The notes below the pieces were generated by a model. The model worked only from the letters and a program-made list of their open reading frames with translations, did not search any database and had not been told where the DNA came from. Shown one piece after another: positions 1 to 64,000 of a stretch of 64,000 bases of DNA; position 1 is the stretch's first letter; each line of letters opens with the position of its first letter. Source of the DNA: a virus; IMG/VR virus record IMGVR_UViG_3300034175_000062, positions 36,456 to 100,455 of that record. One strand, 5' to 3'. The position numbers and the translations under genes are program-made.

Positions 1-213
1 GACATTCTGCGCATCTTAGAAGAACAGGTTGCCGAACATAGTGCACGTAATGCTCGGATCATTGCAGCTATCGAAGAGCACAAACAACGCCTGATAGCTG
101 AAGGTCCAGAGGCATGTCTCGACTATCTGAACAAACTCGGCTTTACAAACATTCGGATCCAGCAGGAACAGGAGGAAGACTATGTCCCCACAGTTACAAC
201 GACTCAGCGGTGA
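1..213 (+). CDS. Unknown protein, 5' end cut by window edge
   Basis: Reading frame 1 is open from the first base to a TGA at 211-213, giving about 70 C-terminal residues rich in Glu, Gln, Ala and Leu (begins DILRILEEQVAEHSARNARI). The composition suggests a charged helix or coiled coil. No family is recognised. It overlaps the next gene by 32 bases in another frame and lies on the same strand, so the two are probably co-transcribed from upstream of the window. Confidence 0.6.
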   Translation, partial: DILRILEEQVAEHSARNARIIAAIEEHKQRLIAEGPEACLDYLNKLGFTNIRIQQEQEEDYVPTVTTTQR

Positions 214-478
214 GATCCTCAATCTGATCTCGACGTTTCTCAAACATGGTCTGGTTACTCCTGAAGAGATCGGAACCGTACTGATCATCGACAAGAAGAC
301 CGAGAACGATCAGGCCAATTACACACGTATTCAGCGATTTTTGCTGGATAGCGATGTCTTCAGTGAGAAGTGCGGCTTCGAGATCACTGATCAAGACGCT
401 TACGAGACAATGTGCTCTGAACTGGCTACCGAGCTGCTCGAAAAATTTGTCATGGTGCCTATTGTTGAAAGCGGCTGA
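182..478 (+). CDS. Unknown small protein (98 aa)
   Basis: ATG at 182 follows a strong AGGAGGAAG Shine-Dalgarno that lies inside the end of the preceding gene, which supports both the start and translational coupling. The protein is acidic, probably helical, and has two cysteines. No recognisable domain. It is the last plus-strand gene before the long run of minus-strand genes, so transcription converges at about 480-710; I see no clear terminator there. Confidence 0.75.
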   Translation: MSPQLQRLSGEILNLISTFLKHGLVTPEEIGTVLIIDKKTENDQANYTRIQRFLLDSDVFSEKCGFEITDQDAYETMCSELATELLEKFVMVPIVESG

Positions 479-712
479 GTCGCGCTGAATACAAACTGTC
501 TTTATTCTGTGCGCCAGCTGAAAGCAACTGAACAATCAATCTGAACATTTCGGAAAATTCTGACTAGCGCAAGGATTGAGGCTCCTTTTTGGATACCAAC
601 TCAATGGGAACCCATGGGGCCCCGCAGCGTTACACATTGCCACTTGCGACAAGGGTGCCACCCTTTCGGACGACACCCTTCAGTCATTGTCTGTGTGGGG
701 CGATGCCCTGGA

Positions 713-1048
713 TCAGACCAGGAGCATCATCCGGGCGTCGAACTCTTCCTCGGTCTCGGTGGGCTCGGGGAGGGCTGCGTCACCCAGGACGATGAAGCCC
801 TTGTCCGCGTCGTGGCGGATATCGTCCTGGCGGAGCCCGGCGTCGAAGGCGTCCTGGATGGTCTCGATGCCGGGGGCGAAGTAGCCCTGGAATCGCTCGT
901 AGCTCATCGTGCCCTTCTTCTTGGGGTTCTCGGCCACCACGACCTTCAGCGGGGTCAGGAGGTAGAGGTCCTTCTTCGTCATGGTCTCGCCTTCAGCAGC
1001 GGCCAGGGCGAGGATGGACTGGGCCCAGGTTGCGTTGGTGGTCGTCAT
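713..1048 (-). CDS. Unknown protein, paralogue of the gene at 15291-15938
   Basis: 111 aa. A central block (LKVVVAENPKKKG, then TIQDAFDAG, R..DI, D...GFIVLG) aligns with LMVLCAKNPKRAG, TVEDAFGRG, R..DL, D...GHVIVG of the protein at 15291-15938. The pair is therefore a small phage family built around an NPK(K/R)xG...(T/V)xDAF core with different ends. Function unknown. A TTTACA/TAGAAT promoter lies at 1100-1128, and GGAAGGG precedes the ATG. Last minus-strand gene before the convergent plus-strand pair. Confidence 0.85.
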   Translation of the reverse strand: MTTTNATWAQSILALAAAEGETMTKKDLYLLTPLKVVVAENPKKKGTMSYERFQGYFAPGIETIQDAFDAGLRQDDIRHDADKGFIVLGDAALPEPTETEEEFDARMMLLV

Positions 1049-1099
1049 GGTGATTTCCCTTCCGTTTTGGAGAACCCCTTGTTCCCCTTTGATGTTACC

Positions 1100-1128
1100 A
1101 TTCTATACAATACGCAATGCGTTGTAAA
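1100..1128 (-). promoter_or_regulatory. sigma70-like promoter
   Basis: TTTACA, 17 bp, TAGAAT, reading toward the gene ending at 713. Same architecture as the other early-region promoters. Confidence 0.75.
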
Positions 1129-1240
1129 CGGTTATTTTGATCGAGGCGCAAGTCTTTCTGGCCATCTGAGAGCGATCAACCATGCATGGCACGCTCCTAC
1201 CATGGGACTCAGATCACCTCTGACGCCCTCAACTTTCTCC

Positions 1241-1269
1241 TTTACAAAGTGGATGTATCGACTTAGAAT
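1241..1269 (+). promoter_or_regulatory. Plus-strand promoter antisense to small genes
   Basis: TTTACA (1241-1246), 17 bp, TAGAAT (1264-1269): the same motif as the minus-strand early promoters but pointing the other way. Its predicted start near 1276 would send RNA antisense through the genes at 1281-1699. No supported plus-strand gene follows. Confidence 0.5.
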
Positions 1270-1280
1270 GGGCCATCATC

Positions 1281-1469
1281 CTAAGACAATTTCGGCCTGG
1301 TCTCCCAGTCGACCTTCTCCATCGCGTACCCCATGCGGTAGGCAGCGAGTCGATGATGGTCGAGATCGGGGTTACCGAGTGGCTTGCCGGCGAGGAAGTC
1401 CTCCTGTCCCTGCTTGTACGCGTCGTGTTCTGCTGGAGCGTCGTTCCGCGGCTTTACGCTGATATGCAT
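1281..1469 (-). CDS. Unknown small protein (62 aa)
   Basis: The chosen ATG (1469) has CAGGAGAC a few bases upstream; a longer frame exists but lacks a ribosome site. Core features are KQGQEDFLAGKP and HHRLAAYRMGYAM, resembling the short 'xxGxxAxxxGxP' phage/bacterial small proteins of unknown role. It overlaps the end of the upstream gene by 16 bases, so it is the second gene of the run started by the promoter at 1726-1754. Confidence 0.75.
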   Translation of the reverse strand: MHISVKPRNDAPAEHDAYKQGQEDFLAGKPLGNPDLDHHRLAAYRMGYAMEKVDWETRPKLS

Positions 1470-1699
1470 AGCGCTGTCTCCTGGTTGTGATAGACGGCGA
1501 TAGCGAGCGCCCAATACTGTAGCGACTCGTACGGCACGCCTTCGATCTCTTTCGGTACGCCCTGTGGACGCTGACCGTGGAAGATAATTGCCCACTGATC
1601 GTGGCCCATATATCGAGCCTGAGCGTAGAGGATCTTCTCGTCGTTGCTGACGAAGTGCAGCTGGTCTTCCTTGCGGATCCAGGTGATGCTAGTCGACAT
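1454..1699 (-). CDS. Unknown small protein (81 aa)
   Basis: Starts MSTSITWIRKEDQLHF after AAGGAGGATAACG. Aromatic-rich, no membrane segment, no recognised domain. First gene of a two-gene run. Confidence 0.8.
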   Translation of the reverse strand: MSTSITWIRKEDQLHFVSNDEKILYAQARYMGHDQWAIIFHGQRPQGVPKEIEGVPYESLQYWALAIAVYHNQETALCISA

Positions 1700-1725
1700 C
1701 GTTATCCTCCTTGCCTTACCCTCTT

Positions 1726-1754
1726 ATTCTATCATGAGATCAATGCCATGTAAA
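1726..1754 (-). promoter_or_regulatory. sigma70-like promoter
   Basis: TTTACA, 17 bp, TAGAAT upstream of the 1454-1699 and 1281-1469 genes. Confidence 0.75.
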
Positions 1755-1837
1755 GGGCTATTTTAGCGCTCGCAATCAAGGCCACGCCATCAATGCCTAT
1801 CTAGACGCGCAATGCGCCCGCTGGTCGATCGATCGAT

Positions 1838-2029
1838 TCAGCTGTTATACTGCACAGACTCGATACAGTCGGCCGCGATAGTGAGAGTATCGAAGGGGCT
1901 GTTGCTCTTCGATGTGTCCATGACGACCTCGTTGTGCTCCTGGTGATAGGCGCTGATGTGTCCACGATACTCGGCACCGCTCTTGGTCCGGATGATGCAC
2001 TGTAGATCGAGAAGTGGGTTCAAACGCAT
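1838..2029 (-). CDS. Unknown small beta-rich protein (63 aa)
   Basis: Pattern of alternating hydrophobics with EYRGHISAY and a final TLTIAADCIESVQY strand. This looks like a small beta barrel (Sm/SH3-like) but that is only an impression from the strand pattern. GGGAGCGCGCA precedes the ATG. The leader from the promoter at 2081-2109 is about 45 bases and can form a short GGGA/TCCC hairpin. Confidence 0.75.
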   Translation of the reverse strand: MRLNPLLDLQCIIRTKSGAEYRGHISAYHQEHNEVVMDTSKSNSPFDTLTIAADCIESVQYNS

Positions 2030-2080
2030 TGCGCGCTCCCTAGCAGAAAAGTGGAGGGATTTTGCTCCCTTGATACACCC

Positions 2081-2109
2081 ATTCTAATACGATTCGCAGT
2101 GAGTGTAAA
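2081..2109 (-). promoter_or_regulatory. sigma70-like promoter
   Basis: TTTACA, 17 bp, TAGAAT for the gene at 1838-2029. Confidence 0.75.
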
Positions 2110-2570
2110 GGACTATTTTTGATGCGCAATGCGCCGGCTGGCGTTTGTTCGATCCTGCAAGGGCGGATGTATAGGGTAGTCCTCATTGCGCCCTACGGAA
2201 CTACATTGCAGAACATTGCATCTGCATGGCGATTTCAATAGCGAAATATCCCGGGTCACTGAGTTCTTGCGAACAGCTGGTCGAACGCCGGGTTGAGTGA
2301 GGTGGGGTGTTTCGATAACAGGGATTAAATCCATGTCGTTCAGACACCATTGTTTTCTGATCATATACATCGCCTATTGACGTTTGTATGTACGTTGCAT
2401 TAGAGTAATGCATCAGCCCTACGTCGTCTATAGGAATATTGTACACGCGTCTACGCAGCGATGGATGTTTATTCTCCTATCGCTTATTAGCTATTAGATA
2501 TCGTGTATGATCGTCTGAGAAATAGACGCGTAAGTATCGTTTCTTGTTATAGAAAGATTGATGGTACGTC
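2110..2570. other. Stretch without a supported gene
   Basis: Two minus-strand frames of 81-85 codons cross this stretch, but neither has a Shine-Dalgarno, a promoter or a plausible start (one begins at GTG), and their composition is unlike the neighbours. A weak plus-strand promoter-like sequence (TTGACG, 18 bp, TAGAGT, 2377-2406) leads into no gene. I see nothing else; it may be a decayed gene. Confidence 0.5.
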
Positions 2571-2591
2571 ATGAAGACGAGATGGATGATG

Positions 2592-2819
2592 TTATCCCGG
2601 ATGACGACGGCTCCATTCGAGGAAGCTGATCGCTCGAGCATGCGGGTTCTGGATCAGGAAGGAGTCGCCACGATTACGGTCGCGGAAGAAGCCCCAGTAC
2701 CAGTACCAGTTGAAGCGATCGCCCTTTATCTCGAAGATGTCGCTGATCGTGAAGTCGCCGGTATTGAGGTCACCCTGGAATGCGACGACACGGATCGGCT
2801 TGTCGTGTTCTACGATCAT
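2592..2819 (-). CDS. Unknown small protein (75 aa)
   Basis: Shares an ATGA start/stop overlap with the upstream gene (2816-2819), so it is translationally coupled. Aromatic-rich middle (RFNWYWYWGFF). No recognised domain. Confidence 0.75.
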   Translation of the reverse strand: MIVEHDKPIRVVAFQGDLNTGDFTISDIFEIKGDRFNWYWYWGFFRDRNRGDSFLIQNPHARAISFLEWSRRHPG

Positions 2820-3019
2820 GCTACGTACTCCCCGGCTGCTTTTCTAGCTTCGACGCCACACTGATAGCAGCGAGTCTCGTCGCCTACCCGGTGTGCGTTA
2901 GGACGCGATTGGTTCATCTTCCCCACGTGGTCGCATTCTTCGAAGGAGACGAGGACGACACTAGGCGTCGCTTCGACTTTCTTCACGGTGCGAAAGATTC
3001 CACGAGGGTCGATTGACAT
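2816..3019 (-). CDS. Unknown small protein with CxxC motif (67 aa)
   Basis: Contains CDHVGK and, about 20 residues on, CYQCGVE, which could bind one zinc ion. Preceded by AAGGAGACAGGAA and the promoter at 3041-3068. First gene of a two-gene run. Confidence 0.8.
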   Translation of the reverse strand: MSIDPRGIFRTVKKVEATPSVVLVSFEECDHVGKMNQSRPNAHRVGDETRCYQCGVEARKAAGEYVA

Positions 3020-3040
3020 TTCCTGTCTCCTTATACGCTC

Positions 3041-3068
3041 ATTCTATACAGTCGGCGGAAAACGTCAA
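3041..3068 (-). promoter_or_regulatory. sigma70-like promoter
   Basis: TTGACG, 16 bp, TAGAAT, followed by GTATAAGGAGA, the combined promoter/Shine-Dalgarno module repeated through this region. Confidence 0.8.
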
Positions 3069-3104
3069 CAAGAATGTTACCCTTGACGTTTGTTTTTCTG
3101 CGAC

Positions 3105-3542
3105 TTAGTATGTGAGCTGATACCAGACGTCGACTTCTTCGATGAGCTGGGCTGGAGTCTTATCATCGATCGTCGTTTTGAAGATGGGAGCCGGTCCTAC
3201 ACCCGGAACGTGGATCGCGCTGTTCGCAGCGTAGTCCAGTTCGATGTTGTAGAAGAACTTGTGGTCGTACTGCCAGCTCTGGTCGTCGTAGAAGTCTGGG
3301 ATCGTGTGGCCATCCTCGATACCGACGACTCGATTGCGCTCCTCACCGTCCGCCTTGTGGTCGTGTTCGACGATGATCTGACGCTCGTTGCGTGGCGCAG
3401 GGAGGGCACCAGCACTGCCCATGATCGACGGGAAGATGATGCCCCGCACGGCAGCGTTAAAGTGGTCGCCGAAGACGCCATGATGCTCGGAACCCTCGTG
3501 GGCGCCGATAGCGCCGATGAGTGCTGGATGGTGTGCCGTCAT
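3105..3542 (-). CDS. Unknown protein (145 aa)
   Basis: His-rich N-terminus (MTAHHPALIGAIGAHEGSEHH), then an acidic and aromatic C-terminal half. No domain recognised. Monocistronic: own promoter at 3563-3590 and AAGGAGACAGGT before the ATG. Confidence 0.8.
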   Translation of the reverse strand: MTAHHPALIGAIGAHEGSEHHGVFGDHFNAAVRGIIFPSIMGSAGALPAPRNERQIIVEHDHKADGEERNRVVGIEDGHTIPDFYDDQSWQYDHKFFYNIELDYAANSAIHVPGVGPAPIFKTTIDDKTPAQLIEEVDVWYQLTY

Positions 3543-3562
3543 ACCTGTCTCCTTATACGCCT

Positions 3563-3590
3563 ATTCTATCACGTGACGGGAAATCGTCAA
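3563..3590 (-). promoter_or_regulatory. sigma70-like promoter
   Basis: TTGACG, 16 bp, TAGAAT, with an AAGGAGA ribosome site downstream. Confidence 0.8.
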
Positions 3591-3596
3591 GGACTA

Positions 3597-3842
3597 TTAT
3601 GACTCCTGCCTAATGACGAACTGTCGATCGAAGCCATTCGCTGCCAGATAGAGGAAGTCTGACGACATGCCGCCATGTTCACCCCACTCGATCGCTGGAT
3701 CGAAGTCGACATAGCCAGCCTCTTCGGCCTGCTTCTGACAGTACTCGATCGCTTCGCCGGGCGTGTCGAAGGTCTTCACCTCGTCGATACGTACGCCGAC
3801 CTTCGGGTCAAGATCGATGTTGACAAATGTGTAGCGGCGCAC
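3597..3842 (-). CDS. Unknown small protein (81 aa)
   Basis: Starts MRRYTFVNIDLDPKVGVRID, followed by TPGEAIEYCQKQAEEAGY, a beta-strand/helix pattern also seen at 5081-5320 and 4065-4253 (a strand pair followed by an 'A..YC' helix). Unknown function. Third gene of the run from the 4275-4303 promoter. Confidence 0.8.
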   Translation of the reverse strand: MRRYTFVNIDLDPKVGVRIDEVKTFDTPGEAIEYCQKQAEEAGYVDFDPAIEWGEHGGMSSDFLYLAANGFDRQFVIRQES

Positions 3843-3844
3843 TA

Positions 3845-4072
3845 CTATTCATCCTTCTCGATCAGGGCGTAGATCGAGTTCCGGGTCTCGGCGTACTGAA
3901 CGCCGTCCTCTTCGAACATCGATACGACCGGCGACGTGATGATATAGTCGCCAGTCTCTGCGCCGGCTGCTTCCTGGTTGAGCATCGCCTTACCGCGGAT
4001 GCGATGATCGGCGTAGTGGCGATACTCCTTCCAGTTACGGAGGACGTTGACGATCTTCTTGCCGTTACGCAT
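3845..4072 (-). CDS. Unknown small protein (75 aa)
   Basis: Basic N-terminus (MRNGKKIVNVLRNWKEYRHY) and acidic end. Overlaps the upstream gene by 8 bases and sits 2 bases from the downstream one. No domain recognised. Confidence 0.8.
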   Translation of the reverse strand: MRNGKKIVNVLRNWKEYRHYADHRIRGKAMLNQEAAGAETGDYIITSPVVSMFEEDGVQYAETRNSIYALIEKDE

Positions 4073-4253
4073 CGCGCTTTTCCCCGTTGCTGATGATGTG
4101 GACGACCTGCCACTTCTCGGTGTCGAAGATGACGAATTCCGAGGTGCCGAACTCTTTCGACGTTGCCATCGCGAAGCGGACTGCGTTGGCGTAGAGGCCG
4201 AAGCGGCCCCAGAGGACGAAGGGATTGTCCTTACGATATACGACTAGATGCAT
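4065..4253 (-). CDS. Unknown small protein (62 aa)
   Basis: First gene of a three-gene run; AAGGAGAGCGGTT precedes its ATG. Strand-helix-strand pattern (LVVYRKDN, ANAVRFAMATSKEFG, EFVIFDTEKWQVVHII). No domain recognised. Confidence 0.8.
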   Translation of the reverse strand: MHLVVYRKDNPFVLWGRFGLYANAVRFAMATSKEFGTSEFVIFDTEKWQVVHIISNGEKRDA

Positions 4254-4274
4254 AACCGCTCTCCTTATACACCC

Positions 4275-4303
4275 ATTCTAATACGATACGCCATCCTTGT
4301 AAA
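4275..4303 (-). promoter_or_regulatory. sigma70-like promoter
   Basis: TTTACA, 17 bp, TAGAAT for the run 4253 to 3597. Confidence 0.8.
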
Positions 4304-4306
4304 GGA

Positions 4307-4567
4307 CTATCTTAGCGCCTCCGTGATCATATTGTACCGACCGCGACCGGCCGCCTTGACCGTCACCTTGTACTTCTTGCCCTCGATCTCGAACGCGAAG
4401 CCGAACGGACGCTTGTACGCCTTGATGCATGGGACGCCGGCGAACCTGGTCGCGGCAGCACGATACTCCTCGATGTCCTCGTACTGTTTCTCGTCCTGCC
4501 AGCGCTCGTACAGGTTGAGGACCCACGGCGCCTTCATGATCTCTTCGACCTTCGCAGGGAATGGCAT
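4307..4567 (-). CDS. Unknown small protein (86 aa)
   Basis: Probably alpha/beta, with a C-terminal basic strand segment (GKKYKVTVKAAGRGRY). It starts 2 bases after the stop of the upstream membrane micro-protein, which supplies the GGAGAATAACG ribosome site. Confidence 0.8.
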   Translation of the reverse strand: MPFPAKVEEIMKAPWVLNLYERWQDEKQYEDIEEYRAAATRFAGVPCIKAYKRPFGFAFEIEGKKYKVTVKAAGRGRYNMITEALR

Positions 4568-4569
4568 CG

Positions 4570-4689
4570 TTATTCTCCGATCTCGAACAGGGTGTTGATG
4601 AAGTTGGTGACGATGTTCGTCTTCGAGTCGATGATCAGGAGGGCGATAGCCGCCGAACCAATTGCCATGACTACTAGAAGCGTTCCCAT
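4570..4689 (-). CDS. Membrane micro-protein (39 aa)
   Basis: Begins MGTLLVVMAIGSAAIALLII, one predicted membrane helix, then a short polar tail ending FINTLFEIGE. GAGGGAATAGGCA precedes the ATG and a promoter lies at 4715-4742. Probably an early inner-membrane peptide; target unknown. Confidence 0.75.
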   Translation of the reverse strand: MGTLLVVMAIGSAAIALLIIDSKTNIVTNFINTLFEIGE

Positions 4690-4714
4690 TGCCTATTCCC
4701 TCATTTGATAACCC

Positions 4715-4742
4715 ATTCTATCACGATACAGAAAAACGTCAA
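4715..4742 (-). promoter_or_regulatory. sigma70-like promoter
   Basis: TTGACG, 16 bp, TAGAAT for genes 4689 to 4307. Confidence 0.8.
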
Positions 4743-4778
4743 GGTATATTTCAACCTTGACGTTTGCTGTAGTTCGTG

Positions 4779-5021
4779 TTAGTCTTCGGTCTTAGTGATC
4801 AAAAATGGAGGCTCGAAGTCGGTATGTTCCGGAACGTGGTCGTTCAACCAGGCGATGATCTCGTCAGACTCACCTGAGACTGACTGAGTGTCCTCGTCGT
4901 AGTCTGGGTGGTGTACGAGGTAGCCATTGAACTCGTCGTTCAGATATTCGACGATCTCGGACTCGTTGCTGAAGTCCTCTTCGAAGTCCATCTCGTTGTC
5001 GTTGTGGACGATCTTGACCAT
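4779..5021 (-). CDS. Unknown acidic protein (80 aa)
   Basis: The chosen start (MVKIVHNDNEMDFEEDF) has AAGGAGAATAGTAGC upstream and lies downstream of the promoter at 5045-5072; the longer frame would overlap that promoter. Strongly acidic, DNA-mimic-like composition, but no known inhibitor family is recognised. Confidence 0.8.
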   Translation of the reverse strand: MVKIVHNDNEMDFEEDFSNESEIVEYLNDEFNGYLVHHPDYDEDTQSVSGESDEIIAWLNDHVPEHTDFEPPFLITKTED

Positions 5022-5044
5022 GCTACTATTCTCCTTACAGGAAT

Positions 5045-5072
5045 ATACTAACACGATAGCCAGAAATGTCAA
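5045..5072 (-). promoter_or_regulatory. sigma70-like promoter
   Basis: TTGACA, 16 bp, TAGTAT. Confidence 0.8.
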
Positions 5073-5080
5073 TAACTAAG

Positions 5081-5320
5081 TTAGTCGACCTCCATGAAGA
5101 AGGAGATGATGACCTTCTCGTCTGCAGGCCCGCTGTCGATGACCTCTCTGTCCATGAGCAGATCGACCTCGTCCTCCTGGAGTCCGAGTTCCCGGCGACA
5201 GTACCGAAGCGCTTCAGCGAATCGTGTGAAGACCTTGATCTCGGCCTTGTTGTAGCCGCCGCCGATCAGCTCGGGCTGGTGGTTGACCGTCTCCTGCGAG
5301 ACTACAGTGTACCTCTTCAT
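5081..5320 (-). CDS. Unknown small protein (79 aa)
   Basis: Starts MKRYTVVSQETVNHQPE with a central FAEALRYCRRELG helix; general layout like the gene at 3597-3842. ATGA coupling to the upstream gene. Confidence 0.8.
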   Translation of the reverse strand: MKRYTVVSQETVNHQPELIGGGYNKAEIKVFTRFAEALRYCRRELGLQEDEVDLLMDREVIDSGPADEKVIISFFMEVD

Positions 5321-5673
5321 TTCGTCACCTTCTTTCTGAGTGGTCGTGGGATCACATTGCGCGGATTGTCGACGCGACAGGCGGTGCCACGACCACGATC
5401 GCTATCACGATTATATCGCCAGCCGGTGGTGTGCTCTTCGCCATCGAGCATGACCGTTTCTCCATCGCTGAAGCGGACACATTCGTATTTGCCGATCTCG
5501 ATGCAGGTGACCTCAGTGCCATCGAGGCACTTGTACGTCTCACCGAGAACGAATGGCTCGGTCGGGTTATCGCGACGATGATCGTGGTATGCTTTCGACA
5601 ACGCCATGTATGCGATATACGCATCGCCGGTGAGGGCTTCATCCTCGATGTAGAGCGTAACCGTAACCGTCAT
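5317..5673 (-). CDS. Unknown protein (118 aa)
   Basis: Two parts: an N-terminal helix (GDAYIAYMALSKAYHDHRR) and a beta-rich second half (ETYKCLDGTEVTCIEIGKYECVRFSDGETVMLDGEEHT) resembling a small SH3-like barrel. Basic C-terminal tail (RPLRKKVTK). AAGGAGACAGGGT precedes the ATG. Confidence 0.8.
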   Translation of the reverse strand: MTVTVTLYIEDEALTGDAYIAYMALSKAYHDHRRDNPTEPFVLGETYKCLDGTEVTCIEIGKYECVRFSDGETVMLDGEEHTTGWRYNRDSDRGRGTACRVDNPRNVIPRPLRKKVTK

Positions 5674-5694
5674 ACCCTGTCTCCTTATACACCC

Positions 5695-5723
5695 ATTCTA
5701 TAACGATTGGGCCACATTGTAAA
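5695..5723 (-). promoter_or_regulatory. sigma70-like promoter
   Basis: TTTACA, 17 bp, TAGAAT for genes 5673 and 5320. Confidence 0.8.
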
Positions 5724-5743
5724 GGCATTTGTTTGCCTTGACA

Positions 5744-6118
5744 TTACCGCCAGATCGGATAGAGTGTATCGGTGAGCATGTTGATGTCCTCGAGGATCGT
5801 GTCTCGCTGGTGATCGACTTCTTCCAGTGCGCCTCTCTCAGATTGATCCAGAGTGCCCTCTTCATGCTTCACCATGAGCTCCTCCCAATACGGAGTAATC
5901 TCACTCAGAAGGGCATTCAGCTTATCGATTTTACCCTTTGCTTCCTTCTTAGCAGCAGCCTTATCCGCCCTCTCCTGCCTCTCCCAGATCTTCTTCGTCC
6001 TGGCTCGCTCTTGCTCGGCCTCACGTTGACGCTTGATAGCGCCCGAACGGAGTGCGACGAGGTTTGCGTTGGCCTGGCGCCGAAGCTGCACGACGTCTGT
6101 TTGCTTCCAGTACATCAC
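5744..6118 (-). CDS. Coiled-coil protein (124 aa)
   Basis: Residues about 25-70 are almost entirely Lys/Arg/Glu/Ala (KRQREAEQERARTKK, ADKAAAKKEAKGK), a long charged helix, followed by LNALLSEITPYWEEL and an acidic helix. Probably an extended coiled coil; partner unknown. Coupled by ATGA to the upstream gene. Confidence 0.8.
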   Translation of the reverse strand: MMYWKQTDVVQLRRQANANLVALRSGAIKRQREAEQERARTKKIWERQERADKAAAKKEAKGKIDKLNALLSEITPYWEELMVKHEEGTLDQSERGALEEVDHQRDTILEDINMLTDTLYPIWR

Positions 6119-6402
6119 AGGCTCGCATCGATACGGTGGATGGTGTACGAATGAGCCCGCTTATCGGCCCGGTCGGTACGCTCGTGGTCGTCGATCTTCT
6201 TCTCGATCTCATCGAACGAGTTGCCGATGAACATGATGCCGTAGACGTAGCACCAGAAGAACGTCGTGTTGTCCGTCCGGAAGAAGAAGCCGCCCATCGT
6301 GCAGTGGTAGACGTACTTAGCGTCCTTATCGCCGTAGACGTGCTCCGGGATCATCGGCCAGCCGATACGTTCCGCGTTCTCTGGGGTGTTAAGATAGAGC
6401 AT
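6115..6402 (-). CDS. Unknown protein (95 aa)
   Basis: Aromatic-rich core (YVYHCTMGGFFF, TTFFWCYVYGIMFIGNSFDEIEKKIDDH). The hydrophobic stretch alternates with polar residues, so I read it as buried strands rather than a membrane helix. First gene of a two-gene run; AAGGAGATTGAG precedes its ATG. Confidence 0.8.
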   Translation of the reverse strand: MLYLNTPENAERIGWPMIPEHVYGDKDAKYVYHCTMGGFFFRTDNTTFFWCYVYGIMFIGNSFDEIEKKIDDHERTDRADKRAHSYTIHRIDASL

Positions 6403-6422
6403 CTCAATCTCCTTATAAAGAG

Positions 6423-6451
6423 ATACTATAACGATTGGGCAGAAACGTCAA
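6423..6451 (-). promoter_or_regulatory. sigma70-like promoter
   Basis: TTGACG, 17 bp, TAGTAT for genes 6402 and 6118. Confidence 0.8.
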
Positions 6452-6459
6452 GGGCTATT

Positions 6460-6927
6460 TTACCCTTGACAAATGAAGTTAGGGACATACTCCTTCTGGT
6501 AGAGGATCTTCTCGATGACTGCACGATCACGATTGACCCATTGCTGATTGCTCAGGACGAGATAGTACTCCTTCGTCTCTGGCAGGAACTGGATGAAGTA
6601 GCGATCGACGTACTTGTAGCCGGACGATGTATCGCCTTCATCGATGCCGTAGCACTCAGCGAAGTCCTTGTCGCTCTGATCGACGAGCTTCTCCGTCATC
6701 CTGAACTCCTCGAAGGAGAGCGGCGTCAGGCCGAAGGTCATCTGCATGATGTCGTAGAGCCGCGCCAGCGATGCGTTCGAGAGGGCGTGGACCTTATTGC
6801 GTGCTTCCTTCGCCATCAGATAGGCGTCGGTCTTCGGCATGCTGTCGGTCTTGTAGTAGAGCTGCAAGTCGTCGAACATGTTCTGGACTTTGATCGCCTT
6901 CTGATAGGTATCGAGTTCCTTACGCAT
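6460..6927 (-). CDS. Unknown protein (155 aa)
   Basis: The start MRKELDTYQK is fixed by AAGGAGAACACC; a longer frame overlaps the promoter. Helical N-terminal two thirds, then a beta-rich end (YFIQFLPETKEYYLVLSNQQW). Monocistronic. No domain recognised. Confidence 0.8.
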   Translation of the reverse strand: MRKELDTYQKAIKVQNMFDDLQLYYKTDSMPKTDAYLMAKEARNKVHALSNASLARLYDIMQMTFGLTPLSFEEFRMTEKLVDQSDKDFAECYGIDEGDTSSGYKYVDRYFIQFLPETKEYYLVLSNQQWVNRDRAVIEKILYQKEYVPNFICQG

Positions 6928-6955
6928 GGTGTTCTCCTTGCCTCTTGATACACCC

Positions 6956-6983
6956 ATTCTAATACGATACACAGAAACGTCAA
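6956..6983 (-). promoter_or_regulatory. sigma70-like promoter
   Basis: TTGACG, 16 bp, TAGAAT. Confidence 0.8.
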
Positions 6984-7019
6984 GGCATATTTTTACCTTG
7001 ACGTTTGTTGTGGACTGTA

Positions 7020-7319
7020 TTAGACCGATTCAGCTAACCAAGTCTCAACGCGATGCACTAGCTCGAGGCGAGGGATCTTCGACCCGCCCATGATCACCAG
7101 CGTATTTTCTGGTCCGACCGGAGAGACGAACTGAGCGACATCAGCCTCATCGTCTACGTCGATCACACAGAAGCCGTGAGTGACGCCGCTATCGCCGGTA
7201 TAAGCCGGGATGCCGTTGTTCTCGGCTTCGGAGTCGAATGGGACGTCCTCTACATGCTCATAGACGAGCTTGCCGAGTGTAGCGTTCCAGGTGTAGCTGA
7301 AGATGGCGTGTAATCGCAT
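7020..7319 (-). CDS. Unknown protein (99 aa)
   Basis: Beta-rich (MRLHAIFSYTWNATLG, TLVIMGGSKIPRLELV). Third gene of the run from the 7928-7956 promoter. No domain recognised. Confidence 0.75.
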   Translation of the reverse strand: MRLHAIFSYTWNATLGKLVYEHVEDVPFDSEAENNGIPAYTGDSGVTHGFCVIDVDDEADVAQFVSPVGPENTLVIMGGSKIPRLELVHRVETWLAESV

Positions 7320-7323
7320 GTCG

Positions 7324-7602
7324 TTATCCTATGATCTGGCCGGTGTCGGCGTCGATTGCCCGGACAGTTCCCGGAATGTTCTGCGAGGCGAGGTGGTCAG
7401 TCCTCCAACCAGCGTCCTTGTAGGAGCAGCGAATGACGCCGACCCAACGACCATCTGAGCCCCGTCGCTGGATCTCGGCCTTACGACCGCCTACGACCTG
7501 TGGCGTGTAACTGCCACGACTGCTCTTACCGAACAGCTTCTGGAACAGCATGACGACCATGGCGAGGACGAAACAGACGAGGCTTAGAGCAAAGTATTCC
7601 AT
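7324..7602 (-). CDS. Single-pass membrane protein (92 aa)
   Basis: The start MEYFALSL follows AAGGAGAAGTCC. Residues 4-25 are one membrane helix; the rest is a basic soluble domain (SSRGSYTPQVVGGRKAEIQ) probably in the cytoplasm. Unknown role. Confidence 0.8.
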   Translation of the reverse strand: MEYFALSLVCFVLAMVVMLFQKLFGKSSRGSYTPQVVGGRKAEIQRRGSDGRWVGVIRCSYKDAGWRTDHLASQNIPGTVRAIDADTGQIIG

Positions 7603-7626
7603 TGGACTTCTCCTTGACATTCGTTC

Positions 7627-7911
7627 TCAGGCAGGATAGCCTATATTCCCATCAACCAGCTTGCTCTCATCGATCCCGTACATCATTTCGACGGGAATTC
7701 CGGTGATCGTCAGCTGATAGTCAGGCGAAGGAAATGCGATACGGAGTTGCGCCATCAGGGCGATCAGGTGACCGTGGTCGCTATTGGGAGTCAGCACCCG
7801 GGTGTAGTGATAGTACTGGGGTGCTGTGTTGTTCCAATTGCGACCCTTCGCTTTGGCCACGTTGACCTCGAAGTTCTTGATGAGCGGCAGCTTCTCCATG
7901 ATCTTCTCCAT
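7627..7911 (-). CDS. Unknown protein (94 aa)
   Basis: Start MEKIMEKLPLIKNFEVNVAK after AAGGACGG. Mixed alpha/beta, with a HYTRVLTPNSDHGHLIALM segment. First gene of the run 7911 to 7020. Confidence 0.75.
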   Translation of the reverse strand: MEKIMEKLPLIKNFEVNVAKAKGRNWNNTAPQYYHYTRVLTPNSDHGHLIALMAQLRIAFPSPDYQLTITGIPVEMMYGIDESKLVDGNIGYPA

Positions 7912-7927
7912 CCGTCCTTATAGAGAG

Positions 7928-7956
7928 ATACTAACACACCCGAGGGAAAATGTCAA
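7928..7956 (-). promoter_or_regulatory. sigma70-like promoter
   Basis: TTGACA, 17 bp, TAGTAT. Confidence 0.8.
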
Positions 7957-7996
7957 ATGGCGTGCCTACCATACGATAAGCACGCCATTCAATGGA

Positions 7997-8656
7997 TTAT
8001 GCGGTCGCGTAGATGACGGACCGCTTTCTCAGTCCGTACGCCATCATGCCGAAGCCGATCAGCATCATCGCCCAGGTCGAGGGTTCCGGGACAGCTGATG
8101 CGGTGTCGTAGACATATGTCACGGTGGACGAGATGTAATATCCCGTGCCGTGCAGATATGTCGGCTGCAGCGCGGTGCCGTCGAGTGACCCGAAGTTCAG
8201 CGAAGGAGCGCTATAGATGCTGATGAAGTCATCGTCACCCTTGCTTATGAACTGATCGATGAAGTCGCCGGTGAAGATCGATTTCACGTTGCCGCCGAAG
8301 CTGACGACCGCAGTCTCGGGATTCGCGAAATAGCTGTCAGCGATCTTGTCGATCTTGACAGATCCATAGAGCGAGTCGCCCATGGTCCCGACGATATGAA
8401 CCGCCGGACCCATGATCGGTTCATAAGCGCTGATCGATGGCATATCGAATGGTTGATATGCCGCGAACGAGAAGCTCCCGTCATAGTAGTTGTCGAAGCT
8501 GACGCTCTTCAGTGTCCCCAGCCTGCTGTCGAACTTCGACAGATAGACGGACGACGGTCCGTATTGGTATTCGGACTTCTTCATCTCCTCAGCCACAGCT
8601 GGTGCTGCGACCATGGAAAGCGAAGCGCAAATAATCAGGATGCCATGTCGAAACAT
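7997..8656 (-). CDS. Secreted PEP-CTERM (PEPxxWA) sorting-signal protein
   Basis: 219 aa from the ATG that follows AAGGAATATATT. Residues 1-22 are a signal peptide (MFRHGILIICASLSMVAAPAVA). The middle is a beta-rich extracellular domain with Tyr, Ser and Gly. The end has the PEP-CTERM tripartite signal: PEP at residues 190-192 in VPEPSTWAMM, a hydrophobic segment (LIGFGMMAYGL) and a basic anchor (RKR). PEPxxWAMMxxGFG is the form typical of sphingomonads. In bacteria such proteins are exported by Sec, then handled by an exosortase and linked to exopolysaccharide or the surface. No exosortase is visible here, so host sorting is implied. Monocistronic with its own early-type promoter at 8697-8725. 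The PEP-CTERM call is firm; the role is unknown. Confidence 0.92.
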   Translation of the reverse strand: MFRHGILIICASLSMVAAPAVAEEMKKSEYQYGPSSVYLSKFDSRLGTLKSVSFDNYYDGSFSFAAYQPFDMPSISAYEPIMGPAVHIVGTMGDSLYGSVKIDKIADSYFANPETAVVSFGGNVKSIFTGDFIDQFISKGDDDFISIYSAPSLNFGSLDGTALQPTYLHGTGYYISSTVTYVYDTASAVPEPSTWAMMLIGFGMMAYGLRKRSVIYATA

Positions 8657-8696
8657 AATATATTCCTTTCTTATCACCAATCTAGTTGGTATAGTA

Positions 8697-8725
8697 ATAC
8701 TATAACGATTGAAGGAAAATGTCAA
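8697..8725 (-). promoter_or_regulatory. sigma70-like promoter of the PEP-CTERM gene
   Basis: TTGACA, 17 bp, TAGTAT, about 40 bases before the ATG. Confidence 0.8.
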
Positions 8726-9198
8726 ACGGCATTAATCTTAGCGTCTGCCTCACGAAGGAGTCTGATCTCTGTGTCACGCCGCCACGATGCTTCGCTGCGC
8801 TGCATGCTGTCCCACTTAACACGACCGTCAACGCGGACTGCCCAGCAATAGCCGTCGTCACCGTTCTCCTGACGCATCGTTACACGTCGGGTGAACTTGT
8901 CGGAGGTCGGCTTGATCGACGAGCGAAGATACTCGATACACGCTTTGATGATGGATGGCTGGGTCTCGAAGACGATGCGCTTATACGATCGGTCATAACG
9001 AAATGCCTCTGCCACGAAGTACGACTCAGTACGACGCTTACCAGGTGCCGCCGGCTTCAGCTTACGCTCAGCTACGACTTGGAACTTGCGCGATCCATAC
9101 TTCACACCGATATAGGCGATGTGTGTGGTGTCGTCCTTCTTGCTGGCGCCGAGGTTGGTGACGCCTTTGAAGGTGTATTCTGGCGTAGGTTTCGTCAT
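8722..9198 (-). CDS. Unknown basic protein (158 aa)
   Basis: Basic, beta-rich N-terminal half (THIAYIGVKYGSRKFQVVAERKLKP) and a helical charged end (SWRRDTEIRLLREADAKINAV). Possibly nucleic-acid binding from charge alone. Second gene after 9211-9525; its end overlaps the promoter of the PEP-CTERM gene by four bases. Confidence 0.8.
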   Translation of the reverse strand: MTKPTPEYTFKGVTNLGASKKDDTTHIAYIGVKYGSRKFQVVAERKLKPAAPGKRRTESYFVAEAFRYDRSYKRIVFETQPSIIKACIEYLRSSIKPTSDKFTRRVTMRQENGDDGYCWAVRVDGRVKWDSMQRSEASWRRDTEIRLLREADAKINAV

Positions 9199-9210
9199 GG
9201 CGTTATCTCT

Positions 9211-9525
9211 CTACCAGCGCTTGATCGCGAGGATGGACAGAACGCGACCGAGCAGGGTCGGACACGAGTTGAACGAGGTGAGGACCAGCGATCCACGACC
9301 AAAGCTGCCGAGCGGCGGATGGACTACGCCGACATCGTAGCCATTGCCTGCCTCGTTCTCGAGCCGGATGCGACCGCCGAAATTCTGCTTGACCACCACG
9401 CCCTCGTGGTGGATCGATGCGGGATAGAGGACGAACTTCTCGCCCTTATCGTTGACACCGGCTTCAGCGATGGACTCTACGATGGAGTCCCATTCGACGT
9501 CCGATACAGTGAATTCCTTGCTCAT
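9211..9525 (-). CDS. Unknown protein (104 aa)
   Basis: Start MSKEFTVSDVEWDSIV follows GGAGATCATC. Middle is beta-rich (KFVLYPASIHHEGVVVKQNFGGRIRLENEAG). No family recognised. First gene of a two-gene run. Confidence 0.8.
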   Translation of the reverse strand: MSKEFTVSDVEWDSIVESIAEAGVNDKGEKFVLYPASIHHEGVVVKQNFGGRIRLENEAGNGYDVGVVHPPLGSFGRGSLVLTSFNSCPTLLGRVLSILAIKRW

Positions 9526-9551
9526 GATGATCTCCATCCGTTGATATAGAG

Positions 9552-9580
9552 ATACTAATACGTTTTGGCCTAGTTGTAAA
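9552..9580 (-). promoter_or_regulatory. sigma70-like promoter
   Basis: TTTACA, 17 bp, TAGTAT for genes 9525 and 9198. Confidence 0.8.
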
Positions 9581-9604
9581 GGCGAATATTCAATTGACAA
9601 ACAA

Positions 9605-9633
9605 GAACAGCCAGAGTATAACCCTGGCTGTTC
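9605..9633 (-). terminator. Terminator-like hairpin
   Basis: GAACAGCCAG pairs perfectly with CTGGCTGTTC around a 9-base loop; on the minus strand it is followed by TTGTTTGTC. The T-run is interrupted, so strength is uncertain. Confidence 0.5.
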
Positions 9634-9899
9634 CCGTGGACCTTCATTTTGTAGGCGTTGAGATCGAGTGAGTCTGCAGTTTGTCGCAGTGAGTCAGAGA
9701 TCTATTCGCCTGGGGTTTTGGCCCTATGTGCGTTGGCGCTTGACTGTTACGGTGTTAACGTCCTGCGTCGTAACAGTCTATGTCAGGACAATCCGGAAAT
9801 CCACGTCATGCTTATCGTCTCCGATCGCGCCGTTGGTATTGGAACGCCAGGCCATACTGATACTCTGTGGCCGTTACTGATACTCTATAGCCTTCCAAT
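9605..9899 (-). ncRNA. Candidate small RNA (no convincing gene)
   Basis: A full early-type promoter at 9906-9934 would start an RNA near 9899. The next 295 bases hold no frame with a Shine-Dalgarno; the longest ATG frame is 25 codons without a ribosome site. The RNA contains a perfect 10-bp hairpin, GACTGTTACG pairing with CGTAACAGTC (about 9744-9780), and ends at a perfect 10-bp hairpin (9605-9633) followed by a T-rich tail. Promoter, structure and terminator without a gene suggest a regulatory or decoy RNA, but a decayed gene cannot be excluded. Confidence 0.45.
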
Positions 9900-9905
9900 A
9901 ACAAG

Positions 9906-9934
9906 ATACTATAACGATTGGTCCTAGTTGTAAA
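9906..9934 (-). promoter_or_regulatory. sigma70-like promoter of the candidate RNA
   Basis: TTTACA, 17 bp, TAGTAT. Same class as neighbours, but leads into sequence without a supported gene. Confidence 0.7.
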
Positions 9935-9946
9935 GGACTATATTAT

Positions 9947-9992
9947 GGCCGTCGTGGCTCGACTGCATGCGTGAACAGGAACCACGACGGCC
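9947..9992 (-). terminator. Long hairpin between transcripts
   Basis: GGCCGTCGTGG pairs perfectly with CCACGACGGCC (11 bp, 24-base loop), placed between the end of gene 10038 and the promoter at 9906-9934. Its place suggests termination or 3' end protection; there is no T-run after it. Confidence 0.45.
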
Positions 9993-10037
9993 TTCCGACG
10001 TCGGTCGGGTCGCTCCGTAAAGCCCGACGCCGAAACT

Positions 10038-10274
10038 CTAAAGCAATTCAACCTCGTTGATACGAAAGGACATGCAACTGCCAACGTGCGACAGCTCCTT
10101 CCGTATCGTCTCTTCATCGATTGGCTCACCACAGAAGTCGCCAGCCTCGAGAGCGCTCTTTACCGCCTTGTTGAGCGTGCCGCAGACACTCCAGATCGTC
10201 GTCTTGTCGTCAACGAGGTTCTCGACCTCTACGAGGAAGACGGTGGGTGCTTCTCTGGGTACGCCGAAAACCAT
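10038..10274 (-). CDS. Unknown protein (78 aa)
   Basis: Alpha/beta: VFLVEVENLV strand, then a helix LNKAVKSALEAGDF with Cys-Gly following. Start overlaps the upstream stop by one base (TGATG). No domain recognised. Confidence 0.8.
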   Translation of the reverse strand: MVFGVPREAPTVFLVEVENLVDDKTTIWSVCGTLNKAVKSALEAGDFCGEPIDEETIRKELSHVGSCMSFRINEVELL

Positions 10275-10459
10275 CAGTCGTCGATCTTCAGTAGAGTGAC
10301 CTCGTTTAGAACGATGGCCATCTCACCATGAACGAAGTGACTGAATACGAAGAAACGACCCCGCCAGTCGATCACGCCAGGTGTAGCGATAGTCGCGGCT
10401 GGGACGTCAGTCTCGTGTACAGTCTGACCGTCCATCGTATTGAGGATCAAATGATACAT
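10274..10459 (-). CDS. Unknown small protein (61 aa)
   Basis: I place the start at MYHLILNTMDGQTVHE after GGAAGACACT; the frame is open upstream to 10600, but its first ATG overlaps the promoter -35 box and so cannot be translated. This leaves a leader of about 110 bases containing a perfect hairpin, CCACATAA paired with TTATGTGG (about 10550-10571). Confidence 0.65.
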   Translation of the reverse strand: MYHLILNTMDGQTVHETDVPAATIATPGVIDWRGRFFVFSHFVHGEMAIVLNEVTLLKIDD

Positions 10460-10572
10460 AGTGTCTTCCATGCAGCTTATGAGGACGGTGGCGGGTACGA
10501 AACCGCAGAACCCGACAGCAAGAGGGGAGCCAGAAGCCGGGTCACCGTCCACATAAACTGTATTATGTGGCC

Positions 10573-10600
10573 ATTCTATCACGTGATAGGAAAATGTCAA
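10573..10600 (-). promoter_or_regulatory. sigma70-like promoter
   Basis: TTGACA, 16 bp, TAGAAT, followed by an unusually long leader for this region. Confidence 0.8.
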
Positions 10601-10624
10601 TGGCTATTTTAGTGCGCCTTGACA

Positions 10625-10750
10625 TTACCCGGGCGCCGGGATATTCTGCCGGTTCGGCTGGGTTTGGGTCATGTAAAGTTTGAGCGTGCCCTGCAGACGC
10701 TTCCGGGGAGTGGGCTGAGAGGTGATCTTCTGCTTCTTGGAGGTATTCAT
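10625..10750 (-). CDS. Basic micro-protein (41 aa)
   Basis: Starts MNTSKKQKITSQPTPRKRLQ after AAGGAAGGAAGAAGACA, an extended ribosome site. Positively charged and proline-rich, likely disordered. Second gene after 10787-10984. Its stop codon lies just upstream of the -35 box of the 10573-10600 promoter. Confidence 0.7.
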   Translation of the reverse strand: MNTSKKQKITSQPTPRKRLQGTLKLYMTQTQPNRQNIPAPG

Positions 10751-10779
10751 TGTCTTCTTCCTTCCTTGCTCTGAGAGGG

Positions 10780-10797
10780 CATCAGCTTAAGCTGATG
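10780..10797. repeat. Perfect 18-bp palindrome
   Basis: CATCAGCTTAAGCTGATG spans the stop region of the 10787-10984 gene and lies between it and the 10625-10750 gene. It could be an operator-like site or a 3' stem. Confidence 0.5.
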
Positions 10798-10984
10798 GAA
10801 TGCCGTTGTTCATTCGATAGAGGCGAACTTGTTCTAGGACATCGTCCTCGCTCTGGAGTTCCAGCAGTGCATCGCACGTCATCATGTCGGTGACGATCTC
10901 TGCATCAGTCATTCCCTCGAACGTATAGCCATTTTCAGCTGCGTTCTCAAAGGCTTCCTTAACGAGTTCGGCGAGCGTTATCAT
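10787..10984 (-). CDS. Unknown acidic helical protein (65 aa)
   Basis: MITLAELVKEAFENAAENGY, then DAEIVTDMM and LELQSEDDVLEQV helices. GGAGATCATC precedes the ATG. No known family recognised. Confidence 0.8.
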   Translation of the reverse strand: MITLAELVKEAFENAAENGYTFEGMTDAEIVTDMMTCDALLELQSEDDVLEQVRLYRMNNGIPSA

Positions 10985-11008
10985 GATGATCTCCTATCCA
11001 ATAAAGAG

Positions 11009-11037
11009 ATACTACCACGATATGATCAAATTGTCAA
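11009..11037 (-). promoter_or_regulatory. sigma70-like promoter
   Basis: TTGACA, 17 bp, TAGTAT for genes 10984 and 10750; its -35 box overlaps the last codons of the upstream membrane-protein gene. Confidence 0.8.
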
Positions 11038-11219
11038 TGACGATGTTTGATCTCTCGAATGAGTACGCAGGCCGAGAGGATGACGGCCAGGGCGAAGAAC
11101 AGCATGCCAGCCGCTCCGAACCAGTTGGCCAGACTCTCGCTACCGTGTGCTAGGAACCCCGACGACATGCTGATGCAGACGAAGCTCACAACCACGGATA
11201 CGATCAGTATGAAGAGCAT
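11034..11219 (-). CDS. Two-helix membrane protein (61 aa)
   Basis: Helix 1 MLFILIVSVVVSFVCISM, short loop, helix 2 (FGAAGMLFFALAVILSACVLI) and a basic tail (REIKHRH), which puts both ends in the cytoplasm. Overlaps the upstream stop by one base. Function unknown; a holin-like or membrane-modulating role is only a possibility. Confidence 0.75.
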   Translation of the reverse strand: MLFILIVSVVVSFVCISMSSGFLAHGSESLANWFGAAGMLFFALAVILSACVLIREIKHRH

Positions 11220-11533
11220 CAGCTGGCCCTCTCCCTCATCTGCTCGATCTCTGCCAGGCCGATGACTCGTGCCGTTCCGTTCTCGATCTTGGTCTTCAAC
11301 TCGGCTAGCTCGTTCGTAACGCGCTTGTCGAGGATCTCCACGATCCGGTCGGAAGTCGCACCAGCCAGCATGCTCTTGATCTCGTCTTCCGACGTCTGCT
11401 TAGCCAGCTGGAGAGCGTGCATGCATGCAGTGACGGTCAGAAAGTTTACGGCGTTGGGCCGTTGGATGAACGATTCAGACGCCGTCCGCATCTCGTTGGT
11501 GCAGATCATGATGGCGTGCTTCTTCATTCCCAT
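11219..11533 (-). CDS. Unknown protein (104 aa)
   Basis: Starts MGMKKHAIMICTNEMR after AAGGGAGACTACGA. Helical, with KTKIENGTARVIGLAEIEQM near the end. No domain recognised. Confidence 0.8.
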   Translation of the reverse strand: MGMKKHAIMICTNEMRTASESFIQRPNAVNFLTVTACMHALQLAKQTSEDEIKSMLAGATSDRIVEILDKRVTNELAELKTKIENGTARVIGLAEIEQMRERAS

Positions 11534-11560
11534 TCGTAGTCTCCCTTATTTGATGACCCA

Positions 11561-11588
11561 TTCTATCACGTGATAGGAAATTGTCAAT
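11561..11588 (-). promoter_or_regulatory. sigma70-like promoter
   Basis: TTGACA, 16 bp, TAGAAT for genes 11533 and 11219. Confidence 0.8.
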
Positions 11589-12084
11589 CACTTTGTTCTT
11601 CGTCTGTCTCCGGCTTATAGTTTTCCCAGTCGATCTTAGGGAGGACCATGACGTAGAATACGCCCTCGGCTTGATCGAGCCCCTTCGTGATCGTGATCAG
11701 GTTGACATCGATCCCAGCGACCTCACATTCTGCACGAATGCGTTTGTCGAGCTGATGGATGATGGTTCGTTCATCGTGCCAGTAGAAGACGCGGTTGTGC
11801 CACAACTGGATGATGGCTGGAGCGTTCTCCTTCGAGGTAAACGAGTCGCTCATCTCCCACGACTTGTAGATCTCGGCGTCCATGTGCTCCTGGATGAGCG
11901 TGGCGTCGCCGTTGTCGAACAGCTGCGCCTTATAAGGCTGGTCGTGCTCCGTCGTCCAGATCAGCCAATAGCCACCGTTCATCTCGAACTTGAAGAAGAT
12001 CGACTCGCGGATGTCCCAGCTGTTGATAAACTCATCGAGACCCGGCAGCGTTGTGGTCCGAAATGCACCGTTCATATCGAGCAT
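11584..12084 (-). CDS. Unknown protein (166 aa)
   Basis: Start MLDMNGAFRTTTLPG follows GGGAGATCACC; the longer frame overlaps the promoter. Contains many Trp and Tyr (GGYWLIWTTEHDQPY, HNRVFYWHDERT) and an acidic end. Monocistronic. No domain recognised. Confidence 0.8.
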   Translation of the reverse strand: MLDMNGAFRTTTLPGLDEFINSWDIRESIFFKFEMNGGYWLIWTTEHDQPYKAQLFDNGDATLIQEHMDAEIYKSWEMSDSFTSKENAPAIIQLWHNRVFYWHDERTIIHQLDKRIRAECEVAGIDVNLITITKGLDQAEGVFYVMVLPKIDWENYKPETDEEQSD

Positions 12085-12109
12085 GGTGATCTCCCTATCC
12101 AATAAGAAG

Positions 12110-12138
12110 ATACTAATACAAACAAGAAAAAACGTCAA
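12110..12138 (-). promoter_or_regulatory. sigma70-like promoter
   Basis: TTGACG, 17 bp, TAGTAT. Confidence 0.8.
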
Positions 12139-12174
12139 GGCATATTTCAGCCTTGACGTTTGATGTAGTTCGGA

Positions 12175-12441
12175 TTAGGCTAGCTGAAGTTGCTGGGTGC
12201 TATCCCAGAGCTTTCTCTCGAGTTCCTCGAGTCCCGAGCCGTCGTATGCAGCAATGGGGATCTTGTTGATCGTAACGATATAGAACTCTGGGCCGATCTC
12301 CTCGATCCAGCCCACGATACGATCTTGTGGGTCGCGATATATGAAGCCGATAGGTGTAACACCCGGGACATCTACATCGCGGCCTAGATTGGTTGTGTAT
12401 CGTCTAAGAGCGATAAACGCATCGAAGTCGAACATAGCCAT
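12175..12441 (-). CDS. Unknown protein (88 aa)
   Basis: MAMFDFDAFIALRRYTTN, then a beta-rich middle (PIGFIYRDPQDRIVGWIEEIGPEFYIVTI) and a C-terminal helix. GGAGAAATGTC precedes the ATG. Follows the 58-aa gene upstream. Confidence 0.8.
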   Translation of the reverse strand: MAMFDFDAFIALRRYTTNLGRDVDVPGVTPIGFIYRDPQDRIVGWIEEIGPEFYIVTINKIPIAAYDGSGLEELERKLWDSTQQLQLA

Positions 12442-12474
12442 GACATTTCTCCGTCCCCCCGCATAGGTGGACGT

Positions 12475-12651
12475 TTAGAGGGACTTGTACTTCTCGCTGC
12501 CGTTCGAGCGAGCGAAGCGATCAAATACGCTCTTCGCATTGTCAGCCGAGGTAGCGCCGGACTTGAACTTGGACTTGCCGGTCGACATGGGAACCTTCAT
12601 AACACGAACAGGTTTACCGTCGCGACCGATGTTGGTAATAGGCATGCTCAT
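12475..12651 (-). CDS. Basic small protein (58 aa)
   Basis: MSMPITNIGRDGKPVRVMKV followed by Ser/Lys-rich sequence (STGKSKFKSGATSADN) and FDRFARSNGS. GGAGAGAGAAAT precedes the ATG. Likely disordered and nucleic-acid or protein binding; no family recognised. Confidence 0.7.
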   Translation of the reverse strand: MSMPITNIGRDGKPVRVMKVPMSTGKSKFKSGATSADNAKSVFDRFARSNGSEKYKSL

Positions 12652-12677
12652 ATTTCTCTCTCCATGCTGAGGGTTTC

Positions 12678-12706
12678 ATCTTAACACAGGATAAGGCAGA
12701 TGTAAA
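12678..12706 (-). promoter_or_regulatory. sigma70-like promoter (variant -10)
   Basis: TTTACA, 17 bp, TAAGAT for genes 12651 and 12441. Confidence 0.65.
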
Positions 12707-12715
12707 CCCACTTTG

Positions 12716-12904
12716 TTAAACGACAGGAAAATAATTTACCTGCCAAGAACGGCCAGACCGTGATATAATGGCATACTCGGTCGGCTCGTTGTGAGCGTCT
12801 AGGAGGGCGCCTGGCTTTCTATATAGCAGCCCGCCGTCCTTGACGTCGTAATGGATCGTGTAACCAGACTCGATAACGAGCTTGATGGCGTTCTTCTTCG
12901 TCAT
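12716..12904 (-). CDS. Unknown small protein (62 aa)
   Basis: MTKKNAIKLVIESGYTIHYD, then a beta-rich middle and YAIISRSGRSWQVNYFPVV. Start overlaps the upstream stop. Last gene of a four-gene run from 13561-13589. Confidence 0.8.
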   Translation of the reverse strand: MTKKNAIKLVIESGYTIHYDVKDGGLLYRKPGALLDAHNEPTEYAIISRSGRSWQVNYFPVV

Positions 12905-13155
12905 CAGCTGATTGGCTGTTTGTACGTGAAGATGCCCTGCTTGTTCTCGACCTCATAGATCACGTTGTCGATTGTGACAGACTGCGCAACGCGGTTCTCG
13001 TCTTCACTGATCGACTGTAGGTTACCGAGAAGCGAACCCTGGATGTACCCGTCTGGGTCTTCCTTGTTGAAGTCGAGGATTCGAATAAGGTCGTTGTGTA
13101 TCTCGTAAGTCATCGTCCAAACGTACGATGCGATGACCATTGCTGCTTTCTTCAA
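12904..13155 (-). CDS. Unknown protein (83 aa), TTG start likely
   Basis: The frame begins at TTG 13155 (MKKAAMVIASYVWTMTYEIH), overlapping the upstream stop as TTGA; an ATG at 13140 is the alternative but has a poor ribosome site. Beta-rich C-terminal half (TIDNVIYEVENKQGIFTYK). Confidence 0.7.
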   Translation of the reverse strand: MKKAAMVIASYVWTMTYEIHNDLIRILDFNKEDPDGYIQGSLLGNLQSISEDENRVAQSVTIDNVIYEVENKQGIFTYKQPIS

Positions 13156-13415
13156 ACTATTGTTCCATTTGCTTTACACACGAACTCGAGCATGACGCGA
13201 TGTGCTACGTCACCAGGAAGATCGCTAAATCGATTATGATACTCCGCGCCATCGGCGTCGAAGAAGGTGAAGTGGAACTCGGTGGGATGACGATTCGATG
13301 GTATCACTTTACCAGTACGAAACGGACGCTTGAGATGATCCCATGGTCCTGTCTTCGATGGTATGAAACAGGCTCGACGATCTAGTAAGAAACGCGTCGG
13401 CACTTTAATCGTCAT
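13152..13415 (-). CDS. Unknown protein (87 aa)
   Basis: Start MTIKVPTRFLLDRRACF follows AAGAGAG inside the end of the upstream gene, with which it overlaps by 11 bases. Aromatic-rich middle (EFHFTFFDADGAEYHNRF). No domain recognised. Confidence 0.75.
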   Translation of the reverse strand: MTIKVPTRFLLDRRACFIPSKTGPWDHLKRPFRTGKVIPSNRHPTEFHFTFFDADGAEYHNRFSDLPGDVAHRVMLEFVCKANGTIV

Positions 13416-13539
13416 AGTCGAGTTCTCTCTTGAACGCACGACGGTTATAGGAGGAACCCTTGCCTTTGAACAGGGGCTCGGAACGAGGTTGGAATTGACC
13501 CTGGGAGAGGCCGGCTGCGATGACGTTACGCTTCTTCAT
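13405..13539 (-). CDS. Basic micro-protein (44 aa)
   Basis: MKKRNVIAAGLSQGQFQPRS then GKGSSYNRRAFKRELDYDD. AAAGGAACACACC precedes the ATG. First gene of a four-gene run. Confidence 0.7.
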   Translation of the reverse strand: MKKRNVIAAGLSQGQFQPRSEPLFKGKGSSYNRRAFKRELDYDD

Positions 13540-13560
13540 GGTGTGTTCCTTTCGAAGCTT

Positions 13561-13589
13561 AGTCTAACACAGCCTCCTCAAATTGTCAA
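13561..13589 (-). promoter_or_regulatory. sigma70-like promoter
   Basis: TTGACA, 17 bp, TAGACT for genes 13539 to 12716. Confidence 0.7.
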
Positions 13590-13609
13590 CCGTTGACATT
13601 CAGTTGTAT

Positions 13610-13885
13610 TTAGCTTATCTTCAACCCACGGTCAAGACGGGCTGCAATAGCCTTCGACCGTACGTAGACCTTAGATGCTGTAGTGAAGGCGTAGTTGCTT
13701 CGCTGGGCGACTAGGACACCATCTCGTGGGCCTCGTGGTCGGTACCACCAGTGGTCCTTATCGAGCGTCCATCGACCGTACTTTTCGCCGGGATTGAACA
13801 GAGAACCGTGACCATCACGCACGTTCTTCTCACGACCAAGGCGTAGTGCCCGTTGGTCCATCGTCTCGTTCTGTATGTCGGACAT
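13610..13885 (-). CDS. Unknown protein (91 aa) behind a strong leader hairpin
   Basis: Start MSDIQNETMDQRALRLGREK follows ACGGAGC. Trp/Tyr/Arg-rich middle (KYGRWTLDKDHWWYRPRG), then a basic helix (SKAIAARLDRG). The ribosome site lies 10 bases after a 13-bp hairpin (13903-13942). No family recognised. Confidence 0.75.
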   Translation of the reverse strand: MSDIQNETMDQRALRLGREKNVRDGHGSLFNPGEKYGRWTLDKDHWWYRPRGPRDGVLVAQRSNYAFTTASKVYVRSKAIAARLDRGLKIS

Positions 13886-13902
13886 TCCATGCTCCGTAGG
13901 GT

Positions 13903-13942
13903 GTGGGCGCCGACGAGATTGGAAAGGGGTTCGTCGGCGCCC
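13903..13942 (-). promoter_or_regulatory. 5' leader hairpin, 13-bp perfect stem
   Basis: TGGGCGCCGACGA pairs perfectly with TCGTCGGCGCCCA around a 14-base loop, between the promoter at 13981-14009 and the ribosome site of the 13610-13885 gene. Nothing similar is seen before other genes here. It could be an attenuator, a protein-binding site or an RNA stabiliser. Confidence 0.6.
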
Positions 13943-13980
13943 ACTGCGGTATAGCATGGAAGGAGTTCAACCGCCCATGC

Positions 13981-14009
13981 ATTATAACACGCAGATGGGA
14001 AAATGTCAA
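13981..14009 (-). promoter_or_regulatory. Near-consensus sigma70 promoter
   Basis: TTGACA, 17 bp, TATAAT: exact consensus at both boxes, stronger than its neighbours. Confidence 0.85.
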
Positions 14010-14017
14010 GGGCTATT

Positions 14018-14239
14018 TTAACCCTCGACTAGCTCTCTTGCTTCGATGTTTGTTTGTGCGAGCACCTTAACCTCGGCGAGGCGGAGCATGCTGGCAGCAC
14101 CACCCGGCCAGGACTTTACGACCGCTTCGAACCGCTTGATCGCGTTCTCAGGAGTGTCACGGAATCGGCTACCAGTCGACTCCCAGCCAATCGGGTGTAC
14201 GTACGTTTCGATGACATACGAGACACAGCCTTTCGCCAT
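14018..14239 (-). CDS. Unknown small protein (73 aa)
   Basis: MAKGCVSYVIETYVHPIGWE, helix PENAIKRFEAVVKSWPGGAA, then LRLAEVKVLAQ. Strand-helix-strand pattern like 4065-4253. Directly downstream of 14241-14519. Confidence 0.8.
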   Translation of the reverse strand: MAKGCVSYVIETYVHPIGWESTGSRFRDTPENAIKRFEAVVKSWPGGAASMLRLAEVKVLAQTNIEARELVEG

Positions 14240-14240
14240 G

Positions 14241-14519
14241 TTAGCGAGCTCCCTTATGTTCGAACCAAGCCTTAGCGATGAAGTTCTCTTCGAGGTAGGT
14301 CACGATCTTCTTCTCGGCTTCATCGTCCTCTGCGTTAGCATGAAGCTCCTCCCACGTCTTACCGCAGGCAAGCTGGAAGCCGATGATATCGTACCAGTAC
14401 TCGACCCACCGCTTTGGATGAACCTCGACACCGAGCATAGCACACAGCTCTTTGTCCACCTCTTCGAGGGGAACGACCTGTCCGGTACGCTTGGATGTTA
14501 GACTAAAGCAGTTCGGCAT
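14241..14519 (-). CDS. Unknown protein (92 aa)
   Basis: MPNCFSLTSKRTGQVVPLEE followed by DKELCAMLGVEVHPKRWVEYWYD: resembles small phage proteins that begin 'CFsLt..tGe..pl..vD..lC...g....p..y...W.d.iGf.la.Gks', a recurrent family of unknown function. GGAGGAAACGGCT precedes the ATG. Confidence 0.8.
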   Translation of the reverse strand: MPNCFSLTSKRTGQVVPLEEVDKELCAMLGVEVHPKRWVEYWYDIIGFQLACGKTWEELHANAEDDEAEKKIVTYLEENFIAKAWFEHKGAR

Positions 14520-14546
14520 AGCCGTTTCCTCCTATCCGTTACTATG

Positions 14547-14575
14547 ATACTAACACGATAGGAGGAAAACGTCAA
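14547..14575 (-). promoter_or_regulatory. sigma70-like promoter
   Basis: TTGACG, 17 bp, TAGTAT for genes 14519 and 14239. Confidence 0.8.
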
Positions 14576-14578
14576 GGG

Positions 14579-14959
14579 CTATTTCATACGCCAGACCATC
14601 AGGTACTTCTGCTCGAGATATCGAGTGTACCAGTGGTACTTGCCCTTCGCGTTGATCGCATAGAGCTGTTGGCGGAATCGTTGAGCCTCGTGGGGAGGCA
14701 TCTCGTAGATCGAATTGGCTGCGATCGGGAGCTCCATAGCATGAGCTATGATGTTCGCATATCCCTTAATCACGCTTGGCTGAGGTGAGCTGATGCCCTG
14801 CTCAGAGGGTGAAGCTGATTGGCTGGGAGATTCTACCATAGGAGAATACCACCTCTCGGACAAGGTCTTATCCTTGGTCCGAGCTAGTCGCTTGGCGAGG
14901 AGACGCTTGGGCTCCTTGATCCGCCGGTCAGCCACTCGATTCTGAAGTCTTAACGTCAT
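14579..14959 (-). CDS. Unknown basic protein (126 aa)
   Basis: Very basic N-terminus (RRIKEPKRLLAKRLARTKDK), Ser/Pro-rich linker (SPSQSASPSEQGISSPQPS), then a helical C-terminal part with YHWYTRYLEQKYLMVWRMK. GGAGGATGT precedes the ATG. Possibly nucleic-acid binding. Confidence 0.75.
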   Translation of the reverse strand: MTLRLQNRVADRRIKEPKRLLAKRLARTKDKTLSERWYSPMVESPSQSASPSEQGISSPQPSVIKGYANIIAHAMELPIAANSIYEMPPHEAQRFRQQLYAINAKGKYHWYTRYLEQKYLMVWRMK

Positions 14960-14984
14960 ACATCCTCCATGCTACGTATAACCT

Positions 14985-15013
14985 ATTTTATACACATGAC
15001 TGGATAAAGTAAA
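14985..15013 (-). promoter_or_regulatory. sigma70-like promoter (variant -35)
   Basis: TTTACT, 17 bp, TAAAAT for the gene at 14579-14959. Confidence 0.65.
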
Positions 15014-15025
15014 GGCCTTATTACC

Positions 15026-15054
15026 TTGACAATTTACTCGATGCTGTATATAAT
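15026..15054 (+). promoter_or_regulatory. Perfect consensus sigma70 promoter, plus strand
   Basis: TTGACA, 17 bp, TATAAT. It faces away from the minus-strand early genes and points into a stretch without a supported gene. Confidence 0.8.
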
Positions 15055-15060
15055 GCCTAT

Positions 15061-15267
15061 GGCCTTTCAAACACAGTAGTATGATCAGTTAGAAGGGATC
15101 TGAGAGGATCTAACTGATAGATTGTTAGTCCTACCATATCAGTGGTAAGTGACTCAGAGGGCACTCAGATTAACTACAGCATAGGGATATGAGATGTATG
15201 TACGTGTATGCTGTATCTGTCTTACGCACAAACAAAAAGAGGGAACCCATTGCTGAGCTCCCTCTTT
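15061..15267 (+). ncRNA. Candidate small RNA from a perfect promoter
   Basis: The consensus promoter at 15026-15054 would start an RNA near 15061. The first ATG frames stop within a few codons and none with a Shine-Dalgarno is contained here. The RNA folds into an ATCAGTTAGA/TCTAACTGAT stem (10 bp, about 15080-15114). The hairpin at 15236-15267 could end it, though on this strand it has no T-run, so the 3' end is uncertain. If it reads on, it becomes antisense to 15291-15938. Confidence 0.4.
15236..15267 (-). terminator. Rho-independent terminator of gene 15291
   Basis: AAAGAGGGA pairs with TCCCTCTTT (9 bp); on the minus strand the stem is followed by TTTTGTTTG, directly after the stop of the 15291-15938 gene. 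Confidence 0.75.
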
Positions 15268-15290
15268 GTTGGACCGAAGTGGTGTGGCTG

Positions 15291-15938
15291 TTAGGCCGTG
15301 ACCGGCTCCTTGCCGTCCACCGTCTGGCCGGGTGCGAGATCGGCCTGTTCGGCTTCCTTCTGCTCCTCGATCTTCTCGGCCACCGGCTCGGGGACCGCGA
15401 CCACGAACCCAGCGAGCTTCACCGCGTAGTCGCCGAAGTCCTTGAACTCGGCCTTGATCCAGGCGATCCGCTCTTCGTCGGTGGTGAGGGCCTGGTAAGC
15501 CGTGACCTGATCGCCGACGATCACATGGCCCCGAGCGCGATCCCAGCTGAGATCCTTACCGCGAACCCCGCGGCCGAAAGCGTCTTCGACGGTGGAGAGA
15601 TTGGGCGTTTCGCCCTGGCTGTAATAATGGGCGAAGAAGTTGGCCGCCTTCGAACCAGCCCGCTTGGGGTTCTTGGCGCAGAGCACCATCAGCGGGGTCG
15701 GCTCGTTGGAAACCTCGGTGATCGGCGCCGTCTCGGTGGTGTTTTCCGATTCGACCCGCGGCGGCGGCATCAGTTCGACCGAACCGGTCTCGGTGGAAGC
15801 ATCGGTCGAACCCGTGGTCTCGGTGTTCTCGGTGCCGGTGACGTTCGCCGTGGACTGGTTGAGGGCTGCCTTGCGGCTGCGCGATGCCTTGCGAGCCGAA
15901 TCGGGGGTCGCGGTGGGGAGCTGATCGAGGTTTGCCAT
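15291..15938 (-). CDS. Unknown protein, longer paralogue of 713-1048
   Basis: 215 aa. Residues 1-80 are Thr/Ser/Glu-rich and disordered (TGTENTETTGSTDASTETGS). Residues about 83-145 carry the shared NPKRAG...TVEDAF...DLSWDRARGHVIVG core. The C-terminal end is again acidic and disordered. GC-rich codons and its own strong terminator set it apart from the small early genes. Such abundance-type signals would suit a highly expressed, perhaps virion-associated protein, but that is inference. Confidence 0.85.
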   Translation of the reverse strand: MANLDQLPTATPDSARKASRSRKAALNQSTANVTGTENTETTGSTDASTETGSVELMPPPRVESENTTETAPITEVSNEPTPLMVLCAKNPKRAGSKAANFFAHYYSQGETPNLSTVEDAFGRGVRGKDLSWDRARGHVIVGDQVTAYQALTTDEERIAWIKAEFKDFGDYAVKLAGFVVAVPEPVAEKIEEQKEAEQADLAPGQTVDGKEPVTA

Positions 15939-15994
15939 GGTATAATTCCTTTTCTTCTTGCCGTAGGGAGGGGTTATTCCCTTCCTATGCTCCC

Positions 15995-16023
15995 TTTATA
16001 ACTTGCATTCCACCCCTTGTATA
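15995..16023 (-). promoter_or_regulatory. Probable sigma70-like promoter
   Basis: TATACA, 17 bp, TATAAA upstream of the 15291-15938 gene; one mismatch from the TTTACA form. Confidence 0.5.
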
Positions 16024-16146
16024 TAACTATTTTGAAGGTCCGTGCACTTTATTTCATGATAAGATGGTTAATAGGGATCACGCCTTATAGATCTGTGTAC
16101 AAGTATACGCGTATAGGGGAATATAGGATATGATGGGAAAAAGGCC

Positions 16147-16175
16147 TTTACAGCGAGGGGTTCTCGGATTATAAG
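16147..16175 (+). promoter_or_regulatory. sigma70-like promoter, plus strand
   Basis: TTTACA, 17 bp, TATAAG, reading into the AAA+ ATPase gene; divergent from the promoter at 15995-16023. Confidence 0.7.
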
Positions 16176-16213
16176 GGCTCTAGTTAGTTGTTAGCATGGA
16201 AGGTTACAACAGC

Positions 16214-17113
16214 ATGACCACAAACATCGGCACCATCAATCGACAGTGGAAGTCGAACGCGCGAAAGCAGGGAGCCACGCAGGATACTGGCACTGCGGTC
16301 ATCCAGTTGCGTCCCAACGAGCTCCCGGACTACAATCCGAAGGAAACCGACGCCGACATCAAGAAGAAGTTGAAGGAGCGCTTCGAGATCCTCGAAGCGA
16401 TGACCGAAGACGCCATCTCCGGTGAGGTTCGCGGTTTGATCGTATCCGGTCCTCCGGGCGTCGGTAAGACGTACCAGATCGATAAGGCGCTGGAAGAATA
16501 CGACGAGACCGGCGAGCTCTACACGACCTCATCTGGTTACGTCAAGGCGACCGGGCTCTACAAGCTGCTTTATAAGCATCGCCACAAGAACCAGATCGTA
16601 AAATTCGATGACGCTGACTCTGTCTGGTTCGACGAGAATGCGCTGAACTTCATGAAGATCGCGACCGATTCGATCAACAAGCGCATCCTGACATATGGCG
16701 CTGAATATAACATGGTCGATGACGACGGCACCCCGATCCCACGCTCCTTCGAGTTCGAGGGTTCGGCCATCTTCGTGACCAACCTCGACTTTGATCGCCA
16801 GATCGATCGCGGTACCAAGCTCGCTCCTCATATGGAAGCGATGATCAGCCGGTCCCACTATATCGATCTCGGTATGAAGACTAAGCGCGATTATCTCGTC
16901 CGCATCTATATGGTCGCCGAGCAGGGGTTCCTCAAGAACATCGGCCTTGATGACGCGATGCAGTTGGAGGTGTTGAACTACATCGCCAATAACATGGGCC
17001 ATCTCCGTGAGCTGTCCCTCCGCATGGCGCTGAAGATCGGCACCCTGCGCAAGTCGAAGCCGGCGTCCTGGGAGCGTATCGCTAACCTGACCTGCTGCCG
17101 CGGTATCTCGTAA
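16214..17113 (+). CDS. AAA+ family ATPase
   Basis: 299 aa from MTTNIGTINRQWK, whose ribosome site is GGAAGG; an ATG at 16196 is in frame but lacks one. Walker A GPPGVGKT at residues 79-86, Walker B IVKFDDAD followed by a second acidic pair, and a sensor-1-like IFVTNLD. A single AAA+ module with a helical C-terminal lid (RELSLRMALKIGTL). This layout occurs in phage ATPases of uncertain role; remodelling of replication or DNA-binding complexes is plausible. It heads a plus-strand run 16214-18317. Confidence 0.88.
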   Translation: MTTNIGTINRQWKSNARKQGATQDTGTAVIQLRPNELPDYNPKETDADIKKKLKERFEILEAMTEDAISGEVRGLIVSGPPGVGKTYQIDKALEEYDETGELYTTSSGYVKATGLYKLLYKHRHKNQIVKFDDADSVWFDENALNFMKIATDSINKRILTYGAEYNMVDDDGTPIPRSFEFEGSAIFVTNLDFDRQIDRGTKLAPHMEAMISRSHYIDLGMKTKRDYLVRIYMVAEQGFLKNIGLDDAMQLEVLNYIANNMGHLRELSLRMALKIGTLRKSKPASWERIANLTCCRGIS

Positions 17114-17115
17114 CG

Positions 17116-17301
17116 ATGCCAAGCTATACCGGCAAGACAAAGCCGATTAAGCGCCCTATAGTAGCGTGCTTGGGCCACCCGAACAGTCACAATCGGGTGG
17201 TCCTCGTACTGGAATGCGGTCATCGAGTGAGTCGCGATAAGCGTGGCGCACCATCGACCAACGTCGTATGTTCGGAGTGCAGCAATGGTAGAAATCGATA
17301 A
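17116..17301 (+). CDS. Small zinc-binding protein (61 aa)
   Basis: Has LECGHRVSR and, about 18 residues later, VCSECSN: C-x-H...C-x2-C, a small treble-clef or zinc-ribbon arrangement. Begins two bases after the ATPase stop, so probably co-translated. Confidence 0.75.
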   Translation: MPSYTGKTKPIKRPIVACLGHPNSHNRVVLVLECGHRVSRDKRGAPSTNVVCSECSNGRNR

Positions 17302-17776
17302 CACCGAAGTCAAAAAGCTGTGGAACCTCTACGGCGGGTCGCAGCATGGTCCCCATGTCGAGCAGTACTTCATCGAGGAGCAGAAGTTCTACATCTTCGC
17401 TCGTGAGCTGATCATCGCTGCTCAGAATAAGGCGATGGATGCGCTTGCTGAAGATCTGACCAGCCGCGATCTGCCTGGTCATATTGCTGATCAGATCCGC
17501 GACTCATGCCGTGAAGTGCTCGGCAAAGTGGTGATGATCGACGACAGCATTAAGATCGCGGATGCTGTCGTTGCTAAGATCACTTCCATGATCGTTGATC
17601 ATGCCGGTCCGCCGAAGAAGTTGTTTGAAGCTTATGCGTTGGTTGAGCGCATCGCGAAGATGGGCTGGGTCAATAGCAAGCCGAACGTCGACTTCGAAGA
17701 CTTCCAGGACGAGGCAATTGCCATCACCGGTCTGGCACCGGGCGACCAACGACACGGTAACGCAAGCGAGGTATAA
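17285..17776 (+). CDS. Unknown helical protein (163 aa)
   Basis: Start MVEIDNTEVKKLWNLY follows GGAGTGCAGCA inside the end of the zinc protein gene. Nearly all helix. It shares the operon of the AAA+ ATPase and may be a partner protein; no family recognised. Confidence 0.8.
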   Translation: MVEIDNTEVKKLWNLYGGSQHGPHVEQYFIEEQKFYIFARELIIAAQNKAMDALAEDLTSRDLPGHIADQIRDSCREVLGKVVMIDDSIKIADAVVAKITSMIVDHAGPPKKLFEAYALVERIAKMGWVNSKPNVDFEDFQDEAIAITGLAPGDQRHGNASEV

Positions 17777-17777
17777 C

Positions 17778-18002
17778 ATGCACCCATACATCGGCACTAT
17801 TCTGCTGATCGTGACGTTGGCTATTCAGCTTAGCCTCCACGTTCTCTGTGCGTACCTGGTCGTCCTCGCCTGGGATACGTATCGTGGGCTGCCGAAAGGC
17901 TTCCCGATCTTCACCACTGGTATCGCACTGTTGTCGGTCATCGTCGTAAACGTGCTGTACATTCCGGTGTTCGCTAACATCATGCACATGATAAGGGGAT
18001 GA
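17778..18002 (+). CDS. Two-helix membrane protein (74 aa)
   Basis: Starts MHPYIGTILLIVTLAIQLSL; a second hydrophobic helix (GIALLSVIVVNVLYIPVF) follows a basic loop. ATG overlaps the upstream stop region. Unknown role. Confidence 0.75.
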   Translation: MHPYIGTILLIVTLAIQLSLHVLCAYLVVLAWDTYRGLPKGFPIFTTGIALLSVIVVNVLYIPVFANIMHMIRG

Positions 18003-18005
18003 TCA

Positions 18006-18317
18006 ATGGATAGGTTACACAGCATTCCGACGTATGAGGTGTCTGCCACGCCGATGACGTACGTGCTGCTCTTCATGATGCTGCTGTTCATGTTCGTCGT
18101 GGAACGATGGGTATTCAGAGCCCTTTTCAGCAATGCATTTCACAGCATGGTATTCTCCTACCTCTTGACGGGTTTTGCCTTTCTTGCACTCCCTATGTCA
18201 CTTCTTGTCCCTGCTACTAATGCACTGGGGGTGATCTGGTTGACTGTCACGTGGCCGGTATGGATGATCTTTACGTTTATGCCGAACTGGCTGATCCCGT
18301 ACATCTTCACAGTCTAG
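18006..18317 (+). CDS. Multi-pass membrane protein (103 aa)
   Basis: Three to four hydrophobic helices (TYVLLFMMLLFMFVVERWVF; SMVFSYLLTGFAFLALPMSL; a Trp-rich last helix). AGGGGATGATCA precedes the ATG. With 17778-18002 it makes a pair of membrane proteins; holin, antiholin or superinfection-exclusion roles are possible but unsupported. Confidence 0.75.
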   Translation: MDRLHSIPTYEVSATPMTYVLLFMMLLFMFVVERWVFRALFSNAFHSMVFSYLLTGFAFLALPMSLLVPATNALGVIWLTVTWPVWMIFTFMPNWLIPYIFTV

Positions 18318-18346
18318 TTGACAATTTCTAGCGGCTGGTTTATCTA
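18318..18346 (+). promoter_or_regulatory. sigma70-like promoter
   Basis: TTGACA, 17 bp, TATCTA, starting at the stop codon of the membrane protein gene and serving 18366 onward. Confidence 0.65.
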
Positions 18347-18365
18347 ATAACCAGAAGGAGTGCTA

Positions 18366-18662
18366 ATGACAGAGCTGTATACGTTTGGCGACGGTAACGT
18401 TGTCGCCAAGGGCGGAATTTGGGATAAAGACGACCCCGATCTGCCAGGACTTTGCACCATCAGTTTCTTTGTGAGCGATACGCTTAATAAACTCGGTGAA
18501 GAGGTGCCGCAAGACGCATACGACGCTCTAGTCGCTGGTACGCCTGAGCTGATGCTCGGGTTCAAGAATCTCAAATCGATGGATATCTTTATCGATTGGA
18601 TGGCTATGGCTCGGACGCATTACGCTCACTGGTTAGAGCATGGAGTGGTCGATGAAACCTGA
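18366..18662 (+). CDS. Unknown acidic protein (98 aa)
   Basis: MTELYTFGDGNVVAKGGIWD; AAGGAG lies 6 bases before the ATG. Acidic, with a C-terminal helix (DIFIDWMAMARTHYAHWL). First gene of the run leading to the HAD/phosphoribosyltransferase pair. Confidence 0.8.
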   Translation: MTELYTFGDGNVVAKGGIWDKDDPDLPGLCTISFFVSDTLNKLGEEVPQDAYDALVAGTPELMLGFKNLKSMDIFIDWMAMARTHYAHWLEHGVVDET

Positions 18663-18930
18663 GTTTAACTTCGTCGGACCAGGAGTCCATGAGGTCGATA
18701 TCCTCCTCTTCATGGGTCCGATGTCCGATGACGATGGTCCGTTCCTACGGATGCCAGACAACTGGTCGTTAGCGCACGTGATGCACCACGCTGGTCTGTT
18801 TCCGAGCGTCGGCCAGGCGAAGAAGAATGGCTGGGACAAGCCGATCGAGCCGGGCTTCTCACATTTCGTCGTAACCAAGCGGAAGATCGCCGTCTGGATA
18901 CTGACTCGTTTCGAGGGTTGCTTTGAATGA
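18652..18930 (+). CDS. Unknown protein (92 aa)
   Basis: Start MKPEFNFVGPGVHEVDIL after GGAGTGGTCG, overlapping the upstream stop. A notable block FPSVGQAKKNGWDKPIEPG sits before HFVVTKRKIAVWIL, the form expected of a small domain where a Gln/Asn-rich helix follows a phosphate-like loop. No family recognised. Coupled by ATGA to the HAD gene. Confidence 0.75.
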   Translation: MKPEFNFVGPGVHEVDILLFMGPMSDDDGPFLRMPDNWSLAHVMHHAGLFPSVGQAKKNGWDKPIEPGFSHFVVTKRKIAVWILTRFEGCFE

Positions 18931-19595
18931 TTATCGGTGTCTCGCTAGACTTCTGGGGTACGATCGCGAAGCCTAATCCGAAGTACTCTACCGCTCGAAC
19001 TGCGTACTTCGCTGAGCTATTCGGTGTCGAGCCGGAGGTCGCTCATGCCAAATACGTCCAGATCAAGCGTCACGCTGACTACGCTGCCGAACACTTCGGG
19101 ACTGCGTATCATCCGATGGCTCAGATACGATCACTGTTGAACTGCGAGAAACTGACGCGCAAGGTCGATGCATGTGACGTCTATTATGATCTGATGCATC
19201 GCGTTGCTCGCTACAAACCCGTCATCTCGCCATCAATGAAAGCGCTGCTCAAGCGAGCGTCGCCGCTGTTCGTGATGGGTATCACCTCGAATACCAATTT
19301 CATACCCGGTCATGTGCTCGCGTCATTGATACCATCCACGTTTGCTGAACCGACGTGGTCTGATGTCGTCGGCATCTGCAAGCCGTCACCGGAGATATTC
19401 AACCAGACGTACCGTTCCCTCGTCACGAAGAACGGCGCTGCGATCAAGCCGTGGGAGATACTGCATATCGGTGATAACTACAGGTGTGACTACGTTGGGG
19501 CTACGCGTTTCGGCTTTCAAGGCCGTCACGTCAAGAGCGTAGAAGAAACTGAGGCTGTGCTTCAGATGATTATCGACCAGGGAGAGCTTGAATGA
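18927..19595 (+). CDS. HAD-superfamily hydrolase
   Basis: 222 aa. Motif I is SLDFWGTI (nucleophile Asp8; Trp instead of the second Asp, as in dehalogenase-like members with DxWGT/DxYGT), motif II GITSNT, motif III CKPSPEIF with Lys, motif IV IGDNYRCDYVGA. A helical cap (residues about 20-95) fits a C1 cap. Probably removes phosphate or a similar group from a small metabolite. ATGA overlap with the following phosphoribosyltransferase strongly suggests a joint pathway. Confidence 0.85.
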   Translation: MIIGVSLDFWGTIAKPNPKYSTARTAYFAELFGVEPEVAHAKYVQIKRHADYAAEHFGTAYHPMAQIRSLLNCEKLTRKVDACDVYYDLMHRVARYKPVISPSMKALLKRASPLFVMGITSNTNFIPGHVLASLIPSTFAEPTWSDVVGICKPSPEIFNQTYRSLVTKNGAAIKPWEILHIGDNYRCDYVGATRFGFQGRHVKSVEETEAVLQMIIDQGELE

Positions 19596-20461
19596 CGACT
19601 CATATGGCTATTAAGCAGTTTGGCGATCTAACCGACCAGATGAAGCGCGAGTGGGGCAGGGCGTATTCGATGTTGAAATTCGGCGATGACACCGTTGCCA
19701 AGAACTTCGCGTACAAGATGGCTGATGCGTTCTTCGACAACTACACCGATCTGTTCACAGACGACCAGCCTCAGCCGGTGATCATCCCGGCTCCCTGCAG
19801 CTCGAACGTGCCGATCGCGTCTAAGATGCTGGCGGATCACTTCATGCATCGACTCAATGCGATCATGGCTGATCGCATGCTGCCGCCTGTCGAGATGACG
19901 CTGATGCAGCGGCTGAATACGTACTACAATAACTACTGCCATCTAGAAGAGAGCGAACGGGCTCGTCTGTTGGCGCAAGACACGCTCTACATCAATCGCG
20001 ATTTTATCGCCGGCAAGCGGCTGATCTTCGTCGATGACTGTACGATCACTGGCACGCACGAGAAGAACATTATCCGTTTCTTCGATGCTCACGATCTCAA
20101 CAACGAGCTGTACTTCGTCTGTTACGCCAACTATACTGGCGCGGATCCGACTATCGAGGGGCGACTCAATCACCTCTACATCAAGTCGGCGGATGACGTG
20201 CTCCGTCAGTACTGGCGGATGTCGCTGATCGGTGAGCGGTTTATCCTGACCACTCGCGCGGTGCGTCTAATCCTCGAGGCTAACGAGGATGCGTTCCGGA
20301 GGTTCATTCACGAGTTTCCGCAGACGTTCATTAACGAGCTGTTACATGCGGCGATATCGAAAGAGTATCACCTCTACGAAGATTACACTAACAACTTCCT
20401 TTATCTGAAGGCGTGCTGTGCAAAAGAGTTGACATTTCCAAAACAACATGTTATAGTATAG
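19592..20461 (+). CDS. PRPP-dependent phosphoribosyltransferase-like protein
   Basis: 289 aa. The PRPP loop RLIFVDDCTITGTHEKN (residues 143-159; VDD 147-149, TGTH 153-156) matches type I phosphoribosyltransferases. N-terminal IIPAPCSSNVPIASKM resembles the pyrophosphate-side loop. About 130 extra C-terminal residues after the fold are helical. Coupled to the HAD gene at 18927-19595. HAD plus phosphoribosyltransferase pairs occur in predicted nucleoside-like metabolite pathways (for example ter-associated clusters); the substrate here is unknown. Confidence 0.85.
   Translation: MTTHMAIKQFGDLTDQMKREWGRAYSMLKFGDDTVAKNFAYKMADAFFDNYTDLFTDDQPQPVIIPAPCSSNVPIASKMLADHFMHRLNAIMADRMLPPVEMTLMQRLNTYYNNYCHLEESERARLLAQDTLYINRDFIAGKRLIFVDDCTITGTHEKNIIRFFDAHDLNNELYFVCYANYTGADPTIEGRLNHLYIKSADDVLRQYWRMSLIGERFILTTRAVRLILEANEDAFRRFIHEFPQTFINELLHAAISKEYHLYEDYTNNFLYLKACCAKELTFPKQHVIV
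20429..20457 (+). promoter_or_regulatory. sigma70-like promoter inside a gene end
   Basis: TTGACA, 17 bp, TATAGT, lying in the last codons of the phosphoribosyltransferase gene and reading into 20520. Confidence 0.75.
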
Positions 20462-20519
20462 TTATTGCCTGGGTTCGTCGGCTCGATGATACTCTGGCCG
20501 ACGAACCTATGGAGTTGCA

Positions 20520-21392
20520 ATGCGTCCTGATATGAAGAAGCTGCTCTGTGAGCGGCCTCGGTATGGCGGCGGTTACGATAAGCGTAATCGTGGTTACGCT
20601 AAGAACGCGTCCTTTGACGAAATGCCGACCAAACAGAGCATGTCTCGCGGTCGTCACGGCACTAAAGAGTTCGGTGAGTTCCTCGCCCCGCTGAAGCGCT
20701 TCATCAAGAAGCAGGTGGGCCGCAAGTGGAACGACGTCTTCTCCGAGATCTGTGAGCACATCAACGGTTACAATCCCGTTCAGACCCACATCCTCGAGCA
20801 CGTCGATGGCTATATCTCCATCAAGGTGCAACGTGTCAGCACCAACGAGTCGAAGACCGGCTTTGTTTCTCACGGTGGTATCCGTCCTGAGAGCAGCAGC
20901 TGGCGTCATCCTCTTCGTGCTGGTGAGTTGTACGTCGATCCGGATGATAACATCATCAAGGTGGCTAAGAACATCGTCAAGGACAAGCCGAAGCCGCCTC
21001 CTGAGAACAAGCTGAAGGTCTTCAATCGTAATCTGATCGGTGTCAAGGAAGAGGGAATCTGGTACACGATCGATCTGAAAGACTATAAGGACGGATCGAA
21101 GTGGGACTGGTGGTACGGCATCGATCCGCCGGATAAGAACCAGGATAACGTCGGCAATGCCAAGTACGGCCATTACACTCGGATCAAGCTGATCGACGGC
21201 AAGCAGTACAACGACTATTTGTACGGTTCCAACAAGAATCGCTGGGGCGACTACTTCGAGATCGGAGTCTATCTACCCTGGAATTGGCGTGGTCGTAAGG
21301 CGATCGGCCTTCGCGAGAATATCGTTGGACACCACAAGGTCCAGATGACATCCAAGCTGCTTCGGCAGCATAACCTGAAGAACGACCGATGA
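20520..21392 (+). CDS. Conserved phage protein of unknown function
   Basis: 290 aa. N-terminal PLKRFIKKQVGRKWNDVFSE and VQTHILEHVDGYISIKV are a recurring signature in phage and environmental proteins of unknown role (a '(R/K)F(I/L)..QVGR.W..V.SEI' motif). C-terminal half is Trp/Tyr-rich and beta-like, with YGHYTRIKLIDGKQYND. ATGA coupling to the DUF3307 gene. Confidence 0.8.
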   Translation: MRPDMKKLLCERPRYGGGYDKRNRGYAKNASFDEMPTKQSMSRGRHGTKEFGEFLAPLKRFIKKQVGRKWNDVFSEICEHINGYNPVQTHILEHVDGYISIKVQRVSTNESKTGFVSHGGIRPESSSWRHPLRAGELYVDPDDNIIKVAKNIVKDKPKPPPENKLKVFNRNLIGVKEEGIWYTIDLKDYKDGSKWDWWYGIDPPDKNQDNVGNAKYGHYTRIKLIDGKQYNDYLYGSNKNRWGDYFEIGVYLPWNWRGRKAIGLRENIVGHHKVQMTSKLLRQHNLKNDR

Positions 21393-21751
21393 CTATTATT
21401 CTATTGCTAGCGCTTCTGTTTACGAAGCATCTTGTATTCGACTTTATCTATCAGCCACCGTATCAGTGGCAGAATAAAGGAACGTATGGACACCTTGGTG
21501 GAATTATCCACACTGGGCAACATGTAATTGCCTCATGGTGTATCCTATTGTTCTTTACCACTTTACCTCTCTGTGCCCTTCTCTGTGCCACAGAAGCATT
21601 GATCCATTACCATATGGATTGGTTTAAGATGTGGTATAACAAGAAGAAGGGTTGGGGAGCGACCACGCACAATGAGTTCTGGATACTGACCGGAATCGAT
21701 CAGTGGGTCCATGCGATGACTTACATCCTCATGGTCGCTCTACTTCTTTAA
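21389..21751 (+). CDS. DUF3307 membrane protein
   Basis: 120 aa. KHLVFDFIYQPPYQWQNKGT, then HLGGIIHTGQHVIASW, and HYHMDWFKMW match the DUF3307 pattern: membrane helices with conserved His and Asp (HxxxDF; HxxxH) that could bind metal. Three to four membrane segments. Function unknown in phages and bacteria. Confidence 0.85.
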   Translation: MTIILLLALLFTKHLVFDFIYQPPYQWQNKGTYGHLGGIIHTGQHVIASWCILLFFTTLPLCALLCATEALIHYHMDWFKMWYNKKKGWGATTHNEFWILTGIDQWVHAMTYILMVALLL

Positions 21752-22744
21752 TTAGAAGTACGTAATAACGATAACTGCTCCAGGACCGCCGGCGCCACCA
21801 GCTCCGGCGGCACTTCCGTTTGTAGCAGAGCCACCTCCACCACCACCTGCTGCACGTCCACCAGAGCCGCCAGCATTAGCAGCAAAAGCAAGAGCGCCAC
21901 CGCCGCCGCCTCCGCCGCCACCTGGTCCCAGCGTACCAGTAGCAGAACGACCATTACCAGCACCACCGACTGCAGTTGCATCGTATCTAGCACTGCCGGC
22001 GTTACCGGTAGCAGCATATCCGAAACCTGGACCACCTGATCCACCGCTCCATGCTAGCTGAATATCACCCCAGTATCCACCACCTGCAGCGCCTCCTGGA
22101 CCACCGTAAAAGTTCCAAGCGCCACCGCTTGCCTGACCAGTAGAGTTAGATCCACCACCAGCTCCTGGGCCGAATCCGTTTACCGTGCTACTCAGGTCTG
22201 ACTGACTATAAAGTACTCCAGCGCCTCCGCCCATAGATCCGCCAGCTCCTACAGCGCCATTAGTGCCGTTACTGCCTCCTCCAAGAAGCCCAGCACCACC
22301 GCCACCACCAATTAGTGATGCACCGACGACTGCACCAGCTCCGCCGGCACCGCCATAAGCTATCAGAACGCTACTACCGCCGAAGTTTGATCCAGCTGCG
22401 TTACTGCCGTTAGATCCATTGCCGCCATCGACTGTTGCAGCAGCGCCGCCAGCGCCACCATTACCCGCCTGGACAGATACAGTAGCGCCAAGTTCTGCCG
22501 CGTCAAATAGACGACGAAGGAAGGCGCCGCCTCCACCGCCACCACCGCCAGGTTGACGAGTGGTACCGCTACCGCGTAGTCCGCCTCCACCGCCTCCACC
22601 ACCGCCGAAAACTAGAACCTCGACGAACTTAGCGCCCGTTGGCTTAGTCCACGTTCCAGTAAATGGTGACGTGCCAGCGCCCTGTGGGACGTATGTATCT
22701 ACCTTAACTGACGCTGGTAGCTGTGAAATATCGACTGTTCTCAT
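21752..22744 (-). CDS. Glycine-rich tail fibre/adhesin
   Basis: 330 aa, about 35-40% Gly. N-terminal TFTGTWTKPTGAKFVEVLVF-type start of the glycine-rich domain (here 'SPFTGTWTKPTGAKFVEV'), then long runs of Gly and GGxG blocks like polyglycine-sandwich receptor tips of T-even adhesins. Its stop is 1 base from the DUF3307 stop (convergent). Third of three fibre genes; likely a host-receptor tip. Confidence 0.85.
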   Translation of the reverse strand: MRTVDISQLPASVKVDTYVPQGAGTSPFTGTWTKPTGAKFVEVLVFGGGGGGGGGLRGSGTTRQPGGGGGGGGAFLRRLFDAAELGATVSVQAGNGGAGGAAATVDGGNGSNGSNAAGSNFGGSSVLIAYGGAGGAGAVVGASLIGGGGGAGLLGGGSNGTNGAVGAGGSMGGGAGVLYSQSDLSSTVNGFGPGAGGGSNSTGQASGGAWNFYGGPGGAAGGGYWGDIQLAWSGGSGGPGFGYAATGNAGSARYDATAVGGAGNGRSATGTLGPGGGGGGGGGALAFAANAGGSGGRAAGGGGGGSATNGSAAGAGGAGGPGAVIVITYF

Positions 22745-22756
22745 TGTTGTATCCGA

Positions 22757-24172
22757 TTAGAAGAAGTTGAGGATAGTAACACGGCCAACGGCACCATTAC
22801 CACCAGAGCCAGTAACAGCAGCGGTAGTGTTTAAGTGAGCGCCACCGCCTCCTCCGCCACCGCCTGGAGCAGCGCCATCTGCGCCGCTGCCAGATGCTAC
22901 ACCTGCTGTGTTTGCTGCGGGACCTCCGCCACCACCCCAGCCGGCGTCAAGCGATAGAGCTACACGGTTAGCTCCTGACGCAGGGAGACTCTGATCGTCA
23001 TATATCGCTCCGTAGCTGCCGCCCCATGACATGTAGTTCATGTAGTTGATACCATCTGATCCAAGCTTGCCGCCGTTACCAGCTACGACATCAGCTTTGC
23101 CATCAGCAGCAACGCCAGCGCCTGCACCACCACCCGTTGGTGATTGATCAGTATCTCCACCAGAAATCGCTTCAGTAGCTTCAAAGTCTAAGATAGTACC
23201 AACGCCAGAGCTTCCACCCTTACCGCCCGAGAACGTGCCGAACTTGTTGGTTGGCGTGTTGATATTGATCATACCACCTCGGCCGCCTCCAGCTGAAGCA
23301 AATGATCCAAACGAGCTATTACCGCCAGCCAGAGCAGATACCGCAACAGTACTATTTGCAGTAACACCGGACGATTTAGCTCCACCTGCGCCAACAGTGA
23401 CTGTTACAGTCGGCGTTAGAAGTGCTGCAGGGATCCATGCCACAGTCTTAGCGCCACCGGCGCCACCTGCTCCGCCTTTTGCTATCGTTCCAAGAGCCTG
23501 CTTCGAGCCGCCCTGACCACCTCCACCTGCTCCATAAACGTACACCTGAACTGCCTTTAGACCAGCACGAGCGGTCCATGTGAAAGTACCTGCTGTCGTA
23601 TACGAATCAATGATGAGCGTACCGCCAGTTCCGTTAGTACCTGCAGCGCCAGCCGATCCAGTATATCCCGTGTTGCCACTAAGTGGTCGAATGGTATATC
23701 CTAGACCAGCAGCAACAGTACCAACGATAGTCACCGTAGTATCGGTCAGTGTGTAGTCAGTGGTTGGTGTTTGAATGATACCATTGAGTGTAACAATGAT
23801 ATCGTTGACAGTAAGACCAGTGATTGGTAGCGTTATCGTCTGGTTAGCAGTCGCTGTTGTAGTACCGACAACTGGTGTAAACGCGCTAGAGCCAGCGCTC
23901 GGACCAATTGGACCAACTGGACCCGGTACTGTCGATGCTGAACCAGTATAGCCAGTAGGACCGACCGGACCGTTAGGACCAGTCAGACCAGTTGGTCCAG
24001 TTAGGCCTGTCGCGCCAGCTGAACCGTTATATCCAGTTGGACCGATTGGACCAGTTGGACCCGTAGGACCGATCGGTCCAGTGGCACCTTGCGATCCTGT
24101 ATAACCATTGCCGGCTGGGCCGGTTGGTCCGCCTACAGCGCCGGCGACTTGTGATGCACTAAGAATTCTCAT
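22757..24172 (-). CDS. Collagen-like and glycine-rich tail fibre
   Basis: 471 aa in four parts: collagen-type Gly-x-y repeats (residues about 15-100, [15 protein letters not shown]); a domain [20 protein letters not shown]...[18 protein letters not shown]...YTIRPLSG also found in the next fibre gene; a short linker; and a C-terminal glycine-rich domain beginning [20 protein letters not shown]. It shares its end domain with the 21752 gene and its middle domain with 24173-26956, so the three evolved by duplication and shuffling. Confidence 0.88.
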
Positions 24173-26956
24173 TTATCGTATCCTGATTGCGATTAGTTCT
24201 GCGGCGTTGATAGTCACACCAGTTTGCGTATCGATGTAGACGAATAGACGTAGTAGCTGTCCGGCAGTCAATGCCATAACTCGTCGGTTCATCTCTCCGT
24301 GTCTTACTTGAGTGCCGACTGTAAGAGCGCCTGGTGACGTCCTCCATAGGAATGCTGGACTATCTACGTTAGAAGTGTCGATACCAATACCCCAACTGAA
24401 CTTAGCGTTACTAGCTGTTCCATCGCTGAAACGTATCTTGCCCTGGATGTCGTAGATGCCAGTCTCTGGCACCGTCCACTGGCCATTGGTAGTATTGAAC
24501 GCTCCGCCACCTGTGTTCGTTGTAACAGTATTTAGAACTACCGTATTAAAGCTTCCTGCTCCGATCGCTCCAGTAGTTGTATTCGTCGACGCGATAAGAA
24601 CTGGGAAGTTCGATGATGCATCGACACCGGCTGAACCAGTATAACCAGTCGTTCCACTGAGTGGACGAACTGTGTATGTCATACCAGCTTCTGTTGGACC
24701 AACGAGCTGAAGCGTAGATGCAATGATGCTATAGTCGGTGATTGGATTCTGAACAACACCGTTTAGCGTTACGATAACATCGTTAGCACCAAGAGTAGCA
24801 GATGGTAGGGCGATGGTGTAGTTGTTAGTACCATTTACCGAACCAGTTACAGGAACAAACTGAAGCGAACCAGCGCCCGTTCCCTGTAGTCCAGTCGGAC
24901 CAGTTGGACCAGTTGGACCAGGAACAACTGAAGCCGAGCCAGTATATCCCATCGGACCAATCGGACCAGTTGGACCAGTCGGACCCAGTGGACCAGTCGG
25001 ACCTAGTGGACCTACAGAACCAATCGAACCGTTAAAGCCGGTTGCGCCAGTTGGACCAGTAGCACCCTGAGAACCAGCGTAGCCGATCGGACCCTGAATA
25101 CCCTGAGCACCGCTTGGGCCAGTTACACCTTGAATACCCTGTGAGCCATTCGGACCTACAGGTCCTGCTGGGCCAGTTGCACCGATAGAACCAGCGTAGC
25201 CGATCGGACCTTGTGGACCGACAGGACCAATCGGGCCTTGGATACCTTGTGGACCAGCTGGACCCGTGAGACCGAGTGGACCTGTTGCGCCAATAGAACC
25301 GTTATAACCAGTGACGCCCTGCGGACCAATCGGACCAGCAGCACCAGTAATACCAATCGAACCAGTGTATCCTACAACGCCCTGTGGACCTGACGGACCG
25401 GTAAGACCTGCCGGACCAGTGAAGCCCTGCGTTCCCTGTGGTCCTGTAGCACCAATCGATCCTGTAAAGCCTGCAGTTCCTTGTGGACCAGTCGGACCAG
25501 CCGCACCAGTCGGACCTGTTAGACCCGTCGCACCAGTGACACCGATTGGTCCAGTAAGACCAGTCGAACCAGTAAATCCGCTCGGTCCTTGTGGACCAGT
25601 CAGACCTGTGAAACCAGTCGGTCCCTGAGTACCAGCCGAACCAGTATAACCAGTTACGCCGATGACGCCCTGGATACCCTGTGGACCAGTCGGACCTGTT
25701 GGTCCAGTCGTTCCAGGAATACCCTGTGGTCCTGCTGGACCAGTTGCGCCCTGTGGACCAGTCGGACCTGAGATGCTGCCTACGTTAGTAAATACGTTAC
25801 CATCATAGACGTACAGATTACCACTGATCAGATATGCGTCGCCGGTAGCGTTACCAGTTGTTGGTAGCTGAGATGAGCTAGCGAGTGTTCCAAGAATACG
25901 AACACTAGCACCAATCGAACCAGTATAACCTAGCGATCCAGTATAACCAATCGTGCCCTGAATACCCTGCGGGCCGGTCGGACCTACAGGACCCGTTACA
26001 CCCAGCGAGCCGCTGTATCCGGTTAGTCCCATGACGCCTTGTACGCCCTGTGAACCAGTATAACCGATTACGCCCTGTGGACCTACTGCGCCGATAGAGC
26101 CGTTAAAGCCGGTTGCGCCCTGAACGCCCTGTGGACCTACTGGACCAGCAGAACCGACCGAACCGTTAAAGCCTGTTGGACCGATAGGACCAGCAACACC
26201 CTGGATACCTTGAATGCCCTGTGGACCGACACTGCCGATTGAACCGTTAAAGCCAGTCGGACCTACTGGGCCAGTCGTACCTTGTGGACCCGGACCACCG
26301 ATCGAACCATTAAAGCCTGTTACGCCTTGTGGACCGACAGGACCAGCTGGACCAAGCGAACCCTGCGAGCCAGTGAAGCCGATTAGACCCTGAGCACCAA
26401 CAGGACCCTGAGCTCCGATAGGACCAGCGACACCCTGTGGTCCTTGAGGACCAACTGAACCAGTCGGACCAGTCGGACCTACAGGACCTGCTACAAGAGA
26501 TGCCGAACCGGTATAACCGATGTCACCACGCGATCCGTTGTAACCTACGCCCTGGATACCTTGAATACCCTGCGGACCTTCTGGACCCGTAGGACCGACG
26601 ATGCCCTGAGCGCCAACTGCGCCTTGCGATCCAGTGTATCCCATCGGACCAGTTGGGCCAACGATAGTAGACGCTGAACCGACATAACCGGTGTCACCCT
26701 TTGAACCAGTGTATCCCTGCGATCCGGTATAGCCAAGTGAACCAGTATAGCCGATGGTCGTAGATGCTGAACCAGTATAACCGATCGATCCAGTATAACC
26801 GAATGAACCAGTAAATCCACGCGAGCCACCGTAACCCTTAAGTTCGGTACTTACGAGCATAGAGTACTGAGATGACGCATCAACGACTACTACACTGCCT
26901 TCGACAGTATAGTTAAGCATCGTGACTATTAGCGTGTAGTCATTAGAAGAGGTCAT
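24173..26956 (-). CDS. Long collagen-like tail fibre with C1q-like end
   Basis: 927 aa. Residues 1-40 form a head that probably attaches to the virion; about 40-690 are Gly-x-y triplets (GYTGSxG, GPTGPx[15 protein letters not shown]) interrupted once by a small globular insert ([20 protein letters not shown]...[13 protein letters not shown]). Then comes the [16 protein letters not shown]...YTVRPLSG module shared with 22757-24172. The last about 135 residues ([49 protein letters not shown]) look like a C1q/TNF-type jelly roll, a trimeric receptor-binding head. The collagen parts imply a trimer. Confidence 0.9.
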
Positions 26957-27269
26957 TGTACACCTGCAGAGCTACGACGTTGTTGATGGTTACAGTGTTA
27001 TCGATCTTAGAACACTGTACGGAGAGTACGTAACCAGCACCGTCTGACCTAAGAGTCGCTGTCTGTTCAGCAGTCATAGATACGATTAGACCAGATGCTT
27101 GTACTGTCCTTCCGAGCGAAAATGGAGCAGGAGTTCCCTTAGCAGTCTGATAGCTGAGCTTGAGCTGAACAACCCATGTTCCATCATTAAGATTGATGAG
27201 CGTATTGTTATGCTTGACTGCGAGAAGGAACGCTACAGGGTTACCTTTAACGACTTTTATGGCTGACAC
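26943..27269 (-). CDS. Small fibre-associated structural protein
   Basis: 108 aa, beta-rich ([40 protein letters not shown]). It heads the fibre operon, overlaps the long fibre gene by 14 bases and has a T4-type late promoter at 27297-27304. Probably an adaptor or a small baseplate/fibre component. Confidence 0.75.
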
Positions 27270-27296
27270 ATGCGATTCCTCTAGATACGTTTTTCA

Positions 27297-27304
27297 TATT
27301 TATA
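27297..27304 (-). promoter_or_regulatory. T4-type late promoter
   Basis: TATAAATA, the exact T4 late -10 core, 28 bases before the ATG of the fibre operon. Confidence 0.75.
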
Positions 27305-27305
27305 G

Positions 27306-27334
27306 TTGACATTTTTAACCACTTGATATAGAGT
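27306..27334 (+). promoter_or_regulatory. sigma70-like promoter
   Basis: TTGACA, 17 bp, TAGAGT toward 27366; back to back with the late promoter at 27297-27304. Confidence 0.7.
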
Positions 27335-27365
27335 GGCCTTATCCCTAAAGTGAGTCACATTTATA

Positions 27366-28046
27366 ATGCATACTTTCGATAGTGCTTACCGGATTGGCAA
27401 GCGCTTCAGTGGTAATGACGAGTTTACACCGATCGACGTCAAGAACGAGCCGATGTTCTTTAACTCGAGCTTGGCATACGCCTACAACGAAGGCGGGTCG
27501 ATCACCAGAGAGTTCATCAACGCGTTCTCACACGATTTCGCTATCAAGTCTGGTATCGATCCAGCTGACTTCGTATTTGATAGTCGCGTTCATATGCTGA
27601 TGAAGGGCTGGTTCCCTTGCATCCCAGGCTTCCACCACGATGACGTCCCGCGTCATACTTCCAACGGTCAGCCGAACTACACTGATCCTGAATATCGCAG
27701 CCAGCACTGCATGGGACTCGTCAATGGCGAGATCTGTCCTACTGAGTTCGCGATCGGAACTGCTGAGTTCTCTGAGATCGGCGAAGATCAGGTCGCTTAT
27801 GAGGTCTGGCATAAGGAAGTTGAGCAGCGTCTGATGGAGGGTACATCGTTAGTCCTTCATGACGCTCCGAGTAACAAGCTCGTCTACTTCGACGACCGTA
27901 CGTGGCATCAAGGCACTCGCGCGATAGCTGGTGGATGGCGCTGGTTTGGTCGGATCTCATGGAATACGGCGAGGGTAAATAACATCACCAACGAAATACG
28001 CCGGCAAGTTCAAGTGTATCTTGAGAATCCGATGCAAGGTTGGTGA
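27366..28046 (+). CDS. 2OG-Fe(II) oxygenase-like protein
   Basis: 226 aa. An H-x-D pair in PGFHHDDVPR (His90/91, Asp92/93) and a distal His181 in FDDRTWHQGT, followed by Arg196 in WFGRISW, give the H-x-D...H...R layout of non-haem iron 2-oxoglutarate oxygenases. Other members hydroxylate proteins, nucleobases or small molecules; the substrate here is unknown. Monocistronic from 27306-27334, directly before DNA ligase. Confidence 0.7.
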   Translation: MHTFDSAYRIGKRFSGNDEFTPIDVKNEPMFFNSSLAYAYNEGGSITREFINAFSHDFAIKSGIDPADFVFDSRVHMLMKGWFPCIPGFHHDDVPRHTSNGQPNYTDPEYRSQHCMGLVNGEICPTEFAIGTAEFSEIGEDQVAYEVWHKEVEQRLMEGTSLVLHDAPSNKLVYFDDRTWHQGTRAIAGGWRWFGRISWNTARVNNITNEIRRQVQVYLENPMQGW

Positions 28047-28047
28047 G

Positions 28048-28076
28048 TTGACATTTTCTATCAATGAGTATATAAA
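28048..28076 (+). promoter_or_regulatory. sigma70-like promoter
   Basis: TTGACA, 17 bp, TATAAA just before the DNA ligase ATG. Confidence 0.75.
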
Positions 28077-28082
28077 GAGACT

Positions 28083-29264
28083 ATGAAACAATTCGATATT
28101 ATCTACAAGCGCACCTCAACCGGAGCAGTTCAGACTTGGACGGCTGAAGTCGAGGGTGATCGCTATCGCACGATCTCCGGTCAGCAGAACGGTAAGAAGA
28201 CCATCTCTGAGTGGACGACTGCTGAAGCAAAGAACACTGGCAAGTCCAATGCGACGACTGCTGAAGAGCAGGCTGTTGTTAAGGTCGAGCAGATGTTCGC
28301 TAATAAGCTGGCTCGCGAATATCGTCGTGAACTCGCTGAGATCGACAACAAGCACTACACGAAGCCGATGAAGTCGGTCAAGTGGAAGGACCCTAAGGCT
28401 CGTCCTGCGCCTGGCACCGCAATCGGGGTTCAGCCTAAGCTGGACGGTATGCGAGCCCTGACGTCGCCACGTGGCGCTAAGTCGCAGGATGGTAAGATCA
28501 TCCCGGGCTTCCGTCATATCTGGGCTAATCTGCTTAAGTCGGGCGTGTTCGAAGATATGCCTGATCTCGAGCTCGATGGCGAGGGCTACAACCATACTCA
28601 TGCCGAGCAGTTCGAAGGACTGATGTCGGCTCTGAAGGACGCTAATCCGACACCTGAGGAAGACGCTGAGATCAAGAAGATCGTCCAGTATCACCTCTAT
28701 GATATCGCATCAAGCCCAAAGCCGTACGCTGTCTTCGAGGATGGTATCCTGGTCGATGGGCGTCTGCACGATCTGTGGAACATCTATAAGAAGTACCTCG
28801 CTCGCTTTGATCCGATGTTCCGTATGACGCATATGATCCCAGGCGTCATGGACACTGATGGCGCGTTCGTGGACAAGATCACGAATGGCTTCCTCGAGTC
28901 CAAGTACGAGGGTGCGATGGTTCGTATCATCGACTCGAAGTACGAGAATAAGACGTCGCGCGGACTGATCAAGGTCAAGCCGATGGAGGACAAGGAGTTC
29001 CTCATCCTTCGTATTGAAGAGGGAAGTGGTAACTGGGCTGGTGTCGCTAAGCGGATCATCGTCCAGCTTGAGGACGGCCGCGAGCAGAAGACTACGCCGA
29101 AGGGCGACAAGACCTATCTGAAGAAGATGCTCGAAGAGAAAGAGCTGTACGAGGGCAAGGCCTACGGTACGGTGACCTTCCTGCGTCGTACCGCAGATGG
29201 CTTCCTCTATCTGCCGATCTTCAAGGCAGTTCGTTGGGACTACGTACCTCCGGAGGCTGAATGA
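28083..29264 (+). CDS. ATP-dependent DNA ligase
   Basis: 393 aa. Motif I QPKLDGMRA (adenylated Lys119), motif III ELDGEGY, motif IV KYEGAMVRI and motif V LIKVKP are all present, with an OB-fold C-terminal part. The first about 100 residues are an extra Lys/Glu-rich domain. Seals nicks during replication and repair, with gp32 and RNase H encoded elsewhere in the window. ATGA overlap with 29261-29815. Confidence 0.95.
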   Translation: MKQFDIIYKRTSTGAVQTWTAEVEGDRYRTISGQQNGKKTISEWTTAEAKNTGKSNATTAEEQAVVKVEQMFANKLAREYRRELAEIDNKHYTKPMKSVKWKDPKARPAPGTAIGVQPKLDGMRALTSPRGAKSQDGKIIPGFRHIWANLLKSGVFEDMPDLELDGEGYNHTHAEQFEGLMSALKDANPTPEEDAEIKKIVQYHLYDIASSPKPYAVFEDGILVDGRLHDLWNIYKKYLARFDPMFRMTHMIPGVMDTDGAFVDKITNGFLESKYEGAMVRIIDSKYENKTSRGLIKVKPMEDKEFLILRIEEGSGNWAGVAKRIIVQLEDGREQKTTPKGDKTYLKKMLEEKELYEGKAYGTVTFLRRTADGFLYLPIFKAVRWDYVPPEAE

Positions 29265-29815
29265 CACAACGAGCAACGTGCGATAACTATTGTGGCTTTT
29301 CGTCTGATATAGCACGCCATGAGCATTCATCGGTGTGCGAGACGAAGTATGCTGCATCTCAGCCAATCGTAATCGATCTGTATAGGGTCATGTTCGATTC
29401 GCTGCTTGAGGCAGCACAAGAGTCGAAGTGGATGCCACCTGAATACATGGTGAACGACTGGGTAGCTGACTGTCGTCATTTACTGATCGATGGTCCATTC
29501 GACCCTGAGCCTCTTCGTAAAGAGCTTTCAGCAGCAGGTAGAAACAACTACCTGCTGCAAGAGTCGATGCAGCAGCTCGTAGACTATGCTGATCGACTCA
29601 ATAAGTACATCGACTATCTTGCCGCAGACTTCGAGATCGATCTGAATTCTGATGAGATGCGTAAGCGTCCAACAGCTCCTAAAGCTAATGCTGAGCTGAA
29701 GCTTCAGAAGCGTATCACCGAACTCGAAGACGAGGTTAAGACCCTTGAGCGAGAACTACGTGACGCTGAGATCGATAACACTCGTCTTGAGCAAAGCCTG
29801 CGCGGCGACTATTAA
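29261..29815 (+). CDS. Zinc-finger and coiled-coil protein (184 aa)
   Basis: N-terminal CDNYCGFSSDIARHEHSSVC is a short C-x3-C...H-x...C zinc-finger-like motif; residues about 145-184 are a heptad-like coiled coil (LQKRITELEDEVKTLERELR). Translationally coupled to DNA ligase, so it may bind DNA or dimerise in repair; no family recognised. Confidence 0.78.
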   Translation: MTQRATCDNYCGFSSDIARHEHSSVCETKYAASQPIVIDLYRVMFDSLLEAAQESKWMPPEYMVNDWVADCRHLLIDGPFDPEPLRKELSAAGRNNYLLQESMQQLVDYADRLNKYIDYLAADFEIDLNSDEMRKRPTAPKANAELKLQKRITELEDEVKTLERELRDAEIDNTRLEQSLRGDY

Positions 29816-30096
29816 CGCTTTAGTGCGATATTGACGGTTGCAGAACCACCAGATAGCGTATAGCTGATCGAGCCTGCTCCGACGACCCTATAGAGTCCTG
29901 GGATGCTGATCGCTGCGTTAGTCGTCATATCAGACATCTGAGTGACTAACAGTGGCCATGGGCCTGTACCGTCAATAGAGCCACGTACGCTGATAGTACC
30001 GCCAGTGATCGCTGGTACTGAGATGTAGACGAAGTCGCATCCAAGTGCTTGAATTGCGGTGTTTGGTGCTAGTGCGAGCCTAGTATTTGAAGCCAT
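29812..30096 (-). CDS. Small structural protein (94 aa)
   Basis: Beta-rich, Gly/Ser/Thr-rich (GGTISVRGSIDGTGPWPLL, GSISYTLSGGSATVNIALKR). Lies at the 3' side of the baseplate operon. Probably a virion decoration or baseplate-associated protein. Confidence 0.65.
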   Translation of the reverse strand: MASNTRLALAPNTAIQALGCDFVYISVPAITGGTISVRGSIDGTGPWPLLVTQMSDMTTNAAISIPGLYRVVGAGSISYTLSGGSATVNIALKR

Positions 30097-30116
30097 TTAT
30101 CCGTTCCTTTTAGTTT

Positions 30117-30124
30117 TATTTAGC
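30117..30124 (-). promoter_or_regulatory. Late promoter-like element
   Basis: GCTAAATA about 21 bases upstream of the 29812-30096 gene, one to two mismatches from TATAAATA. Confidence 0.5.
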
Positions 30125-30539
30125 GTACACGCTTTAGTACTGTGCTAAAGCTGAACACGTCCGATGGTGTGTTAACCATCGAGAACGTGATACTAACATC
30201 ATACTGATTGTTGTCTTCATTAGCCTCGACTTCAACTAGCAATAGTTGGACTCGGGGCTCGTGTTGTGTCACGGTCGTGTTGATCGCATCCTTAAGAAGA
30301 CTCTCGGTTACTTCATCCATCGGCTCGAATAGAAGACTATGGATGTTAGATCCGATGTTACTGAATGGACGCTCACCGATATTAGTCAGGATCAGGTTCT
30401 TGACAGCGCGGATGATAGACCTCTCATTCTGCACACGAGCTAGCTCTCCACTGATCGGATTACGATCAAGGTTGATCAGAAAGTCCGAGTAGTACTCGAT
30501 CTGCTTGCTACGTGGTGTTAGTCTATCTGCGCGAGTCAT
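30120..30539 (-). CDS. gp25: Baseplate wedge protein, T4 gp25-like
   Basis: 139 aa, the usual length. Contains SDFLINLDRNPISGELARVQ, the ERSIIRAVKNLILTNIGERP helix and PFSNIGSNIHSLLFEP, matching the GPW/gp25 lysozyme-like fold family that joins baseplate wedge to sheath. In a baseplate operon with gp5-, gp27-, gp53- and gp48-like genes. Confidence 0.93.
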   Translation of the reverse strand: MTRADRLTPRSKQIEYYSDFLINLDRNPISGELARVQNERSIIRAVKNLILTNIGERPFSNIGSNIHSLLFEPMDEVTESLLKDAINTTVTQHEPRVQLLLVEVEANEDNNQYDVSITFSMVNTPSDVFSFSTVLKRVR

Positions 30540-30549
30540 TCGTTATTCC

Positions 30550-31251
30550 TTACTGAGGTGGTCCAGATACAGCACCACCTGGCTGTACGCCAGTGTGAAT
30601 GTGAGTTGCTAGGCTCTTCGACATGCCAGTGATATCGCCTGAAGCATCGATCTTACCAGATACGGTCGTGTCACCGGAGACAGACATGTTGCCAGTGACT
30701 GCCACATCGGCTTTGATGTTTACCTTCGAGGCATCAAGGTTGATATCGCCACCAGCTACTACAGCAGCCGATCCACCGACTTGAATTTCAGCGTCCTCAC
30801 CAGTCGTTACATTGAGGTTACCATCGACCTTAGCCGACATAGTACCATCGACCTTGGTGTACGAGTCTCCACCGACCATTGAGACCATATTGCCGATAGT
30901 AGCGACTGTAGCATCGCCTGATACGACACTGTCCATATCGCCATGAACTTCAGCATGTAGATCGCCCTGGATGATAAGCTTCAGGTTGCCACTGAACAGG
31001 ATATCCGAGTTGTTATCTACGGTGAGCGTTAGTCCACCCTTGACGTACTTGTAGCCGTCACCGACGATAAGCTCGACCTTACGACCGTCAGCACTGACTT
31101 CCCAGAAGCTGCCTGACTTATGAGCCGTACGAAGTCGTTCAGCGCCTGGTGTATCGTCTACATGAAACTCATGACCAGAACGGCTGATAGTCGTCTGGTT
31201 GTAAGGATACTCAGCAGCGTATGATGTGTCTGGTAGTCTATTCTCAGCCAA
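30550..31251 (-). CDS. gp5-like central spike (beta-helix part)
   Basis: About 233 aa. After a short head, residues 70 on are a triple-stranded beta-helix pattern with repeating GD-hydrophobic-T/V units (DLHAEVHGDMDSVVSGDATV, VDGTMSAKVDGNLNVTTGED), the needle fold of T4 gp5 C-terminus, ending THIHTGVQPGGAVSGPP (His-x-His metal tip). No ATG start: TTG at 31251 preceded by AAGAAGAG is chosen; TTG at 31275 is the alternative. Overlaps the OB-fold gene by 8 bases. Confidence 0.85.
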   Translation of the reverse strand: MAENRLPDTSYAAEYPYNQTTISRSGHEFHVDDTPGAERLRTAHKSGSFWEVSADGRKVELIVGDGYKYVKGGLTLTVDNNSDILFSGNLKLIIQGDLHAEVHGDMDSVVSGDATVATIGNMVSMVGGDSYTKVDGTMSAKVDGNLNVTTGEDAEIQVGGSAAVVAGGDINLDASKVNIKADVAVTGNMSVSGDTTVSGKIDASGDITGMSKSLATHIHTGVQPGGAVSGPPQ

Positions 31252-32086
31252 GGATGCTCTTCTTCTTTTTTGCAAGAGACTTCAGCTTCGAGAAGCCGTT
31301 CTCTATATCGCCCATCGTGTTGTTCATTACGAACTTAGAGCCACCGATTCTATTTAGTGCAGTCTTGAGTGAGTTGATCGGAGATGCGAGTGACGAGTCA
31401 GTAATAAAGCCAGTGAGGTGATTGACACCACTAATGATCTCACCGCCAGTCTCAGGCAGATAAGCCGAGACCATATTGCCGACCTGTTGGATCTCACCGA
31501 TCAGTCCCTGCTGAGATAGATTGGTGATGTTATTGGCACGTCGCACGATATCTTCAACGCTGTTCTTAAGATCATTCAGCTTACGAGCTGTCGTCTTGAT
31601 ATCCCTCAGAGCACCTGAGACGTTACCCTTCTCGACGTTATCAATGAGGCTCGCGACAGTCTGACCAGTGTAGTTGATACTACCGATAGTCTGTAGCTTG
31701 ATCGACTTGAGCTTGTCGTTAACCTTCTTGGTAACGCTCTCCTTTAGTACGTCGTTAGTATCCTCACCGACATTAGTCAGCGGGAAGTCACCAGCGCTGC
31801 CGTCTGCTGCTATAGCACGACCCATCGTACCTTCTACGAGCGGAGTCTGCTTCTCCATATCGATAAACCTACCAGTGACAGTGGATCCGACAGTGAGTCC
31901 AGTGGTCGGCCCTGTGACGCCTCCATTCAGTGCGTGTGTCACTGGATAGACGCACCGTGCCCATGGGAGATCGACATCAGGAATGTTAGCCTGATCGTCG
32001 TGTAGACCGAATGCTCTGATCTTGACGCGCCCTGCCCTCTCTGGGTCGTTGACGTCTACCACTTTAGCGATGAATGAGTCGCGCAT
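31244..32086 (-). CDS. gp5-like baseplate hub protein (OB-fold part)
   Basis: 280 aa. N-terminal MRDSFIAKVVDVNDPERAGR with VKIRAFGLHDD and LPWARCVYPV is the gp5 OB-fold that binds the gp27 hub. A long helical region follows (residues about 110-250). The lysozyme domain that T4 gp5 has is absent, and the spike is a separate, overlapping gene downstream. Thus T4 gp5 is split here. Confidence 0.85.
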   Translation of the reverse strand: MRDSFIAKVVDVNDPERAGRVKIRAFGLHDDQANIPDVDLPWARCVYPVTHALNGGVTGPTTGLTVGSTVTGRFIDMEKQTPLVEGTMGRAIAADGSAGDFPLTNVGEDTNDVLKESVTKKVNDKLKSIKLQTIGSINYTGQTVASLIDNVEKGNVSGALRDIKTTARKLNDLKNSVEDIVRRANNITNLSQQGLIGEIQQVGNMVSAYLPETGGEIISGVNHLTGFITDSSLASPINSLKTALNRIGGSKFVMNNTMGDIENGFSKLKSLAKKKKSILG

Positions 32087-33318
32087 TATGCTGTTCCTTT
32101 ATACCCACCCTTGAGTGCTTCGATAGAACACGTGTAACGTGGCATGGTACCCTCAGCCGTGATGATATGACGAATGAAAGCGATGACGTACTTACCAGAG
32201 AGCTGAGGGTGTAGCTTTGGCTCAGTGGTTGACGCATTGTTATCGACTATATTGAGGTTAATTGTTTGCCCCGCAGTCAATTCAGAATCCCCAAATACAT
32301 GAAGATGGAGGAAACCCTGGCCCATTAGGGCAGCCATATTCTGACGGGCTCCTAGGCCATCAGAAATAAACGTATCTGGGTTGCCAGAGTCATTAATAAC
32401 CCAGCTATCACTACCGGCTCCATTACCGTACTTAGTTACCGTCTTGCTATCATCTGGTGACTTGAAAGTACCATCGGCTGACTTGTATTCGCCCGGATTG
32501 AACTTAACGGTCTTCGTCTTGTAGTCAAGAGTCTTGATATCGAATTTGTTAACCTGATGAGCCATACCACCAGTGCGTAGACGTGATGTTAGGTCGAACT
32601 GGTTAGGCTGTACGTAACTGATGATATTGCGGAAGTCAGACTTAGTGATATCGGTATGCAGGGTCGGATCATTATTGAATACCCTATCACCGACTTGACC
32701 ATCAGCAAATAGCTTTTCGATAGTCTTGTAGTGAAAGCCATCAGCGTTCTCAAAGAAGACATACATGGATGACTTATCATCAACTGACACAGACCTTCTA
32801 CGCAGCATCTTAACTGCATCGAAGGGACGCTCAGATGGAACCAAGAACTTCTGTACGCCACGAGTATTCTGGACGTCTATCTTCTTCTTTGTCTTCAGGA
32901 ACTGAGTGAGAATGTCTGTGACCATCGAAGAGATATTCGTGTTGTATGACTTGCATACCTGCACCGTCTTATCGATTATGATCTCTTCACTAACGGCTTC
33001 GATCTTGTACGACTTAACACGCTCGTTGATAGACGTGGTAGAGTCGGTAATACTCGCGATGACTAGCTCGAGTCTCCTGTCCTTACGTCCAGGCGCAGCG
33101 AGTTCGATGACTACCTTTTCACCACCGAGGATTGGTAGTTCGGTGATCATATTGCGCGCGTCTGTAATACCAAGTTCAACGATGATACCTGGCGTAAGAA
33201 TAGACTCGTAGATCGACATCATAACGACGATCTCAGTCGCGTTGACTACTCCCTTATCGGCATAGATGCTGACAGTCTTGATCTGTACATCGCCCGGGAT
33301 CTGTTGTGTGGCTGACAT
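32086..33318 (-). CDS. gp27: Baseplate hub protein, T4 gp27-like
   Basis: 410 aa. Order next to the gp5-like gene and the beta-rich start (QIKTVSIYADKGVVNATEIV), IIDKTVQVCKSYNTNISSMV and the QTINLNIVDNN...LSGKYVIAFIRHI end fit hub proteins of the gp27 family, which form the trimeric ring at the bottom of the tail tube. Start overlaps its upstream neighbour's stop by one base. Confidence 0.88.
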   Translation of the reverse strand: MSATQQIPGDVQIKTVSIYADKGVVNATEIVVMMSIYESILTPGIIVELGITDARNMITELPILGGEKVVIELAAPGRKDRRLELVIASITDSTTSINERVKSYKIEAVSEEIIIDKTVQVCKSYNTNISSMVTDILTQFLKTKKKIDVQNTRGVQKFLVPSERPFDAVKMLRRRSVSVDDKSSMYVFFENADGFHYKTIEKLFADGQVGDRVFNNDPTLHTDITKSDFRNIISYVQPNQFDLTSRLRTGGMAHQVNKFDIKTLDYKTKTVKFNPGEYKSADGTFKSPDDSKTVTKYGNGAGSDSWVINDSGNPDTFISDGLGARQNMAALMGQGFLHLHVFGDSELTAGQTINLNIVDNNASTTEPKLHPQLSGKYVIAFIRHIITAEGTMPRYTCSIEALKGGYKGTA

Positions 33319-33974
33319 TATTGTGCTAACAGATCCTTGAGGTTACTTACTGCTATTGATGCATAACGCGCATCTAGTAGCTTGATCGATGCTTTATCAG
33401 CGTTCTTCTCAGCTTCCATATCATAATAAGATACCGCTTCCCAATACATCTTCTCAGCGTCTGGTACTGGCAGTCCGATCACGTTGCCGGCTCCATCCTT
33501 AGCAGCAACCGTATGGTCGATCTTCTTACGGACATATGACGTCGGCTGACTATACTGATCGATCTCTGGGACCCAATACTTCTTGCCGTGGGGATCAAGG
33601 TTGCTGTATTCTTGGATCGTCATGATGTATGGATCATTGTACCAATCGACGCGATAGAAAGCTATCTTAGCTTTAGCAGCATCGACAGATCCATAAGCAG
33701 ACCTGATGTGATCATTGAAGACGTCATCAGACATCGGCCACTGGTAATACGGATCGACGATGTTATTGCTGAGGTATACTAGCCACACCATGTCAGGATC
33801 ACCGTAGTACTTCTCGGCTACCTGCTCTGCACGCATGCCATTCTTTACCTGATAAGGATAGAACGCATACTGATCACCGAAGACCTGGTTAAGAATAGCC
33901 ACGCGGTTAGTGATATTGATGACTTGTGAGTTACCATATTGAATGACCGGAAACTGTGCGAAGTATTTGTTCAT
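33318..33974 (-). CDS. gp53: Baseplate wedge protein, T4 gp53-like
   Basis: 218 aa. MNKYFAQFPVIQYGNSQV, then VAEKYYGDPDMVWLVYLSNNIVDPYYQWP, which is the characteristic gp53 block. gp53 joins the six wedges around the hub. Overlaps the gp27 and gp48-like genes by a single base each. Confidence 0.92.
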   Translation of the reverse strand: MNKYFAQFPVIQYGNSQVINITNRVAILNQVFGDQYAFYPYQVKNGMRAEQVAEKYYGDPDMVWLVYLSNNIVDPYYQWPMSDDVFNDHIRSAYGSVDAAKAKIAFYRVDWYNDPYIMTIQEYSNLDPHGKKYWVPEIDQYSQPTSYVRKKIDHTVAAKDGAGNVIGLPVPDAEKMYWEAVSYYDMEAEKNADKASIKLLDARYASIAVSNLKDLLAQ

Positions 33975-35053
33975 TACACTGGTCCTAGATTACGAACAGG
34001 AGGCTTAGGAATGTTATTGAAGTCTCCGTTCTTGACCGTCGATAGCAGACCGTTATCATTACCGTCTCCACCACGCCATAGTTCGATCTCTTGTAGATCG
34101 AGTGATAGGACTACTTCGATAGGCTTACCGTCATAGAAGAAGCCTGGACGTCCTGCGTTAGGAGCCCAATCAAGATCGACACGAGTGATCACACATGGCT
34201 TAAAGCGATACATAGCGTCAGCCGTCTCAGTCGGATTGAACTTTGGATGTACGATATGTGGGTACTTATAGAAGCCACCAAACGATGCTGCGAGTAGTTC
34301 TGGGTGTGAGACACGCTTGAAGGTATTAACGATATTCTGGATAGCTTCAGCCTCGCCTGCATTACGTGGATAGAGTCTCCAACCGAAGTTGTGGGTCTTA
34401 AACTGAGCACCCTGGAAAGCGATGGTCATGAATGGATTGTCTGCAATACCAAGAGACTGCTGAATGCCACCCGTGATAGTACTTGAGTCGCCTATTATGC
34501 CTGTTAGTACTTTTCGCGCGCCACCACCAAGTAGAGCATCACCAGACTTAGTCAGAATCGATCCCAGATTATCCTTGAGGGAACCTACGCCACCAGTCTT
34601 ATAACCGTCGATCATACCATTAACTGTTGAAGCCATAGCATCGGTGATAAAGTTTCCGTCCTCCATCTTATAGACGAGCTGTGACGTATCCTTCAGGTTG
34701 CCCGGCATCGGTAGTGCGATGTAGTCGGTAATACCAGCTGATGTAGCACCCTCGAACATGCTAGGGCGACGATACTCTTCGAATCCAAATGACATGTAGT
34801 ACTTTGGACGATCCGTTGGAAAGCTAAGGATGCTGGTCTTCTTAACCGCGTCGATCTTCTTCGATGGATCTGTCGCTTCAACACGAGGTCGAGTTCTATT
34901 AGGATCACGGTTGTCTGTTACTGCGATCTTTGACGGGCTGCCGGTGAACGTTGTAAGATCACCATAGGCTTTCTTCAGGGTCGCGCCGGCGCTCGTGGCA
35001 AATGACTGTCCGCCACTGATGCCGTTCTTGATGCTATCTAAAATACCAGCCAT
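33974..35053 (-). CDS. gp48: Baseplate tail tube cap, T4 gp48-like
   Basis: 359 aa. The C-terminal half (NPFMTIAFQGAQFKTHNFGW, RNAGEAEAIQNIVNTFKRVSHPEL) is the tube-cap signature; a Gly-rich N-terminal part precedes it. gp48 sits on the hub and starts tube polymerisation. First gene of the baseplate operon, with a late promoter-like CCTAAATA at 35086-35093. Confidence 0.9.
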   Translation of the reverse strand: MAGILDSIKNGISGGQSFATSAGATLKKAYGDLTTFTGSPSKIAVTDNRDPNRTRPRVEATDPSKKIDAVKKTSILSFPTDRPKYYMSFGFEEYRRPSMFEGATSAGITDYIALPMPGNLKDTSQLVYKMEDGNFITDAMASTVNGMIDGYKTGGVGSLKDNLGSILTKSGDALLGGGARKVLTGIIGDSSTITGGIQQSLGIADNPFMTIAFQGAQFKTHNFGWRLYPRNAGEAEAIQNIVNTFKRVSHPELLAASFGGFYKYPHIVHPKFNPTETADAMYRFKPCVITRVDLDWAPNAGRPGFFYDGKPIEVVLSLDLQEIELWRGGDGNDNGLLSTVKNGDFNNIPKPPVRNLGPV

Positions 35054-35085
35054 CTTCTTCCCATAAGTATTTGTTACTTTGTTAG

Positions 35086-35093
35086 TATTTAGG
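35086..35093 (-). promoter_or_regulatory. Late promoter-like element
   Basis: CCTAAATA (followed by CT) about 33 bases before the gp48-like gene, heading the baseplate operon. Confidence 0.55.
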
Positions 35094-35104
35094 TGAATTG
35101 TTAG

Positions 35105-35542
35105 ATGGCATACAAAGGCCAGTTTAAGTGTCTGAACCCACGCAAGTACAAGGGTGACCCTACAAATATCATATATCGATCAAGGTGGGAGAGTCGATTT
35201 ATGTCTTTTCTTGATAAGAACTCTGATGTCCTCGAATGGTCGAGTGAAGAGTTTTTCATCCCGTATCGATGCAGGACCGATGGACGTATTCATCGCTACT
35301 TCCCAGACTTCAAGGTTAAGATACAGACGTTGAAGGGTATCAAGACTCAGGTTATCGAGATCAAACCATACAAGGAAGTGTATCCTCCGAAGAAGCCACC
35401 ACGCATGACTAAGAGATATATGACCGAAGCTCTGACTTATGCTAAGAATAAGTCGAAGTGGGAGTACGCTGAAGAGTGGTGTAAGAATCGCGGCTACGAC
35501 TTCAAGATCATAACTGAGAAGGAACTTGGCCTTAAGTTCTGA
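35105..35542 (+). CDS. gp4: Head completion protein, T4 gp4-like
   Basis: 145 aa. YRSRWESRFMSFLDKNSDVLEWSSEEF and HRYFPDFKVK...VIEIKPYKE match gp4 (gp50), which also carries a PD-(D/E)XK-like arrangement (D in PDF, E-x-K in IEIKP). Needed to finish the DNA-filled head before tail joining. Divergent from the baseplate operon. Confidence 0.92.
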   Translation: MAYKGQFKCLNPRKYKGDPTNIIYRSRWESRFMSFLDKNSDVLEWSSEEFFIPYRCRTDGRIHRYFPDFKVKIQTLKGIKTQVIEIKPYKEVYPPKKPPRMTKRYMTEALTYAKNKSKWEYAEEWCKNRGYDFKIITEKELGLKF

Positions 35543-35544
35543 TA

Positions 35545-35552
35545 GCTAAATA
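35545..35552 (+). promoter_or_regulatory. Late promoter-like element
   Basis: GCTAAATA just before the 35558 gene; too close to the ATG to serve it fully, so the value of this element is uncertain. Confidence 0.35.
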
Positions 35553-35557
35553 GGCGT

Positions 35558-36193
35558 ATGGCTCAAAGAATTACAGCATCACTCGACTTCATCTTTCAGA
35601 AGATCGCTCAGGGTAAACCAGACAAGCTAGATGCTCCTGGTCAGCGTGTCGCTGCGCGAAACTGGTATCGAACTGCAGCTCAAGAAGTTAAGAACATAGA
35701 CGCAGTCCGCGCAATGAGCAGGGCTAGCAAAGAGCGTCGTGTGACTTCCATCACTCCGATGCGTATTGGTAAGATGTTCATGTTCTGGTACGACGCTAAG
35801 CTCAAGGATGAGCTTCCGTACTGGGATCGTCTACCACTCGTGTTTCCGATTGAGATCTATAAGGACGGATTCCTAGGGATCAACCTTCATTATCTATCGC
35901 CGATGCTCCGCGCTAAACTGATGGACGCTCTATACACAACAATCAACAATAGGCGATATGATGAAACTACCAAACTACGTATCAATTACGCTATTCTTAA
36001 ATCGGCTGCTAAGTTCCGTGGATTTAAGCCTTGCGTCAAGCGCTATCTCACTAGCCACGTACAGTCTCAATTTATAACGATAGAGCCGACTGAATGGGAC
36101 ATGGCACTTATGCTACCAACTGAGCGTTTTGTTAAGAAGCGTAAGCAGACCGTACAGGCTGAGTCAGCCGCATCTCTCAAGGGGAATGTCTAA
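35558..36193 (+). CDS. Conserved T4-like structural-region protein
   Basis: 211 aa. Signature FWYDAKLKDELPYWDRLPLV followed by DGFLGINLHYLSPMLRAKLM; I recall similar proteins near tail genes of T4-like phages, without an assigned role. Basic C-terminal tail (VKKRKQTVQAE). Lies between gp4 and the tube protein. Confidence 0.8.
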   Translation: MAQRITASLDFIFQKIAQGKPDKLDAPGQRVAARNWYRTAAQEVKNIDAVRAMSRASKERRVTSITPMRIGKMFMFWYDAKLKDELPYWDRLPLVFPIEIYKDGFLGINLHYLSPMLRAKLMDALYTTINNRRYDETTKLRINYAILKSAAKFRGFKPCVKRYLTSHVQSQFITIEPTEWDMALMLPTERFVKKRKQTVQAESAASLKGNV

Positions 36194-36768
36194 TGCCGAG
36201 TTTCAACATCAATCAGTTCAGGAGCGTTATTCACGATAACAATGAACTCCTTGGCACGAATAAGTTCCTAGTGCAGTTCCCAGAACCAGCTGGAGCAGTC
36301 CTTCAGGATGCACGCACACTGAGCTTCTACTGTAAGACGGCTACTCTACCAGGTATCGGTCTTCTAACATCTGATACAGCTCAGTATGGTGTTGGACCTA
36401 TCGAGCGTAAGCCTTATGCTACAGCAGTCAACGACTGTCTATTCCAGTTCTATGTGGATGGTGACGGTAAGATTCGTAAGTGGCTGACTGGTTGGATGAA
36501 GCTGATCACTAATCCGTATACTAATCGTGGTATGAGCTCTAAGAGCGCACAGGGATTGGTTCCGTACGAGTTCCAATACAAGGATCAGTATGCAGTCGAT
36601 ATCACAGTCACTGTGTTCGATAGTGAAGGCAAGGAACAGATCAAGACTACGCTCATTGAGGCGTATCCAAACTACATCGGTGATACCTCACTCGATTGGC
36701 AAGAGAAGAACAATCTAATGACGGTACCGGTGGCATTCACCTACCGCGATTGGTATGAAAGTTTATAA
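36193..36768 (+). CDS. gp19: Tail tube protein, T4 gp19-like
   Basis: 191 aa. LSFYCKTATLPGIGLLTSDT, YGVGPIERKPYATAVNDCLF, the DGKIRKWLTGWMKLI block, and SLDWQEKNNLMTVPVAFTYRDWY at the end match the T4-like tube family. It could be the major tube or a related baseplate-proximal tube protein; position beside gp26-like favours the latter slightly. Confidence 0.85.
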   Translation: MPSFNINQFRSVIHDNNELLGTNKFLVQFPEPAGAVLQDARTLSFYCKTATLPGIGLLTSDTAQYGVGPIERKPYATAVNDCLFQFYVDGDGKIRKWLTGWMKLITNPYTNRGMSSKSAQGLVPYEFQYKDQYAVDITVTVFDSEGKEQIKTTLIEAYPNYIGDTSLDWQEKNNLMTVPVAFTYRDWYESL

Positions 36769-36771
36769 GCG

Positions 36772-37479
36772 ATGGCACTACCCAAGATTAAGCATCCGAT
36801 CTTTGAGACTAAGATCCCATCGACCGGTGCTAAACTACTTTATCGTCAGATGTTAGTACAAGACGAAAAGATTCTACTCACTGCAAAGGCTTCGGAAGAA
36901 GCATCTGATATCTTCCGTGCGGTAAAGCAGGTGGTTAACAACTGCATTCTAGATGATCTAGATATCGACAGTCTTGCTACCTTTGATATCGAATACCTCT
37001 TCATCAAGTTCCGCGCTGTATCTATCGGTAACGTGATCGACGTTACTTACAAAGATAAGGGTGACGATGGAGAGTATAAGTTCCACATCGATCTAGATGA
37101 AGTCGAAGTCCAGTTCCCAGAGAACATCGACAAGCTGATCAAGATCAATGATGACGCTGGAGTGTTGATGAAGTACCCACCAGCATCTCTATTCGATAGT
37201 GAGAACTCTCTGATGACCGGCAAGGACGGTTACGAGTATCTGGCTGCATCATGTATCGACACTATCTTTGATGGTGATGATGTGTATCCAGCCGCTGAGA
37301 GTACTATCGAAGAACGTGTCGAGTACATCCAGTCACTCACTGCTAAGACCTACGCCGATGTCAAGAAGTTTCTCAATGAGATGCCTCGCCTACAGTATCA
37401 TATCGAATATGAGAACAGCCTGGGAGTCGCGCGCAAGCTAGAACTAAATACGTTAACAGATTTTTTTACGTTCTGGTAA
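36772..37479 (+). CDS. gp26: Baseplate hub assembly protein, T4 gp26-like
   Basis: 235 aa. ATFDIEYLFIKFRAVSIGNV and YEYLAASCIDTIFDGDDVYP match the T4 baseplate-protein family of gp26. Near its end, codons GAT-TTT-TTT-ACG contain seven T (37461-37467), a slippery heptamer; the zero frame stops three codons later. A -1 shift would join it to the gp51-like frame that follows. Confidence 0.88.
   Translation: MALPKIKHPIFETKIPSTGAKLLYRQMLVQDEKILLTAKASEEASDIFRAVKQVVNNCILDDLDIDSLATFDIEYLFIKFRAVSIGNVIDVTYKDKGDDGEYKFHIDLDEVEVQFPENIDKLIKINDDAGVLMKYPPASLFDSENSLMTGKDGYEYLAASCIDTIFDGDDVYPAAESTIEERVEYIQSLTAKTYADVKKFLNEMPRLQYHIEYENSLGVARKLELNTLTDFFTFW
37461..37467 (+). other. Slippery heptamer for -1 frameshift
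   Basis: T-TTT-TTT in the X-XXY-YYZ register of the gp26-like frame, followed by a downstream -1 frame that lacks any start codon. Confidence 0.65.
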
Positions 37480-37646
37480 GTCACAATACGTTAGAAGATT
37501 ATCTATCACTCAATTTTGCCTTGAGGCAACATCACAAGTGGTCGATCAGTGAACTTGAGCAGATGATCGTGTACGAACGCGATATCGAAGTCGATATGCT
37601 TATACAATTCATGGAGTACAAGAAGCAACAAGAAAAACAGGAGTAA
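37467..37646 (+). CDS. gp51-like C-terminal extension made by -1 frameshift
   Basis: The -1 frame reads YVLVSHNTLEDYLSLNFALR, then HHKWSISELEQMIVYERDIE and ends KKQQEKQE. The W-S-(I/L)-x-E-(L)-E-x-M-(I/P)-x-x-E-R block is typical of short gp51-like and tail chaperone C-termini. There is no ATG, GTG or usable TTG with a ribosome site before that block, so it most likely is produced as a 291-aa gp26-gp51 fusion (232 + 59 residues). Confidence 0.65.
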   Translation, partial: YVLVSHNTLEDYLSLNFALRQHHKWSISELEQMIVYERDIEVDMLIQFMEYKKQQEKQE

Positions 37647-37650
37647 GGTA

Positions 37651-37965
37651 ATGGATGACGACAGCAACGTGAGTACTACCTCAGTACAGATCTCTAAGAC
37701 GGTAGAAGCAACTATCGATTCACTCGATATGATGACCGGCCTCGACAAAGAGGATCATGAAGCGATCTGGAAGAGTCGCACTAAGATGGCTTGGGTTGCC
37801 CTCTGGGGAATCATTCTGCCGACGATCTTCATTATTCTTGCCGTACACAGCCCTGACATCATCGAGAAGCTCGGTGTACTGATGTCATGGTACTATCTCG
37901 CACTAGCATCAATCGTTGGTGCATACTTCGGCTTCAAGGCTTGGGCCGCAATCAAGGGTAAGTAA
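37651..37965 (+). CDS. Two-helix membrane protein, possible holin
   Basis: 104 aa. Polar N-terminal 45 residues, then two membrane helices (MAWVALWGIILPTIFIILAV; WYYLALASIVGAYFGFKAWA) and a Lys end. AGGAGTAAGGTA precedes the ATG. It sits between baseplate genes and the lysozyme-like gene; a holin role is plausible, a membrane-contact virion role also. Confidence 0.7.
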   Translation: MDDDSNVSTTSVQISKTVEATIDSLDMMTGLDKEDHEAIWKSRTKMAWVALWGIILPTIFIILAVHSPDIIEKLGVLMSWYYLALASIVGAYFGFKAWAAIKGK

Positions 37966-37968
37966 ACA

Positions 37969-39606
37969 ATGCTACCATTCATTATAGAGGCACTGACAGG
38001 ACTGTTCGAAGGAGGCGCTGCCGTTGAAGGTATGGCTGCCGCTTCTACAGCTGTCAAAGGTGCTAATGCCATCGAGGGTGCCTCTGTATTGGGTGAGGCA
38101 AAGATGGCTGACAATGTACCCGGCGTTCTACGCTCGATGCAGCCTGCTAAGTTCGGCACTCCTCAGGTTAAGGGTCGTACGTCATCACGTGACACTATGG
38201 ATCGCATCATGGCGAACCACACTGGTGACAGCGACAAGCCTAAGGGTGCTGCTAACGACTCTGAGAACATGTTCGCTGGTGGCGCTCATCTAACTACAGA
38301 TGGACGCAATAACCACATCATGGATATGTTCAAGGGTGGTAAGGACAAGTTCTACGCAAATGATAACACTGCTGAAGTCGACAGCACTGCTCTAATAGTA
38401 GCTGAGATCGCCAAGCTAGAGCCTCTGGTAGATGCGATCAGTCGTAACACGTATCAGATCAATGCACAACTCGAAGAGCTTAATAATGCATTCGATCAAT
38501 GGTTTAACAACCAGGGCGAGTCTAAGTTTGAGGCACTCGAAGACAAAATCGAGACTGTGTCACAAGTTAGCACAGAACAGGCAGTGTCATCCACCACAGA
38601 CCAAAATAGAGAGACTTTTCTCAAAGAAGCCGCAGAATCGAAGAAAAAGAATACAATAGTTCAAGGGCTTATGACTGCCGCCGCGGGCGGTCTGCTCAAG
38701 GGAGCTGGCAGCTTAATTTCCGACCCTTCTAAGAATGCATTCGATGTAAGTCCAGGTGGTGGTCTAGGCGCTCCTGGCGATGGTCGTCCTCGTCGTAGGC
38801 CGGGTGGTGGACGTGTTAAGGTTGATGACTCACCTGTTACCGGCGACTTCACCGGTCGTCAGCGCGCTCTACTACATACGATCTCTTCGCATGAAGGTGC
38901 TAACTACGATACAGTATTCGGCAATGGTAAGTACGGTAGTCCTAACAAGAAGCTGACTGACATGACCATCGAAGAAGTCAATCAGTTCCAGAGCCAGCTA
39001 CAGGCTCGTACTAAGGCCGCTGGTATCGGTAAGATCAATGGTAGAGTTGTCGGCACGTCTGCTGTTGGTAAGGGTCAGTTCGTTCAAGGCACATTGAAGA
39101 ATACGCTTCAGACCATGGGATACGATAAGAGCGATTTCAAAACGCTTAAGTATACACCTGAGCTACAGAATCGTCTGATCCTTCAGCTTGCTAAGAACAA
39201 TGGTATGGATCCTAATCGCCCAGAAACTCTGCGTAACCAGCATAAGGTCGGTGGTCAGTGGGAGAGTCTAGCAGCGCATAAGATCTCTAACCGTGACTTC
39301 AATCGTGCTATCGATCAGATCGCTGCTGCTTCTACACAGATCCAACGTGTTGCCGAGAACACTAAGCCACAGCTAGCATCTAATATGCGTGGTGAGAGGG
39401 TCGGCCAGGGATCAAAGGTCAACGCTAATTCTGCTAAGATGGCCGCAAATATCACTCAGCAGTTTAACGTCTATCAGAATGCAGCTGGTCAGACGTCTAG
39501 GATACCGGTACGACCAACTCAGGTCGCCTCTACTAAGCCTACTCCACCGTCTGCAAGACAACAAGGACATGCAGACAGTTGGCTCAAGTACTTCGGTCTC
39601 GGATAA
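37969..39606 (+). CDS. Large virion-associated lysozyme-like protein
   Basis: 545 aa. Residues 1-260 are Ala/Gly-rich and helical, like virion proteins. Residues about 295-420 form a muramidase-like domain: LLHTISSHEGANYDTVFGNG (candidate catalytic Glu309), GTSAVGKGQFVQGTL and LQNRLILQLAKNNGMD, similar to GH104/lambda-R-type and phage glycosyl hydrolases. The end is Gln/Asn/Ser-rich. As the split gp5 has no lysozyme, this is the likely tail-borne cell-wall enzyme; a lysis endolysin is the alternative. Confidence 0.8.
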   Translation: MLPFIIEALTGLFEGGAAVEGMAAASTAVKGANAIEGASVLGEAKMADNVPGVLRSMQPAKFGTPQVKGRTSSRDTMDRIMANHTGDSDKPKGAANDSENMFAGGAHLTTDGRNNHIMDMFKGGKDKFYANDNTAEVDSTALIVAEIAKLEPLVDAISRNTYQINAQLEELNNAFDQWFNNQGESKFEALEDKIETVSQVSTEQAVSSTTDQNRETFLKEAAESKKKNTIVQGLMTAAAGGLLKGAGSLISDPSKNAFDVSPGGGLGAPGDGRPRRRPGGGRVKVDDSPVTGDFTGRQRALLHTISSHEGANYDTVFGNGKYGSPNKKLTDMTIEEVNQFQSQLQARTKAAGIGKINGRVVGTSAVGKGQFVQGTLKNTLQTMGYDKSDFKTLKYTPELQNRLILQLAKNNGMDPNRPETLRNQHKVGGQWESLAAHKISNRDFNRAIDQIAAASTQIQRVAENTKPQLASNMRGERVGQGSKVNANSAKMAANITQQFNVYQNAAGQTSRIPVRPTQVASTKPTPPSARQQGHADSWLKYFGLG

Positions 39607-39620
39607 CAAGCACAAAAAAA

Positions 39621-39640
39621 GGGGAGCCGCGAAGCTCCCC
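39621..39640. terminator. Bidirectional terminator
   Basis: GGGGAGC-CGCGAA-GCTCCCC with A-rich sequence on the left and TTAGTTGTTT on the right, between converging genes ending at 39606 and 39666. Confidence 0.85.
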
Positions 39641-39665
39641 TTAGTTGTTTCAGTTGATGTGAAAC

Positions 39666-40619
39666 TTAGTCTTCAGCCAATTTCTGGAAGAAGCTCATGC
39701 TGTCATCCGCATCGTCATCGCCACCACCAAACGGAGTTGGTGCAGCCGACTTAAAGCTTGAAGACGGACCAGCCGCGAAAGGCAGATCATCATCGTCATC
39801 CATAGCAGTGCGGTTAGCCTGACGCTGAGCCTGTTCACCACGGCTATGTGCCGGAGTGCGCTCATCACCAAGACCAAGAACCTGATCGAGCTTCTTCTTC
39901 AGCTCATCGTAGCTCTTGTAGTTCTCAGGAGCGAGGATAGGAGCGAGTGGGTGACACTGCTTCCAGACTGCCTCGATCTGGTCATCGTCGTTATAGACGG
40001 CCGATGGGTTATCAAACTCAGACTTATCGTAGTTACGATAGCCTTCGACCTGACGGATCTTGAGCTTGAAGTTTGCACCATCCCAGAAGTCATAAGGGTT
40101 CATTGGCTCTTCGTCAGGGAACTCAGGGTTCATCTTTTCGTTGAGCTTGTTGAAGATCTTCTTGCCGAACTTGTACTTGAAGACCTTACCCTCGTTCTCA
40201 GGGTTGGCAGTGTCCTGGACGACCAGGATGTTAGACACGAAGTGAAGACGACGCTTCTGCTTACGGGCCTGCTTACGCTCAGGACTATTGTCATCCTGAG
40301 ATACGTTCCACAGCTTACCGTTGAACTGAGCGACAGGATCTTCCTGTCCGATTGAAGTTAGGGAGTTTTCGATGTACCACTTACCGCCAGGGCCTTGGAA
40401 GCCGTGATCCCAGTAGCGTACATAAGGAACTTCTTCACCCGCGACCTGGGGAAGGAAACGAATAATCGCAAAACCGTTGCCTGCTTTATCAACGGTGGGA
40501 GCCCAAAAGGTCTCATCCTTGGTACGCTCGTTGCCCTTAGTGAGCTTGTCGAGGTCCTGGGAAAGCTTATCAAAGCTTGACTTACGATTCTTCTTTAGAT
40601 CAGCAAAATTGTTTGCCAT
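39666..40619 (-). CDS. gp32: Single-stranded DNA-binding protein, T4 gp32-like
   Basis: 317 aa. LAST-like KKNRKSS near the N-terminus, an OB-fold core (FAIIRFLPQVAGEEVPYVRY), and an acidic end (MDDDDDLPFAAG, DDADDSMSFFQKLAED) that in T4 contacts replication and recombination proteins. The T4 zinc site (H-x3-C...C-x2-C) is missing: DHGFQGPGGKWYIENSLTS has no cysteine. Has a strong sigma70-type promoter at 40728-40756 and a terminator. Confidence 0.93.
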   Translation of the reverse strand: MANNFADLKKNRKSSFDKLSQDLDKLTKGNERTKDETFWAPTVDKAGNGFAIIRFLPQVAGEEVPYVRYWDHGFQGPGGKWYIENSLTSIGQEDPVAQFNGKLWNVSQDDNSPERKQARKQKRRLHFVSNILVVQDTANPENEGKVFKYKFGKKIFNKLNEKMNPEFPDEEPMNPYDFWDGANFKLKIRQVEGYRNYDKSEFDNPSAVYNDDDQIEAVWKQCHPLAPILAPENYKSYDELKKKLDQVLGLGDERTPAHSRGEQAQRQANRTAMDDDDDLPFAAGPSSSFKSAAPTPFGGGDDDADDSMSFFQKLAED

Positions 40620-40727
40620 AGTGTTCTGTTCTCGTATTTTTGTATGGTTTCATATGTTTTGTGTCCACTTTGTGCATAATATATGAAGGGTTAAGTGGGA
40701 GCCAATACTGTACCACTTAACCCCTTA

Positions 40728-40756
40728 TTTATATCATAGTAATGTTGAAATGTCAA
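40728..40756 (-). promoter_or_regulatory. Strong promoter of gp32 (also late-type core)
   Basis: TTGACA, 17 bp, TATAAA; the -10 reads TATAAATA, so it also matches the late element. Fits the high and prolonged expression of gp32. Confidence 0.8.
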
Positions 40757-42162
40757 CCAACTTTTACACGAGCTCGAATTTCTTCAAAGTTCGTGCGGTT
40801 GAACATCTCTCCATTACGATAACGAAGCTTAAGCTCAGAAGTCATGATGAACTCGCCAGTCTCATGAGCGATAGCCTGGTGTGCCTCAAGATCTTCGAGA
40901 CGCACAGTGTTATACTCGCCCTTATACTTGACTAGTTCGAGACGTCCGCGCTTAGACTTCTTTCCACTGTCGGTGATTGGGTCCTTGTAGACGTCGACCC
41001 ATTCACCATCGATATTAGCAGCTGAGCACTTCATAGCGAACTTCGAATCATCGCGATTGTTGATCTGAAGTAGTGCACCACCCTGACCGAAAGTGATATT
41101 GTCGGTCGAGAAGCCAGCCAGCTGCGCACTGAAGATAATAGAACGAATGCTCTGGTGATTGATACCATCACCCTGAAGCACTCGGCAGGTATTGAGGACC
41201 TTGTAACCCTTCTCGTTCATAGTAGAACCGAAGTACAGGTCTAGAAGCTGAAGCACCTTAACTACGATAACTGCGGGATCACCTGAGTCAGGACGTACCA
41301 CGAGGGTGCAGCCAGTGTCGAGAATATCCTGCTTCAGTTCAGTACCAAAGAGCTTGATGGCGTTAAAGATGTCGTAGCTATCAGAGACGATAGAAACGAT
41401 CTTGCCAGGAGCTCCATAGGTACGGATCATATTGCGATAAGAGTCCACCTCGCCATCACGAGTCCAACTCGTTACAGTTGAATGCTCCATAGCAGGTACG
41501 CTAAAGGCAGGGACATCGTCAGCATCATAGTACTCCATAGCGTATTCAATAGCCGTAAGAGTGTCGGTTCCCATGAAGACGGCGATGTGTGCCAGGCCAC
41601 CAATTCCAGCAGATTCGAAGCTACTAACACCACGAGCACCAAAGTCATGTAGCTTAAAATCGATAAGAGACTCATCGCCAGTGTCCTTCAGTCCCTTGAG
41701 GATGATCTGCTTACTGTAGTAGCTGTTCGAAGCAACAGTGGTAGGATACCAGATGCCGCGAAGGAGCAAAGTCTCGAGATACGACGGCAACCACCAGCAC
41801 TCTGGATCGGTATTCTTGATCCAGCAAAGGATCTGCTGAGTGCCGATAACAGTACCCTCGTCGAGCGCATGGATCTCAACAGGGAGAATACCGTCGTGCT
41901 TCTCGAGGATATACATCCAACCTTCACGGTTAAATGGTTCGCCATGAGCCAACGCGACCTTCTCAGCTCGGTTGATCATCTTCAGCGTAACACGCTTCAT
42001 GACGTATTCTTGGATCAGCATCTGAGTGCCGAGGAAGACCAGCTTATCATACATACCGCCACGACTCTCGATGTACGAGAATACGTACTCGGTCTTTGGC
42101 GGATACTGATTGTACTGCGAGAGCTTGTAGCTGTCGGTATTAAGGCAAATGTTGTATTCCAC
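40753..42162 (-). CDS. nadV: Nicotinamide phosphoribosyltransferase
   Basis: 469 aa, normal family length. NTDSYKLSQYNQYPP (Asp10, Tyr12), HDFGARGVSS (172-181), catalytic His227 in AMEHSTVTSW, VVRPDSGDP (Arg290, Asp292), LQGDGIN and FSTDNITFGQGG are all present. Makes NMN from nicotinamide and PRPP. The next gene upstream makes NAD from NMN, so the pair forms a complete salvage route in the infected cell. Confidence 0.96.
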   Translation of the reverse strand: MEYNICLNTDSYKLSQYNQYPPKTEYVFSYIESRGGMYDKLVFLGTQMLIQEYVMKRVTLKMINRAEKVALAHGEPFNREGWMYILEKHDGILPVEIHALDEGTVIGTQQILCWIKNTDPECWWLPSYLETLLLRGIWYPTTVASNSYYSKQIILKGLKDTGDESLIDFKLHDFGARGVSSFESAGIGGLAHIAVFMGTDTLTAIEYAMEYYDADDVPAFSVPAMEHSTVTSWTRDGEVDSYRNMIRTYGAPGKIVSIVSDSYDIFNAIKLFGTELKQDILDTGCTLVVRPDSGDPAVIVVKVLQLLDLYFGSTMNEKGYKVLNTCRVLQGDGINHQSIRSIIFSAQLAGFSTDNITFGQGGALLQINNRDDSKFAMKCSAANIDGEWVDVYKDPITDSGKKSKRGRLELVKYKGEYNTVRLEDLEAHQAIAHETGEFIMTSELKLRYRNGEMFNRTNFEEIRARVKVG

Positions 42163-42205
42163 GATAAGTTCCTTATTCGTGATTAAAAGGTAGAGCGCCT
42201 ATCGC

Positions 42206-43258
42206 TTACCATGCAGTTGGGAGAGGGATCCAGTGCGTGATGATGTCGTAGTGATCATCAAACAGAAGTTCTTTCTTGACTTCGTTGTATGGAACCCACT
42301 TGGCTCGCTTAGCATCATCAGCTCCCTTAACTTTGGGGAACTTGCCGTTGACTCGATGAAGGACGATACGTCCAGCATGAGTGATCGACCTGCCAAGCAG
42401 AGAACGATTCTTATGAGAGAAGGTCTTGATCTCTACGATACTACCACGGATGACCTTTGCAGGAACATCGATCATAGTCTCTTCATCGAGCTCTCGAACG
42501 ATACCATCAACTGGTTCATCGTCCTTTACAGTATCGAAGTATCCACCAGGTAGAGCCCAGAGGTCCTTACCAGGATGCGACTTACGCTGGATCAGTAAGA
42601 TATGACCATCACATGTGACGACCGCATCTACCGTGACTGCAAGCATCGGATATGGGAGGTTTGCATACTGCTTGCGACGGTTCTCTACAACCCGCTTGCC
42701 TTCCATGATGTATTCGAATGCTTCTGTCTTACGGAAGTCATCCATCCACTCAAGGACGGTGCCAGGTACACAACCAACAAGGAAGTTGCGGTTGTAGTTA
42801 CGCTGGAAGTAGAGCTCACGGATCATAGTCGCATCGAGCACTTGAGCCAGCGGAACATTCACGTCATCCCATTGAGGGAACATACGCAGATATTCTGCAG
42901 TCTCAGCGTCTTTGTGATGACCAATAAGCACGATAGCGTCGTTAGCATTAGCATGCTTAGCTACGTTCTGTTGGATACGAGTGATCCAACCATCATAGTC
43001 GTAGAGGGTGTCGATAACGTATTCGACTACGTACTCAGCCCCGGTTCGCTTAGCTAGATCAGCTAGGATAGGCTTGAGCATTAGGGCTCGTTCCGCGGCA
43101 GTCCATGGATTCTTATGGGTGCGAGGCTGGAAGGCGGAGCCGATGTTTACTACGACTGTATCAGCAATCATACCAGCTTCGAAGAGCAGTGCAGTATGAG
43201 CGTCGTGTAGACCTTGAAAACGTCCGATGACTACAGACGTGTCGTATTTCTTATGCAT
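42206..43258 (-). CDS. nadM: NMN adenylyltransferase-Nudix fusion (NadM type)
   Basis: 350 aa. Residues 1-180 are a nucleotidyltransferase with GRFQGLHDAH (12-21, the GRFQPxHxGH site), WTAAERALML and LIGHHKD; residues about 205-345 are a Nudix domain with GGYFDTVKDDEPVDGIVREL-DEET (Nudix box). Converts NMN to NAD; the Nudix half probably hydrolyses ADP-ribose, whose ribose-phosphate can feed PRPP. Has a late-type GATAAATA at 43317-43324. Confidence 0.95.
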   Translation of the reverse strand: MHKKYDTSVVIGRFQGLHDAHTALLFEAGMIADTVVVNIGSAFQPRTHKNPWTAAERALMLKPILADLAKRTGAEYVVEYVIDTLYDYDGWITRIQQNVAKHANANDAIVLIGHHKDAETAEYLRMFPQWDDVNVPLAQVLDATMIRELYFQRNYNRNFLVGCVPGTVLEWMDDFRKTEAFEYIMEGKRVVENRRKQYANLPYPMLAVTVDAVVTCDGHILLIQRKSHPGKDLWALPGGYFDTVKDDEPVDGIVRELDEETMIDVPAKVIRGSIVEIKTFSHKNRSLLGRSITHAGRIVLHRVNGKFPKVKGADDAKRAKWVPYNEVKKELLFDDHYDIITHWIPLPTAW

Positions 43259-43316
43259 TTGAACCGCAAAACTCCTTTGCGTTATAAAAGAGGAACAGTC
43301 TATCTGTCCTCGGTAG

Positions 43317-43324
43317 TATTTATC
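43317..43324 (-). promoter_or_regulatory. T4-type late promoter
   Basis: GATAAATACT upstream of the NAD-salvage genes, about 60 bases before the NadM ATG. Confidence 0.6.
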
Positions 43325-43535
43325 ACCCGTAGTAGACTACGCCCTTATGAGTGATCTTCATCGGGCGGACGGTGGTTTCCTTCACGAGCTTTTCGTGACC
43401 GGACCGTTCGTCAACCTCGAAGGTCTGAAACTTGATGGGTTCAGGTGCAGAACGACCTGCTTCGATCTCATTGGCAGCGAACTTAGTGAACTGCCATTCA
43501 CGATCAAACTGATTGGTGCGAGTACGATTGCTCAC
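43323..43535 (-). CDS. Unknown small protein (70 aa)
   Basis: MSNRTRTNQFDREWQFTKFA, beta-rich end (MKITHKGVVYYG). ATGA coupling to the upstream gene. Confidence 0.75.
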   Translation of the reverse strand: MSNRTRTNQFDREWQFTKFAANEIEAGRSAPEPIKFQTFEVDERSGHEKLVKETTVRPMKITHKGVVYYG

Positions 43536-43747
43536 AGACCGAGCTCATTGAACTCATCTTGAGTGGTGCAATACCGAATGACACGCTTGATGCTCTTAGC
43601 CAGCTTCTTCTCATCGGGATATCCGAGGTGACCCATCTCCTTAAGACGGGCAGCTTCCACCTTAACATATTCGTAATGTCGGAGTAGGAAGTCGAGAATG
43701 ATCTTGTCCTCAATCTCGATGCTGATTGGTACTTCAACAGTATGCAT
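43532..43747 (-). CDS. Unknown small protein (71 aa)
   Basis: MHTVEVPISIEIEDKIILDF, helical, basic C-terminal helix (KKLAKSIKRVIRYC). Lies between gp59 and the 43323 gene; possibly a small replication accessory by position only. Confidence 0.75.
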   Translation of the reverse strand: MHTVEVPISIEIEDKIILDFLLRHYEYVKVEAARLKEMGHLGYPDEKKLAKSIKRVIRYCTTQDEFNELGL

Positions 43748-43756
43748 TATAAACCT

Positions 43757-44335
43757 TTAACTAAATTTGTCAACTACAATTTTCTTAAACTTTGGAAGTT
43801 CGTAAGTCATGAAGGGCTGGTACTTGCGAACCTTCATAGCGACTTCCTGCCAGACTGGATCGTACTCCATGGCCTTCGACCATTTATTGTAACAACCAGT
43901 AAGATGGACTAAGATGACGAGTGTTTCGATCGAGACTACACCACGAAGGTACAGCTTCAGGAGCGGTGGATGACCACCATTCTCTAGTCTGAAGTTTGTG
44001 TCGAAATCATCGTCAAGTTGTCCCAATTCATTACTAAACGAATAGGTGAGGGACTGGTTTCGCTTGAGCCAGCTGTTGTACGCGACTTCAGCTGCGTCAG
44101 AATTAACGAGCTCTCCCACCCAGACTTGGGCACCGCGCTCAACGATATTGGCAAGTATGAAAGAGCGAGGGTCTTTAAGCTTTGCAAGCTTGTCAAAGTA
44201 GTATCTGTCGTTTCGGCCTTCGAAGGCGCGGGTAGAAGCAGATACTTTACCTCCGTATCGGAAGTAGTCATACGAGTCCTTGGTGAAGTGCTGTTTGAGA
44301 GCTAGATAATAGACGTATAGATCAAACGATTTCAT
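43757..44335 (-). CDS. gp59: Helicase loader, T4 gp59-like
   Basis: 192 aa. YVYYLALKQHFTKDSYDYFRY, RNDRYYFDKLAKLKDPRSFI and WVGELVNSDAAEVAYNSWLK match gp59, which loads the gp41 helicase on gp32-coated forks; LYLRGVVSIETLVILVHLTG also corresponds to a conserved helix. Close to gp32 in the same strand. Confidence 0.9.
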   Translation of the reverse strand: MKSFDLYVYYLALKQHFTKDSYDYFRYGGKVSASTRAFEGRNDRYYFDKLAKLKDPRSFILANIVERGAQVWVGELVNSDAAEVAYNSWLKRNQSLTYSFSNELGQLDDDFDTNFRLENGGHPPLLKLYLRGVVSIETLVILVHLTGCYNKWSKAMEYDPVWQEVAMKVRKYQPFMTYELPKFKKIVVDKFS

Positions 44336-44347
44336 GGACCAACTATC

Positions 44348-44569
44348 TTAGATGGGAAGCCTCGCTGAAGGCTTGAGGATGTTGAGGTTCTCAGCTTCGA
44401 TCTGAATCTTAGCTTTAAGGACCGCGTCTTTCTTGATGAGCGACGCGGCCGTTTCAACATCAATGTTATGATCTGCGCAGTAGTGGCAGATGGCGTCGAT
44501 AATATCTACCGTGCCGCCGTGCGTTAGCTTTTCGATTTCTTTAGCGAAATCAACATTGAACTTCGACAA
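44348..44569 (-). CDS. gp33: Late transcription coactivator, T4 gp33-like
   Basis: 73 aa. SKFNVDFAKEIEKLTHGG, IIDAICHYCADHNIDVETAA, and LKAKIQIEAENLNIL match the gp33 family, which bridges RNA polymerase with the sliding clamp at late promoters. This supports the late promoter calls in the window. Its sigma partner gp55 is not in the window. Confidence 0.85.
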   Translation of the reverse strand: MSKFNVDFAKEIEKLTHGGTVDIIDAICHYCADHNIDVETAASLIKKDAVLKAKIQIEAENLNILKPSARLPI

Positions 44570-44571
44570 AA

Positions 44572-44835
44572 TTATATTCCAGGGATCTTTACGTTCAGGA
44601 TATTAGAGATATCAGATATACCATACATGCAAGATCTTGTAAAGGCAAAAGTAAAGAAATATGGAACTAATACCGGCATAAAAAAAGCCGCCATGACTAC
44701 AACAAGTAGATCAAGAGCGACATTGGACATCAGGCAGACAGCCCGATCTAGCGGATCATCATAACCAAATATGATAACGCCGATGCTATGAAATGTGATG
44801 AACACACCAGCGACAAGGGAAATAAGGATTAGCAT
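44572..44835 (-). CDS. Membrane protein (87 aa)
   Basis: Three hydrophobic stretches (MLILISLVAGVFITFHSIGV; VALDLLVVVMAAFFMPVLVP; a short third). Start overlaps the stop of the gene upstream. Unknown role. Confidence 0.72.
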   Translation of the reverse strand: MLILISLVAGVFITFHSIGVIIFGYDDPLDRAVCLMSNVALDLLVVVMAAFFMPVLVPYFFTFAFTRSCMYGISDISNILNVKIPGI

Positions 44836-45044
44836 TAGTTGTACAGTTGCTGAGCCTTCTTTGGGTCTTCATCGATGCTTAGAATTACTGCTTCGAGCTG
44901 TCGAGCATATTCAACCAGGATGAGAAGATCTTCGCCGTTGACATTCGTCATGACAGCATTTACTGGCGACTTAAGTACTTTGAGCTCGAGATCATCGATG
45001 AGCTTGGTCATGATCGAGCGAAACTTAGCAGGCTTAGTTGACAT
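44835..45044 (-). CDS. Unknown small protein (69 aa)
   Basis: Start MSTKPAKFRSIMTKLIDDLE follows CGGAGTACCACTTA; a longer frame would run into the tRNA gene. Helical. A late-type CATAAATA at 45071-45078 serves it. Confidence 0.78.
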   Translation of the reverse strand: MSTKPAKFRSIMTKLIDDLELKVLKSPVNAVMTNVNGEDLLILVEYARQLEAVILSIDEDPKKAQQLYN

Positions 45045-45070
45045 TAAGTGGTACTCCGTTTGAGACCTCT

Positions 45071-45078
45071 TATTTATG
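45071..45078 (-). promoter_or_regulatory. T4-type late promoter
   Basis: CATAAATA between the tRNA gene and 44835-45044. Confidence 0.6.
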
Positions 45079-45083
45079 CTAGA

Positions 45084-45155
45084 TGGAGCGCCTGAAGGGA
45101 TTCGAACCCTTATCTCTATGCTTAGAAGGCAATGGCCCATTCCCTTGGCAGGCGC
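45084..45155 (-). tRNA. tRNA-Arg(UCU)-like gene with a short D-arm region
   Basis: 72 bases. Acceptor arms GCGCCTG/CAGGCGC pair over 7 bp, with encoded TCCA end; T-arm AAGGG-TTCGAAT-CCCTT is canonical; the anticodon loop CTTCTAA gives UCU (reads AGA, AGG). The D-arm region is short (about 3-bp stem) and the anticodon stem pairs for only three bases, and the discriminator is T, so it may be degenerate. Sits downstream of an AATAAATA late element (45171-45178) in the stretch with the tmRNA. Confidence 0.65.
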
Positions 45156-45169
45156 ACATCTTTATGTCA

Positions 45170-45364
45170 TTATTTATTACGCTTGTGACGCTTACTAGCA
45201 GCAAATTCTTGTACTGCGAAGATCAACATGATCGGACCAAGAATCGGCCATAGGATGCATGCCCAGATGACGTTGTCACCAGAAGGACCATCATAGTACT
45301 CGACCGCGAACACGATTGCCAACCCAATGACGAAGTAAGCTAGGATGCCGAGAACGATGAGCAT
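45170..45364 (-). CDS. Two-helix membrane protein (64 aa)
   Basis: MLIVLGILAYFVIGLAIVFA then VIWACILWPILGPIMLIFAV and a basic tail (SKRHKRNK). Start overlaps the upstream stop. Unknown role. Confidence 0.75.
   Translation of the reverse strand: MLIVLGILAYFVIGLAIVFAVEYYDGPSGDNVIWACILWPILGPIMLIFAVQEFAASKRHKRNK
45171..45178 (-). promoter_or_regulatory. Late promoter-like element before the tRNA
   Basis: AATAAATA inside the 3' end of the 45170-45364 gene, about 16 bases before the tRNA 5' end. Confidence 0.45.
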
Positions 45365-45624
45365 TACGAAGCCGGAGTCTCAGCAGCCTGCGAACCAAGC
45401 TGGTAGCCGATCATGAAGCTCTTGCAGCTGACGACGAAGGTACGGAACTTAGCAGGAGTATCGAGCTGAAGATACTCAACGACCTGTCCAGCAGTGGCCT
45501 GATTAGCCATGACCGCGACACATGCGCGGACGTTCTTCTGGACTTCCTCGTCGGTGACCGGGAGGGGCGATTCTTGAACAACTGGAGTCGCGGCTGCGAG
45601 AGCTGCCGCCATAAGAAGCATCAT
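45364..45624 (-). CDS. Small exported protein (86 aa)
   Basis: Signal-peptide-like start MMLLMAAALAAATPVVQ, then an acidic and helical domain with two cysteines (RACVAVM...VSCKSFM) that could pair in the periplasm. Downstream of the tmRNA gene. Function unknown. Confidence 0.72.
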   Translation of the reverse strand: MMLLMAAALAAATPVVQESPLPVTDEEVQKNVRACVAVMANQATAGQVVEYLQLDTPAKFRTFVVSCKSFMIGYQLGSQAAETPAS

Positions 45625-45644
45625 AGTAAAATCCGAATGTAAGA

Positions 45645-45945
45645 GAAGTGGGCCCGTGCTGTTGCTAGGTGGAACCCGTACCCCAGAAACGATTACGCGG
45701 CTAGCGCATACTCGTTAGCAAGGACATCATTGTCGTTTGCATTTAGTTGTGTAGCCCGGTCGTGGGCCAAGCGATCATCTACGTATAGTCTTCAGAAGCA
45801 ATCGATGCTGCGTCGCCCCCATCAAAGCCCGCCTGCAAGTAATCCAACACGACATCACGTGTAAAACGAAATCTATCCGCATGTGGATCGGGCTATGGTG
45901 GAGGCGCCGGGTGCTGCCCCCGGGTCTTACCGCCTATCATTCTAC
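45645..45945 (-). ncRNA. ssrA: Permuted two-piece tmRNA (phage-encoded)
   Basis: Read on the minus strand, the acceptor piece comes first and ends GGCGCCTCCACCA at 45895, with a T-arm CCGGG-GGCAGCA-CCCGG. After a 74-base spacer the coding piece begins GGGGGCG at 45820. GGGGGCG pairs with CGCCTCC over 7 bp with G3-U70, the alanyl-tRNA synthetase signal, followed by A73-CCA. The coding piece carries the tag ANDNDVLANEYALAA-stop (45740-45693). The spacer is flanked by AGCCCG/CGGGCT, which would pair and bring the ends together for cutting. This order (acceptor before coding) is the permuted alphaproteobacterial form. It would rescue stalled ribosomes and tag peptides for ClpXP. Outer ends are estimates. 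Confidence 0.95.
45693..45740 (-). other. tmRNA proteolysis-tag reading frame
   Basis: Codons from GCA at 45740 to TAA at 45693 encode ANDNDVLANEYALAA. The ANDN start and the ALAA end are standard for alphaproteobacterial tags; the NDVLANEY middle may differ from the host's own. Confidence 0.95.
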
Positions 45946-45964
45946 ATCAAGCAATGATAATGTA

Positions 45965-45993
45965 TTTATACCCTAAGTTGGTACAAATGTCAA
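45965..45993 (-). promoter_or_regulatory. Strong tmRNA promoter
   Basis: TTGACA, 17 bp, TATAAA. The -10 region reads TATAAATAC, so it matches both sigma70 and T4-late elements; it lies just before the tmRNA acceptor piece. Confidence 0.8.
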
Positions 45994-46298
45994 GGCTTTT
46001 TTTTATCGAGTAGAGACTTTTGCCTGCTCTCCCACTGCGACTTCTTATGATTGCAGTTACCGCAGAGCAGCTGGAAGTTCTCTTCAGTATCGGTACCACC
46101 CAGGCATCGGGCGACCGTATGATCGAGCGTTGCCTTATCTTTCCAGTTGTCGGTGAACTGAAGGTTGTGGGTGACCTTACCACAGAAGGGATTACGACAG
46201 CGTGGATCTTTGCGCCATTCGGCTAGCCTGAAGACTAGCCGATGGTAATTCTTCATTGAGGACCTACGATGGCCCTCGTTCTCATAGATTGTTGGCAT
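45990..46298 (-). CDS. HNH endonuclease
   Basis: Up to 102 aa; an internal ATG at 46256 (MKNYHRLVFRLAEWRK) is a possible start. CRNPFCGK and LLCGNCNHKKSQ provide the two zinc knuckles around LDHTVARCLGG, the HNH active-site block. Free-standing HNH genes in T4-like phages are often homing endonucleases; here it lies next to the tmRNA promoter, with the tmRNA on its downstream side. Confidence 0.88.
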   Translation of the reverse strand: MPTIYENEGHRRSSMKNYHRLVFRLAEWRKDPRCRNPFCGKVTHNLQFTDNWKDKATLDHTVARCLGGTDTEENFQLLCGNCNHKKSQWESRQKSLLDKKKP

Positions 46299-46506
46299 CG
46301 AGCGGCCTGATAACTAGAAAGGATGTATCGATCGACATGAAGAATGTCTGATGGCAGATGCTATGGCATTCGTCTGAGAACTCGTCCCATTCGGTATAGT
46401 CCCATTCAGACGGATGCCAATCTGCAGCTCTTCGATCAAAGGCCATTTGAATAGCGATCTTCTGGCCGTCAGTCGGTGTATGTTGGGTTATGCGCCAGTC
46501 GCTCAC
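46282..46506 (-). CDS. Unknown small protein (74 aa)
   Basis: MSDWRITQHTPTDGQKIAIQ, then Trp-rich (ADWHPSEWDYTEWDEF). Overlaps both neighbours. No domain recognised. Confidence 0.72.
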   Translation of the reverse strand: MSDWRITQHTPTDGQKIAIQMAFDRRAADWHPSEWDYTEWDEFSDECHSICHQTFFMSIDTSFLVIRPLDANNL

Positions 46507-47705
46507 TTAGGCACTACCCTCAGCAAGATGGTGTTCTCATTCATCCGCTCTTGCAGCTTCTGTTCACTACCATTGATCTCACTCATGAGCTTTCGTAGGG
46601 AGATCTTGCCGCCCTTAAGCACTTGGTCGAGCACCGAGGCCACATCCTTCGCTTTCAGCTTCTTTGTAAAGCTAGTAGCTGGATCGTGGTTAGCGATAGC
46701 AGTACGGTTGATATCGAGTCCGGCTGGGCTGGCCATACGGAATACGCTGAGCTGGTTGTACTTAGTACTGAACGCCCATAGCTCACCAGCTCCGAGGATA
46801 GAATCTGGTCGAATAGACTGGAGCTTATTAGCTACGTCTGTTGGCTGGTACTTGAAGTGTTGCAGCTTCTTTTCGACAGATACTGGCTTAGGAGTACGTG
46901 GCTTACGAGCCTTCTTCTCGTTCTGGTTGTAACGCTCAGCATCCTCCACGATCATCACATAGAAGTCATAGAGCGATTCGAGTTGCTTGGCTGTGTAACC
47001 AGCATAACCCTCGACTACCTTTGAATCGGTCTTGAGGTAAGCCATTTCGATCTCAGTAAGCTGAGGATCGTAGAAGTCGAATATAGCTTTAGCCTGAAGC
47101 GGAGTCGCTTCGATCTTCTTCAGATGCTCATACAGCTCAAAGGACGATTGATATCCACCATTGTGGAAATTGTCGATGGTCTCTTCGATATCCGAGATGA
47201 GATGATCGGCCTTAGCCTTGATCCGATCTTGGACAGAGGGTTTCTGAGAGGGCTTAGGCTTATCCTGGTGGGTAATACCCTCTGGATTGGTTACCTCCAT
47301 TCTAGCCTTGCTATAATCCCTCTCTAGCATCAGCTTGAGCCGGGTCTCAAAGAAGGTTAGAGCATTAGCTGGAAGATTAGCACCGAGGCTTCGCATACGA
47401 GCGATCCAGCCAGACGTAGTGCAGATCCATTTGTCTGGAACGTCCTTGATACGCTTATGGTCAGCGTCACGGACAGAATTCTTGAGATAGGTGAGGAGGA
47501 AACTCTTCGCATCCGCCGTACCATACATCGAGTTGTACCAGCTAAGGTTCATCCCGTGTTCGAGGTTGGTGATGACGTCAGATGTAAAGGTGGGTTCGCC
47601 AGCATTCTTCTTAGCGATATAGTACTCGGACTTCGCTTTGCTGGTAACTCGGACGGTAGGCTTCTTCTTTTTAGTCAGGCTTGGTCGACGCGTAGGTGCT
47701 ACCAC
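46503..47705 (-). CDS. Unknown basic protein (400 aa)
   Basis: N-terminal KKKKPTVRVTSKAKSEYYIA; NLSWYNSMYGTADAKSFLLT; a Lys/Pro linker (KARKPRTPKPVSVEKKLQHF); and a C-terminal domain with GELWAFSTKYNQLSVFRMAS. The general look is of a T4-like core protein of unknown role, possibly nucleic-acid binding. Has its own promoter at 47741-47770. Confidence 0.8.
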   Translation of the reverse strand: MVAPTRRPSLTKKKKPTVRVTSKAKSEYYIAKKNAGEPTFTSDVITNLEHGMNLSWYNSMYGTADAKSFLLTYLKNSVRDADHKRIKDVPDKWICTTSGWIARMRSLGANLPANALTFFETRLKLMLERDYSKARMEVTNPEGITHQDKPKPSQKPSVQDRIKAKADHLISDIEETIDNFHNGGYQSSFELYEHLKKIEATPLQAKAIFDFYDPQLTEIEMAYLKTDSKVVEGYAGYTAKQLESLYDFYVMIVEDAERYNQNEKKARKPRTPKPVSVEKKLQHFKYQPTDVANKLQSIRPDSILGAGELWAFSTKYNQLSVFRMASPAGLDINRTAIANHDPATSFTKKLKAKDVASVLDQVLKGGKISLRKLMSEINGSEQKLQERMNENTILLRVVPK

Positions 47706-47740
47706 AAATGTGTCCTTGGTAACGATGTTTGGATGGGACC

Positions 47741-47770
47741 ATTATATATCCAAACAGGCTACTTTGTAAA
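47741..47770 (-). promoter_or_regulatory. sigma70-like promoter
   Basis: TTTACA, 18 bp, TATAAT for the run 47705 to 45990. Confidence 0.7.
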
Positions 47771-48001
47771 CTACTTTTTTCTAAACGGAATTAGCTCCCT
47801 CGGACGTACTACTTGCGCACCATATATAATTGCCGCATGGAACTGGTGTTCATTAACATCGTAGTGATCGCGATGAAAGAAGTGACGACCTATGCCAAGG
47901 GTTGCGGCAAATTCGTGCAACTCTTGCAAGTCATCAGCCATCATGTGGCTGTATCGTTTCATCTTACCAGCGTAGAAGCGTGGTGGATCGATGTATATCA
48001 T
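47771..48001 (-). CDS. DUF4031 protein
   Basis: 76 aa. MIYIDPPRFYAGKMKRYSHM, ADDLQELHEFAATLGIGRHF and HRDHYDVNEHQF are the DUF4031 hallmark. A common phage/bacterial protein of unknown role with conserved His and Asp residues. ATGA overlap with 47998-48192. Confidence 0.92.
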   Translation of the reverse strand: MIYIDPPRFYAGKMKRYSHMMADDLQELHEFAATLGIGRHFFHRDHYDVNEHQFHAAIIYGAQVVRPRELIPFRKK

Positions 48002-48192
48002 GTCGGTCTCATGTTTAGAGTTAAGGTGGCGTTGTCGTCAGTTTGAAGCACACAGCCTCTGATCTCCATGTATATATTCTTGCCGCATTCTGGGCAGAAC
48101 GTCGGATATCGTGGATTGACCCAGCACAGAAGCGTACCACAGCAGGGCATCTCTATAAGCCTGAAGTGAACGCGTTCTGTTGATCTTGCCAT
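47998..48192 (-). CDS. Zinc-ribbon protein (64 aa)
   Basis: PCCGTLLCWVNPRYPTFCPE followed by CGK gives a C-C...C...C-x2-C ribbon. A TTGACA box at 48224-48229 precedes it, but the -10 is weak. Confidence 0.8.
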   Translation of the reverse strand: MARSTERVHFRLIEMPCCGTLLCWVNPRYPTFCPECGKNIYMEIRGCVLQTDDNATLTLNMRPT

Positions 48193-48225
48193 GATACCCG
48201 ACCTTATTACACATTACAAGAAATG

Positions 48226-48696
48226 TCAAACAACTACAGGCCACGCCCACTGGAGCAGACCCTGATTGATGACTTTAGATTGTTTGCCCTCTGCCTTCAG
48301 CTTGACAGCACGAGAGTACCAACGAGCATACGCCGAATAGCGCTTGATCTGGTGCTCATCGTGCTCGCCAAGTCGACGACCCGAGATGAACCGCATGTAC
48401 CAGTGGAACCAGCCGATCGGATCGTGTTCGAAGATCCAGCCGTTCTCCATCCATGCCGCGTAGTCGAGGCCGGCCTTCACACCGAAACAGTTCTTCGACC
48501 AATCAGGCTCGCCGTTCTGCTCACGTAGACGCTCTACGATGCTCGGACGGATTCCCTCATAGTCTTCCTCGATCGCTAGCTCGAAGTAAGCGTGACCGAA
48601 GACGCCTAGATCAAGCATCTTCTCGGGCGTATAGAACGGCTTGAAAGCTAGTCCGCCCGAGTGGAAGGTCTGGTTCTGGTCGCTCGAAAAGTCCAT
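48226..48696 (-). CDS. Conserved phage protein of unknown function (156 aa)
   Basis: KNCFGVKAGLDYAAWMENGW, then FEHDPIGWFHWYMRFISGRR: a strongly conserved-looking Trp/His/Tyr block I associate with a widespread phage and bacterial family without known role. AAGGTGATCG precedes the ATG, which lies 86 bases inside the upstream gene, an unusually long overlap. Confidence 0.82.
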   Translation of the reverse strand: MDFSSDQNQTFHSGGLAFKPFYTPEKMLDLGVFGHAYFELAIEEDYEGIRPSIVERLREQNGEPDWSKNCFGVKAGLDYAAWMENGWIFEHDPIGWFHWYMRFISGRRLGEHDEHQIKRYSAYARWYSRAVKLKAEGKQSKVINQGLLQWAWPVVV

Positions 48697-48901
48697 CGAT
48701 CACCTTGATGTTATGCGGTTCAATGAAGTCGAGGATAGACTGGATGTTATTCTCGACGTGTGATTTGTACTGCTTCTCAGTCTGCTTGAACAGACCGGCG
48801 CCATACGGAAATGTCGCGATGAAGACCTCGATCAGCCGCTTCTTAGTCCAGAACGGCTGACGGCGGAGCTTCTGCAAGAATACTGCTTCATCGTAATGCA
48901 C
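48611..48901 (-). CDS. Unknown protein (96 aa)
   Basis: Basic helical N-terminus (LQKLRRQPFWTKKRLIEVFI). Its last 86 bases are shared with 48226-48696 in another frame. No domain recognised. Confidence 0.72.
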   Translation of the reverse strand: MHYDEAVFLQKLRRQPFWTKKRLIEVFIATFPYGAGLFKQTEKQYKSHVENNIQSILDFIEPHNIKVIDGLFERPEPDLPLGRTSFQAVLYAREDA

Positions 48902-48905
48902 CGTA

Positions 48906-49046
48906 CTATTCCTTCAGTTTGCGGAGATCTTCAATGACCCTTTTAAGAAGATCGATCTTGATCTGGTTGATCATGTTCGGTTCCTTCTTAAGTGCGTCAA
49001 CATCGTTTTGGTATTTGTATACGAGGTTGTTTAGCTTAGCTTTCAT
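48906..49046 (-). CDS. Helical micro-protein (46 aa)
   Basis: Start MKAKLNNLVYKYQNDVDALK follows GAGAGGGCGG; a coiled-coil-like amphipathic helix. A 60-codon version starting at 49088 lacks a ribosome site. Confidence 0.65.
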   Translation of the reverse strand: MKAKLNNLVYKYQNDVDALKKEPNMINQIKIDLLKRVIEDLRKLKE

Positions 49047-49135
49047 CCGCCCTCTCAGAATGGCCAGAACTAGAATGGTATAGGACATGGAGGGACAGGA
49101 TGATCATGGATCTCTGGCCCTCTCTGTGCCTCAGA

Positions 49136-50062
49136 TTATTCGGTAACCTGATCCTCTGCCTCTACCGGCTTTGGAGACCCAAAGGTTGGCTCACTAACAG
49201 TTGGCAACTTGCCCATCATGGTGATCCGTTTGAACGGCTTGTCCTCGATCCACATGTTCCACGTCTTGAGGATGAGCTCCATCTTCATCTGCGGACTGAG
49301 CTTAACCTCGACGCTCAGACGATCACGCAGCTTATAGATCGGGCTGTCCTTCGACAGGAGGTCACCGTCCTTGAAGCGGTTCATGAAGGTAAGGGCGTGC
49401 TTCGGTGCCTTCTGCTGGATGACGTAGAACGCCGCACCAGCGATCGAGGCCGAGACCATCTTCGAGAACTGCTTCGGCAGGTTGATGGCCCACGTAGCGA
49501 TCAGCTGGAGCTGATGATCAGTTGAAGCGCGCTGGATGACCTCGCTAGAAGTGATCCGTGAGAGCTGGCCGAGGCTGCCATAGCTGTCGTAGCCGATGAC
49601 CATGCGGGTGATCGCCGCCAGGGTTGTGGCATTAACTAGTTCGCGCATACGAAGCGAGTCTGCAGGCTGACGAGCTGAACCAGTATCCACCGATTCACGT
49701 GACTCACGAGGGACACCCCAGACGAGCGAGGTCTCGATCGGTACACCAGCCCGAACGACAGAGTGCAGCCGATGCTGTCCATCATTCAGATCAGCCGAAC
49801 TGGAGATGATGATCGTCTCACCATTCCACTGCCACCGATTGTTCTTGATGTCGTTGGCAGTACGATCAATCAAGGTCTCGCGCAGCCGACGGTTGGAGCG
49901 GTTATTCTCGAGCAGCACCTCGGCCATCTCGGGAGTGATCGTGATGCGTGTCTCAGCACCAGTCTCGCCAGCTTCCATCCGTTCCATGAGGCCCAGGAAC
50001 CACTGTTCAGCCAGAACACGGCCCTCGGACTTCTCACGCTTCTTGTCGAGTATCTCGTTCAT
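49136..50062 (-). CDS. ParB-like nuclease/N-terminal domain protein
   Basis: 308 aa. DRTANDIKNNRWQWNGETII, ADLNDGQHRLHSVVRAGVPI and GSARQPADSL match the phage ParB/sulfiredoxin-like family (the xNDGQHRLxA box). Such phage proteins are DNA-binding or nucleases of unclear role. A helical C-terminal half follows. AAGGAAGACGAA precedes the ATG. Confidence 0.85.
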   Translation of the reverse strand: MNEILDKKREKSEGRVLAEQWFLGLMERMEAGETGAETRITITPEMAEVLLENNRSNRRLRETLIDRTANDIKNNRWQWNGETIIISSSADLNDGQHRLHSVVRAGVPIETSLVWGVPRESRESVDTGSARQPADSLRMRELVNATTLAAITRMVIGYDSYGSLGQLSRITSSEVIQRASTDHQLQLIATWAINLPKQFSKMVSASIAGAAFYVIQQKAPKHALTFMNRFKDGDLLSKDSPIYKLRDRLSVEVKLSPQMKMELILKTWNMWIEDKPFKRITMMGKLPTVSEPTFGSPKPVEAEDQVTE

Positions 50063-50085
50063 TTCGTCTTCCTTCCATGGTGAAC

Positions 50086-50340
50086 TTAACGATGATTTAT
50101 GCCATGCGTCTCGTTGATGACCAGCATGATATCGAATAGCTTCTGGCCGATAGCAGCGACCTCCAGAAAGCTATTCGCTACCTTAGTGTGAGCCGAACAC
50201 TTGGTCGGGTGTTCAGCCATCTCCAACAAACCGAGCTCAAAGTTATTCAGCTCGTTCCGCATCTCGGATATTGCCCTTGCCGTGTGGGTGCACAGTTCGG
50301 AGTTCAGCTTGTTCAGCCGAATGATGTCTTCGTCACGCAT
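50086..50340 (-). CDS. Unknown helical protein (84 aa)
   Basis: MRDEDIIRLNKLNSELCTHT and further helices with two cysteines. Start overlaps the DUF932 gene's stop. No domain recognised. Confidence 0.75.
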   Translation of the reverse strand: MRDEDIIRLNKLNSELCTHTARAISEMRNELNNFELGLLEMAEHPTKCSAHTKVANSFLEVAAIGQKLFDIMLVINETHGINHR

Positions 50341-51283
50341 TGCCTGCAAACGCCGTAGCTAGAGTGAGTGCCTTGGTCTTCAGATCACGGTTGGAACCGA
50401 ACCATGCTGATTGAAGCCGCGAATCAACTGCCCGACCCATGAGATGATCGGTCATGTACGTGACAGCATTAAAGGCCTGCCACCACGTTCCTTCAGCCAT
50501 ATCGGCTCCAGGCTGCGACCGGATAACATCCAGGGCGATGGAATGATTCCGGCTGATGGATGCCTCTTCCTTCTTCGAAGTCTTCTTTGGGAAGATCTCT
50601 CGGAAGTAACGGTTGAGGGCATCATCATTGAACCGAACGCCAGCCATGAACTCTGCCGCCTCTTTGTAGGTGACGAGCTTACTGTGCGCGATACCAAGCA
50701 GTTCCTTAGCCTTCTCAGGCTCGAACGCTTTACGATGACTCAGCCGCACGACCTGCTGCTGATCGAAGGTAGAGCCAGTGCCCATCGCTAGACACAGGGT
50801 GTTCCAACAGACCACGCGAATCGGAGTGAACCGAATGTCGATGGCCTTGCCGAACTGATGAGGGTTGGTGAAGAGCAGATGGCTCTCGACGTGGTCCTTG
50901 CCAGCAACGATGAAGCCGTCTTTGATCTTGGCTAGACACCATACGATCTGCCCGCCCTTGAGCGAACCAGCCGTATGCATCTCCATGTCGCCAGCCATGA
51001 CGAAGTCGTGGAAGAACTGGAAGGCATCCTCGTTCTGAAGAGGACACCATTCGCGAGTGACCGTATCTAGGATCTTGTTATCGCTGGAACGTACCAAGGC
51101 TGCGCGGTTGATGTCCTTATCGATGCCACCGATCTTCACCGTAGCACCGATCTTTTCGACCATCCAGTCCGTGCCCGATTCGACCATGATCTGCCTGGGC
51201 GACAGATCATTCGAGACATTATTACCGAGACCGTGCCAAGGGACCTCCCCGGCGTAAGCCATTGTTTCTACTTCGCCCGACAT
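50333..51283 (-). CDS. DUF932 (phage/plasmid-like) protein
   Basis: 316 aa, start fixed by AAGGAGACCCAC. AYAGEVPWHGLGNNVSNDLS, EDAFQFFHDFV, SHLLFTNPHQFGKAIDIRFT and RVVCWNTLCLAM match the DUF932/TIGR03299 family common on plasmids and phages. Role unknown; the family is large and often sits near replication genes. Confidence 0.92.
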   Translation of the reverse strand: MSGEVETMAYAGEVPWHGLGNNVSNDLSPRQIMVESGTDWMVEKIGATVKIGGIDKDINRAALVRSSDNKILDTVTREWCPLQNEDAFQFFHDFVMAGDMEMHTAGSLKGGQIVWCLAKIKDGFIVAGKDHVESHLLFTNPHQFGKAIDIRFTPIRVVCWNTLCLAMGTGSTFDQQQVVRLSHRKAFEPEKAKELLGIAHSKLVTYKEAAEFMAGVRFNDDALNRYFREIFPKKTSKKEEASISRNHSIALDVIRSQPGADMAEGTWWQAFNAVTYMTDHLMGRAVDSRLQSAWFGSNRDLKTKALTLATAFAGNA

Positions 51284-51313
51284 GTGGGTCTCCTTATTAG
51301 AACCTTCCTTATT

Positions 51314-51342
51314 CTTATATCCTGTAACCAGACTCATGTAAA
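51314..51342 (-). promoter_or_regulatory. sigma70-like promoter
   Basis: TTTACA, 17 bp, TATAAG for the DUF932 gene and those after it. Confidence 0.75.
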
Positions 51343-51380
51343 GGCTTTTAATTGGAACTCGAGTTCAACACACAAAAGAA

Positions 51381-51406
51381 AAGGGAGAGCCCGAAGACCC
51401 TCCCTT
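51381..51406 (-). terminator. Terminator
   Basis: AAGGGAG pairs with CTCCCTT; on the minus strand the stem is followed by TTCTTTTGTG, after the 51434-52201 gene. Confidence 0.75.
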
Positions 51407-51433
51407 TGAATGCATCTAACTGATGAAGCAGTC

Positions 51434-52201
51434 TTAGATGAAGCCGAACTTCAGAGCGGCCTGCTCCACCTGGTAGCGAGTCATCGTCTGGCAGCCGACA
51501 TTGACCGTGCCACGATAGATGGTCGAGCTGCGGCTGTAGTCGCTATGGCGGATGCTAGGACCAGAGACGCTGGTACGAGTGTTCTCAGGGTCCGACCAGA
51601 AAGCGAAGCAAGCATCCCAGAGACGACGGGCCGAAGTCTCGCCGATCCAGTAACCACCTGGAGTCTGAACCTGACGACCACGGCTACCGTTGGTACGGAA
51701 GTTCAGCTTCTGCTCCTCAGAGCCTTCAGCGAACGCGTAGTCCGGCTTGCCTGCTTCACGAAGCGCAGTGAAGAAGTCGACCACCTGCTGCTTGATCTGG
51801 CCGTAAGCCTGGAGGATACCGATATCGACATAGTTAAGCGTCATGCCGATGTTCTTCGCGAACTGCAGGTTGTCCTCCTTACTGGTTGCAAGGATCTTCG
51901 CGAACTGAGCTTCACCATCGAAGAAAGCGTCAAAGCTCGGAACCCGGTTGATCGTACGATCCGACAGCATCAGCTCCATGAGCATATTGTCGAAGATCTC
52001 AGTCTGCTCGATAGTCAGACTAGCACGCACAGTGCTGTTAAGTAGGGTAACACCACCAATATGACGCAGCAGGGTCTTACGACCGACCTTGACATCATTA
52101 CCTTCAGCGGTAAAAGGAGCAGCAATAGTCTTAAACGTAAACAGCGGCTCAACAGCAACCGGAGCCTCAACAGTCACTTCTGCAGTCACAACATCAGTCA
52201 T
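51434..52201 (-). CDS. Unknown protein (255 aa)
   Basis: Val/Ala/Glu-rich start (MTDVVTAEVTVEAPVAVEPL), mixed alpha/beta body, Ser/Arg/Tyr-rich end with RHSDYSRSSTIYRGTVNVGC. Flanked by its own promoter (52276-52304) and terminator, so it is a strongly expressed single gene. No family recognised. Confidence 0.8.
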   Translation of the reverse strand: MTDVVTAEVTVEAPVAVEPLFTFKTIAAPFTAEGNDVKVGRKTLLRHIGGVTLLNSTVRASLTIEQTEIFDNMLMELMLSDRTINRVPSFDAFFDGEAQFAKILATSKEDNLQFAKNIGMTLNYVDIGILQAYGQIKQQVVDFFTALREAGKPDYAFAEGSEEQKLNFRTNGSRGRQVQTPGGYWIGETSARRLWDACFAFWSDPENTRTSVSGPSIRHSDYSRSSTIYRGTVNVGCQTMTRYQVEQAALKFGFI

Positions 52202-52275
52202 TATGTAAGTAAGTCCTAGCTATGTGGATATGAACCAGTAAACAGTTACTATACTGTGTTACTTTCCATATAGCA

Positions 52276-52304
52276 CTTATATACTAATGTCCCAACATTG
52301 TAAA
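52276..52304 (-). promoter_or_regulatory. sigma70-like promoter
   Basis: TTTACA, 17 bp, TATAAG. Confidence 0.75.
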
Positions 52305-52336
52305 GGCAAAAGTTCAAGAAAATAAGCACAAAAAAA

Positions 52337-52356
52337 GGGAGGACTTTAGTCCTCCC
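52337..52356. terminator. Strong terminator
   Basis: GGGAGGAC-TTTA-GTCCTCCC, an 8-bp perfect stem flanked by seven A on the left and TTTAAGC on the right; it ends the 52380-53711 gene. Confidence 0.85.
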
Positions 52357-52379
52357 TTTAAGCTTAGTTGTAGTGGATG

Positions 52380-53711
52380 TTATGCGCGACGCTTGGCATA
52401 AACGGTACCACGCTGCGGGCCCGGCTTGCGACGGGCAGTCCCGTCCAGCCGAGTCGGAGCGACAGTCCGCGGCGTGCCGTCATGCCAGGTGCCGTGGCTA
52501 CCGGCCTCGGCGCGGTTTCCACCGCCGCGCCGACCTGCACCGCCCGACCGAGCCTGGGGAGCGTTACCGCCACCCGACCGACCAGCCATCGCACCACCCG
52601 AAGCACCACCACCCGACGGGGGAGTGTCATCGGTCTGGGGACGACGGGCCATGCCGCGGTTACCCTTCAATCGACGGTCGAACGTGTTGGTCACTCGGCC
52701 CCGACGAGGAGCATCTTCCGAGTTGTCCTGACCCTGACGGGCCATCGCATTCGCCGGCTGCTGGTTGCCCTGCGGATTGTCCTTCGAGACGCCCTGCTCG
52801 ATATTCTCCTTCAGGCGCCCGTCAGTCGACGGATCCTTCACCTGGCCCTGCGCGCCCGGCTGACGATCACCGTCATTATTCGAGTTCGAGTTGTTACCCG
52901 AGCCCGTGTTCTGACCCATCGTCGAATTGCCGGTCGCCGGAGCAACCTGCTGGCCGCCCTGGCCATCACCGCCGTCGATGTGGACACCCGCATCGCGGTT
53001 TTCCTTCAGACGGCCGTCGTTCGGGTTCTTGACCTGACCCTGAGCGCCGGGAGTCCGCTCGTCATTGCCGAGGTTGCTGAGATCAGCGTTGCCCTCCTGC
53101 TGCTGGTTGTTGCCCGACGCCTGATTGTTACCCTGCGACTGGTTGTTATCCTGCTGCTGGTTGCCCTGCGACTGGCCGATGTTCTGACCGGTGTTGTCCG
53201 ACATCTGGCTGATGTTCGCCGAACCGTCCTGGCCAGACTGATCCGTCTCGTCGTAGTTGGGTGCCGCCATAAGGTCGCCGACATCCGCCGAAAGGATCAG
53301 CGGCGTCTCGCCGGGTAGACCGTTCTCGATCGAAACGGCTTCGATGATGGAGACCGGAGGAGTTCCGATTGCTTCCATCTCAGGATCGAGTGAGATGAAC
53401 AGATCGAACACGTTGCCGTCTTCATCCTTCAGCCAGCCGGCCGTTGTAACGAGATGGCAGGAACCCGATGCACCGATTCCAGTGCCGTAGACGGCCCGGA
53501 GATCACCGTATTCATCATCGAGGCCGGCCAGCTCGATCGCACGGTGTGCGACATCGGCATATTCTTCGACGGGACGCGAAGGCTGCTGGAGGATAGTGTC
53601 CATCAGCGATTCGCCTTCAACGCCGATGAAGATACGGCTCTTGTTGCGGCGGAAGAGTTCTGCTTGTTCCGGGCTAACTCGAAGCACCCGGGCGATTAGG
53701 CTGTCCTGCAT
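52380..53711 (-). CDS. Protein with large disordered repeat region
   Basis: 443 aa, start MQDSLIARVLRVSPEQ after GGAGCTTATA. Residues 1-155 are folded. Residues about 160-330 are Asn/Gln/Gly-rich with two copies of PGAQGQVK(N/D)P..DGRLKEN (about 221 and 285) and a third diverged copy, FDRRLKGNRG (about 344). The last 90 residues are Gly/Arg/Ala-rich (GGAGRRGGGNRAE) and end with basic YAKRRA. GC-rich codons. Own promoter and terminator. The low-complexity, RG-rich tail suggests nucleic-acid binding or condensate formation. Confidence 0.85.
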   Translation of the reverse strand: MQDSLIARVLRVSPEQAELFRRNKSRIFIGVEGESLMDTILQQPSRPVEEYADVAHRAIELAGLDDEYGDLRAVYGTGIGASGSCHLVTTAGWLKDEDGNVFDLFISLDPEMEAIGTPPVSIIEAVSIENGLPGETPLILSADVGDLMAAPNYDETDQSGQDGSANISQMSDNTGQNIGQSQGNQQQDNNQSQGNNQASGNNQQQEGNADLSNLGNDERTPGAQGQVKNPNDGRLKENRDAGVHIDGGDGQGGQQVAPATGNSTMGQNTGSGNNSNSNNDGDRQPGAQGQVKDPSTDGRLKENIEQGVSKDNPQGNQQPANAMARQGQDNSEDAPRRGRVTNTFDRRLKGNRGMARRPQTDDTPPSGGGASGGAMAGRSGGGNAPQARSGGAGRRGGGNRAEAGSHGTWHDGTPRTVAPTRLDGTARRKPGPQRGTVYAKRRA

Positions 53712-53756
53712 TATAAGCTCCATTCCTTGTGCCAGGGTTTATCCCTTGACTAGAAC

Positions 53757-53785
53757 AGTATATAATGCAGGACTAAAGTTGTAAA
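53757..53785 (-). promoter_or_regulatory. sigma70-like promoter
   Basis: TTTACA, 17 bp, TATACT for the 52380-53711 gene. Confidence 0.7.
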
Positions 53786-53813
53786 GGCATTTATTTCCAT
53801 TATTTGGAATTTA

Positions 53814-54365
53814 TTAGGCCTGACGCAAGGAACTATTTCCAAAAGAGGGTCCAAGCAACTGGCGGGCCTTAATAATAGACGCAGACACGTCGTTCTGGTC
53901 TTCGCCCTTCAGATGCTTATCAAACCGAGCATACAAACCGTACTCATGGCCATGTGCGTCGATTTCCCACGGATATTCATGGTAGTCCAACCTAGCGATA
54001 TCGATAAGCTGACCATTCCAACGATGTGACTTACCATCGAGCGACTGAGTCTTCTGACCAGAAGCCCATTGTTTGACGTGCGCTAGCTCGTGACCGAGTG
54101 TCTTGAGCATTGGCGCATAAGCCAATTCGCTACATACCGACACAGTGAAGTGCGTTGGCCGGTAATTGTCATCCTCCCATTCACATAGACCACACGTATT
54201 GTATAGCGTAGTCATATTAGCGATCACTACCACGTTCACTTGTAGGAACGAATAGAGATCATCGTATTCATGCATCAGAATCGCCATCATGAACTCTGTT
54301 GCATTCTTCAGCAAAGTGTTGTTGACATCTTTTGCTGAAGCGCGGCCCGATACTTTTACTTTCAC
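53814..54365 (-). CDS. SprT-like zinc metallopeptidase
   Basis: 183 aa, GTG start coupled by GTGA to the micro-gene upstream; GGAG lies before it. HELAH (His92, Glu93, His96) in LKTLGHELAHVKQW and YPWEIDAHGHE with Glu134 as a likely third ligand fit SprT/zincin-like peptidases, which in cells cut proteins cross-linked to DNA. Target here unknown. Confidence 0.85.
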   Translation of the reverse strand: MKVKVSGRASAKDVNNTLLKNATEFMMAILMHEYDDLYSFLQVNVVVIANMTTLYNTCGLCEWEDDNYRPTHFTVSVCSELAYAPMLKTLGHELAHVKQWASGQKTQSLDGKSHRWNGQLIDIARLDYHEYPWEIDAHGHEYGLYARFDKHLKGEDQNDVSASIIKARQLLGPSFGNSSLRQA

Positions 54366-54487
54366 ACGCAGACTCCGGAAATGCTAACCTCCCAAGCGCG
54401 GCTGGTATCATTACGCCTAAACCCCTGTTGCCCTCCATTCCCAGCGAGACGAACTCCAGTCTGATAGTGGGTTTGGGACACCACCAT
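54362..54487 (-). CDS. Micro-protein before the SprT-like gene (41 aa)
   Basis: MVVSQTHYQTGVRLAGNGGQ then QGFRRNDTSRAWEVSISG. AAGGTAAGTAG precedes its ATG, a promoter lies at 54496-54524, and its stop overlaps the next GTG as GTGA. It may be a real basic peptide or a leader coupling translation. Confidence 0.6.
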   Translation of the reverse strand: MVVSQTHYQTGVRLAGNGGQQGFRRNDTSRAWEVSISGVCV

Positions 54488-54495
54488 CTACTTAC

Positions 54496-54524
54496 CTTAT
54501 ATTAGGCATTCTGGGCAATGTAAA
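54496..54524 (-). promoter_or_regulatory. sigma70-like promoter
   Basis: TTTACA, 17 bp, TATAAG for 54487 and 54365. Confidence 0.7.
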
Positions 54525-54565
54525 TAATCAAGATTATATCGGCGGGAACTTTTAGGGAACATTGT

Positions 54566-55228
54566 TTAGCAGAGGGCAGCTAGACGAACAATTTCACCCC
54601 TGTGTTTGTGCGAGTCGGACAGAAACACCTGAGCTGGTTCGTCGTCTACGCCGATAAGAATAGCGAGTTGAGGCACCTCGATGCCGAGCAATTCCTCTAC
54701 CATCATAGCGTAGATCGTCGTCTGAAGGTAATAGCCTGCAACCTTCTCTTCGTCCTTAGGCCATTTCGACGTCTTAAAATCGACGATCGACATGACGCCA
54801 TCAAACTCAGCGAGCATATCAGTACGACCAGCGATGCGCAGCTGATCCGACCATAGACCGAGTTCAATGCCACGAATGACACCGACACGACTATCAAGGA
54901 CTTTACGCATCGCGCTGAACATAACCATGTTAGATGGCATATGTCCACGAGAGAACTGCTTGTTATTGAGGAGATATTGCTCTATGATGGCGTGAACCGC
55001 AGTTCCGCGTCTTTTTGCTTGGGTTGATCGTTTCTCAACCTCAGCTTCACCAACTCGAGCCTTCCATTCGTCTAGCCAGGAGTTATCCGTGTGCTTACCG
55101 AGGAAAGTGGTGACTGACTGATATCGATTACCAGCCGGAGTACAATAGAACCTACCGTTCGGTGTGTCTTCGTTTACGATAGTGGGTAGGTTAACAAAAT
55201 CGTGTTCGTACGTCTTAGTTAGAAACAT
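54566..55228 (-). CDS. PD-(D/E)XK nuclease, RecB/Cas4 family
   Basis: 220 aa. AKRRGTAVHAIIEQYL (motif with His), then IAGRTDMLAEFDG, SIVDFKTSKW (D...DxK) and GYYLQTTIYAMMVEE (Q-x3-Y motif) are the RecB/Cas4-like nuclease motifs. Probably an exonuclease for recombination or repair. Start overlaps the next gene's stop. Confidence 0.9.
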   Translation of the reverse strand: MFLTKTYEHDFVNLPTIVNEDTPNGRFYCTPAGNRYQSVTTFLGKHTDNSWLDEWKARVGEAEVEKRSTQAKRRGTAVHAIIEQYLLNNKQFSRGHMPSNMVMFSAMRKVLDSRVGVIRGIELGLWSDQLRIAGRTDMLAEFDGVMSIVDFKTSKWPKDEEKVAGYYLQTTIYAMMVEELLGIEVPQLAILIGVDDEPAQVFLSDSHKHRGEIVRLAALC

Positions 55229-55473
55229 TATCGTCCAATATATTCGACTTCAAGAAAGTTATGACCAGCTAGCGACCAAGTACATCCACCGCTCTGCCAT
55301 AAGAACAGAATCTCAGGACCCCAGTCGCTGTTCCACTTGACTTCTCCACCGAGTGGAGTAACAGAGCCGATTGGATATAGTCCAGCTATAACACCACGGT
55401 TGCCGATCAAACTAACGACCTTATCGCCAATGCGAAGGTCTTCAAACGGCACATCTTTAATCTTCACGTTCAA
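55228..55473 (-). CDS. Unknown small protein (81 aa)
   Basis: MNVKIKDVPFEDLRIGDKVV, a beta-rich SH3-like pattern with a Trp-rich end (SDWGPEILFLWQSGGCTWSL). Transcribed from a promoter inside the PhoH terminator (55499-55527). Confidence 0.75.
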   Translation of the reverse strand: MNVKIKDVPFEDLRIGDKVVSLIGNRGVIAGLYPIGSVTPLGGEVKWNSDWGPEILFLWQSGGCTWSLAGHNFLEVEYIGR

Positions 55474-55485
55474 TACTCACAAAAA

Positions 55486-55515
55486 AGCCGGTACAGTAGT
55501 TATACCATACCGGCT
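55486..55515 (-). terminator. Terminator of the PhoH gene
   Basis: AGCCGGTA pairs with TACCGGCT; on the minus strand it is followed by TTTTTTG. The promoter for the next gene is embedded in its loop and arm. Confidence 0.75.
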
Positions 55516-55527
55516 CAAAAATGTCAA
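55499..55527 (-). promoter_or_regulatory. Promoter nested in a terminator
   Basis: TTGACA, 17 bp, TATAAC. The -35 overlaps the PhoH stop codon and the -10 is in the terminator loop. Confidence 0.65.
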
Positions 55528-56270
55528 CAAGTGACTCTTAGTTCGTCCTTCTTGATGATGTACTCCTTAACAAGAGCAGAGCGGACGATGTCACCCTTTT
55601 CGAACTCGATGAATTCGAATGACTTCATTCCTGCGATGACTCGCATGAAGTCTCGGAGACCTGCCTTCTCTTGATCCTTCGTGAAGTCCGACTGACGGAA
55701 GTCTCCACAGAAGATGATCCTTGTGTTCTTACCGACTCGGGTCATAACTGAATCGAGTTCGTGCAGACTCATGTTCTGCATCTCATCGACGATTACGATC
55801 GAATCGTTAAGGGTTACACCGCGAATGAAGCTAGTTGAGATGAACTCTACTAGTCCCTTCTTAGTTAGTACGTCGTAAGCATCACCACGACCAAATAGCT
55901 CGGAACAGATCTGGCTATATGGTGCTTCATAGACCGCGGCTTTCTCTTTCGAGTTGCCTGGTAGGAATCCCATCTCACGAGTAGGAACGACCGACCTGAC
56001 TATGACGACTTTTCTTTGACTAGAGAGACCTGACAGAATGTCTCGAAGGGCAAGGTAGAGGGCGAGGAAGGATTTTCCTGTTCCGGCGATACCGTGTTCC
56101 ATGAGGTTCATACCACTCTCATATGCTTCAAACGTTAGACGTTGCTTCATAGTGAGTGGACTGATCTTAGCGAGGTTTAGTCCACAATTTGGTGTGTTCT
56201 GAACTTCTTCAGTCTGCTGTCGTAGTAGTCTCTTTTCACGCTTGGTCATGCGTGGGGTTACATTAGTCAT
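55524..56270 (-). CDS. phoH: PhoH-like ATPase
   Basis: 248 aa. Walker A GIAGTGKS (60-67), IVRSVVPTREMGFLPG, ELFGRGDAYDVL, IVIVDEMQNMS (Walker B) and IIFCGDFRQSDF (sensor) are all PhoH hallmarks. A frequent auxiliary gene of T4-like phages with probable RNA helicase activity. Confidence 0.95.
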   Translation of the reverse strand: MTNVTPRMTKREKRLLRQQTEEVQNTPNCGLNLAKISPLTMKQRLTFEAYESGMNLMEHGIAGTGKSFLALYLALRDILSGLSSQRKVVIVRSVVPTREMGFLPGNSKEKAAVYEAPYSQICSELFGRGDAYDVLTKKGLVEFISTSFIRGVTLNDSIVIVDEMQNMSLHELDSVMTRVGKNTRIIFCGDFRQSDFTKDQEKAGLRDFMRVIAGMKSFEFIEFEKGDIVRSALVKEYIIKKDELRVTC

Positions 56271-56293
56271 TTACGTTCTCTTGGTTAAGAGAC

Positions 56294-56530
56294 TCAATAT
56301 GTATTGATATTCGACCGAGGGGCATCCTTCTTGACCTTACGAAGGATCTCTCTGAAACCTTCGTCTGGTTTACGAACGCCGAGCTTAACAGAGTCGCCAA
56401 GCGGGGGAGCGTGACGAATGATAGACTCAAGTTCAGGGTGATCGGCGAGATATTGTTCACGTTCGGAGATCTTTAGGAACTCCTCGTGTTCATCACCTGT
56501 CTCAATGTTGCGGAAAGTGTACGTAGGAAT
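56294..56530 (-). CDS. Small conserved phage protein starting at ATT
   Basis: 78 aa: (M)PTYTFRNIETGDEHEEFLK, ISEREQYLADHPELES, and KPDEGFREILRKVKKDAPRS then NINTY. Family members begin MPTYTFRN; here the first codon is ATT (56530-56528), overlapping the TAA of the upstream gene, with GAGGA 8 bases before. No other start is in frame before the conserved PTYTFRN. An N-terminal zinc-ribbon-like regulatory (FmdB-like) fold lacking cysteines is possible. Confidence 0.75.
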   Translation of the reverse strand: MPTYTFRNIETGDEHEEFLKISEREQYLADHPELESIIRHAPPLGDSVKLGVRKPDEGFREILRKVKKDAPRSNINTY

Positions 56531-56679
56531 TAGTCGTAGTCCTCATCGGTGAAGTAGCTCGTGTCCCTAGTTCGCAATGCGTTATTGAACTTTGTTTTCT
56601 TGGGATCACGTCGTTCTATGAGCGCGTCTTTGTCGTCGTCCCAGTAATTGTTCTTACGGAACTTCTTGATCTTGCTCAT
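56530..56679 (-). CDS. Unknown micro-protein (49 aa)
   Basis: MSKIKKFRKNNYWDDDKDAL, then IERRDPKKTKFNNALRTRDT and an acidic end. Overlaps the preceding gene by 26 bases. A mixed-charge peptide, no family recognised. Confidence 0.65.
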   Translation of the reverse strand: MSKIKKFRKNNYWDDDKDALIERRDPKKTKFNNALRTRDTSYFTDEDYD

Positions 56680-57088
56680 ACGGAATTAGTCCTGGGAACG
56701 CTTCTTCAATTACAGATGGTGTGAGACCCTTTGGCAGCTTGCGCTCCTTAACTAGAAGGAGTAGTTCTGCATCCGCGGGTGCGATAGACTCGAGTATCTC
56801 GATAAAGATGTTCTCGAGCTTAGTTGGCTTCAGACGAACACCATTGTCATTAACAAAGAGATAAAGACGACGCAGCTCCTTATAGAGCATACCCTGGCTG
56901 TCATGAAAAGCTGATGGCTTGTACGGTGGATTGCCGTCTGGAAGGTTCCAGGTGATCGCTGGATGGAGTGCGTATTGGATAAGATCTTGGAGGGCTTTTG
57001 AACTATGCTGTTGAAGCACAGCAGCTCGATCTTTCCTGGTCTTTTGCAGAGACGCTCGATCGAGAATCTCGCTTAGTCCCAATGTCAT
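56654..57088 (-). CDS. DUF6433-like conserved phage protein
   Basis: 144 aa. MTLGLSEILDRASLQKTRKD, ALQDLIQYALHPAITWNLPD, PYKPSAFHDSQGMLYKELRR and a DAELLLLVKERKLPKGL end match a T4-like family of unknown role, which I recall as DUF6433. AAGGACC precedes the ATG; GATAAATA at 57141-57148 is a late-type promoter. Confidence 0.78.
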   Translation of the reverse strand: MTLGLSEILDRASLQKTRKDRAAVLQQHSSKALQDLIQYALHPAITWNLPDGNPPYKPSAFHDSQGMLYKELRRLYLFVNDNGVRLKPTKLENIFIEILESIAPADAELLLLVKERKLPKGLTPSVIEEAFPGLIPYEQDQEVP

Positions 57089-57140
57089 GAAATAGGTCCT
57101 TGATGTCGAAATAAGTGGGTAGCCTTGATGTGCTACCACT

Positions 57141-57148
57141 TATTTATC
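57141..57148 (-). promoter_or_regulatory. T4-type late promoter
   Basis: GATAAATA between the 57147 and 56654 genes. Confidence 0.6.
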
Positions 57149-57359
57149 AAGCATTCAGCTTATTGAGAGCTTCAGTCAGGATTTCGATGGCCTTAGCACG
57201 AGTAAGGTCGATGTGAGTGGTTTCGCCACACCATGCCATACCGTCTTGGAGCTTAGAATCTGCACGAACAGTAACACGAACTGTCTCGCCATCTTCTGAG
57301 ATATTGATGTAGTCTGGGTAGATCGGCTTGATAGAAGTGTAAGCTACGATAGTCTTCAT
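57147..57359 (-). CDS. Unknown small protein (70 aa)
   Basis: MKTIVAYTSIKPIYPDYINI, then VRVTVRADSKLQDGMAWCG and a C-terminal helix. Beta-rich; no family recognised. Confidence 0.78.
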   Translation of the reverse strand: MKTIVAYTSIKPIYPDYINISEDGETVRVTVRADSKLQDGMAWCGETTHIDLTRAKAIEILTEALNKLNA

Positions 57360-57370
57360 TGTTTGCTTTC

Positions 57371-58231
57371 TTAGAAGTCCTGGACGTTTTCCATCAGGTG
57401 CTTCATACGGTTCTTGATGAGGTAGTTGAAGATCTTTGAACGATCTTTGCCACCCTGGTTGTTGTACTCTTCGAGTACTGCTGCCTGAAGATGCTCAGGC
57501 GTGAATGTGAGATCGATCATCTGCTGGTTACGCAGATAGTTGCGGTGGACCTCTGGGTTCTCCCAGACGCCGGTCTTGATGCTCTCTTTGAAAGCAGCAA
57601 CCCGCTTCTTGGTCATGGTGCCTTGGCGAATCTTTAGTACGAGACTATTGTCAGCCGACAGTACATTAGGGACGCCGTCACCAGAGTCACCACCGAGAAT
57701 TAGTTCGTTAAGATAGTTGGTCGGGTCATTCTCACGCATAGAACGATTACGGACCGGATCATATTGGTCCACGTTCATGTACGTCTGAAGCTGGCGGAAG
57801 TCCTTATCGCCCGACATGATAAGGATCGGATGACCACCAGGAATATCGCTACCGAAGTGATGGCATAGAGTGCCGATGACATCATCAGCCTCGCAACCAA
57901 GAACAGAGATACAACGATAAGGGAAGTACTCGAGGAGGTCTTGACGCATCTCGTGCAGACCCTCGAAGATGCTATCCCAGTCGAGGGTAGACTTCTCACG
58001 ATCGGTCTTGCGGTTGCCCTTGTAATAAGGGAAGTACTCGACACGCCAGTTCTTAGCCGATTCCATGGCCAGAACGAGTTCACCGTACTTAGCGAAGTAC
58101 TTAGTGCGATATCCCTTCAAGGACGTCAGCACCATATGCTTCAACATGGAAGTCTCGACTTTACCGCCAGACTTACCCATCTGGACCATGATGTTCGAAA
58201 CCATAACCTGCTGAAGGTCGACAATGATCAT
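57371..58231 (-). CDS. rnh: 5'-3' exonuclease, T4 RNase H (FEN-1 family)
   Basis: 286 aa. N-terminal MIIVDLQQVMVSN (metal Asp5), the RVEYFPYYKGNRKTDREKST helical-arch region, LGCEADDVIGTLCHHF and IMSGDKDFRQLQ (acidic cluster), then GGDSGDGVPN: the T4 RNase H/FEN pattern. Removes RNA primers during lagging-strand synthesis, working with gp32 and ligase. Confidence 0.94.
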   Translation of the reverse strand: MIIVDLQQVMVSNIMVQMGKSGGKVETSMLKHMVLTSLKGYRTKYFAKYGELVLAMESAKNWRVEYFPYYKGNRKTDREKSTLDWDSIFEGLHEMRQDLLEYFPYRCISVLGCEADDVIGTLCHHFGSDIPGGHPILIMSGDKDFRQLQTYMNVDQYDPVRNRSMRENDPTNYLNELILGGDSGDGVPNVLSADNSLVLKIRQGTMTKKRVAAFKESIKTGVWENPEVHRNYLRNQQMIDLTFTPEHLQAAVLEEYNNQGGKDRSKIFNYLIKNRMKHLMENVQDF

Positions 58232-58239
58232 TATGTATG

Positions 58240-58596
58240 TTACCTTGAGGGCGGCTCTACCGTAGCAGAGAAGCGAATTTGTAGCTCAGGAAGAGTACGG
58301 AGGAGACCGTCACCAGTCTCCTCGAATAGGTCTTCAGCGAGCTCTTGGACTGGATGGTAGTTGCCGTTGAGCTTCATGATGAACGACCTAATAGACTCTA
58401 CCACAATAGCTATATCCTTAGTATAATCCAATTCATCAGAATTGTCAATATCAAAGCCAAGATATGCGAGCTCATCAAACAGATCACCGGATATATCGGC
58501 AACTATCTGCTGGACGTGGAGTGTTCTAACTTGCTCGTCTTGAGCTACGTTAATCGATTTAGATGTGGCCCATGGGCCGAGGATCACATTGGACAT
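58240..58596 (-). CDS. Unknown acidic protein (118 aa)
   Basis: MSNVILGPWATSKSINVAQD, then mainly helical acidic sequence. CATAAATA (58621-58628) precedes it. Similar small proteins with an N-terminal xGPWx motif occur in T4-like genomes; role unknown. Confidence 0.75.
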   Translation of the reverse strand: MSNVILGPWATSKSINVAQDEQVRTLHVQQIVADISGDLFDELAYLGFDIDNSDELDYTKDIAIVVESIRSFIMKLNGNYHPVQELAEDLFEETGDGLLRTLPELQIRFSATVEPPSR

Positions 58597-58620
58597 AGAG
58601 AACTCTTTGTTGAGACTCTA

Positions 58621-58628
58621 TATTTATG
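58621..58628 (-). promoter_or_regulatory. T4-type late promoter
   Basis: CATAAATATA 25 bases before the 58240-58596 gene; it overlaps the 3' end of the glycosyltransferase gene. Confidence 0.6.
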
Positions 58629-59622
58629 ATGCTGAATAGACGAAGGATGGCTTAGGCAAACCTACGTCCATATTGCTTGAGATCAGGTTCTGCAGAAGCG
58701 CAGTCCAATCATTCGCGCGACGCTCCCAGTTGTAGACGTCATTAGCGAGCATGCTCTGAGTTTGAAGAGCAAGCAGTTGATGATCTTGATGGAACTGCTC
58801 GATCGACATATCAAGGATGTGATAGAGTATAGTCGCATGGATGTGAGGAGTCTCGTTGTAACCATACATGCGAGTCATGCTCATCGAAGTCTCTGGCAGA
58901 GCAGCATAGTTCGGATGAACGCATAGAAGGCCAGCAGACATAGCCTCGATCAGACACAAGCAAGAGGTTTCCTGCCACGTGCTTGGATAAGCGAAGATCT
59001 GCGCTGAGCTTACTGCTTTACGTACTTCTTCATTAGAAGCGGTACCAAAGTAGTTGATCTTCGGATGAGCCCTCAGAGCATCAAACAGCTCTTTATGCTG
59101 CTCGTCCCTCTGTTCCCAACCATAGAGCTTGAATGACGAATAGACATCAAGTTCGATATTCTCATGCTTCTCAGCGAGAGCAGCAAATGTCGAATAGAGG
59201 ATGTTCAACCCACGATGTGGAGTCGAAGTATAGATCAGCTTGATCTTATTGTCTTCGCGTGGAGCTGAGAACTCTAGCGGCACGATCGAGTTAGGAATGA
59301 CAAAGCACTTCGACCACGGGATACCGTAGTAGTTGATATAAGCTTGCTGTTGCCAGTTGCTAACAAATACGAGCACATGGAACTTCTCCCATCCTCCGTT
59401 GCGAAGATGCTCGCTCTCAGGATCACCCGGAAGGTCGTGAAGATACAGGATACGATATTTTGTATCATCCAAGTCACGGACCCTAGAAAAGATTATTTGA
59501 CACTTTTCTAGTAACGCACGTGGCACGGAACCATCGTACAGCCTGTTCTGTAGAAGTTCCGTGCCACCCATTGACTTAGCATTTGTTTCGTTACGTACGA
59601 TTAGATCTTGGTTCATTTTCAT
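58624..59622 (-). CDS. Glycosyltransferase, GT-B fold (GT4-like)
   Basis: 332 aa. SNWQQQAYINYYGIPWSKCF and CFVIPNSIVPLEF (linker), KLIYTSTPHRGLNILYSTFA, and the donor-site segment AYPSTWQETSCLCLIEAMSA with GLLCVHPNYAALPET (E-x7-E form) are typical. Could glycosylate phage DNA, a virion protein or host surface; nothing here decides. A 49-aa gene overlaps its start. Confidence 0.9.
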   Translation of the reverse strand: MKMNQDLIVRNETNAKSMGGTELLQNRLYDGSVPRALLEKCQIIFSRVRDLDDTKYRILYLHDLPGDPESEHLRNGGWEKFHVLVFVSNWQQQAYINYYGIPWSKCFVIPNSIVPLEFSAPREDNKIKLIYTSTPHRGLNILYSTFAALAEKHENIELDVYSSFKLYGWEQRDEQHKELFDALRAHPKINYFGTASNEEVRKAVSSAQIFAYPSTWQETSCLCLIEAMSAGLLCVHPNYAALPETSMSMTRMYGYNETPHIHATILYHILDMSIEQFHQDHQLLALQTQSMLANDVYNWERRANDWTALLQNLISSNMDVGLPKPSFVYSAS

Positions 59623-59740
59623 TCTTTAGTTTGCGAAGGGCACCACCAACAAATTCCCAACCTTCATCAAATAGCGCCTCGATGTCAAGGTTGAGATATA
59701 AAGCCTCGGATACGGCCAGCCATTCATATTCGTCAGTCAT
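59591..59740 (-). CDS. Unknown acidic micro-protein (49 aa)
   Basis: MTDEYEWLAVSEALYLNLDI, then EALFDEGWEFVGGALRKLKN and a charged end. ATG overlaps the stop of the upstream gene as ATGT/TGA region; extends 32 bases into the glycosyltransferase gene. Likely co-translated. Confidence 0.65.
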   Translation of the reverse strand: MTDEYEWLAVSEALYLNLDIEALFDEGWEFVGGALRKLKNENEPRSNRT

Positions 59741-60129
59741 GTTAACTCGATCAGATCGGTTGAGCGATCAATGAATTTGTATACGATATGCTTAACGTCG
59801 AAGTAGGACTTGATGAAGTCGACTACCTCTTCTGGCGTATAAGGAGCACAACTGTAAAGGTCGAACTCAAAGAGTCCGGTGTCATTCCAGATATGAACGA
59901 CTGAATTACTGGTTGTGAGTAGGATGTCGCCAGTGACACCCTCATTGCCTGGTTCGTCGCAGTATAGCGCCCTGGCAGGCATTAGCACCTTCATACGAAC
60001 ATGGTCGACTAGGGCAGTTAGGAAAGTAGTTACGTGGTCGACCTGATCGCGAGTAGGTGGATTCGCTATCTCAGCTCGTACCATGAGGTGAAGATGTGCT
60101 GAAGGCATCTCATGGGAACTCCGGGGCAT
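59737..60129 (-). CDS. S-adenosylmethionine decarboxylase-like protein
   Basis: Up to 130 aa (an alternative start is at 60108). HLHLMVRAEIANPPTRDQVD, GNEGVTGDILLTTSNSVVHI and WNDTGLFEFDLYSCAPYTPE follow the SpeD-like order of motifs: a Ser before the strand with H-x-W, then the D-x-(Y/F)-(S/T)-C segment. SpeD makes the propylamine donor for spermidine. Remote similarity by eye only, so activity is unproven. CATAAATA at 60161-60168 precedes it. Confidence 0.55.
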   Translation of the reverse strand: MPRSSHEMPSAHLHLMVRAEIANPPTRDQVDHVTTFLTALVDHVRMKVLMPARALYCDEPGNEGVTGDILLTTSNSVVHIWNDTGLFEFDLYSCAPYTPEEVVDFIKSYFDVKHIVYKFIDRSTDLIELT

Positions 60130-60160
60130 GTTGGAAGAATGTAACGAGTGCTACAAACTT

Positions 60161-60168
60161 TATTTATG
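60161..60168 (-). promoter_or_regulatory. T4-type late promoter
   Basis: CATAAATA 32 bases upstream of the SpeD-like gene. Confidence 0.6.
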
Positions 60169-60178
60169 CCCCGCAGAA

Positions 60179-60400
60179 TCAATCCTCGTTCATCACCATG
60201 CTGAGGATCTCGAGGGTAAAGTCGATGATCTCTGACGTTTCGCGAGTATTGAGCTCTTCGATCAGCTTGGTACGACCATCTTGGTAAGCTTGTTCTTTGC
60301 CGACTGTAGATTCATCGATCATGCAGATAGCAGCAAAGATGCCGCTTACAGGAAACTTCTTCAGTTCTTCAGGATTAAAAGCGTGTTCTTCAGTTGTCAT
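60179..60400 (-). CDS. Unknown acidic protein (73 aa)
   Basis: MTTEEHAFNPEELKKFPVSG, IFAAICMIDESTVGKEQAYQ, helical. Overlaps the upstream gene by 11 bases. Role unknown. Confidence 0.75.
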   Translation of the reverse strand: MTTEEHAFNPEELKKFPVSGIFAAICMIDESTVGKEQAYQDGRTKLIEELNTRETSEIIDFTLEILSMVMNED

Positions 60401-60632
60401 TAGCAGCTTTCTCAGCTTGTGCATCTTCCCAGAGCTGTTCGCCTGATGGGAGCTCTCGGATGATGATAGGATCGTTAGCCTGCATATACCAGTCAGGCGC
60501 AGACGCCGCCGTGTTACGGCTATTGAACTTAGCCACGTACTTATCAGCGTTAACCAGTTCACGGAAGTACATAGAGAAGTCGCGCCTGGAACCCCAACCA
60601 CGCTCATATTCATAGACGTCTACACGAAACAT
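60390..60632 (-). CDS. Unknown protein (80 aa)
   Basis: MFRVDVYEYERGWGSRRDFS, YFRELVNADKYVAKFNSRNT and DPIIIRELPSGEQ. Strand-helix-strand pattern of several small genes in this phage. Confidence 0.78.
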   Translation of the reverse strand: MFRVDVYEYERGWGSRRDFSMYFRELVNADKYVAKFNSRNTAASAPDWYMQANDPIIIRELPSGEQLWEDAQAEKAANDN

Positions 60633-60635
60633 AAT

Positions 60636-60824
60636 TTATACCGATATGATTGAGACGCAGATGTCTTGTTCTACGTCATACAGTGGGGATAATGGGCCTT
60701 TGCCACCACGTGTTAATTTAGTGACATCATAGCCCATAGCCAATAGTTCATCGATAGCCTCAGCTTCAGTTTGATGAAGCTCGCCTGACTCACTATCTTT
60801 GATAAGCGGGCAGTAGAAGATCAT
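60636..60824 (-). CDS. Unknown small protein (62 aa)
   Basis: MIFYCPLIKDSESGELHQTE, AEAIDELLAMGYDVTKLTRG, beta end. ATGA coupling to the upstream gene. Confidence 0.75.
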   Translation of the reverse strand: MIFYCPLIKDSESGELHQTEAEAIDELLAMGYDVTKLTRGGKGPLSPLYDVEQDICVSIISV

Positions 60825-61171
60825 CCAACTTCTGGTTCAGTTGGAGTCTCAGGATCGACTGGCGGCTCTTCAGGGAGAACCGGATCTGTCACGATTGGGT
60901 CGATGAAAGGACCTTCTGGCGCGATCGGCCTGCTCTCATTGAGGAAGATCGGCTCAGGAATAGCATCGTTCTCTTCAACGTAGATGGCTTCATCTACCGG
61001 GATGAAGTGAGCGATGGTGATGTTCTGCTCTAGATCCTCGAGGTAGCCGAAGATGCTAGTAGTGAAATTGTCGATATTGTAGCCGCTGTTCTTCAGATCT
61101 TCGTAAACTGCATCGAGCGTGTCATGAACATCTAGTAGATCGCTGCCGTTAATAATTGCTTGGTACTTCAT
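60821..61171 (-). CDS. Protein with proline-rich acidic tail (116 aa)
   Basis: Residues 1-70 are alpha/beta (MKYQAIINGSDLLDVHDTLD). The last 40 are Pro/Glu/Val repeats (PVLPEEPPVDPETPTEPEVG), an extended disordered tail. Coupled by ATGA to a 34-aa gene upstream. Confidence 0.75.
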   Translation of the reverse strand: MKYQAIINGSDLLDVHDTLDAVYEDLKNSGYNIDNFTTSIFGYLEDLEQNITIAHFIPVDEAIYVEENDAIPEPIFLNESRPIAPEGPFIDPIVTDPVLPEEPPVDPETPTEPEVG

Positions 61172-61272
61172 TCAAACTCCGTTATCTCATCGAATTCGTC
61201 ATTCCAGGGCATACCACGATTCACGTAGTCGTCTATAGCCTCTTGCGGAATTACAGGAACTTCATCATTCAT
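61168..61272 (-). CDS. Acidic micro-protein (34 aa)
   Basis: MNDEVPVIPQEAIDDYVNRG then MPWNDEFDEITEFE. It precedes and is coupled to 60821-61171; promoter at 61292-61320. The ribosome site is weak. Confidence 0.6.
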   Translation of the reverse strand: MNDEVPVIPQEAIDDYVNRGMPWNDEFDEITEFE

Positions 61273-61291
61273 ATTCGTGTCCTTCAAGATC

Positions 61292-61320
61292 TTTATAACA
61301 CAAATACTTAGGAAAGTAAA
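61292..61320 (-). promoter_or_regulatory. sigma70-like promoter
   Basis: TTTACT, 17 bp, TATAAA for the run 61272 onward. Confidence 0.65.
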
Positions 61321-61324
61321 GGGC

Positions 61325-61801
61325 TTAAATTACGTTCAACTTCCTAAGCTGATCAATAGAATCATCAACAGAAGTATGTAGAATAAAAATGCCATCGTTG
61401 TTCTCCCAAACGTGCTTGTGCTTGTTCCAGTCATCAACGATGATATTGAGGGCGCCTGGTTCCATATGCTTGAACTTGTCGCGCGACGGACAAGTGATCA
61501 TTGGTACACCTGGGAAGTATTTATCACGCCAGCCGAGCTTCTGAGCCTGCGACCAATCCCCTACTGGAACTCCGGTAAGAATCGTTGGATCGAGGTGCTT
61601 GACTGCTTCATACAGACGGTGCGCATCGTTCATGACGGGCAGGTTGCCGAAGAAGTTATCAGCCGAACTGATCACCTTCCAGAAGGCTTTCGTGCCATTA
61701 GCATCTTCGAATGAGCGTGGGTGCAAGCCAGTGGCCGCGATAAAAGCTGCGTCGAAGTCCGCAAGGACACCATCGCAGTCGAGAAACATCTTGATCTTCA
61801 T
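61325..61801 (-). CDS. HAD-family 5'(3')-deoxyribonucleotidase
   Basis: 158 aa. DCDGVLADFDAAF (motif I, Asp8 and Asp10), ILTGVP (motif II), ITCPSRDKFKH (Lys of motif III) and IIVDDWNKHKHVW (motif IV) fit the NT5C family. Dephosphorylates deoxynucleotides; could recycle or bias nucleotide pools during replication. Confidence 0.88.
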   Translation of the reverse strand: MKIKMFLDCDGVLADFDAAFIAATGLHPRSFEDANGTKAFWKVISSADNFFGNLPVMNDAHRLYEAVKHLDPTILTGVPVGDWSQAQKLGWRDKYFPGVPMITCPSRDKFKHMEPGALNIIVDDWNKHKHVWENNDGIFILHTSVDDSIDQLRKLNVI

Positions 61802-62082
61802 TAGATTTCCACTGGAACTGGGAGACGAACATTATTAAAGGAGATAACCTTAGCGACGCCATCGTAATCAACCACTAGCTCTAGCTCAATCTCAGCACCA
61901 GCATATTGAAAGTTTGCAAGTGCAGCATCAGACAGCTTTAGAGCTTTAGCAGCATCGCGCATCTCATCTTTTGTTGTATGGACATACAACCTAGTGTACT
62001 TAGGGTTACGCACTTGAATCTCTTCAGCAACTTCTTCAAGAAGTGCGACTAGTTCTTCGCGCGATAGTTCTGAAAGGTTCAT
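61801..62082 (-). CDS. Unknown protein (93 aa)
   Basis: Start MNLSELSREELVALLEEVAE follows AAGGATTGTA. N-terminal helix pair and a beta-rich end (VDYDGVAKVISFNNVRLPVP). Stop overlaps the next gene's start by one base. Confidence 0.78.
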   Translation of the reverse strand: MNLSELSREELVALLEEVAEEIQVRNPKYTRLYVHTTKDEMRDAAKALKLSDAALANFQYAGAEIELELVVDYDGVAKVISFNNVRLPVPVEI

Positions 62083-62125
62083 TACAATCCTTGTTGGGAG
62101 AGGAGCGATAACTCCCCTCTCCCGT

Positions 62126-62479
62126 TTACACAAGTTCCAACGTCACTCTAGCGACGCCAGCTTGGAGCATACCAATTGACCGTGCGGCTCCCCGCGACAG
62201 ATCTATGGCGTGCGATTTCACGAATGGTCCCCGATCATTGATCCTCACGACCACTGATCTGCCATTTGTTTGGTTTGTGACTTTAAGCATAGTACCGAAC
62301 TTCATGGTCCGGTGTGCAGCGGTTAGACCATCAGGGCGGAAACGCTCACCTGATGCAGTTCTAGAACCGTAGTCGTAATACGAAGCAATAACCGTACTAG
62401 GTTGATTACTTTGAATCGCTAGACTCGGCGTAGACCATAAGGCCATACCGAGTAGAGCTGTGACACACATTTTGCGCAT
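62126..62479 (-). CDS. Exported RlpA-like septal ring/DPBB protein
   Basis: 117 aa. Signal peptide MRKMCVTALLGMALWSTPSLA, then an RlpA double-psi barrel: YYDYGSRTASGERF, GLTAAHRTMKFGTML, VVVRINDRGPF, HAIDLSRGAAR. The conserved catalytic Asp (NDRGPF) is present. RlpA proteins cut or bind denuded peptidoglycan. In a phage it may aid lysis or wall remodelling. AAGGAAAGG before the ATG. Confidence 0.9.
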   Translation of the reverse strand: MRKMCVTALLGMALWSTPSLAIQSNQPSTVIASYYDYGSRTASGERFRPDGLTAAHRTMKFGTMLKVTNQTNGRSVVVRINDRGPFVKSHAIDLSRGAARSIGMLQAGVARVTLELV

Positions 62480-62577
62480 CGTTGTTGCCTTTCCTTGTTA
62501 AGGGGATTGGTACAACGGTCAGCATCTTGTTTGTACTCAGCTAGCTATCTTAGCTACCTATCCGATTGTCCCTATAG

Positions 62578-62838
62578 TCAGGGAGCAGGAGTGAGAACAG
62601 ACGTGATAGAGTCTAGACGGAATGAGCGCCATGCACTCTTATCAACGTCCCATACGATCATACGCTCTTCGGCAGATACGTTGGTAGTCGACTCTTCGAT
62701 GTCTTGTTGTGGCGGCAAGAGGTCTGCACGAAGGGTGCAACGCATCTTACGAGTCTCGCCACTGACCTTTGTAAAGTTTACTTCAACGACATTATCAACC
62801 AGTCGTTCAAGCATCTCAGTTTTGTTAAGCAAATTCAT
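62578..62838 (-). CDS. WYL_2/DUF2693-like SH3-fold protein
   Basis: 86 aa. VVEVNFTKVSGETRKMRCTL, then RMIVWDVDKSAWRSFRLDSI match the WYL_2 (DUF2693) family of T4-like phages, a small Sm/SH3-like fold of unknown role. Confidence 0.85.
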   Translation of the reverse strand: MNLLNKTEMLERLVDNVVEVNFTKVSGETRKMRCTLRADLLPPQQDIEESTTNVSAEERMIVWDVDKSAWRSFRLDSITSVLTPAP

Positions 62839-62856
62839 AACATAATCCCCGCTCGT

Positions 62857-63096
62857 TTAGCCGAGCTGTTTTACTAGATCTTCGTACCCACCGATCTTAA
62901 GCTCATTGCCTCCTTCGGAGATCAGCTTGATTTGTGGGAACGTCTTGGCACTAGGGAACTGTTCTAGTAGTTCCTCCCTAGTGAACTCCCGTCCGAGTTT
63001 GAATTCTTTGAACGGAAGATCTCGTTGGGTAAGGAGTGCGACTGCCATGAAGCAATACTTGCACGCGTCCTTACCATAAATGTGGTATTCGAACAT
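62857..63096 (-). CDS. Glutaredoxin
   Basis: 79 aa. Active site CKYC (residues 12-15), cis-Pro segment TFPQIKL and IGGYEDLVK, the T4 NrdC-like glutaredoxin pattern. Likely electron donor for ribonucleotide reductase. Has a promoter at 63126-63154. Confidence 0.92.
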   Translation of the reverse strand: MFEYHIYGKDACKYCFMAVALLTQRDLPFKEFKLGREFTREELLEQFPSAKTFPQIKLISEGGNELKIGGYEDLVKQLG

Positions 63097-63125
63097 GTGG
63101 TGAGGGTAACCTTTACTATAGCAAT

Positions 63126-63154
63126 AGTATATACTAATGTGCCGGAAATGTCAA
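63126..63154 (-). promoter_or_regulatory. sigma70-like promoter
   Basis: TTGACA, 17 bp, TATACT before the glutaredoxin gene. Confidence 0.75.
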
Positions 63155-63165
63155 ATCGAAATTAT

Positions 63166-63402
63166 TTAGTAGCCTCGACGATCAATGACTTTCAGTGCAG
63201 AGCCTGGTGGAAGTATAGCTACGATATGACGTTGATCGATCATACACCCACCCTTCAGGTAGACATGGCGAAGATAGCTACCGCGATATCGATATTCAAA
63301 CTTACGAACATTGATAACTTCATCTGACCAATGGCGATTTGAACCATCGACTCTCCAGATAACGATATCGCTGACCTTAGGCTTCAACCATATCTTAGAC
63401 AT
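63166..63402 (-). CDS. Unknown small protein (78 aa)
   Basis: MSKIWLKPKVSDIVIWRVDG, beta-rich and basic, with RGSYLRHVYLKGGCM. An SH3-like small domain is possible. Confidence 0.75.
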   Translation of the reverse strand: MSKIWLKPKVSDIVIWRVDGSNRHWSDEVINVRKFEYRYRGSYLRHVYLKGGCMIDQRHIVAILPPGSALKVIDRRGY

Positions 63403-63443
63403 AAGCGTTCACCTTTTGTTCTTTTTGTTTTTCCCTCATCATT

Positions 63444-63683
63444 TCAGGCGGGAGCAACATTGAGTAGCGCAATGCCCTTGTCCGACAGAAACCAGAGCGT
63501 AAGGTTACTGTTCCAGTGTCCCATGCGCATCATAACGACTAGACCCTTCTTCTTCAGACCGTTCATCGCCTTAGCTGGTGGATGACCCTCAAAGTCGGTA
63601 AGAAAGCCATAGGGATGACGAGCTGCGACCTGTAGTAGCAACGTCATCTTCTTGCCGTTCTTCTTGAGCTTACCTTTTGCCAT
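63444..63683 (-). CDS. Small basic protein, winged-helix-like (79 aa)
   Basis: Start MAKGKLKKNGKKMTLLLQVA follows GGAAGATGGCGA. HPYGFLTDFEGHPPAKAMNG then LKKKGLVVMMRMGHWNSNLT has the helix-turn-helix and wing layout of small DNA-binding domains. Not a firm call. Confidence 0.65.
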   Translation of the reverse strand: MAKGKLKKNGKKMTLLLQVAARHPYGFLTDFEGHPPAKAMNGLKKKGLVVMMRMGHWNSNLTLWFLSDKGIALLNVAPA

Positions 63684-64000
63684 TCGCCATCTTCCATGCT
63701 GGGAGCGTCTGAGACATAAAGTCATCGATCTGCTGGATCAACGAGGCGACCTGCAGCTTGATGTTCTCGATAGTTTCAAGGAGCATCGTGCCGATCTGAT
63801 GTGACCCTTGCATACTCTGCGCTCGCTTTAAAGCTATCGAAGAATTCGTCTGGTCTGGCATATGTTGAGCGACGACTAGCAGCGATGCGTAGTCGAGTTG
63901 GAGATCACGGACCTCTGGCTTATAGTTCGTCGCGATAGTAACGGTCTCATCGACTAACGCCATCAGCTCAGACCTACACTTAGTAAGCATCGCTTCGTAG
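63670..64000 (-). CDS. Unknown helical protein, start may lie beyond the window
   Basis: At least 106 aa from ATG 63990 (MLTKCRSELMALVDETVTIA); the frame stays open to the window edge and the ATG has no clear ribosome site, so it may begin further upstream. Mostly helical; overlaps the next gene by 14 bases. Confidence 0.6.
   Translation of the reverse strand, partial: YEAMLTKCRSELMALVDETVTIATNYKPEVRDLQLDYASLLVVAQHMPDQTNSSIALKRAQSMQGSHQIGTMLLETIENIKLQVASLIQQIDDFMSQTLPAWKMANGKR

Follow-up and report, generated by a model that had tools for sequence, protein, structure and literature searches.

A circularly permuted tmRNA gene of alphaproteobacterial type in a T4-like phage, and its association with endonuclease genes

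We report a tmRNA gene on a 64,000-nucleotide stretch of viral DNA (the window; positions 36,456 to 100,455 of IMG/VR record IMGVR_UViG_3300034175_000062, a contig of 100,455 bases that is probably incomplete). tmRNA releases stalled ribosomes and marks their incomplete products for degradation. Judged by covariance matches and pairing, positions 45993-45647 of the minus strand are a complete, circularly permuted tmRNA gene of the alphaproteobacterial type, carried by a T4-like phage. The gene is another case of a type of phage tmRNA already described in 2022, and it is a well-supported addition to the T4-like phages with their own ribosome-rescue RNA. What looks new is the presence of endonuclease genes and small open reading frames (ORFs) beside or inside phage permuted tmRNA genes. 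The comparison of relatives raises a testable question, namely why phages keep a tmRNA and whether homing endonucleases spread it.

Gene layout and selection on pairing

A covariance search with the alpha_tmRNA model had been set beforehand as a test of the gene. In this search (cmscan), positions 45997-45647 matched the entire model (RF01849, model positions 1-355 of 355) with 101.1 bits against a gathering threshold of 50 (E = 1.9e-26). The tmRNA_permuted model (RF04321) matched 45958-45693 with 80.7 bits (gathering threshold 47), likewise on the minus strand. ARAGORN gave no call for this gene, a miss which indicates that annotation tools can overlook phage tmRNAs.

Read from 5' to 3', the promoter is followed by the 5' strand of P2, GAC, the T arm, the 3' strand of the acceptor stem, A73, CCA and a spacer, and after the spacer come the 5' strand of the acceptor stem, the tag frame and a 3' hairpin. 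The acceptor/T-arm piece lies 5' of the coding piece, and the two are joined by a 7-bp acceptor stem, CGCCTCC/GGGGGCG, with 7/7 pairs. According to the RF04321 and RF01849 alignments, the acceptor piece (P2 5' strand, T arm, acceptor 3' strand and CCA) spans 45896-45958, its 5' end being approximate. It includes the T stem CCGGG/CCCGG (45923-45919/45911-45907), the acceptor 3' strand CGCCTCC (45906-45900), A73 (45899) and an encoded CCA (45898-45896). The T loop, GGCAGCA, is unlike the usual tRNA loop but resembles GGCGGUA, which is the consensus in the alphaproteobacterial model. A spacer of 75 nt (45821-45895), predicted to be removed, leads to the coding piece (45647-45820, the RF01849 match reaching 45647). 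The latter comprises the acceptor 5' strand GGGGGCG (45820-45814), the tag frame ANDNDVLANEYALAA with its stop codon TAA (45693-45740) and the 3' hairpin GGGTTC...GGGCCC (45650-45677), which encloses the conserved ACCTAGCAACAG. All of these elements are on the minus strand. An earlier note on this DNA had given the coordinates, the acceptor-then-coding order, the tag and the G3-U70 pair, all of which were right when compared with the sequence and the Rfam alignments. The T stem, the acceptor stem and a helix of the spacer ends (AGCCCG/CGGGCU) form in the RNA fold of the window, in which the spacer ends AGCCCG...CGGGCT prolong the acceptor helix; the fold energy of the whole gene was not beyond that of shuffled sequences (z = -1.2).

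Selection on pairing was assessed in 16 phage sequences (the window, 11 IMG/VR relatives, DLP_6, Phosso, HTVC008M and Melnitz). The T and acceptor stems held standard pairs in 192/192 cells, at loci that came from Rfam matches and, for most rows, in the fully paired frame that the parser picked. Two-sided changes were present in 9 of the 12 stem pairs, and the covariation score was 0.566, compared to 0.143 in shuffles (0/500) and at most 0.10 with slid partners. The G3-U70 pair was invariant (16/16). In the closest relative, G001 (gp32 94% identical), the acceptor stem (GGGCCCG/CGGGTCC) and the T stem (GCGAG/CTCGC) are differently built and all paired, and its 3' hairpin, with arms GGGTCTC/GAGACCC, retains both pairing and loop. 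Another phage permuted tmRNA, at locus L088 (G006 136015-136390), has a T stem of apparently 6 bp (GCGGAG/CTCCGC).

Phage context and relation to other phage tmRNAs

Gene content identifies the phage of the window as T4-like. The marker of this kinship is the gp32 ssDNA-binding protein (39666-40619; PHROG 224, 7e-112), and the helicase loader gp59 (43757-44335; PHROG 269, 2e-53) and the late co-activator gp33 (44348-44569; PHROG 254, 1e-13) are also encoded on the minus strand; a tail tube cap gene is located at 33974-35053. The gene order tmRNA, gp33, gp59, gp32 matches that of Melnitz. The 147.3-kb linear record of Pelagibacter phage HTVC008M opens with gp59 and has its tmRNA at 145.2 kb. 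Nucleotide searches of known phages gave no near relative of the window, only a short match to Sinorhizobium phage Phosso. An SmpB gene was detected in none of G000, G002, G005, G006, Melnitz and HTVC008M. The host is probably an alphaproteobacterium.

The earlier note had presumed that permuted tmRNAs were unrecorded in T4-like phages, which does not hold in view of Melnitz (2022), HTVC008M, DLP_6 and many IMG/VR contigs. The two-piece tmRNA of Melnitz, related to those of alphaproteobacteria, shares an operon with the late co-activator, and 53 unique two-piece tmRNAs, 50 of them aquatic, were counted in phage genomes (PMC9004378). The 2025 tmRNA database contains 79 phage tmRNAs, all forms included (PMC11915505). 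A permuted tmRNA match was present in 15 of 50 gp32-relative records of IMG/VR, in 14 of them above threshold, and in 5/5 relatives with a gp32 at least 70% identical and a contig reaching the region (G001, G002, G004, G005 and G006). Additionally, the pattern of the alphaproteobacterial T arm and acceptor was found in at least 119 viral stretches, with the 5' partner strand and a tag in at least 99.

Like the phage of the window, Melnitz (MZ577097; PMC9004378) is a T4-like phage with a permuted, alphaproteobacterial-type tmRNA upstream of gp33-gp59-gp32, a TTGACA/TATAAATA promoter and a tag, ANDNYVPVDYALAA, that ends in ALAA. It differs in its marine OM43-clade host, which was placed in the Gammaproteobacteria (PMC9004378), and in its spacer, which measures 142 nt and has an open small reading frame, whereas that of the window has 75 nt. 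A glutamine riboswitch was reported for Melnitz (PMC9004378), whereas the window gave no riboswitch match at the gathering threshold, and an HNH gene lies upstream of the window tmRNA. HTVC008M resembles the window as a T4-like phage with a permuted tmRNA (RF04321, 90.6 bits) near gp59/gp32, but its tag is ANFNEYALAA and its spacer has 49 nt. Stenotrophomonas phage DLP_6 (L119; KU682439.2 102838-103059) carries a permuted tmRNA as well (RF04321, 136.8 bits), and its host genus is gammaproteobacterial. As the tmRNA of Stenotrophomonas itself is presumably of the one-piece form, DLP_6 would be a Melnitz-like case. A permuted tmRNA that is unannotated in the record was found in the 469-kb phage Phosso (L120; PV764938.1 349596-350198), with a 410-nt spacer and the tag ANDNVSTKVALAA.

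Acceptor block, spacer cargo and neighbouring endonucleases

The 31-nt T-arm/acceptor segment of the window is identical (31/31) in 29 bacterial genomes, mostly of Afipia, Bradyrhizobium and Xanthobacteraceae, and tmRNAs of Nitrobacteraceae/Xanthobacteraceae agree with its T arm, acceptor and spacer ends at up to 98% over 42 nt. In about half of those 29 genomes, the spacer also begins with xAGCCCG and has the corresponding end; other phages among the matches listed have different spacer ends, often TAAACAC...GTGTTTATGATG. The sequence suggests a Hyphomicrobiales host for the window phage. Host tmRNAs of the Afipia/Bradyrhizobium type (RF01849) have the same architecture, the identical 31-nt segment and similar spacer ends (AAGCCCG...CGGGTT), but their tag is ANDNYAPVAQAA and not the phage ANDNDVLANEYALAA, and their flanks are unrelated.

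In the permuted gene the T arm, both acceptor strands and the spacer are contiguous, and therefore one recombination event can swap the T arm and both acceptor strands together. The alignment of L096 with L100 reads as a clear case of such a block exchange: the flanks are near-identical (79/80 before and 165/168 after the region), whereas the block differs (T arm 8/17, acceptor 11/14, spacer 28 vs. 63 nt). The pairs L180/L214 and L217/L231 are partly similar to this pattern. Between the window and G001, the T arm and acceptor are 71% identical, compared to 83-85% in the flanks, and the spacers have 75 and 15 nt; here, block replacement is suggestive only. Taken by these alignments, the T-arm/acceptor/spacer block appears to be exchangeable as a unit.

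Spacer lengths range from 13 to 590 nt among the gp32 relatives. In G002 (IMGVR_UViG_3300013296_000013), a spacer of about 590 nt contains a 196-aa ORF resembling GIY-YIG homing endonucleases (L127:1986-2576, G002 ~73985-74575, minus strand), with matches to PHROG 314 (4e-7) and to a homing endonuclease of Vibrio phage MZH0603 (2e-11). The interrupted tmRNA, below the alpha_tmRNA threshold with 41.5 bits, consists of an acceptor piece AGGAG-TTCGAAT-CTCCT-CGCCTAC-A-CCA and a coding piece with GTGGGCG and the tag ANDNSVLAQDFALAA, and it retains 7/7 acceptor pairs with a new U2-A71. An assembly artefact is an unlikely source of the insertion, since the acceptor and the 5' strand pair 7/7 and share the matching U2-A71 change. 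Among 17 relatives of the G002 ORF in IMG/VR, 13 loci (9/12 distinct) are directly beside a permuted tmRNA.

Further, among 53 spacers measuring 80 nt or more, 8 had a Shine-Dalgarno-led ORF over at least 60% of their length, where 0.29 would be expected from shuffles. Small spacer ORFs led by a Shine-Dalgarno sequence were found at L186, L189, L192, L196, L197, L199, L211, L137, L151 and L136, and some spacer ORFs stop at a TGA within the conserved TATGATGGGG that precedes the 5' piece. The spacer ORFs of L186 and L192 are homologous, and the substitutions between them fall preferentially at third codon positions (42 vs. 23 and 14); their products are related, small and membrane-like. Known phages contained no free-standing homologues of the L192/L186 ORF, and the ORFs of L197 and L196 had no clear relationship. 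A spacer ORF in the window tmRNA was considered and rejected, as no Shine-Dalgarno-led ORF is present there.

Beside the window tmRNA, an HNH endonuclease gene (45990-46298, minus strand; Pfam HNH, 8e-8) overlaps with its end the -35 box of the tmRNA promoter. An HNH neighbour is located at the same position in G001 (88% identity), G002 (61%) and G005 (38%), and none was detected at the G004 and G006 loci. The gene was not found outside the phage clade of the window in searches with narrow DNA patterns; that of IMG/VR gave only G001, owing to the narrowness of the back-translated patterns. From its position, the HNH gene is a possible homing partner of the tmRNA.

In the open-licence PMC literature, we found no report of a spacer endonuclease, tmRNA-adjacent endonucleases, spacer ORFs or block exchange. 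A tRNA-Ala and a repeat element are reported in permuted spacers, and no endonuclease in such a spacer is reported in the passages of the same source (PMC11915505). The LAGLIDADG endonucleases in tmRNA genes with group I introns (PMC11915505) resemble the case of G002 in that the endonuclease gene sits in a segment lost on maturation. G002 differs from them in having a GIY-YIG ORF in the spacer of a permuted gene, the removal of which would occur by tRNA processing and not by splicing. Tentatively, we put forward as a possibility that phage permuted tmRNA genes are mobile modules, marked by block exchange that leaves the pairing intact, a spacer niche for cargo and endonuclease-driven spread among phages. 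The drivers might be the GIY-YIG genes in nine lineages and the HNH gene in the clade of the window, where an HNH+tmRNA module may have had its block replaced from a Hyphomicrobiales host. If homing spreads tmRNA, this would account for its patchy distribution among phages, and the discarded spacer of a permuted RNA gene would be, like introns and inteins, a place where selfish genes can reside without harm.

Promoter, tag and proposed function

Upstream of the gene, a -35 box of exact consensus, TTGACA (45988-45993), stands 17 nt from a -10 box TATAAA(TA) (45963-45970), which equals the exact T4-late core TATAAATA; both boxes are on the minus strand and were judged by eye, and a promoter scan requiring T at position 6 of the -10 box gave no match. 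Whereas G001, G002, G005, G006, Melnitz and the L087/L096 clade retain TTGACA, the -10 box drifts among relatives between TATAAATA, TATAAGTA and TATAATAG. The gp32 gene of the window has the same promoter type, TTGACATTT...TATAAATA. A host sigma70 promoter would be the best account of the conserved TTGACA and the varying -10 box. T4 late promoters are used by gp55/gp33-bound RNA polymerase and have no -35 box. The earlier note had described a promoter of the gene's own that also fits the T4 late consensus; the promoter stands, and so does the string match, with three TATAAATA in 64 kb and 0.8 expected, but late use is uncertain, the sigma70 -35 box being conserved. Some additional late use is possible, since TATAAATA is the T4 late core and gp33 is present. 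We consider it unlikely that a T4-type late promoter drives most of the expression of the tmRNA, for the freeing of ribosomes late in infection. While the exact TATAAATA is present and the phage encodes gp33, the exact TTGACA at 17 nt is conserved as the -10 box drifts to TATAAGTA/TATAATAG, only three TATAAATA sites occur in 64 kb, and the Melnitz tmRNA was put after an early promoter by its authors (PMC9004378).

The tag ANDNDVLANEYALAA ends in ALAA, followed by the stop codon, and both the frame and the ALAA are retained across the phage relatives. This ending is a common ClpXP degradation signal. None of the GTDB species genomes scanned contained the ten-residue tag start ANDNDVLANE, and in IMG/VR it occurred in G001 only. 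Therefore, the tag is, by these searches, specific to the phage group of the window. A redirection of the tagged peptides, as suggested in the earlier note, is doubtful: the start of the tag is phage-specific, but the tag ends in the standard ALAA degron.

We propose that the window gene is very probably a functional phage permuted tmRNA that rescues ribosomes with the host's SmpB, AlaRS, RNase P and ClpXP. This reading is favored because of the covariance matches, the full pairing with two-sided changes, the kept ALAA tag and the synteny with Melnitz, and because all five relatives with a gp32 at least 70% identical that reach the region carry a tmRNA and SmpB is absent from the phages searched. 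Host RNA polymerase would transcribe the tmRNA from the TTGACA/TATAAA promoter, and host RNase P and 3' nucleases would excise the 75-nt spacer, with the two pieces staying associated through the acceptor and P2 helices. The RNA would then be charged by host AlaRS via G3-U70, and host SmpB would deliver it to ribosomes stuck on broken messages. The tmRNA would free the ribosome and append ANDNDVLANEYALAA, the ALAA end of which would send the product to ClpXP. The likely benefit would be that ribosomes are kept free during the breakdown of host DNA and mRNA and the silencing of the host ssrA, which we infer to be why the phage needs its own copy. The association with endonucleases allows that the tmRNA persists partly as a passenger.

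That the tmRNA is chiefly a target for nearby homing endonucleases, or their passenger (HNH in the window, GIY-YIG in relatives), seems rather doubtful to us. The tmRNA genes of co-infecting phages would be cut, repair would copy the endonuclease together with the flanking tmRNA, and the tmRNA would stay functional since cutting selects a conserved target. Such a history would fit the G002 spacer filled by a GIY-YIG ORF, the 13/17 loci of its relatives (9/12 distinct) that adjoin a permuted tmRNA, the HNH gene abutting the tmRNA promoter in the window, G001, G002 and G005, and the exchange between L096 and L100 around the T arm, acceptor and spacer. However, the narrow DNA-pattern search did not find the HNH gene outside the clade of the window, and intact tags with ALAA ends are unexpected of a pure passenger. 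Another reading is an RNA that sequesters host SmpB or ribosomes as a decoy or inhibitor, for which PMC11915505 and PMC4131195 cite a precedent in the tRNA-like-domain-only tmRNA of mycobacteriophage DS6A. This is very improbable for the window gene, since a decoy would need neither its full coding piece, ALAA tag and stop codon nor its conserved 3' hairpin. We give hardly any credence to a non-functional relic of a host ssrA, left by imprecise recombination: the similarity of the T arm, acceptor and spacer ends to Nitrobacteraceae/Xanthobacteraceae tmRNAs would fit this, but the flanks and the tag are phage-lineage sequence (the host tag being ANDNYAPVAQAA), and pairing is complete, with compensatory changes and synteny across a wide range of phages.

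Other features of the window were also observed. Downstream of the tmRNA, 45087-45155 (minus strand) gave a weak tRNA match (32.2 bits, anticodon UCU) and no ARAGORN call; G002 has a tRNA-Arg(TCT) call at the corresponding place, and the match in the window is possibly a decaying tRNA. Between gp59 and gp32, 40753-43258 (minus strand) encode a nicotinamide phosphoribosyltransferase and an NMN adenylyltransferase-like/Nudix fusion, which by their annotation are a possible NAD+ salvage pair. At 21752-26956 (minus strand) lie long glycine-rich and collagen-like (GPTGP repeat) ORFs, which are probably tail fibres.
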